Positions 1 through 11,021 of a DNA stretch of 11,021 nucleotides are shown in pieces. Under the pieces are notes generated by a model. It was not told where the DNA came from, searched no databases, and saw only the letters and a program-made list of their open reading frames with translations. Position 1 is the stretch's first letter, and the number at the start of each line of letters is the position of its first letter. This DNA is from Bacteroidales bacterium (GTDB lineage Bacteria > Bacteroidota > Bacteroidia > Bacteroidales > Azobacteroidaceae), in the NCBI GenBank assembly GCA_020860885.1, contig JAJBTS010000425.1, positions 1 to 11,021 on the forward strand. The letters run 5' to 3'. A program made the translations under genes and the position numbers.

Positions 1-1
1 G

Positions 2-2461
2 TATGAAAGTGAGGAAGTTATTAATATTCCTTGTAAAACAAAATATCCGTCTCCTGTTATCAGCGTTGTTATGTGTGTTTACAATACAAAACTTGAATAT
101 TTGAAAGAATCTATAGAAAGCACACTTAACCAAACATTCACCAATTTTGAATTTATCATAGTAGACGATGGCTCCACCGATACTTCCTGTATCGAATGTA
201 TGGAATCTTATAAAGATTCAAGAATTCGGCTTATACGAAATAACCATGATTACATTGATTCTTTGAACAGAGGGATAAAAGAATCAAGAGGTAAATACAT
301 TGCAAGAATGGATTCGGATGATATAATGATGCCCGATAGATTGGATTTTCAATATACCTATATGGAATCACATACGCAAACGGATATTCTTGGAGGTGGG
401 GTACATTATTGGGGAGGAAATCAAGAAAAGTTTAATGGAAGCAAAGGAATCGTTACTATAAATGATTTGCTAGTAGGAAATTGCATCTTAAATCCGACAG
501 TTATGATGCGGAAAGCCAGCATTCTTAAAACAAAGATTCAATACCATGAAAAGTTCAAATATGCTGAAGATTATCATTTTTGGTCACAGGCAGCTATGGC
601 AGGTCTTTATATAATGAATTTAGACAAACCTGTACTAAAATATCGGATTTCATCCGAACAAATAAGTTCTATACACCAATATGAACAATATAAGAAAGCA
701 AAACAAATCCAAAAAGAACTCAGCCAATGGATTGCACGCGATGAAGCGCTATGGGCAGAAACACATCCCTATGAAATTCCGGACACACTCAATAAATTGA
801 CTGTTATTATCCCATTTCTAAATGAAAAAGAAGAGGTCGGAAATACAGTAAAGAGTATCCGTGAAACGGCAGGTGAAAACGTTGATATTATTGTAATTAA
901 TGATCAATCAAATGATGGCTATAACTATCGAAGAGATGTTTTACCTTACCATGTTGTTTATGTATACAATAAGGATAGACTCGGAGTCGCAGCCAGTCGG
1001 GATTTCGGAATAAGTCTTTGTAAAACTCCGTTTTTTATTTTGTTAGATGCTCACATGAGATTTTATGATACATTGTGGGTGGAAAGAATTGTCTCTGTTT
1101 TAGAAAAAGATGATAGATGTCTCTTGTGTAGTCAAACAAGATTTTTGAAAAAGGACTTAAACGGTCTTGTCACCATTAATAAGAAATGTTCCAAAGTGTT
1201 TGGAGCCTACATATCCTTTGATAAAGACAACTGTTTACCAGGTATTCAATGGGATTACAAGGAAAAGAACAAAAATGAGCAAATCGAAGAAATAGCAGCA
1301 GTATTAGGAGCGGGATATGCTGCGAGTAAAAGATATTGGGAGTATCTAAGAGGGCTTGAAGGTTTACGATATTACGGAAGTGATGAAGCTTTTATCAGTT
1401 TAAAGGTATGGTTGGAAGGTGGGAAATGTTTATTGCTTAAGGATGTGGAAATCGGTCATATATATAGGGACGCTTCCCCATACAAAAGATACAACGAAGA
1501 CGAAGTATATAACAGCTTGTTAATCTCTAAACTCCTTCTTCCGCAGAATTTGAATTGTATGTCCAATGCCGTGGCCTTACTGAAAAATCGAAATACTTAT
1601 TTGAGAGCAAAAAACATTTTGAAGGAATATGAGGAAGAAATTAAGGATGCAAAGAAATATTACAGTTCGATTTTCACCAATTCTATTGACCAGGTATTGA
1701 ATATGCAAATGAAATCAATCTCGTATGAAGCTAAGATTGTTGATAGCTGCTTAAATAGGATAACGATTTTTAACCAATATGTGTATCGAAATATGCCTGA
1801 AGATTATGGAATATTTGAGGGAAAATCTGCGGTTCTGATCTGGTTGTATCATTATGCAAAATATACCCGGGATGATTTCTGGATGAAGAGTGCGGAAGAG
1901 TTACTAGGTATAATTAAAAAAGCAATATCGGAAGAAGAATTACCTTGGAATTTTGAAAAGGGTATATGTGGTATCGGATGGGCAGTTATGTATTTGTATT
2001 CCCATGGATTTATAAAAGAAAAACCGGATGAAGTGATCCGAATGGTTGATGAATCCTTAAAAGTCATTGATTGGGATGAGTTTGAGGATTATAGTATAGC
2101 AACTGGTGGTGGTGGTTTATTTGCATATCTATCACTTAGAACAATGCATAACAATTCCTTCACATGTGAATACAAGAATAAACTACGGCAATTAGCTTTA
2201 CGAGTGCTGGATTATTCATCGGATTTATCATCTTGTTACTATGCAATGCTGTATTTATCAACAAATGACGAAATTTCAACAAAATCTAAAGAAGACATTT
2301 GTATCGACTATCGGAATGCCAACCTTAATGATTGGGTATTTGCTCCTATTTTCTTACCTAACGAATCCTGTTATTGGGACACTTCACTAGCTCATGGATG
2401 TATCGGCGCATTGATAAAGGCCATACATATAGATACTTTAAATTTAAAAAATAGTTTATAA
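2..2461 (+). CDS. Two-domain glycosyltransferase with C-terminal LanC-like toroid segment (5' end outside window)
   Basis: Predicted cytoplasmic peptide-modifying glycosyltransferase. The frame is open to the window edge and residues upstream of the first ATG (nt 71) already form the GT2 strand PVISVVM, so the true start lies upstream and Met71 is internal. Numbering from Met71: GT-A domain 1 covers about 1-215, with VDDGS (31-35), DSDD (81-84) as the DxD metal site and EDYHFW (166-171). GT-A domain 2 covers about 240-490, with IIPFLNE (246-252), LLDAHMRF (324-331, a DxH metal site) and a distal block W447-LEGGK...GHIYR (462-466). This matches the pattern of polypeptide GalNAc-transferases. 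Residues about 574-796 show glycine motifs of an α/α toroid like LanC (GICGIGW 631-637, ATGGGG 677-682, LAHGCIGA 773-780). This part is only about half LanC length and lacks the usual zinc Cys/Cys-His site. The gene ends 31 nt before the radical SAM gene. Substrate (the peptide at 3800-4123) is inferred from context. Confidence 0.85.
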   Translation, partial: YESEEVINIPCKTKYPSPVISVVMCVYNTKLEYLKESIESTLNQTFTNFEFIIVDDGSTDTSCIECMESYKDSRIRLIRNNHDYIDSLNRGIKESRGKYIARMDSDDIMMPDRLDFQYTYMESHTQTDILGGGVHYWGGNQEKFNGSKGIVTINDLLVGNCILNPTVMMRKASILKTKIQYHEKFKYAEDYHFWSQAAMAGLYIMNLDKPVLKYRISSEQISSIHQYEQYKKAKQIQKELSQWIARDEALWAETHPYEIPDTLNKLTVIIPFLNEKEEVGNTVKSIRETAGENVDIIVINDQSNDGYNYRRDVLPYHVVYVYNKDRLGVAASRDFGISLCKTPFFILLDAHMRFYDTLWVERIVSVLEKDDRCLLCSQTRFLKKDLNGLVTINKKCSKVFGAYISFDKDNCLPGIQWDYKEKNKNEQIEEIAAVLGAGYAASKRYWEYLRGLEGLRYYGSDEAFISLKVWLEGGKCLLLKDVEIGHIYRDASPYKRYNEDEVYNSLLISKLLLPQNLNCMSNAVALLKNRNTYLRAKNILKEYEEEIKDAKKYYSSIFTNSIDQVLNMQMKSISYEAKIVDSCLNRITIFNQYVYRNMPEDYGIFEGKSAVLIWLYHYAKYTRDDFWMKSAEELLGIIKKAISEEELPWNFEKGICGIGWAVMYLYSHGFIKEKPDEVIRMVDESLKVIDWDEFEDYSIATGGGGLFAYLSLRTMHNNSFTCEYKNKLRQLALRVLDYSSDLSSCYYAMLYLSTNDEISTKSKEDICIDYRNANLNDWVFAPIFLPNESCYWDTSLAHGCIGALIKAIHIDTLNLKNSL

Positions 2462-2492
2462 TGTTTAATTGTAATATTAAAATTAATTATAT

Positions 2493-3782
2493 ATGAAAAA
2501 AAGCAAGTACAATTTTTTGTTAAATACAAATACACAAACTGTCATATACAATATTTACAATGACGAGTTGGCGTTGATAGACCCAATGTTGGTCAATCTC
2601 TATAAAGCAGATAACTGTTCAGAAATAGAAAAGCAACATCCGGAATTTTATACGTTTTTAGTAGATAAGGGGTTTATTGTTGAGGATAATATGGACGAAT
2701 CCTTAAGACAGAGAATGGATTGGAGGAAAGAGGATGAAAACGACTTTAGCATAACTATTAATCCAACGTTAAATTGCAATATGAGATGTTGGTATTGTTA
2801 CGAAGATCACGATAAGAATACTGTAATGAGTGAAGACGTTGTATCATCAATAAAAGAACTTATAAACAAAAAAACAATGGATGAAGCTTTAGATAATCTA
2901 TACATCTGTTTTTTTGGTGGGGAACCGCTACTTACATTTAATAAAATTATATATCCGTTATCTCAATGGGCTTGTAACCTTTGTGAGGAAAGAGGGAAAA
3001 AAATATCCATTTCATTTGTTACAAATGCATATTTATTATCGGAAGCTGTTATAAATAAATTGGACACTCTTAAAGTAGATTCTCCTATGGAATTTCAAAT
3101 CACTCTTGATAGTAATCAGCGTTACCACGATGTGGTCAGACATACGCAAAGTGGAAAAGGAAGTTACTCTTCAATCTTACAAAATTTAAAGGAAACATTA
3201 AAAAGGGAAATGTATGTTAGTCTCCGATTAAATTATACAAAATCAAATATACATTCATTTATTGATGTTTTATCTGATTTAAAAGAGATATCCAAAACGG
3301 ATCTTAAGTATCTTACCATTGACATGCATCGTGTCTGGCAGGATTCGCAAGATGATAGAACTGAAAAACAAGTGCAAAAACTTAGAGATTTATTTATAAA
3401 AGATGGCTTCAGAGTTCGTAATGCATTCGCTGTAGAAAAATATCGTTGTTATGCAGATAGACAAAATAGTGTAGTTATAAACTATAATGGCGATTTATTC
3501 CGCTGTACGGCACGGGATTTCACGAATAAAAATAGAGAAGGGATGATAGATAAATCCGGAAACTTACTTTGGAACGAAAAATCTCAAAAACGGGACTCCA
3601 TTAAATACGGAAATGAATTTTGCATGGATTGTGATATATATCCATTGTGCCATGGTACATGTAGTCAAAATAAGTTAGAAAGCAATCTTGTAAATGGCTG
3701 TTATTGCCATTTACAAGAAAAAGATAAAAAAGAAATTGTGGAAAAGAGAATTAAAACTCTCTTAGATACAAATATTGTTTAA
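2493..3782 (+). CDS. Radical SAM/SPASM peptide maturase
   Basis: Predicted cytosolic iron-sulfur enzyme that modifies the neighbouring precursor peptide by S-adenosylmethionine radical chemistry. In SPASM peptide maturases this is often formation of thioether or carbon-carbon crosslinks; the exact reaction is not readable here. The protein has 429 residues. Residues 1-75 form a small N-terminal domain that may bind the leader (PqqD/RRE-like position, not proven). The radical SAM cluster motif is C95-x3-C99-x2-C102 within LNCNMRCWYCYE, and the SAM-binding glycine motif is FFGGEP (140-145). The C-terminal SPASM region has C319, then NGDLFRC ending at C338, C377-x2-C380-x5-C386-x3-C390, and C403/C405, enough for two auxiliary clusters. 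The ATG at 2493 is preceded by an A/T-rich stretch without Shine-Dalgarno site. It lies 31 nt after the glycosyltransferase gene and 17 nt before the precursor, so all three are probably one transcript. Confidence 0.93.
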   Translation: MKKSKYNFLLNTNTQTVIYNIYNDELALIDPMLVNLYKADNCSEIEKQHPEFYTFLVDKGFIVEDNMDESLRQRMDWRKEDENDFSITINPTLNCNMRCWYCYEDHDKNTVMSEDVVSSIKELINKKTMDEALDNLYICFFGGEPLLTFNKIIYPLSQWACNLCEERGKKISISFVTNAYLLSEAVINKLDTLKVDSPMEFQITLDSNQRYHDVVRHTQSGKGSYSSILQNLKETLKREMYVSLRLNYTKSNIHSFIDVLSDLKEISKTDLKYLTIDMHRVWQDSQDDRTEKQVQKLRDLFIKDGFRVRNAFAVEKYRCYADRQNSVVINYNGDLFRCTARDFTNKNREGMIDKSGNLLWNEKSQKRDSIKYGNEFCMDCDIYPLCHGTCSQNKLESNLVNGCYCHLQEKDKKEIVEKRIKTLLDTNIV

Positions 3783-3799
3783 TTTCTAAAAAAAATGTT

Positions 3800-4123
3800 A
3801 TGTTAAAAATCAATGAAAAAGAAATTGCTTCTTTAGTGAAGAACGATTTTGTTCCTTTAGAGGAAAGCAAAGAGGGCTCTCTAAAAGGGGGATTTGGATC
3901 CATTATTCAGGCAGGTAATATCTCACTGAGAGCCTCGAATAATTGCAAATGCAATGGTAATAATTGTAAGTGCAGTAGTGGAAAAGACAATTGCGATTGT
4001 CCTAATGGAAGCTGTAATGTTGATAATCCTAAAGGTAATAATTGTAATTGTTCATCTACATCTACATCAACATCTACATCAGCCTCAGGTAAATCGTTTA
4101 TGGATTTAGGATTCTCCTTTTAA
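3800..4123 (+). CDS. Cysteine-rich double-glycine RiPP precursor peptide
   Basis: Probable substrate of the two upstream enzymes. The 107-residue product has a leader of about 31 residues ending in GSLKGG (26-31), with Leu at -4 (L28) and Leu at -12 (L20) relative to the cut. This is the spacing seen in leaders processed by C39 peptidases such as the one encoded at 7262. Cleavage after Gly31 would release a 76-residue core. The core holds nine cysteines (49, 51, 56, 58, 65, 67, 72, 82, 84), eight of them as CxC pairs in repeated NCKC/NCDC/NCNC units rich in Asn, Gly and Lys. A Ser/Thr alternating tract (85-96) follows, then a short tail ending MDLGFSF. The core has no membrane segment. The ATG follows an A-rich run (TTTCTAAAAAAAATGTT). 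Precursor identity rests on size, leader, cysteine content and neighbours; a Cys-rich structural or metal-binding peptide is a less likely alternative. Confidence 0.85.
   Translation: MLKINEKEIASLVKNDFVPLEESKEGSLKGGFGSIIQAGNISLRASNNCKCNGNNCKCSSGKDNCDCPNGSCNVDNPKGNNCNCSSTSTSTSTSASGKSFMDLGFSF
3938..4051 (+). repeat. Imperfect NCxC repeats in the precursor core
   Basis: Codons 47-84 encode four imperfect units centred on NNCKC, NNCKC, NCDC and NNCNC, separated by Gly/Asn/Ser/Lys linkers, with one lone Cys (C72) in the NGSCN segment. At DNA level the units share AATAATTG(C/T)AA(A/G/T)TG(C/T). This suggests growth by duplication. The repeats probably mark multiple modification sites. Confidence 0.75.
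4052..4087 (+). repeat. In-frame TCTACA-type hexanucleotide tract encoding Ser/Thr repeat
   Basis: Twelve codons are almost all TCT/TCA (Ser) and ACA (Thr) in alternation, with one GCC (Ala). They encode SSTSTSTSTSAS just after the last cysteine pair. Because each hexamer is one Ser-Thr dipeptide, gain or loss by replication slippage would stay in frame. The tract is a plausible O-glycosylation region or flexible spacer. Confidence 0.8.
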
Positions 4124-4139
4124 TCGTTTCGAGTAATTT

Positions 4140-4197
4140 ATGCCCACAATGAAGATGCCTATATTTTATTCGCAACTTTATCGTGGGCATTTTTTTA
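4140..4197 (+). terminator. Probable intrinsic terminator after the precursor gene
   Basis: An 8-bp perfect stem (ATGCCCAC at 4140-4147 with GTGGGCAT at 4183-4190) is followed directly by TTTTTT, 16 nt past the precursor stop codon. The loop is long (35 nt), which is unusual for a strong terminator, so partial readthrough into the export genes is possible. It most simply marks the end of the biosynthetic transcript. The rest of 4198-4404 shows no convincing gene, repeat or exact Bacteroidetes-type promoter. Confidence 0.6.
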
Positions 4198-4404
4198 ATT
4201 ACCTTTATATTTATTTATACATTCATTAAACTCATAGTCCGGAAAAGAATAATATCAATAGAGAATATACGTTTTTGACATGAATATCTTTTGATTTTAC
4301 CCTAAAGATCGGAGTTTTCAAGTCGAAAAAGCAAAGAATCTACTATTTATTGAAGTCGTGCGGCTAATGCTATTTGCTTACCGGAATTAATTGCTATATA
4401 CTTT

Positions 4405-5229
4405 ATGAATTTTTTAAAGTTTTGTATTACATTAAGTTTTGTATGCTTTGCTATTATAACTCATGCAAATACTGTATTTATAAAAGGAGTAGTAAGGGAA
4501 CATATCACTTATAAACCTATTCCTTTCGTAAGTATTTTGGTGATGGATAAAGACAGCATAGTGTTAACGTCGGGAATGAGTGATGGCGATGAAGGATTAA
4601 ATCCGTATCAATTTTCTATAAATAATGTTCCGTTGCGTGATTCTTATATTCTAAGATTTTCGAATGTCGGGCATGAAACGACTTTTGTACCTTTAAAGCT
4701 AAAAAAAAATCAGACTTTTGTAGATATGGGGAATGTCATTATGAAAAGATCCGTTAACCAGTTGACGGAAGTTGTTGTGAATGCTACAAAAATTAAAATG
4801 GTGGTAGATAAAGACACTGTTATTTACAATGCCGATGCTTTTCAACTGTCGGAAGGCAGTATGCTCGATAACCTTATAAAACAATTACCCGGAGTAGAGC
4901 TGAATGAGGACGGACAGATCCTGGTGAACGGCCGCTTCATAAGCAGCCTCCTGCTCAACGGCAAAGATTTTTTTAAAGGGGATCCGAAAGTGGCGCTGGA
5001 AAATCTCCCAGCCTATATGGTGAACAAAGTAAAAGTATACGAAAAAGAACGTGAAGATGCTTATCTGACAAAGAACAAAGTGGATATGGACAAAGAACTT
5101 GTAATGGATGTAAACTTAAAAAAGCAATATTCAATCGGTTTATTGCCAATGCTGAGGCCGGCTACGGATCTGAGGAACGTTATCTGGGCCGATTGTTTGG
5201 CCTTCGCTTTACAGACCACTCCCGTTTGA
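4405..5229 (+). CDS. N-terminal fragment of outer-membrane protein: signal peptide, regulatory-like domain and plug
   Basis: This 274-residue open frame starts with a clear signal peptide (MNFLKFC... to THA21), probably cut before Asn22. Residues about 24-114 form a carboxypeptidase-regulatory-like β-sandwich (start FIKGVVREH, end DMGNVIMKR). Residues about 120-215 form the plug-like part, with TEVVVNAT (121-128), DKDTVIYNADAF (135-146), LPGVELNEDGQ (161-171) and NGKDFFKGDP (185-194). The first 245 residues are family-like. The last 29 (from Leu246 to TTPV) are out-of-frame translation caused by the frameshift. As it stands the product would be secreted to the periplasm without a barrel and is unlikely to work alone. 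Base composition rises from roughly 30% GC near the start to about 50% GC around nt 4921-4980. Confidence 0.85.
   Translation: MNFLKFCITLSFVCFAIITHANTVFIKGVVREHITYKPIPFVSILVMDKDSIVLTSGMSDGDEGLNPYQFSINNVPLRDSYILRFSNVGHETTFVPLKLKKNQTFVDMGNVIMKRSVNQLTEVVVNATKIKMVVDKDTVIYNADAFQLSEGSMLDNLIKQLPGVELNEDGQILVNGRFISSLLLNGKDFFKGDPKVALENLPAYMVNKVKVYEKEREDAYLTKNKVDMDKELVMDVNLKKQYSIGLLPMLRPATDLRNVIWADCLAFALQTTPV
5137..5147 (+). other. Site of the -1 frameshift in the outer-membrane protein gene
   Basis: The stretch GGTTTATTGCC is read GGT-TTA-TTG in the first frame. Loss of one base in or beside the T-run (for example GGT-TTT-ATT-GCC reduced by one T) explains why SIG is followed in the next frame by FI/ANAEAGYG. 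No X-XXY-YYZ slippery heptamer is present at this phase. Confidence 0.75.
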
Positions 5230-7253
5230 GTTTTTATGCCAATACCAACAACCTCAATCAGAATCAAAAACCGGGTAGATCGGGCGATTGGAATAACCAA
5301 TGGGCATCGGCAGGACGTATAGATATGATGACAGGCGGCTTAGATTTGCAGTTAAACGACAAAAAAGGAGTGTATCAGCTCAATAGTGACCTGACAGTAC
5401 GGCTTGAAGATATAGATAGCAAGACATTAAGTTCGGGTGTAGCGTTCCTGCCCAATTACGACAGATATACCTTCGGACGCAATAATTCTGATAATAAGAA
5501 TACAGCGATCACCACAAATCATGAGCTAATACTTAAGAAACCCTATTTGTGGTCTAAATTTCAGGTATCTGCAAGCTATTCCCATTCGAATAATAAAGGA
5601 TTAGACCAAGGTGCAGAATTTAACGAAAAGTTGATTGAAAGTTATAGGGGCGAAGTACTTGATTCTTTGTTTTCACCCAATCAATACATCTCATTTGCCT
5701 CTGCTCTCGTCAATTCTCACCAAGAAAAAAACCTAAGCAAAGGAGATCAATACAATACCAAGCTGTATAGTTATGTCAGTTGGCACGATTTTAGATTTGT
5801 AGCAAACGCCTTGTATAATAAAAGAACAACAAAAGAATTTTCTCAATATGGGTTGAACTATGGTGAGGCAACAACAGACTTTCGCAATCGCTATATCGAT
5901 AGGTTTTCCGAAAGATTTTCCTATGACCTAATGGCTGAATATTCATACATTCTGCCGGACCATGAAGATTTTAGTGTGGCTTTATCCTATAATTTTGCAG
6001 GCAAGCATCACTCCGGAGACAAAGCCTTATACCGTCTTGACGAGTACAACGACTGGAATTCTTTCAACGGACACCCTTTAGGATATTTACCTTCGACAAG
6101 AGATTCATTGTTACAGGTAATGGACTTGCAAAACAGCTATTTCTCCACAGAACAAAATAGGGAACATACTCCTAGTTTACATCTGTCTTATAATCTTCCG
6201 ACAAAAGATCAGGCTGGCATTTCACTAAGCCTGCCTCTTCATATGGAGCACGATGAATTGTCCTATAAACGGGCGCAACTCGACACAATAGTGAAGCGAA
6301 ATACTATTCTTTTTAATCCGACCCTAAGTTATGGACTTTATCATTATAGCGAAAAGATCAATAAAGTTCAACAACTTAATTATTCTTTCAAACAATCGGC
6401 GCCGAATATGGTTAGCATGCTGAACATCCAAGACGATTCGAATCCGTTACTCATACAGTTGGGAAACCCGGATTTGCACAACGAAAAGTCGCATAAGATT
6501 GAATTCAGCCATACTTACAGCAGACAGGAAAATCAACGCAATCTAGGAATTAATGTGGATTGGGAAGTATTAATGGATGCAATAGCGCAATCTATGACAT
6601 ATAATGAAGAGAGTGGTGTCAGAACTTATATTCCCCAAAATATTAATGGGAACTGGAACATAGGAGCCAGGTTTAATTTCGGTCAGGCTATTGATAAACA
6701 GAAGTTGTGGCATCTATCCACAACAACTGGAATCCAATACATCAACAGCGTAGACTGGATATCATTAACTGATATTGAAAACAGTATAAAAAGCAAGGTA
6801 AAGAATCTCAATTTTACGGAAGTATTAAAAATTGACTATCGAAAAGAAGAATTGCATATAGGCGCTACTGTGAGAGGTAAATGGACACATACAACTTCCG
6901 AACGGGATAATTTCAGCACGATTAATAGCTTAGACCTGAATTATGGAGTGTCTGCGGTATTGCCGCTTCCTTTTAAATTCAGGTTGTCAACCGATCTTAC
7001 CTTGTACACGAGAAGAGGATATACTTACGACACGATGAACACGGAAGATTTTGTGTGGAATGCAACTCTTTCGCGAAGTATTTTACGTGGAAACCTGACT
7101 TTCTTTATAGACGGATTCGATATACTCGGACAACTCTCTAATGTTCGTCAGACGCTTAATTCCCAAGGACGCATAGAGACCTGGTTTAACTCCATTCCTC
7201 AATATGTGATGCTAAGAGTGATATATAGATTGAATAAAGAACCTAAAAAGTAG
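5193..7253 (+). CDS. C-terminal β-barrel fragment of the outer-membrane protein
   Basis: This 686-codon open frame encodes the barrel: alternating polar/aromatic strands with long loops rich in Asn, Asp and Tyr, through to a final strand QYVMLRVIYRLN before EPKK. It has no signal peptide and no credible start of its own. The frame is open upstream of 5193, which is only a TTG, and the first in-frame ATG is at 5325, inside the barrel. Family-like sequence continues back to about nt 5142 (ANAEAGYGSEERYL). It should therefore be read as the second half of the protein beginning at 4405 and not as a separate gene. Confidence 0.85.
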   Translation: MFGLRFTDHSRLSFYANTNNLNQNQKPGRSGDWNNQWASAGRIDMMTGGLDLQLNDKKGVYQLNSDLTVRLEDIDSKTLSSGVAFLPNYDRYTFGRNNSDNKNTAITTNHELILKKPYLWSKFQVSASYSHSNNKGLDQGAEFNEKLIESYRGEVLDSLFSPNQYISFASALVNSHQEKNLSKGDQYNTKLYSYVSWHDFRFVANALYNKRTTKEFSQYGLNYGEATTDFRNRYIDRFSERFSYDLMAEYSYILPDHEDFSVALSYNFAGKHHSGDKALYRLDEYNDWNSFNGHPLGYLPSTRDSLLQVMDLQNSYFSTEQNREHTPSLHLSYNLPTKDQAGISLSLPLHMEHDELSYKRAQLDTIVKRNTILFNPTLSYGLYHYSEKINKVQQLNYSFKQSAPNMVSMLNIQDDSNPLLIQLGNPDLHNEKSHKIEFSHTYSRQENQRNLGINVDWEVLMDAIAQSMTYNEESGVRTYIPQNINGNWNIGARFNFGQAIDKQKLWHLSTTTGIQYINSVDWISLTDIENSIKSKVKNLNFTEVLKIDYRKEELHIGATVRGKWTHTTSERDNFSTINSLDLNYGVSAVLPLPFKFRLSTDLTLYTRRGYTYDTMNTEDFVWNATLSRSILRGNLTFFIDGFDILGQLSNVRQTLNSQGRIETWFNSIPQYVMLRVIYRLNKEPKK

Positions 7254-7261
7254 ATAATAGA

Positions 7262-9460
7262 ATGTTTGGAATCCGACGTCCGTTTTCTTTTACCCGCCAA
7301 TTTGATGAAATGGATTGTGGCCCTGCCTGTGTCCGCATGGTAGCTTTATATTATGGTAAAGATTATCCGCTGTCTTATCTACGTTCGCTCTCCCACCTGA
7401 CCCGTGAGGGTGTGAGTGTCGCGGGTATTCGGGACGCACTGAAAGAAATAGGTGCGAAAAGTGCGACTTTTGAGATGTCGTTAGATCAGTTGAAGGAGAA
7501 TTGCCCGCTTCCGGCAATTCTCTATTGGGAACAGAACCATTTCGTAGTACTCTATGATATTAAGAAAAGTAAATGGACCGGACGCCCGAAATATTACGTG
7601 GCCAATCCTGCTTACGGTAAACATGCATTTTCTGAAGAAAGCTTTTCCCAGTTCTGGCTGAACGGAGAAAAAGGTATTGTGATCGTTGTAGAGCCTACTG
7701 AAAAGTTTTTTGAATCCAAATCAAAAAAAGAGAAACATAGCCTTATCCGTTTTGCCAGGAAATATGTATGGCCTTATAAGTGGGAAATGTCTCAGTCGGC
7801 ATTTGGTATGCTCTTCGGTCTTTTACTTTCGCTGATAACGCCTTTTTTAACGCAAGCTACCGTAGACTATGGTATCGGAATGCGTAATATGGGACTCATA
7901 GTTAACATCCTGTTAGCTCAAATATTCATATTTATTGGTTCTTTCTCCATGGGACTTATCGGCAGTTGGGTAACCCTGTATATGAGCACACGTATCAGTA
8001 TTAATATACTCAGCGACTATCTGACCAAGCTTCTGCGATTACCCATGACTTTTTTCGAAACAAAGAGTGTGGGTGACTATCAACAACGATTGGATGACCA
8101 CGGACGCTTGCAAGGGTTCGTGACTTACAGTACCCTGCAGACTTTATTCTCTCTCATTTTGGCCCCATTCTTCCTGGCTATAATAGGATGGTACAATCCT
8201 GTAATTTTGTTTGTGTATCTGGTATTGACAGGAGTAAGCATAGGATGGATGTCGTGGTTTTTCCGTAAACGTAAAGCCATAGACTACGAACAGTTTAAAG
8301 TGAACGCAGAGAATCAGAACAAACAATATGAGTTGATGTCCGGTATAACAGATATCAAACTCAACAGTTATGAAGATTATAAACTGGAGGAATGGCGTGA
8401 GTTGCAGGAACGCCAATACCGCATGAGGCAAAAAGGACTTAAACTGGAACAAATTCAAAATACAGGCTTCTCCATTATCGGACAATTAAGAAATATATTC
8501 ATTACTTTCTGGGTTGCTTCTGAAGTTGTAAACGGCAATTTGACGCTGGGTATGATGATGAGTATATCAGCCATCATCGGCCAGGTAAATGGTCCCCTCT
8601 CCCAGCTTATTGATTTCTTGCAGCAGTTCCAGGACGCAAAGATAAGTCTGGAACGGTCGGAAGAAGTAAAACTCTGTAATGACGAAGATAGTAAATTCCA
8701 GGCAGATGTTCCTACAGACAAACCGCAGGATATAGAGATAAAAAATTTAAGTTTCTCCTATACAGGAAGTATTGGGAGGAAAGCATTGGAAGATATATCG
8801 TTAACCATTCCTGCCGGAAAAATGACAGCCATTGTAGGCGAAAGCGGCAGTGGAAAAACAACCTTGATGAAACTGCTCCTGAAATTCTACGCACCCACAG
8901 CAGGTGAAATTTTATTAGGAGGACAGAACCTGTCGGATTTCAAGGCGAAATCTATCAGGCATGCATCCGGTATTGTGATGCAGGATAACTTTTTATTCTC
9001 AGATACAGTCAGACGGAATATCATACTAGGTGAAGAAGCCAACGAAACACTTCTGCAAACAGCTATCGAAGCCGCCTGCCTGACCGATTACATACAGAAC
9101 CAGCCTCTTGGATTAGAAACAAAAATAGGTAGCGATGGCATTGGGGTAAGTGGGGGTGAGAAACAGCGAATCATGATAGGACGAGCTGTTTATAAAGAGC
9201 CGCTATATCTTATGCTTGATGAAGCGACAAGTTCGCTCGATGCAGAGAATGAAAGAAAAATCACAGAAAATCTGGATAAGCATTTTGCCAATCGTACCCG
9301 TATTGTAATAGCCCATCGGTTGTCTACAGTAAAGAATGCAGATAATATTGTGGTGTTACGCCATGGACAGGTAGTAGAACAAGGGACTCATTTAAAACTT
9401 GTGGAGCAGAGAGGGTATTATTATGAACTTATCCATAACCAGTTAGAACTGGCGGATTAA
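7262..9460 (+). CDS. Peptidase-containing ABC transporter (C39 leader peptidase-exporter)
   Basis: Inner-membrane exporter that cuts double-glycine leaders and exports the released peptide. The length of 732 residues is normal for the family. The N-terminal C39 peptidase (about 8-145) has Gln13 and Cys19 in QFDEMDCGPAC, His93 in QNHFVVLYD, and VANPAYG with Asn115 where most members have Asp. The membrane domain lies at about 175-440 with several hydrophobic helices (for example 181-198, 212-238, 293-330, 405-445). The ATPase domain (about 490-730) has Walker A GESGSGKTT (526-534), Q-loop Gln574, signature VSGGEKQR (629-636), Walker B YLMLDEAT (649-656), D-loop SLD (658-660) and switch His685. 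It works as a homodimer in known relatives. It sits 8 nt after the outer-membrane protein and 15 nt before the small membrane protein, so the three are co-transcribed. The precursor at 3800 is the obvious local substrate (inference). Confidence 0.95.
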   Translation: MFGIRRPFSFTRQFDEMDCGPACVRMVALYYGKDYPLSYLRSLSHLTREGVSVAGIRDALKEIGAKSATFEMSLDQLKENCPLPAILYWEQNHFVVLYDIKKSKWTGRPKYYVANPAYGKHAFSEESFSQFWLNGEKGIVIVVEPTEKFFESKSKKEKHSLIRFARKYVWPYKWEMSQSAFGMLFGLLLSLITPFLTQATVDYGIGMRNMGLIVNILLAQIFIFIGSFSMGLIGSWVTLYMSTRISINILSDYLTKLLRLPMTFFETKSVGDYQQRLDDHGRLQGFVTYSTLQTLFSLILAPFFLAIIGWYNPVILFVYLVLTGVSIGWMSWFFRKRKAIDYEQFKVNAENQNKQYELMSGITDIKLNSYEDYKLEEWRELQERQYRMRQKGLKLEQIQNTGFSIIGQLRNIFITFWVASEVVNGNLTLGMMMSISAIIGQVNGPLSQLIDFLQQFQDAKISLERSEEVKLCNDEDSKFQADVPTDKPQDIEIKNLSFSYTGSIGRKALEDISLTIPAGKMTAIVGESGSGKTTLMKLLLKFYAPTAGEILLGGQNLSDFKAKSIRHASGIVMQDNFLFSDTVRRNIILGEEANETLLQTAIEAACLTDYIQNQPLGLETKIGSDGIGVSGGEKQRIMIGRAVYKEPLYLMLDEATSSLDAENERKITENLDKHFANRTRIVIAHRLSTVKNADNIVVLRHGQVVEQGTHLKLVEQRGYYYELIHNQLELAD

Positions 9461-9475
9461 ACGAAGCACTTAATA

Positions 9476-9880
9476 ATGAATAAAACGATAATTAAATACG
9501 GCGTATTTGTCATACTGTTAATTATGTCTTTAGGATTACTAATTATTCTCAATCGTTTTGAGGTTTATTCAAAGACATCCGTTAACCTGATTGTATTAGA
9601 AGAGGAAAGCTGTATGGCCTATGTTGCCTATAGCAATAGTTTCAATCCGAACGTGGGCGATACAATAGAAATAACCCAGACCCGTGGTGGTGATATTCGT
9701 TTCATACTGAAGGAAATCCATAGAGAGCCTTCCAATTTAATTCTTAAGCTATATCCCATGGACGAAAAAACGAAGGTCCGGCAAAAGTTCGGAGGTGATA
9801 CTTTTTCCCCGGGATATATATTTACAGGTAGAGTGAAATTACTCGAAGTGATAATAAAGCAGTTTGCAAATGCGAGATAA
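9476..9880 (+). CDS. Small membrane-anchored protein, possibly a minimal HlyD-like adaptor
   Basis: The 134-residue protein has one N-terminal transmembrane helix (about 8-26, FVILLIMSLGLLIIL), then a β-rich domain predicted to face the periplasm. The pattern NPNVGDTIEI (58-66 region) and the ending SPGYIFTGRVKLLEVIIKQF resemble the C-terminal β-domain of HlyD-type membrane fusion proteins, and this position right after a C39 exporter is where an HlyD homologue normally stands. It lacks room for the lipoyl and coiled-coil hairpin regions of a normal adaptor (usually about 400 residues). It could be a reduced adaptor, an exporter accessory subunit, or an immunity protein held in the membrane. 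The start codon ATG fits the 15-nt gap after the ABC gene. No terminator with a T-run was found behind it. Confidence 0.6.
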   Translation: MNKTIIKYGVFVILLIMSLGLLIILNRFEVYSKTSVNLIVLEEESCMAYVAYSNSFNPNVGDTIEITQTRGGDIRFILKEIHREPSNLILKLYPMDEKTKVRQKFGGDTFSPGYIFTGRVKLLEVIIKQFANAR

Positions 9881-9977
9881 CCAAGCCCCAAACTATATAA
9901 TAGGTCTTGTTTCTTTTCTGGTTTATCCAACAGAGATTGCCTGTTACTTCTCTACAAAACCGCCAAAATACGAATCT

Positions 9978-10541
9978 TTACTTAATAATGGCTTTTCCAT
10001 CAAAACTTAATTTATAAACCGTATCTCCAAAATCTCTTAATTCAATATAACCATCTTTCAATTTGAAAGATTCTTTATTATCGATTGACACAAAGATATC
10101 TTTTCCTCCAAATTGCCATTTTATTATCCCATCCTTGCTAATTCGGGTTATCAGTAGTTCTCCATGTATAATATAGTCATCCTCCAGTTTAAATATTTGA
10201 AAACAGGCTACATCATCAACCTGCTTTTTCCAATTTAAATTTAGCGTTGGTAAGGATAAATTAAAAAGAGTATTACAACAACAAATCAGCAGTTTATTAC
10301 TATCTATAAGAGAAGATCTTTCGTGAATATCTGTTGCACCTCCCGATGCTACAACAAGGCAACTATTAATTATTTCTTTGTCCTGATATACTTTTATTCC
10401 ATGTTTTGAAACAGGATAATGCTGGCTGCCCTCACCAAAATAATATCTTGTATAACAAAAAATATTATCAGTTGAATTTAAAGTATAATCGGGTTCATTA
10501 GCAACCCCAACTTCTAAATCTTTATAGGAATATAAATTCAT
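9978..10541 (-). CDS. Hypothetical protein with β-propeller-like repeats
   Basis: This 187-residue protein is not assigned to a named family. No signal peptide or membrane helix is visible, so it is probably cytoplasmic. The second half contains short β-strand repeats of the type seen in PQQ/WD-like propellers (LFNLSLPTLNLNWKKQ about 92-107, LLITRISKDGIIKWQFGG about 129-146, YKLSFDGKAI about 176-185). A CCC triplet sits at 87-89. The ATG at 10541 is preceded by AGGAAAAACAAAAG. The frame upstream stays open only to a TAG at 10596-10598, with no other ATG, which supports this start. It is convergent with the export operon (97-nt gap). Proteins of this look occur among immunity genes of interbacterial toxins, but that role is a guess. 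Confidence 0.75.
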   Translation of the reverse strand: MNLYSYKDLEVGVANEPDYTLNSTDNIFCYTRYYFGEGSQHYPVSKHGIKVYQDKEIINSCLVVASGGATDIHERSSLIDSNKLLICCCNTLFNLSLPTLNLNWKKQVDDVACFQIFKLEDDYIIHGELLITRISKDGIIKWQFGGKDIFVSIDNKESFKLKDGYIELRDFGDTVYKLSFDGKAIIK

Positions 10542-10725
10542 CTTTTGTTTTTCCTGGTTTGAGTTGTCGAAGGTAACAAAATTTTTATTTTCAGGCTATC
10601 ATTCTCAACTTGTAAGTTTCGATTCATAAACATCTAACGTGGAGCTGAATAAACTTATTTATCACTTGAATACCAATTAGTTACATACAGATATAGAATA
10701 ATATGTAGCAATGATGCTTTTGTTA

Positions 10726-11021
10726 TTAAAAATCAAATTGTTCTATGAAATCTCTTTTTGCTTCATACTTTATCCTTTCCTTACAAGAAGATATTTCAAC
10801 TTCAATATATTCAATATGTTTAATTAGTTTAATACCCATATCTAATGATTTTACAGCCTCTAAAATACTCTCCCAATCTCTCATCCTTCTTTCATAGATT
10901 GGAATCCAACTACCAGTAGCACTCATGCTACGAGGGAATAAGTCTATTGCTTTAAAAATCTCATAGTCTTGAGTTAATTGAAGTAGTTGCTTCAAAAATT
11001 GATTCCGATATTGAGTAAAGG
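10726..11021 (-). CDS. Hypothetical protein, 5' end outside window
   Basis: The minus-strand frame is open from its stop (10726-10728) to the window edge, giving at least 97 residues. A TTG at 10995 is unlikely to be the true start because sensible coding sequence (FTQYRNQF) continues upstream of it. The visible part is mostly α-helical and charged, with the segment FPRSMSATGSWIPIYERR and the C-terminus KRDFIEQFDF. It has no transmembrane helix. I do not recognise a family. It lies 184 nt from, and on the same strand as, the 9978-10541 gene, so the two may be co-transcribed or part of an array of small accessory (for example immunity) genes. Confidence 0.55.
   Translation of the reverse strand, partial: FTQYRNQFLKQLLQLTQDYEIFKAIDLFPRSMSATGSWIPIYERRMRDWESILEAVKSLDMGIKLIKHIEYIEVEISSCKERIKYEAKRDFIEQFDF

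Follow-up and report, generated by a model that had tools for sequence, protein, structure and literature searches.

Systems related to the locus

Glycocins, exemplified by sublancin and its glycosyltransferase (GT) SunS, combine a double-glycine leader and a Cys-containing peptide with a GT2-family enzyme, and we know of no radical SAM (rSAM) enzyme in these systems. Mycofactocin is described as a single RiPP handled by both an rSAM enzyme, MftC, and a GT2-family enzyme, MftF (PMC7491314). It differs from the locus studied here in being a redox cofactor derived from Val-Tyr, with neither a Cys head nor a tail. In Bacteroidales, GTs beside rSAM peptides are known from the TIGR04157 (glyco_rSAM_CFB) systems and from the rSAM+LanC+GlyS regions, for which 41 areas of interest are given in Table 1 of PMC10352776. 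The LanC-like sequences of that survey are described as having no zinc motif, and its section 3.2, on these sequences, does not mention GalNAc-transferase-like domains or mucin-like tails.

The window analysed here is a Bacteroidales DNA stretch of 11,021 nucleotides. In common with the TIGR04157 and rSAM+LanC+GlyS systems, as these are described, it features a Bacteroidales host, a GG-type precursor, an rSAM enzyme, a GT and a LanC-like protein; it differs from them in the fusion of the GTs and the LanC-like part into one polypeptide and in a precursor that joins a Cys head to a mucin-like tail. A preceding sequence-only reading had announced a candidate new RiPP type. Given that GTs beside rSAM peptides are already described in Bacteroidales (TIGR04157; PMC10352776), the cassette is to be regarded as a variant and not as a new type, and its novelty, preceded by these systems and by mycofactocin, is smaller than was claimed.

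Organisation of the window

The features of the window are listed in Table 1. The GT, rSAM/SPASM and precursor ORFs are adjacent on one strand, with gaps of 31 nt (2462–2492) and 17 nt (3783–3799); the sequence-only reading had both the adjacency and the gap lengths exactly right. The components it had named, a dual GT-A protein, a CxxxCxxC/SPASM enzyme and a double-glycine Cys-rich precursor, were all recognised by Pfam, the AlphaFold2 model and motifs.

Table 1. Coordinates of genes, domains and motifs in the window
Feature	Position	Strand	Remarks
GT ORF	2–2461	+	819 aa; 5′-open at contig start; GT-A domain 1, GalNAc-transferase-like GT-A domain 2, half LanC-like domain
GT-A domain 1	53–736	+	Residues 18–245; closest relatives of known structure: chondroitin polymerase K4CP, SpsA
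GT-A domain 2	785–1726	+	Residues 262–575; polypeptide GalNAc-transferase-like
DxH motif	1046–1054	+	D349-A-H351; invariant across the alignments made
Distal His	1457–1459	+	H486 in GHIYR; invariant in alignment A1; aligned to the His of GHIYR/GHVFR in GalNAc-transferases
LanC-like helical domain	1730–2455	+	Match to positions 34–195 of the 350-position Pfam model
rSAM/SPASM peptide maturase	2493–3782	+	429 aa
CxxxCxxC cluster motif	2775–2798	+	CNMRCWYC
SPASM-region cysteines	3447–3701	+	C319–C403; kept in 23–24 of 24
Precursor peptide	3800–4123	+	107 aa
Leader	3800–3892	+	Ends in EGSLKGG (double-glycine type), then F (LKGG/F)
Cys block	3944–4051	+	9 Cys, NCxC-type repeats
Ser/Thr-rich mucin-like tail	4052–4096	+	SSTSTSTSTSASGKS
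Hydrophobic C-terminus	4097–4120	+	FMDLGFSF, last residue Phe
Outer-membrane beta-barrel gene	4405–7253	+	Two overlapping frames (4405–5229, 5193–7253)
C39-peptidase ABC exporter	7262–9460	+	
Small protein	9476–9880	+	N-terminal hydrophobic stretch

In relatives, the barrel is mostly encoded by a single ORF of 850–1240 aa, and a search of the PDB with the barrel profile returned nothing at E ≤ 0.1. With its GT ORF cut short and its barrel gene split between two frames, the window's copy of the cassette may be non-functional. A relative of the small protein is found 3′ of the exporter in loci L082, L111, L116, L118 and L122.

The closest relative of the GT ORF, protein P0002, is 74% identical and carries about 285 additional N-terminal residues. 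A GT6-like domain was considered for these residues, but no match was found in either Pfam or the PDB, and no assignment is made. A piece near the end of another contig of the same genome (C380) shares 68% identity with roughly 50 residues of this additional domain; its frame stops and no further match was seen, and it is not claimed as the upstream end of the GT ORF.

Glycosyltransferase and LanC-like domains

The Pfam scan found two PF00535 stretches in the GT ORF (total E 4e-47), and the AlphaFold2 model (mean pLDDT 89) consists of two GT-A domains followed by an all-helical domain. Every profile-search match with its best stretch in domain 2 was a polypeptide GalNAc-transferase; a single-sequence PDB search also gave seven weaker matches to other GTs. 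In Foldseek, ranks 1–13 went to polysaccharide synthases of two domains (K4CP, heparosan synthase) at an rmsd above 20, and GalNAc-transferases came from rank 14 onwards. Domain 2 shares with the animal and Toxoplasma polypeptide GalNAc-transferases the fold, the DxH motif, the GHVFR/GHIYR His and coverage of the catalytic domain; however, it is bacterial, about 19% identical to them, and part of a polypeptide that also carries a further GT and a LanC-like domain.

The DxH motif and the distal His of GalNAc-transferases are metal ligands; DxH is kept in 37/37 aligned sequences and H486 in 30/30. The loop equivalent to the WGGEN type of GalNAc-transferases reads YGSDE in the window. Regarding the traits of family GT27, the catalytic GT-A fold and DxH with the distal His are present; no lectin family appeared in the Pfam scans, and the place of the C-terminal ricin-type lectin domain is taken by the LanC-like domain. 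None of the open-licence literature matches listed describes a RiPP cluster that includes a GalNAc-transferase-like enzyme.

The helical domain scored 22.0 bits against PF05147 when the whole ORF was used (below the cut-off of 23.2) and 24.7 bits, above the cut-off, when used alone. In LanC cyclases the zinc ligands, Cys and Cys-His, sit in the second half of the fold. A LanC cyclase was rejected: the window has half a domain, the invariant and nearly invariant columns of the LanC-like family alignment contain no Cys or His, and the zinc ligands were not found.

Radical SAM enzyme and precursor peptide

The three cluster cysteines and six of the seven SPASM-region cysteines are present in all 24 aligned cassette rSAMs, and the seventh in 23 of them. 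The window's enzyme matched 47 NCBIfam models and lies below the cut-off of all 25 that were listed, the best of these being TIGR04463 (163.9 bits, cut-off 525), with CefB at 132.3/600 and PapB at 116.4/340. The maturases of ranthipeptides and sactipeptides (PapB, CefB, geopeptide, TIGR04463 rSAM_vs_C_rich) are among the nearest of the 25 models and have the CxxxCxxC motif, SPASM region and Cys-rich precursor in common with the window, which differs in the added GT and tail. The precursor head repeats Asn-x-x-Cys, whereas Cys-X3-Asp/Glu is given for PapB (PMC9413430). The MftF-type glycosyltransferase model reached 48.7 bits in the window against a cut-off of 280.

NCBIfam models gave no match to the window's precursor; among nine precursors of relatives, eight had none and one had two chance-level matches. 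The Ser/Thr-rich precursor end is a pattern that becomes visible only when many loci are compared.

Recurrence of the cassette

The recurrent parts of the cassette are the fused GTs with the half LanC-like domain, the SPASM rSAM, the Cys-rich GG-leader precursor, the outer-membrane barrel and the C39 exporter. Across 301 genomes sampled from one family that contains Bacteroides, the second GT domain was found at 25 places, 22 of them within 4 kb of the rSAM gene, and a rule-based search detected Cys-rich GG precursors at 30 of the 36 GT loci. The genome-search counts are lower bounds, because only up to five or seven first-look candidates per genome were scored. The cassette is found repeatedly, its gene order varying, and the adjacency is therefore more than chance. 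The neighbourhood search that the sequence-only reading had put forward as a check thus came out in its favour, and its inference of a hybrid RiPP stands as far as co-occurrence with rSAM and precursor is concerned; its glycocin analogy is not supported, and the novelty is smaller than it claimed.

The GT and rSAM matrices agree on the nearest neighbour in only 8/24 loci. At E ≤ 1e-20, 935 of 7998 scored candidate proteins are relatives of the GT ORF, the whole architecture not necessarily being common to all. A plasmid search with GT domain 2 gave no match. In locus L020, from the cultured mouse commensal Bacteroides acidifaciens DSM 15896, GT domain 2 stands alone and is accompanied by a precursor, an rSAM enzyme and an exporter. 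TIGR04157 has 11 matches in the window's genome and none on the window's contig, which is cut upstream of the cassette; in locus L068, a TIGR04157 GT just above the cut-off lies beside a GalNAc-transferase-like protein.

Association of the glycosyltransferase with the tail

GT loci were picked by the presence of GT domain 2, and one precursor was called per locus, in 30 GT and 26 other loci (uncalled in 6 and 11, respectively). Copies (L007, L020, L080) and L161, cut by its contig, were excluded before counting, and L012, with a contig of only 6.4 kb, was counted as having no GT. At least 6 S/T/P in 10 residues were found in 23/30 GT loci against 3/26 others, and at least 9 in 15 residues in 19/30 against 0/26, the GT-locus half of the data not being independent, because the tail idea arose from GT-locus precursors before the test. 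Eight of the 30 GT loci are below the tail threshold (L001, L078, L081, L082, L116, L121, L125 and L129), and the precursor of L070 has no mucin-like tail. Strong tails in intact relative loci are exemplified by L110, L122 and L127. The first precursor caller, which overlooked many precursors and accepted some spurious ORFs, was replaced; with it, at least 8 S/T/P in 15 residues occurred in 11/17 GT loci and 1/23 others. The association lies mostly within one rSAM clade, with two independent contrasts on well-supported branches and four on all branches; of the two, a mean of 1.7 are as expected and none is opposite (sign test p 0.5).

Proposed pathway and alternative explanations

We consider it fairly probable, judging from sequence, that the cassette serves the biosynthesis, maturation and export of a RiPP with an rSAM-cross-linked head and a GT-glycosylated tail. 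The SPASM rSAM would cross-link the Cys-rich head, most likely through Cys thioethers of the ranthipeptide/sactipeptide kind. GT-A domain 2, proposed to be an initiating peptide O-glycosyltransferase, would add a first sugar to Ser/Thr of the tail in the cytoplasm, and domain 1, with a proposed sugar-extending role, would then act on that sugar. The half LanC-like domain, probably without a zinc site, may only hold the peptide. The C39 exporter is proposed to cleave after GG and export the product, with the barrel as a putative outer-membrane partner. A more specific suggestion is tentative: these would be Bacteroidales ‘mini-mucins’, with thioether cross-links in the Asn-x-x-Cys head of the RiPP and, on its tail, mucin-type O-glycans initiated by bacterial relatives of animal polypeptide GalNAc-transferases. 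On this view the glycans of the related locus L068 may be branched, since core-2/I-branching-type domains (PF02485) are fused to GTs there.

It is unlikely that the GT serves a target other than the precursor (a surface glycan, immunity or the barrel) and belongs to the operon for another reason. Domain 1 does resemble exopolysaccharide and teichuronic-acid enzymes and polysaccharide synthases, but domain 2 is like peptide-acting enzymes and occurs together with tails, the LanC-like domain is fused to the GT, and L070 has a similar GT and LanC-like protein beside a lantibiotic dehydratase. An equally doubtful explanation takes the tail as a spacer or low-complexity DNA repeat that marks a clade by chance. 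The low complexity of the tails and the concentration of GT loci mainly in one rSAM clade would suit it; against it, in all 22 tails each residue type is encoded by at least two different codons, all 22 are placed behind most of the Cys, and L018, a separate lineage, has a tail as well.

A glycocin-like arrangement, with the GTs putting S-linked sugar on head cysteines and the tail as a mere linker, appears improbable. The sequence-only reading had drawn this analogy with SunS/ThuS, and a Cys-rich peptide does adjoin a GT2-family enzyme; SunS structures match the GT ORF, though only in one stretch of the generic domain 1 (profile positions 4–94, E 1.4e-8), and not in domain 2. SunS was dropped as the best model because the domain 2 matches are GalNAc-transferases. 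Moreover, the head cysteines are presumably required for the rSAM cross-links, and the tail, the likely Ser/Thr/Pro acceptor, tracks the GT, whereas the Cys-rich head also occurs in loci without it. Coating of the tail by the general periplasmic O-glycosylation of Bacteroidota, with the cassette GTs serving otherwise, was rejected as highly improbable: this system is described as widespread in the phylum and directed to non-cytoplasmic proteins (PMC12871550), but its motif D[ST][AILMTV] (Asp-Ser/Thr-hydrophobic) is nearly absent (2/26 GT-locus cores, 1/26 others), and the cassette GT gene adjoins the precursor gene.

Biological meaning

Under the preferred reading, a cross-linked head and a glycosylated tail on one RiPP, gut-type bacteria appear, by their gene content, to make a small secreted peptide with a radical-enzyme-modified Cys-rich head and a mucin-like tail that is coated with sugar by a bacterial relative of the animal enzymes initiating mucin glycosylation. 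As ‘mini-mucins’, such peptides might act as mimics of host-mucus ligands or bind these ligands, or might be presented at the cell surface via the paired barrel. If the preferred reading is right, bacteria apply a mucin-type peptide O-glycosylation enzyme to a radical-SAM-modified natural product, and two chemistries would meet on one precursor, each in its own segment, following a simple head-versus-tail sequence rule. It would also open a large set of proteins, the 935 relatives of the GT ORF, and would provide GalNAc-transferase-like enzymes of bacterial origin.

Organization of the cassette

The genome of the window (G000, contig C329) is a draft of 438 contigs and 3.0 Mb. The three adjacent genes proposed in the sequence-only reading, which encode a glycosyltransferase (GT) protein, a radical SAM (rSAM) enzyme and a precursor peptide, were borne out in position, the spacers between them measuring 31 and 17 nt. 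The CxxxCxxC and SPASM cysteines of the rSAM enzyme are kept in 23–24 of 24 cassette relatives. The barrel gene is followed by a C39-peptidase ABC exporter and then by a small protein, relatives of which lie behind the exporter in loci L082, L111, L116, L118 and L122; comparison of these small proteins with Pfam and NCBIfam gave nothing above chance. The barrel is one long ORF in most relatives, and its two frames in the window reflect either real decay or an assembly error.

Positions of features in the window and in related loci
Locus	Feature	Position	Description
Window	GT ORF	2–2461	819 aa, open at contig start; two GT-A domains, then a LanC-like stretch
Window	GT domain 2	779–1684	Search query
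Window	rSAM/SPASM ORF	2493–3782	CxxxCxxC and SPASM cysteines
Window	Precursor ORF	3800–4123	107 aa; GG-type leader, 9 Cys, Ser/Thr-rich end
Window	Outer-membrane barrel gene	4405–5229 and 5193–7253	Two overlapping frames, downstream of precursor
Window	Small protein	9476–9880	
L001	Precursor	11342–11701	Head repeats about every 6 residues
L068	Two fusion proteins	5174–6958, 12648–14417	Core-2/I-branching enzyme domain (PF02485) fused to GT2 domain
L070	GalNAc-transferase-like + LanC-like protein with split lantibiotic dehydratase	8029–16471	PF04738, PF14028
L188 (G000:C380)	Remnant of an N-terminal-type domain	8141–8353	About 50 residues, near contig end; frame then stops

Gene maps show a usual order of GT-GT-LanC-like (~800 aa), rSAM, precursor and barrel, often with the exporter next. 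The rSAM gene comes first in L116 and L117, the precursor is ahead of rSAM in L081, the GT domains are split over separate proteins in L058, L068 and L069, and L070, L113, L120 and L126 are without the fused GT domain 1. Locus L058 (G000:C63) is the second GT set of the window's genome, in which a protein with an unassigned N-terminal domain and GT domain 1 is followed by one with GalNAc-transferase-like and LanC-like domains. The L188 remnant resembles the N-terminal domain of P0002, the closest GT relative. The peptide cluster of L068 also holds a GalNAc-transferase-like GT, an rSAM and a TIGR04157 GT, and L070, whose genome belongs to the same order as the window, possibly encodes a glycosylated class I lanthipeptide. 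The rSAM cluster L190 of Parabacteroides distasonis (NZ_OY725790.1, a record labelled plasmid) comprises two small hypothetical proteins, a barrel and a C39 exporter, with no GT among its annotated genes.

Distribution of the cassette

Genome samples were searched with the GalNAc-transferase-like GT domain 2 (E ≤ 1e-20); scoring was limited to 5 or 7 candidates in each genome, and the counts are therefore lower bounds. The domain was found in at least 4 of 393 genomes sampled from the order, the window's own included, in at least 1 of 395 of the phylum (the window's own) and in at least 19 of 301 from the family to which the B. acidifaciens genome belongs. The whole GT ORF, searched against 45 genomes of the window's family, recovered domain 2 at two places of the window's genome and also in G034. 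Going by their names, the genomes behind the 20 rSAM loci from named genomes are Bacteroidota (Bacteroides, Alistipes, Muribaculaceae, Tenacibaculum and others).

The 301-genome sample contains at least 25 GT places and at least 41 rSAM places (rSAM E ≤ 1e-40). By these lower-bound counts, 22 of the 25 GT places adjoin an rSAM place, with a widest gap of ~3.5 kb (the others being G853:C40, G978:C46 and G1056:C57), and a GT is present at 22 of the 41 rSAM places, so that the proposed co-occurrence of GT and rSAM homologues holds in this one family. Five GT places occur in the genome of locus L001 and four in another. For 24 loci, distances among the GT proteins and among the rSAM enzymes are correlated (matrices compared by Mantel test, r 0.75; none of 2000 permutations as high, the best 0.37), a correlation to which shared species history contributes; the two share the nearest neighbour in only 8 of 24 loci.

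Precursor peptides

The precursors consist of two segments, a Cys-rich head and a Ser/Thr/Pro-rich C-terminal tail. Heads were compared between 26 GT loci (those with domain 2) having an rSAM match and a precursor call and 26 rSAM loci without GT. The GT-locus leader ends in GG and then F in 25 of 26 cases, and the head carries a series of Cys with Asn at position −3 (63%). Asn lies at most three residues upstream of 159 of 185 Cys (shuffle mean 101.7, maximum 117), versus 46 of 144 in the GT-less loci (shuffle mean 54.2). The window's head type also occurs beside rSAM in L162 and L163 (NNCKCNGNNCDC, NNCRCNGDNCDC), without GT domain 2 and without a tail; unassigned genes are present there as well, and L162 carries a LanC-like gene. 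The L001 head weakly matches sugar-acyltransferase models (16 bits), probably by chance.

Tails include TTPTTPTTPT, PTPTPTPTPT and TTTTTTTTTT, among others, often with a hydrophobic end behind. With one precursor chosen per locus by rule and the tail defined as a Cys-free 12-residue window with at least 7 S/T/P, a tail was found in 22 of 30 GT loci versus none of 26 others (Fisher 3.7e-9, a value that overstates the evidence, since independent contrasts are few and the GT loci mostly form one set). The pattern had been noticed in GT-locus precursors ahead of the test, and L161–L179 were fetched later. Most Cys precede the tail in 22/22, though L115 and L122 each have a last Cys behind it. Codon usage for Ser, Thr or Pro varies inside the 12-residue segment in 22/22, with at least two different codons, and the tail is therefore not a plain DNA repeat. 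A C-terminal Phe is present in 18 of 26 GT-locus precursors versus 0 of 26 in GT-less loci.

On the rSAM tree (57 rows, quick build, SH-aLRT support only), the GT loci fall into a single supported set of 26 rows, 23 with GT and 3 without, plus L018. The latter is placed among GT-less rows apart from the main set, yet its GalNAc-transferase-like GT is stand-alone and its precursor tail TP-rich. Full context is available for only one of the three rows without GT in the set, L164; L012 is on a 6.4-kb contig, and L002 starts 0.5 kb away from the end of its contig. Only 2 independent contrasts fall on well-supported branches and 4 on all; of the 2, on average 1.7 were as expected and 0.3 without difference (p 0.5, too few for significance).

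Proposed pathway

Most likely, the rSAM enzyme would cross-link the head, and the GT protein, acting in the cytoplasm, would glycosylate the tail. The C39 exporter would then cut behind GG and, together with the barrel, export the product through the envelope. By analogy with the Cys-Asp/Glu links described for PapB in PMC9413430, the Asn at −3 may be the cross-link partner. The half LanC-like domain, in which the window matches Pfam positions 34–195 of 350 and each of 20 members compared scores E ≤ 0.1 against the family, has no conserved Cys/His in the family alignment and is probably a peptide holder. Precursor and barrel genes recur in pairs (three in L117 and two in L120, by gene maps), which suggests that the barrel is a specific outer-membrane partner and that each peptide has its own; it may be an export channel, an anchor or a receptor.

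A precedent for rSAM and GT acting on one RiPP is mycofactocin (PMC7491314). Table 1 of PMC10352776 lists 41 Bacteroidales rSAM + LanC + GlyS regions, with LanC-like proteins stated there to be without the zinc motif, and the TIGR04157 model (glyco_rSAM_CFB) names a GT belonging to such GG-Bacteroidales systems. In searches of the open-licence literature, no GalNAc-transferase-like enzyme in a RiPP cassette and no head/tail precursor were found. A bolder reading, which we hold tentatively and with clearly less than even confidence, is that these peptides may be 'mini-mucins', RiPPs with a thioether-cross-linked Asn-x-x-Cys head and a mucin-type O-glycan tail.
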